Origin: Candidatus Altimarinota bacterium
GTDB taxonomy: Bacteria; Patescibacteriota; Gracilibacteria; GCA-2401425; JAJOLG01
Assembly: GCA_021129445.1 (NCBI GenBank)
Contig: JAJOLG010000023.1
Location: 7,179 to 13,388 of the forward strand
Direction of reading: 5' to 3'
DNA: 6,210 nucleotides
Part shown: positions 1 to 6,210 of the stretch, piece by piece
Layout of the letters: each line of letters opens with the position of its first letter
How positions within the stretch are numbered: the first letter of the stretch is position 1
Program-made: the position numbers and the translations under genes
Notes under the pieces: model-generated
The model's input: the letters and a program-made list of their open reading frames with translations, nothing else
What the model was told of the DNA's origin: nothing
Databases searched by the model: none

Positions 1-2
1 TA

Positions 3-239
3 AACAACCTAAACAGCACAATCTCCAACAACCCCAACCTAACCCCACAACAAAAACAAGATCTTCAGAATCAAATACCACAAAATATTATAAAACCTCA
101 GGCTCCAATAATAAATTTTTTAAACAAAATTCAGTGTATTTTTATCGAAGACAATTGAAAATACACTTATCAATGAGTTATAAAAAATTCTGAATGAAAA
201 ATTTTTTCAATCAGTGAGAAAAAAATTTCTGATAAATAA
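3..239 (+). CDS. C-terminal part of an unrecognised protein (5' end outside window)
   Basis: This partial reading frame gives 78 residues and ends in TAA. It is open only if TGA is glycine; TGA codons lie at 156, 174 and 195, in the context EDNGKYTYQGVIKNSEGKIF. The first 35 or so residues are rich in Asn, Gln and Pro (for example NNPNLTPQQKQDLQNQ), which looks like a flexible linker. The last 40 alternate hydrophobic and polar residues, like a short beta-rich domain at the C-terminus. No catalytic motif, membrane helix or sorting signal is visible. The stop is 12 bases before the femAB-like gene, so the two are probably co-transcribed. The frame one base earlier is also open to 235 under code 25, but its product is a basic, unstructured string; this frame was chosen for its protein-like composition. 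The family is not recognised and no function is proposed. Confidence 0.7.
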
Positions 240-251
240 AAAAAATAAAAA

Positions 252-1217
252 ATGATAATTACACAAGAAAAATTTTTAGAAAGATATAAAAAAATTCAAA
301 ATTCCGAAAAAAATATTTGGCAAAGCCCAGAATGGGGGATTTTTCAGTGAAGTATTGGGAAAAAAGTTTTTTCAATTTGAAATGAAAATTATTTATCTCT
401 TGTTGTAAAACAAGATTTATGATTTGGACAAAATTTTTTACATGTTCAGAGATGACCAATTTGACAGACGGATGACGATTTTTTTATTGATTTAAAAAAA
501 TTGGCAGTTCAAGAAAAATCTGCATTTATTCGTATTTCTCAAAAAGATGAAAAAAATCAATGAGAAGAAATTTTTTATAATTGAAAAAAATTTTCTGCAA
601 TTTGAGATATTTTCCCAAAATTTTCTCTTTTGGTAGACTTAACAAAATCAGAGGATGAAATTTTAATGGAAATGAAGCAAAAATGACGCTATAATATTCG
701 TCTTGCACAAAGAAAATGAGTAAAAATTTTTGAAGAAAAAAAATCTGAAAAAGCAGCAGAAATTTTTTATAATTTATCTATTGAAACAACAAAAAGAGAT
801 TGATTTTCTGGGCATTCAAAGGAAGTTTATCAGGCGATGATTGAAAGTTTGTGAGAAAAAGTTAAGGTGTATATTTGATATTTTAAAGACGAGCCGATTT
901 GTGCGTGAATTTTTACTTTTGAGTGAGAGATTGCAATTTATTATTATTGAGTATCTTCAAATTTACATCGTAATTTAATGGCACCATATTTTTTGCAATG
1001 GAATGCGATTGTTGAGGCAAAAAAAATGTGATTTAAAAAATATGATTTTTTATGAATTGCATGAGATGAAAAAAATAAAAGTGATCCTTGGTACTGAATC
1101 ACTAATTTTAAAATGAAATTTTGATGAGAAAAAGTTGAATACTTTGAGGCTTTTGATATCCCAGTGAGTTATTTTAAATATTTTTTATACAGATTGAAAA
1201 AATTTTTAAAAATCTAA
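252..1217 (+). CDS. FemAB/FemX-family peptidoglycan bridge aminoacyltransferase
   Basis: A 321-residue protein with 22 in-frame TGA (Gly) codons and 4 GGN. FemA/FemB/FemX enzymes transfer amino acids from aminoacyl-tRNA to the peptide stem of lipid II in the cytoplasm, building the interpeptide bridge of peptidoglycan. Family hallmarks are visible: an N-terminal NIWQSPEWGIFQ segment (residues 21-32), a GRYNIRLAQRKGVKIF block (145-160), TKRDGFSGHS (180-189), the second GNAT-like fold with CAGIF and YYYGVSSNLHRNLMAPYFLQW (217-250), and a closing KYDFLGIAGD plus WYGITNFKMKFGG (263-292). The length is slightly shorter than staphylococcal FemA or FemB because the coiled-coil arm is missing, as in FemX-like and many uncharacterised members. 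The transferred amino acid cannot be read from the sequence. The ATG at 252 follows an A-rich leader without a Shine-Dalgarno sequence and lies 12 bases after the preceding stop. The 3' end overlaps the convergent gene by 12 bases. Confidence 0.9.
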
Positions 1218-1586
1218 AACTCATGAGTTATCAAGAGTTGAGGGTTCTGCCGAATAATCACCAGAAAGTCTTTTGATTATTAAGTTAAACATTTTCATAA
1301 TTTGTTCTGTATCCAAATATTTTAAAAAATCTGCTCACATAAAATTTCATGCAAAATGCACTGCAACAACAGCAAATCACACTATAAAAAGTCATAAAAT
1401 TGCATATCTAATTGTTAACCAGGCTTTTTTCTTTTCCTCTTCGGCATCATCTCAATCTCATGCCATAATCATCTGAAATCATCATTTCATAATAAAAAAT
1501 AATGTCATTGTTCAAGCGGCAATTACTGATGCAGCAATTGCAAATGCGATTACTTGTGAAAAACTGATATCTGTTAAAATAACCAT
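1206..1586 (-). CDS. Small two-helix membrane protein, VirB2/TrbC pilin-like
   Basis: A 126-residue minus-strand gene running from ATG (1586-1584) to TAA (1208-1206), with 10 TGA glycine codons and one GGT. Two hydrophobic helices are clear: residues 11-33 (QVIAFAIAASVIAAG...) and about 61-83 (YAILGLFIVGFAVVAV...). Between them is a short charged loop, GGFQMIMAGDGDDAEEEKKK (35-54). This plan, helix then GG..M..GDG(D/E) then an acidic-basic run then a Gly-rich helix, resembles the small pilin-like membrane proteins (VirB2/TrbC type) common in candidate-phyla-radiation genomes. The residues after 85 form a polar tail not expected of a minimal pilin. There is no long signal peptide. A role in a type IV secretion or pilus-like assembly is inference from shape only; other small membrane proteins are possible. 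It diverges from corA across 75 bases and converges on the femAB-like gene. Confidence 0.8.
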
Positions 1587-1661
1587 ATTTTAAAATTATT
1601 TTTTGCTAAAAAAAATTTTTTTTGTAATTTAAAAAAAATTTTCCAAAAAATAAAAAAAAAT
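1587..1661. promoter_or_regulatory. Divergent intergenic region with A/T tracts
   Basis: These 75 bases separate the divergent starts of the pilin-like gene (minus) and corA (plus) and must hold both promoters. The region is almost pure A/T and contains a perfect A8T8 palindrome at 1608-1623, then A8T4 at 1631-1642, A6 at 1645-1650 and A9 at 1652-1660. Such runs bend or stiffen DNA, and could also form a weak hairpin. A plus-strand promoter candidate lies inside and is listed separately. I could not pick a convincing minus-strand promoter. Confidence 0.55.
1603..1630 (+). promoter_or_regulatory. Candidate promoter of corA
   Basis: TTGCTA (1603-1608) and TAATTT (1625-1630) are separated by 16 bases, leaving 31 bases to the corA ATG. 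The same layout, TTTTGC then 16 bases after the hexamer a TAnnTT, occurs before ahpC and ftsX. Recurrence in three spacers supports it, but the match to a sigma-70 consensus is loose and the region is so A/T-rich that chance matches are easy. Confidence 0.35.
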
Positions 1662-2579
1662 ATGAAAAAAACAAGTTTTTTTAAACATCAAAAGCTTAAA
1701 AATATTGAGTGGATAGATTGAGTTTATTCAAATAAAAATGATACAAAGCAGTTTTTAGAGAAATTTAAATTTCATGAGCTTGACATTGAGGCCTGTCTTG
1801 AAGATCATCAAAATCCTCGTATTGATTATTATGATGATTATATTTTTATTACTTTACATTTTCCAAAATACAATAAAAACACAAAAAGATTTTATTTCAA
1901 TGAAATGAATTTTTTCTTGATGGATGATAAAATTATTTCATTAAGAAGGCACAATGAAAAAATAGTTGATAAAATTTTTGAAGAATATAAGCATAAAAAG
2001 AATTTTTGAGAAGATTTTAAAATTACTTCTGCATATATTTTATATGAAATTTTACAGGTTATGATAGAAAAAAATTTTAAGATTTTAGAAAAAATTACCT
2101 TTGATGTGAGGACATTTGAAGAAAATGTGTTTAAGAGTCCAGATATTTCCCTTGTTAAAGAAATAATGGTTAAAAAGAGGAATGTTGTATTTTTGAAGCA
2201 TATGATAAAGCCAGAAATAAATGTGGTTAAAATGATTGAGTTAAAATTGAAAAAGATTTTTGATGATGATTTAGAGGTTTATTTTGAAGATTTAGAGGAT
2301 AAAATTCAAAAAGTTTTTTCTGACACTGAAAGAATTTTGGAATTTATTGATGCAACAGAGGACACTCTGAAAACATTGGTTTCGATTAAAACATCTCATA
2401 GTATGTGGATGTTAACTTTGCTTTCCACATTTTTATTACCTCTAACTTTGGTGACTTCATTTTACTGAATGAATGTTGATTTACCATTTGAAAATAATCC
2501 ATTTATCGTTTATTTTTTGATATTTTTAAGTTGAATTATGACTTTTTGATTTATTTATAAGATTAGAAAATCTGTTTAA
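1662..2579 (+). CDS. corA: CorA-family divalent cation (Mg2+/Co2+) transporter
   Basis: A 305-residue inner-membrane channel subunit. CorA forms homopentamers that admit Mg2+ (also Co2+ or Ni2+ in some members) down the membrane potential. Residues 1 to about 130 make the cytoplasmic N-terminal domain. About 135-247 are long helices rich in Lys, Glu and Asp (the stalk funnel), including DDDLEVYFEDLEDKIQ. The first membrane helix, about 250-268 (MLTLLSTFLLPLTLVTSFY), ends in the signature Y-G-M-N at 268-271, followed by the short loop VDLPFENNP and the second membrane helix, 281-301, with a basic tail. The glycine of GMN is encoded by TGA at 2466-2468, so under the standard code the gene would stop just before its own signature. 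It has five TGA and no GGN codons. The ATG at 1662 has an A-rich leader without Shine-Dalgarno. The length is typical of the family. ahpC follows 63 bases later on the same strand. Confidence 0.95.
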
Positions 2580-2585
2580 AAAATT

Positions 2586-2613
2586 TTGCTTCAAGAAAAA
2601 AAACAATTATATT
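2586..2613 (+). promoter_or_regulatory. Candidate promoter of the peroxiredoxin gene
   Basis: TTGCTT (2586-2591), a 16-base spacer, then TATATT (2608-2613), 29 bases before the ATG at 2643. It begins 7 bases after the corA stop. The layout matches the candidates before corA and ftsX. An A/T-only inverted repeat, ATTATTT at 2611-2617 with AAATAAT at 2627-2633, overlaps it and could be an operator or chance. No strong terminator separates corA from this gene, so readthrough is also possible. Confidence 0.35.
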
Positions 2614-2642
2614 ATTTTTAATTATTAAATAATTTATATTTT

Positions 2643-3329
2643 ATGTCAGTAAATAACAAATGTTGTGGGGCTTGAACTTGTCATGATGACGAATTAGATT
2701 TTGATCAAATGGATTGATATGAAGATTTTGATGATTTTGCAGATTATAATTATTCTGATAATGCAGTTGCAGAAGTTGATGAACCAGCTCCGTTTTTTAT
2801 GTGAGATGCTGTGATGTGAAATAATCAATTTGAAGAAATTGCGATTGATGATTTTGAATGAAAATGGTTAGTTTTATTCTTTTATCCAGCAGATTTTACT
2901 TTTGTTTGTCCAACTGAACTTGAAGAATTAGCAGATAAATATTCTGAACTTCAAGAACTTTGAGCGGAAGTTGTTTCAGTTTCTACTGATACTCATTTTT
3001 CTCATTTAGCTTGGAAAAATGCTTCACCAGCTATCAAAAAAATCAAATTTCCAATGCTTTGAGATGCTTCATGAGAAACATCGAGATTGTATTGAGTTTA
3101 CCAAGAAGAAAATGGTCTTGATAAAAGATGAACATTTATTATTGATCCAGAATGAGTTGTAAGATCAATCGAAATTGCTTCTGAATGACTTTGAAGATCT
3201 GTTGATGAAACAATTAGAAAAATTAAAGCTTTAAAATACATGGCTGAAAACCCTTGAGTTGTTTGTCCAAATAAATGGGCAGAAAAATGAACTTTAAAAC
3301 CATGAGAAGATTTAGTTTGAAAAATTTAA
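2643..3329 (+). CDS. ahpC: Typical 2-Cys peroxiredoxin (AhpC type) with Cys-rich acidic N-terminal extension
   Basis: A 228-residue thiol peroxidase that reduces H2O2, organic hydroperoxides and peroxynitrite in the cytoplasm. The Prx core starts near residue 45 (VDEPAPFF). The active site [13 protein letters not shown] (80-92) supplies Pro82, Thr86 and peroxidatic Cys89. Arg148 in SRLYGVY is the conserved active-site arginine. Resolving Cys208 lies in [13 protein letters not shown], as in typical 2-Cys enzymes that form decameric rings. The core matches the usual length of about 185 residues. Before it is an unusual extension of about 44 residues: CCGAGTCH (7-14), then a run in which 12 of residues 15-39 are Asp or Glu. 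It resembles no targeting signal; metal binding or a redox role is possible but inferred. An internal ATG at Met23 (2709) would remove the cysteines, but the first ATG is preferred from its position after the spacer. It has 17 TGA and 2 GGN codons. No AhpF or thioredoxin reductase is in view. A terminator follows. Confidence 0.93.
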
Positions 3330-3350
3330 TTTTGTAAAAATTTTTATTTT

Positions 3351-3378
3351 AAACCCTAAATTTTTTTTGGGGTTTTTT
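3351..3378 (+). terminator. Rho-independent terminator after the peroxiredoxin gene
   Basis: AAACCCT (3351-3357) pairs with GGGGTTT (3369-3375), a seven-base-pair stem closed by a T-rich loop, 21 bases after the stop. T runs follow (3376-3378 and 3383-3390). The C and G runs stand out sharply in this A/T-rich spacer. Confidence 0.75.
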
Positions 3379-3388
3379 AAAATTTTTT

Positions 3389-3416
3389 TTGCAAATTGAT
3401 AAAAATTTTTTAGTTT
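3389..3416 (+). promoter_or_regulatory. Candidate promoter of ftsX
   Basis: TTGCAA (3389-3394), a 16-base spacer and TAGTTT (3411-3416) lie between the upstream terminator and the ATG at 3431. The distance from the second box to ATG is only 14 bases, so the leader would be very short. The layout matches the candidates before corA and ahpC. The terminator immediately upstream implies that ftsX needs its own promoter, which is the main support. Confidence 0.4.
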
Positions 3417-3430
3417 TAGAAAAATTTTTT

Positions 3431-4384
3431 ATGAAAGAAAAAATAAATTTAAATCCGTCATTAAAAGAGGAGTTTCAAAAGTGATTTTCTCTTTTTAAAG
3501 AAAATGTTTTTTTGCACAAAGAAAAAATATTTTTTCTTTCAGTTTTGTTGATTTTTGTTTTTTTTATTCAAAATATTTTTTTTAGTTTTTTTATTTTTTG
3601 AAAAAATTCTGTTGATTTTTTGGAAAAAAAATCTGATTTGATTATTGAAATAAATAAATGAGTTTCCGGTTTTGAGCTTAAATGATTAAAAAAACAAATA
3701 AAAAATTTTGATTGAGTTGAAAAAGTTGTTTTTTCTTCACCGGAGAATGAGTTGAAAATTTTTTGAGAAAAACATCCAGAAATAAAAAAATTTTTGGAAA
3801 GAAAAAATTTGAAAAATCCACTTCCTTGATATTTAGAGGTTTATTCAAGAAATATTTTTTCTACAAAAAAAATTTTGGAATTTTTAAAACAGGAAAAATT
3901 TTCGTATTTCATAAATCAAAAAAATATTATTTTAAATGAAGAATTAAATCAAAGAATTGATAAAATTGCAGATTTTGTTTGATTTATTTCTGTATTTTTT
4001 GCGATTTTATTTGGTTTATTGTTTATTTTTTTAGTTTTTATTTTGTTTTCAATTTTACATATTTCAGTTTATTCTCATCGTGAGGAGATAAAAAAAGAGA
4101 AATTTTGATGAGAAAGAGATTTTGCAATAAAATTACCATATTTTATTGAAGCAGTTTTTTTCTCAGTTTCTGCATTTTTTGTTTCATTTTTATTGTTTTT
4201 CTGATTTTTATTTTGAATAAAAAGTTTCTTTTGAAGTACTGAATTTTTACAAAATTTTTCAAAAATTTTATGATTAAATTTTTTGCAAGATTTTTGATTT
4301 TATTGAGTTTTTATGATATTTTTGATTTTTTTAGTTTCCGTAATTTCAGTTGATTGGAATATTAACAGGTTTTTGAAAAAATAA
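3431..4384 (+). CDS. ftsX: Cell-division ABC transporter permease FtsX
   Basis: A 317-residue membrane protein with 16 TGA and 2 GGN codons. FtsX pairs with the ATPase FtsE at the division ring and, through its outer loop, activates peptidoglycan hydrolases or their adaptors. The fold is visible in order: a cytoplasmic N-terminus (1-32), TM1 (about 33-54), an extracytoplasmic domain (about 60-180) with FELKGLKKQIKNFDGVEKVV (81-100) and the family NPLPGYLEVYSRN (129-141), TM2 (about 184-210), the coupling segment VYSHREEIKKEKFGGERDF (213-231), which corresponds to the usual YSRREEIEIM..VGA segment, TM3 (about 236-264) and TM4 (about 290-306) with a basic tail. The length is normal. Phenylalanine is extreme, 56 of 317 residues, as expected from A/T pressure on membrane helices (TTT codons). 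No ftsE is adjacent, although ftsE usually lies directly upstream. The gene has terminators on both sides, so it looks monocistronic. Confidence 0.88.
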
Positions 4385-4431
4385 TTTGTATTGATTTTTT
4401 ATAAAAAAAATTGTTTTTTGTGTATTTTAAT

Positions 4432-4471
4432 AGATTTTTTCTTGATAAGTGAGAAAAAATTTTTTTAATTT
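4432..4471 (+). terminator. Rho-independent terminator after ftsX
   Basis: AGATTTTTTCTT (4432-4443) pairs with GAGAAAAAATTT (4451-4462) across the loop GATAAGT. In RNA this is a 12-pair stem including two G-U wobbles, followed by a T-rich tail (4463-4471). The stem is mostly A-U, so it is weaker than a classical terminator, but length, loop and U tract fit. It lies 47 bases after the ftsX stop. Confidence 0.65.
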
Positions 4472-4509
4472 TATAAATAAAAAAGTTAATTAAAAAATAA
4501 TTATTGAAA
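4472..4509 (+). promoter_or_regulatory. Leader of the surface-protein gene
   Basis: This short A/T-only leader follows the terminator. TATAAA (4472-4477) is a possible -10 box, with no good -35 at the right distance. TTGATA (4442-4447) with TAATTT (4466-4471) at 18 bases is an alternative, but it overlaps the terminator hairpin. No Shine-Dalgarno sequence precedes the ATG at 4510. The TTGC-type motif seen before the three upstream genes is absent here. Confidence 0.25.
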
Positions 4510-6180
4510 ATGATAAAAATCCTACAAATAATATTTTTAACAATTTTTCTGCAATTAAATGTATTTGCAGAAGAATTTAATTCAGATTTATCTTTAAGTG
4601 CAGAAAATACATTTTTTTCTACAAATGATCCAATTGTAAATCAAAAATTGAGAATTTATGCTACCATTGAAAATAAATCTGATCAAGATTTATTTTGATA
4701 TGTTAGATTTTATGATGAAAGCTTAAAAAAGCAGATTTGAAAAAATGAAGAAATTTCAATAATAGCTTGAAAATCTGATGATGTTTTTGTTGATTGGATA
4801 ATTCAGTGATATTGAGAACATGTGATTTCTGCAAGAGTGGTTCCGCAGAAAAAAAGCTGAGATAATCCTGCAAATAATAAGGTTACAAAAAAAATTTTTG
4901 TAGATTTTGATTCTGATTGAGATTGAATTCCAAATAGAAAAGATTCTGATGATGATAATGATTGAATTTATGATGTTGATGATGCTTTTCCGCATAATTC
5001 AAGAGAAAGTTCGGATTGTGATTGAGATTGAATTTGAGATAATGCTGATCTTGATGATGATAATGATTGAGTAAAAGATGATAATGATGTATTTAAATGT
5101 GATCCAAAAGAGTGGGATGATACTGATCAGGATTGAATTTGAGATAATTTAGATCAAGACGATGATAATGATTGATTGCTTGATATTGAAGAAAAAAATA
5201 CAGATTCGAAAAAATGGGATAGTGATTGAGATTGAATAAATGATAAAGATGATTTGTTTCCAAATGATAAAAAAAGATGAATTGATACTGATTGAGATTG
5301 AATTTCTAATTTTGATGATGCAGATAATGATAATGATGGTGTAAATGATGTTGATGATATTTTTCCTCTTGATCCAAAAGAACAGTATGATACTGATAAA
5401 GATTGAATTTGAAATAATGCCGATGATGATAACGATAATGATTGATGGAGTGATAAAAAAGAATTTAATACTTGAACAAATCCTTTAAAAAAGGATTCTG
5501 ATTGAGATTGATACATTGACCCAAGCGATGTTTTTCCACTTGACCCAAAAGAATGGGCAGATAATGATAAGGATTTAATTTGAGATAATGCTGATAAAAA
5601 TGATGATAACGATGATTTTGAAGATAATAAAGATATTTTTCCGCTTAATCCAAAAGAACGGGCAGATTGCGATAAAGATTGAATTTGAGATAATGCTGAT
5701 GATGACGATGATAATGATGGCATAAAAGATATTAATGATGCTTTTGTTTGCAATGCAAATGAATGGAAGGATTCTGATTGAGATTGAATTTGAGATAATG
5801 AGGATAAATTTGATTTTAATAAAGCTCCAAAAGCCGAAATCACCTTTTCTCCAAAAGATAATGTAAAAGTTTGAGATATTGTTCATTTTAAAGCAATTAC
5901 AAATGATGACGATTGAGAGGTTGTTGATGTTTTTTGGAAAATAAATTGAGAAAAAATTTCTTGAAATGAAATTGATTACAAATTTGAAAAAGAGTGATAT
6001 TTTGCAATTCAATGTTTTGTAAAAGATGATGTTTGAGAGGAAACTAAAAAGGAAGAATTTATTTTTGTGAAAAAAAATAATTTTATTGAAAAATTTTTAT
6101 TGTGAATTTTAATATTTTTTGCAATTTTGTTTATTTTCTCTTTAAGAAAAAAATGATTTAAAATAAAAAAATTCAAATAA
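4510..6180 (+). CDS. Membrane-anchored surface protein: CARDB-like, TSP type-3 calcium repeats, PKD-like domain
   Basis: A 556-residue exported protein with about 41 TGA and 2 GGN codons. Residues 1-20 are a Sec signal peptide ending VFA before EE; there is no lipobox Cys. Residues about 24-130 resemble a CARDB adhesion domain (KLRIYATIENKS, then EEISIIAGKSDDVFVDWII). Residues 134-437 hold ten Asp-rich thrombospondin type-3-like units with DxDxDGxxD loops such as DSDGDGINDKDD, expected to bind Ca2+ and form a stiff rod. Residues about 439-521 look like a PKD beta-sandwich (APKAEITFSPKD, GDIVHFKAITNDDDGEV, YKFEKEGYFAIQCFVKDD). A membrane helix at about 529-545 and a Lys-rich tail anchor the C-terminus. 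There is no LPXTG or PEP sorting motif. The likely role is a calcium-dependent adhesin or surface stalk; ligand unknown. The start is the ATG at 4510; an in-frame TTG at 4504 would add two residues. It follows a terminator and has a candidate terminator after it, so it is probably transcribed alone. Confidence 0.9.
4909..5820 (+). repeat. Ten-unit thrombospondin type-3-like coding repeat
   Basis: Within the surface protein, units begin at residues 134, 169, 204, 237, 259, 294, 329, 351, 386 and 421. Steps are 35, 35, 33, 22, 35, 35, 22, 35 and 35 residues. Full units carry two Asp-rich loops (D.D.DG.GDN.D, then D.DDNDG..D..D.F) and end in a linker such as FPLDPKEW. The 22-residue units (4 and 7) lack the middle DDNDG half. 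Three units make a super-repeat of 90-92 residues (169-258, 259-350, then an incomplete third). The DNA copies are diverged, so this is an old protein repeat rather than a recent tandem duplication. Confidence 0.88.
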
Positions 6181-6192
6181 CAGATTTTACAT

Positions 6193-6210
6193 AAAAATCA
6201 AATGATTTTT
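6193..6210 (+). terminator. Candidate terminator after the surface-protein gene (at window edge)
   Basis: AAAAATC (6193-6199) pairs perfectly with GATTTTT (6204-6210) across the loop AAAT, 12 bases after the stop codon. The stem is short and A/T-rich, but it ends in a T run and is well placed. The window ends here, so a longer T tract cannot be checked. Confidence 0.5.

Follow-up and report, generated by a model that had tools for sequence, protein, structure and literature searches.

Does the 3' part of this locus contain a gene and, if so, what would its product do for the cell? The window, by which we mean the whole stretch of 6,210 nucleotides that was analysed (G000:C18:7179-13388), belongs to a draft genome of 673 kb in 77 contigs. 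Under translation table 11, the longest open reading frame at the start in question covers 64 amino acids (4504-4698, from a TTG at 4504). When UGA is read as glycine, a frame of 556 residues extends on the forward strand from the ATG at 4510 to the TAA at 6178-6180; table 25 gives 558 residues if the TTG at 4504 is taken as the start. The contig ends 30 bases past this stop codon. An earlier note had proposed that recoding conceals a complete surface protein here, with a signal peptide, a CARDB-like domain, ten thrombospondin type 3 (TSP3)-like units, a PKD-like domain and a membrane anchor, and had suggested a role in contact with other cells.

UGA codons at glycine positions

We aligned the 556-residue protein with 20 full-length homologues that share 35-49% identity with it and whose frame has no internal stop under the standard code. 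At the 41 columns where the window has a TGA codon, glycine accounts for 420 of 595 homologue residues (71%), versus 237 of 7486 (3%) in the other columns, while tryptophan occurs only six times among the same 595 residues. Seven of these columns, at residues 63, 102, 139, 176, 299, 428 and 469, hold an invariant glycine in all aligned sequences. Chance is excluded, since 20 standard-code homologues align with the protein over its full length and present glycine at TGA columns. The comparison of sequences thus confirms that the frame is an intact gene in which UGA is read as glycine, and the recoding and the completeness of the frame are borne out as the earlier note had them.

The neighbouring genes tell the same story: those for FemAB, a type IV secretion system (T4SS) pilin, CorA, a peroxiredoxin and FtsX are intact and match their families only when UGA is translated as glycine. 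This code has been reported for Absconditabacteria (PMC8080830). We found no anticodon UCA among the 26 tRNAs of the draft genome, from which other tRNAs are missing as well, nor any protein with an RF-1 domain. A code with UGA as glycine still requires a release factor for TAA and TAG, and the RF-1-domain release factor is probably absent from the draft assembly. Near the surface-protein gene we observed no promoter excess and no terminator.

A table-11 annotation would leave a 64-residue stub of this gene. The locus also provides an example of a conserved acidic protein retained through a change of code, with UGA now at nearly all of its glycines (41 of 43).

Head, stalk and anchor of the protein

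The coordinates of the features that we recognise in the protein are collected in Table 1.

Table 1. Features of the surface-protein gene (nucleotide positions are those of the window)
Feature	Position	Strand	Basis
Complete coding sequence, 556 aa, 41 UGA read as Gly, TAA stop	4510..6180	+	Homologue alignment, TGA columns
Predicted signal peptide, residues 1-20 (MIKILQIIFLTIFLQLNVFA then EE; VFA/EE)	4510..4569	+	Hydropathy, model helix 2-19
CARDB-like beta-sandwich, N-terminal, residues 23-135	4576..4914	+	VIA-align to 3idu, homologue Pfam matches
Stalk (residues 133-436) with 16 calcium-loop motifs in about ten TSP3-like units	4906..5817	+	Motif counts, TSP_3, phmmer
Cys170, opens first 27-residue-spaced Cys pair of stalk	5017..5019	+	Spacing
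Cys197, putative partner of Cys170	5098..5100	+	Spacing
Cys387, opens second 27-residue-spaced Cys pair of stalk	5668..5670	+	Spacing
Cys414, putative partner of Cys387	5749..5751	+	Spacing
PKD domain, residues 437-522	5818..6075	+	Pfam over gathering score, fold match to 4aqo
Predicted transmembrane helix, C-terminal, residues 525-547	6082..6150	+	Hydropathy 2.55, model helix 525-547
Post-helix end, residues 548-556 (KGFKIKKFK), within basic tail SLRKKGFKIKKFK	6151..6177	+	7 Lys/Arg after the helix

Hydropathy peaks at 1.95 in the signal peptide and at 2.55 in the C-terminal transmembrane helix, and both segments are present in all 21 aligned sequences, as expected from the export signal and anchor proposed earlier. 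An AlphaFold2 model of the protein has a mean pLDDT of 85.6 and a pTM of 0.42, so that the relative placement of its domains is unreliable. Foldseek and VIA-align match lists covered the two end domains only, and the CARDB and PKD folds emerged from this structure prediction as the earlier note had anticipated.

The predicted structure of the N-terminal domain superposes on 3idu over 107 of 110 residues (Z 13.1, rmsd 2.2 A). This entry, like 2kl6, represents PF1109 of Pyrococcus furiosus, a CARDB protein (PF07705) that shares its fold with our domain at 20% identity and with a weak profile match: taken in isolation, the window domain scores 15.4 bits, under the Pfam gathering score of 22.7 (E 0.021). 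When N-domains of the family are isolated in the same way, 13 of 21 match CARDB at E <= 1, the best at 1.5e-6. The CARDB assignment of the window domain draws on homologue matches and the predicted fold, not on its own profile score.

The PKD domain is over the gathering score of two Pfam families (PF18911, PF00801), with 27.7 versus 27 bits for PKD_4 (2.9e-6) and 26.6 versus 23.5 for PKD (6.2e-6). Its predicted structure aligns over 84 residues with 4aqo, from the collagenase ColG (Z 13.8, 1.4 A). Unlike its ColG counterpart, it stands as a single copy beside the membrane with no attached enzyme.

Between these two domains lies a highly acidic stalk of 304 residues, 99 of them aspartates, with a net charge of -82. 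We counted 15 DxDxDG motifs in the stalk, whereas 2000 shuffles that preserved its composition had 0.94 on average and 6 at most; full DxDxDGxxDxxD motifs number 10, versus a mean of 0.09 in the shuffles. Altogether, 16 matches to a twelve-residue calcium loop are found, which we grouped by eye into ten units, the number given in the earlier note: seven two-loop units of about 35 residues each, and three short units that have one loop.

DxDxDG loops and the alternation of long and short units are shared with the type 3 repeats of thrombospondin-2 and COMP (PF02412, PF18884). Two of the window units also have paired cysteines as in thrombospondins, whereas most have none, and the window protein differs from thrombospondins in being membrane-anchored and in having no C-terminal lectin domain. 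The window stalk itself falls under the Pfam gathering scores (21.7 versus 25 for TSP3_bac, PF18884; 10.1 versus 25 for TSP_3, PF02412, E 0.69). In the family as a whole, TSP_3 matches 19 of 21 members, the best at 6.8e-15, and phmmer aligns the stalk with thrombospondin-2 (1yo8) at 3.4e-11, a value affected by a large composition bias. Homologues, the thrombospondin-2 match and the motifs together suggest that the stalk is of TSP3 type. By its motifs, and by what is known of thrombospondins, it would bind Ca2+; that it would stiffen on doing so, as the earlier note proposed, is more conjectural.

Across the 21 aligned members, stalks have as few as 5 and as many as 16 loops while both end domains are conserved, as expected for a spacer. 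The two cysteine pairs of the window stalk, 170/197 and 387/414, have the same spacing of 27 residues. Pairs spaced 27 or 14 residues apart occur in the stalks of five homologues from one family, and most other stalks are free of cysteine. This paired spacing, with cysteine absent from most stalks, suggests extracellular disulfides, in which case Cys170-197 and Cys387-414 would be bonds formed outside the cytoplasm.

The earlier note had named two outcomes that would count against it, the absence of TSP3 or PKD matches and orthologues devoid of signal peptide or anchor. When we looked at these points, PKD was matched in the window protein, TSP3 in its homologues, and both terminal segments throughout the alignment. 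The domain order CARDB-TSP3-PKD is upheld as well, PKD by Pfam and fold, the other two through homologues and, for CARDB, the fold. Sequence and structure prediction thus give strong support to a CARDB head on an acidic stalk that is exported and anchored in the membrane.

Each of these domains is already known. Their combination appears to be new to the curated collections, since we found no model of the whole protein in Pfam, NCBIfam or PHROGs, and PHROGs gave no match of any kind to the window protein. Our search of PMC for TSP3 or CARDB surface proteins of this lineage returned the Vampirococcus paper only, most subscription journals lying outside such a search; we came across no description of the combination. 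The 'CPR pilus' model PamR (NF058578) was considered and set aside: it matches some members weakly, and the match that we inspected covers 30 residues at the PKD domain, with the N-domain unmatched.

Relatives and gene neighbourhoods

We searched for relatives with a model of the N-domain only, a choice that avoids the acidic repeats. Strong matches (E <= 6.6e-29) were obtained in 87 of 353 genomes of the class, with one strong copy in each, and are followed by a gap, the next matches having E-values of about 1e-9. Roughly three in four genomes of the class have no recognisable copy, so that the protein is not indispensable to the class. It is present in many of its families. Only in the window's genome is the frame of a strong match interrupted by TGA, and the standard-code homologues present their parts in the same order as the window protein. 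When the full protein was searched against genome contigs, marine Euryarchaeota matched in the repeat region only, with no match to the N-domain.

A second class of the phylum has matches in 49 of 191 genomes, 48 of which hold a single copy; these relatives are shorter proteins. Those that we inspected have a signal peptide and a CARDB-like domain, with fewer TSP3 loops (none in some of them). Their C-terminal part consists of a PKD domain and a transmembrane helix in several cases; in others, a coiled or glycine-rich segment precedes the helix. One second-class locus, L116, bears two tandem copies (5796-7289 and 7304-8497) that divide the architecture: the first combines CARDB and TSP3 with a glycine-serine linker, whereas the second joins CARDB to a PKD-type domain and has no TSP3.

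In a tree of the end domains, the window protein does not group with its order-mate G001, and support for deep nodes is weak. We therefore do not claim vertical descent within the order. Few surface proteins of these uncultured organisms can be followed, as this one can, by sequence as well as neighbourhood through many families and two or more classes. It can thus serve as a practical marker and as a concrete starting point for studying how a minimal envelope is built.

The neighbourhood of the gene is well conserved within the class. Out of 46 genomes inspected, 34 have gyrA just upstream and 32 have the gene for ribosomal protein L31 (rpmE) just downstream, the usual arrangement being gyrA-X-rpmE on one strand, often with gyrA only a few bases away. 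Family f9 departs from this, its gene being located between a DUF4012 gene and, directly downstream, a PF18895 pilin gene. In the window's genome, gyrA and the L31 gene are on other contigs; the neighbour of the surface-protein gene is ftsX, and corA is found two genes upstream. A further gene of PF18895, 'type IV secretion system pilin' (126 aa, window 1206-1586, reverse strand), lies four genes upstream. At the other end of the window, positions 1-235 (forward strand) encode the end of a 380-residue protein (L001:6271-7413) in which three S-layer homology (SLH) domains occur, a hint that the cell possesses an S-layer or else SLH proteins bound to its wall.

Loci of the second class have other neighbours, of which MurJ, LGT and CorA were verified by Pfam. 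The murJ gene is directly downstream of the relative in 12 loci (L114, L115, L117, L139, L142, L144, L147, L151, L152, L156, L157 and L158), lgt adjoins it in L116 and in L143/L170, and corA is adjacent or near in several loci; a penicillin-binding protein (PBP) transpeptidase gene is near the relative in L122. At the murJ loci, a GT2 glycosyltransferase gene or a PduL-like gene often precedes the relative. We regard neighbourhood as weak evidence of function.

What might the stalk carry its head to?

We consider it probable, though well short of certain, that the protein is an old, mostly single-copy component of the envelope, in which a Ca2+-binding membrane stalk presents a CARDB head. In the envelope of these small bacteria it would be a type-I membrane protein that is exported, loses its signal peptide by cleavage and stays anchored in the cytoplasmic membrane. 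The stalk would take up many Ca2+ ions and fold into a defined spacer, which the two disulfides may lock. This spacer would carry the CARDB head across the wall or S-layer, or past it, and the head could there bind a fixed partner in the envelope: a glycan, an S-layer protein or another surface protein. A general envelope function is the most likely main role, in view of the age of the gene, its mostly single copy per genome and its location among housekeeping or envelope-biogenesis genes; cell-cell contact would be a possible consequence.

A wider proposal, which we make tentatively, is that of an undescribed, ancient envelope family of the candidate phyla radiation (signal peptide, CARDB, TSP3 stalk of variable length, PKD or another membrane-proximal part, transmembrane helix) that might form a calcium-dependent pillar from the membrane to the outer surface (S-layer) of these minimal cells, with mostly one copy per genome, in core-gene neighbourhoods.

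Could the head instead reach for another cell? The earlier note favoured contact with host or prey, the stalk holding the CARDB head off the membrane for a ligand on that cell, and the predicted anatomy is indeed that of a stalked surface protein. Lineages that read UGA as glycine include a predator rich in surface proteins with adhesion domains (PMC8080830). In NCBIfam, the sole match is to MtsC (NF047638), a cell-cell cohesion protein of Myxococcus that is also TSP3-rich and exported (E 2.1e-14). However, this match is confined to the repeats and reaches 53.2 bits where 350 would be required; the N-domain taken alone has none, and the window protein has no MYXO-CTERM. The head is also well conserved (53% mean column identity), unlike that of typical host-specific adhesins, and the gene occurs mostly once per genome in many families, as gyrA-X-rpmE or, elsewhere, beside murJ or lgt. 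Conserved ends, a variable stalk and core-gene neighbours are more in keeping with a general envelope component than with an adhesin specific to a host, and we now think a dedicated contact protein rather unlikely, though conservation would not prevent a surface protein from taking part in contact. A gene that appears broken under the standard code, with nearly the same protein in many standard-code relatives, looks like a shared part of the envelope, not a special weapon.

Slightly less likely again is that the protein assists wall synthesis or helps to shape the cell as an accessory factor, whose extracytoplasmic domains would touch the peptidoglycan machinery. Such a factor would agree with the murJ and lgt loci of the second class, with the PBP transpeptidase gene in L122 and with ftsX in the window, but in the class to which the window belongs it is gyrA and rpmE, and not genes of the wall, that usually flank the gene, and a variable number of calcium loops would serve no obvious need. 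The mostly single-copy gene, its conserved ends, variable stalk and core-gene neighbours lead us to rank the envelope component first, the contact protein second and the wall-synthesis accessory third. These three readings overlap, as they share the same anatomy and differ only in the partner of the head.

A store or buffer of divalent cations at the surface, tied to metal uptake, seems improbable. An acidic stalk with this charge and its 16 loops might collect Ca2+ or Mg2+, and corA is close by in the window and in several second-class loci; yet in none of the 20 relatives from the class that we examined is corA close to the gene, and conserved CARDB and PKD domains would be needless for a buffer. 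Finally, there is next to no chance that the frame is a non-gene, an acidic low-complexity stretch created by reading through TGA: its composition is biased (118 aspartates in 556 residues), but full-length standard-code homologues with conserved ends and a confidently predicted fold oppose this idea, and the glycines that homologues present at the TGA columns refute it.

A second open frame overlaps the stalk on the opposite strand (window 4968-5843, reverse strand; 291 residues, or 229 under table 11). It is rich in serine and leucine, mirrors the aspartate-rich repeats and is most likely not a gene.
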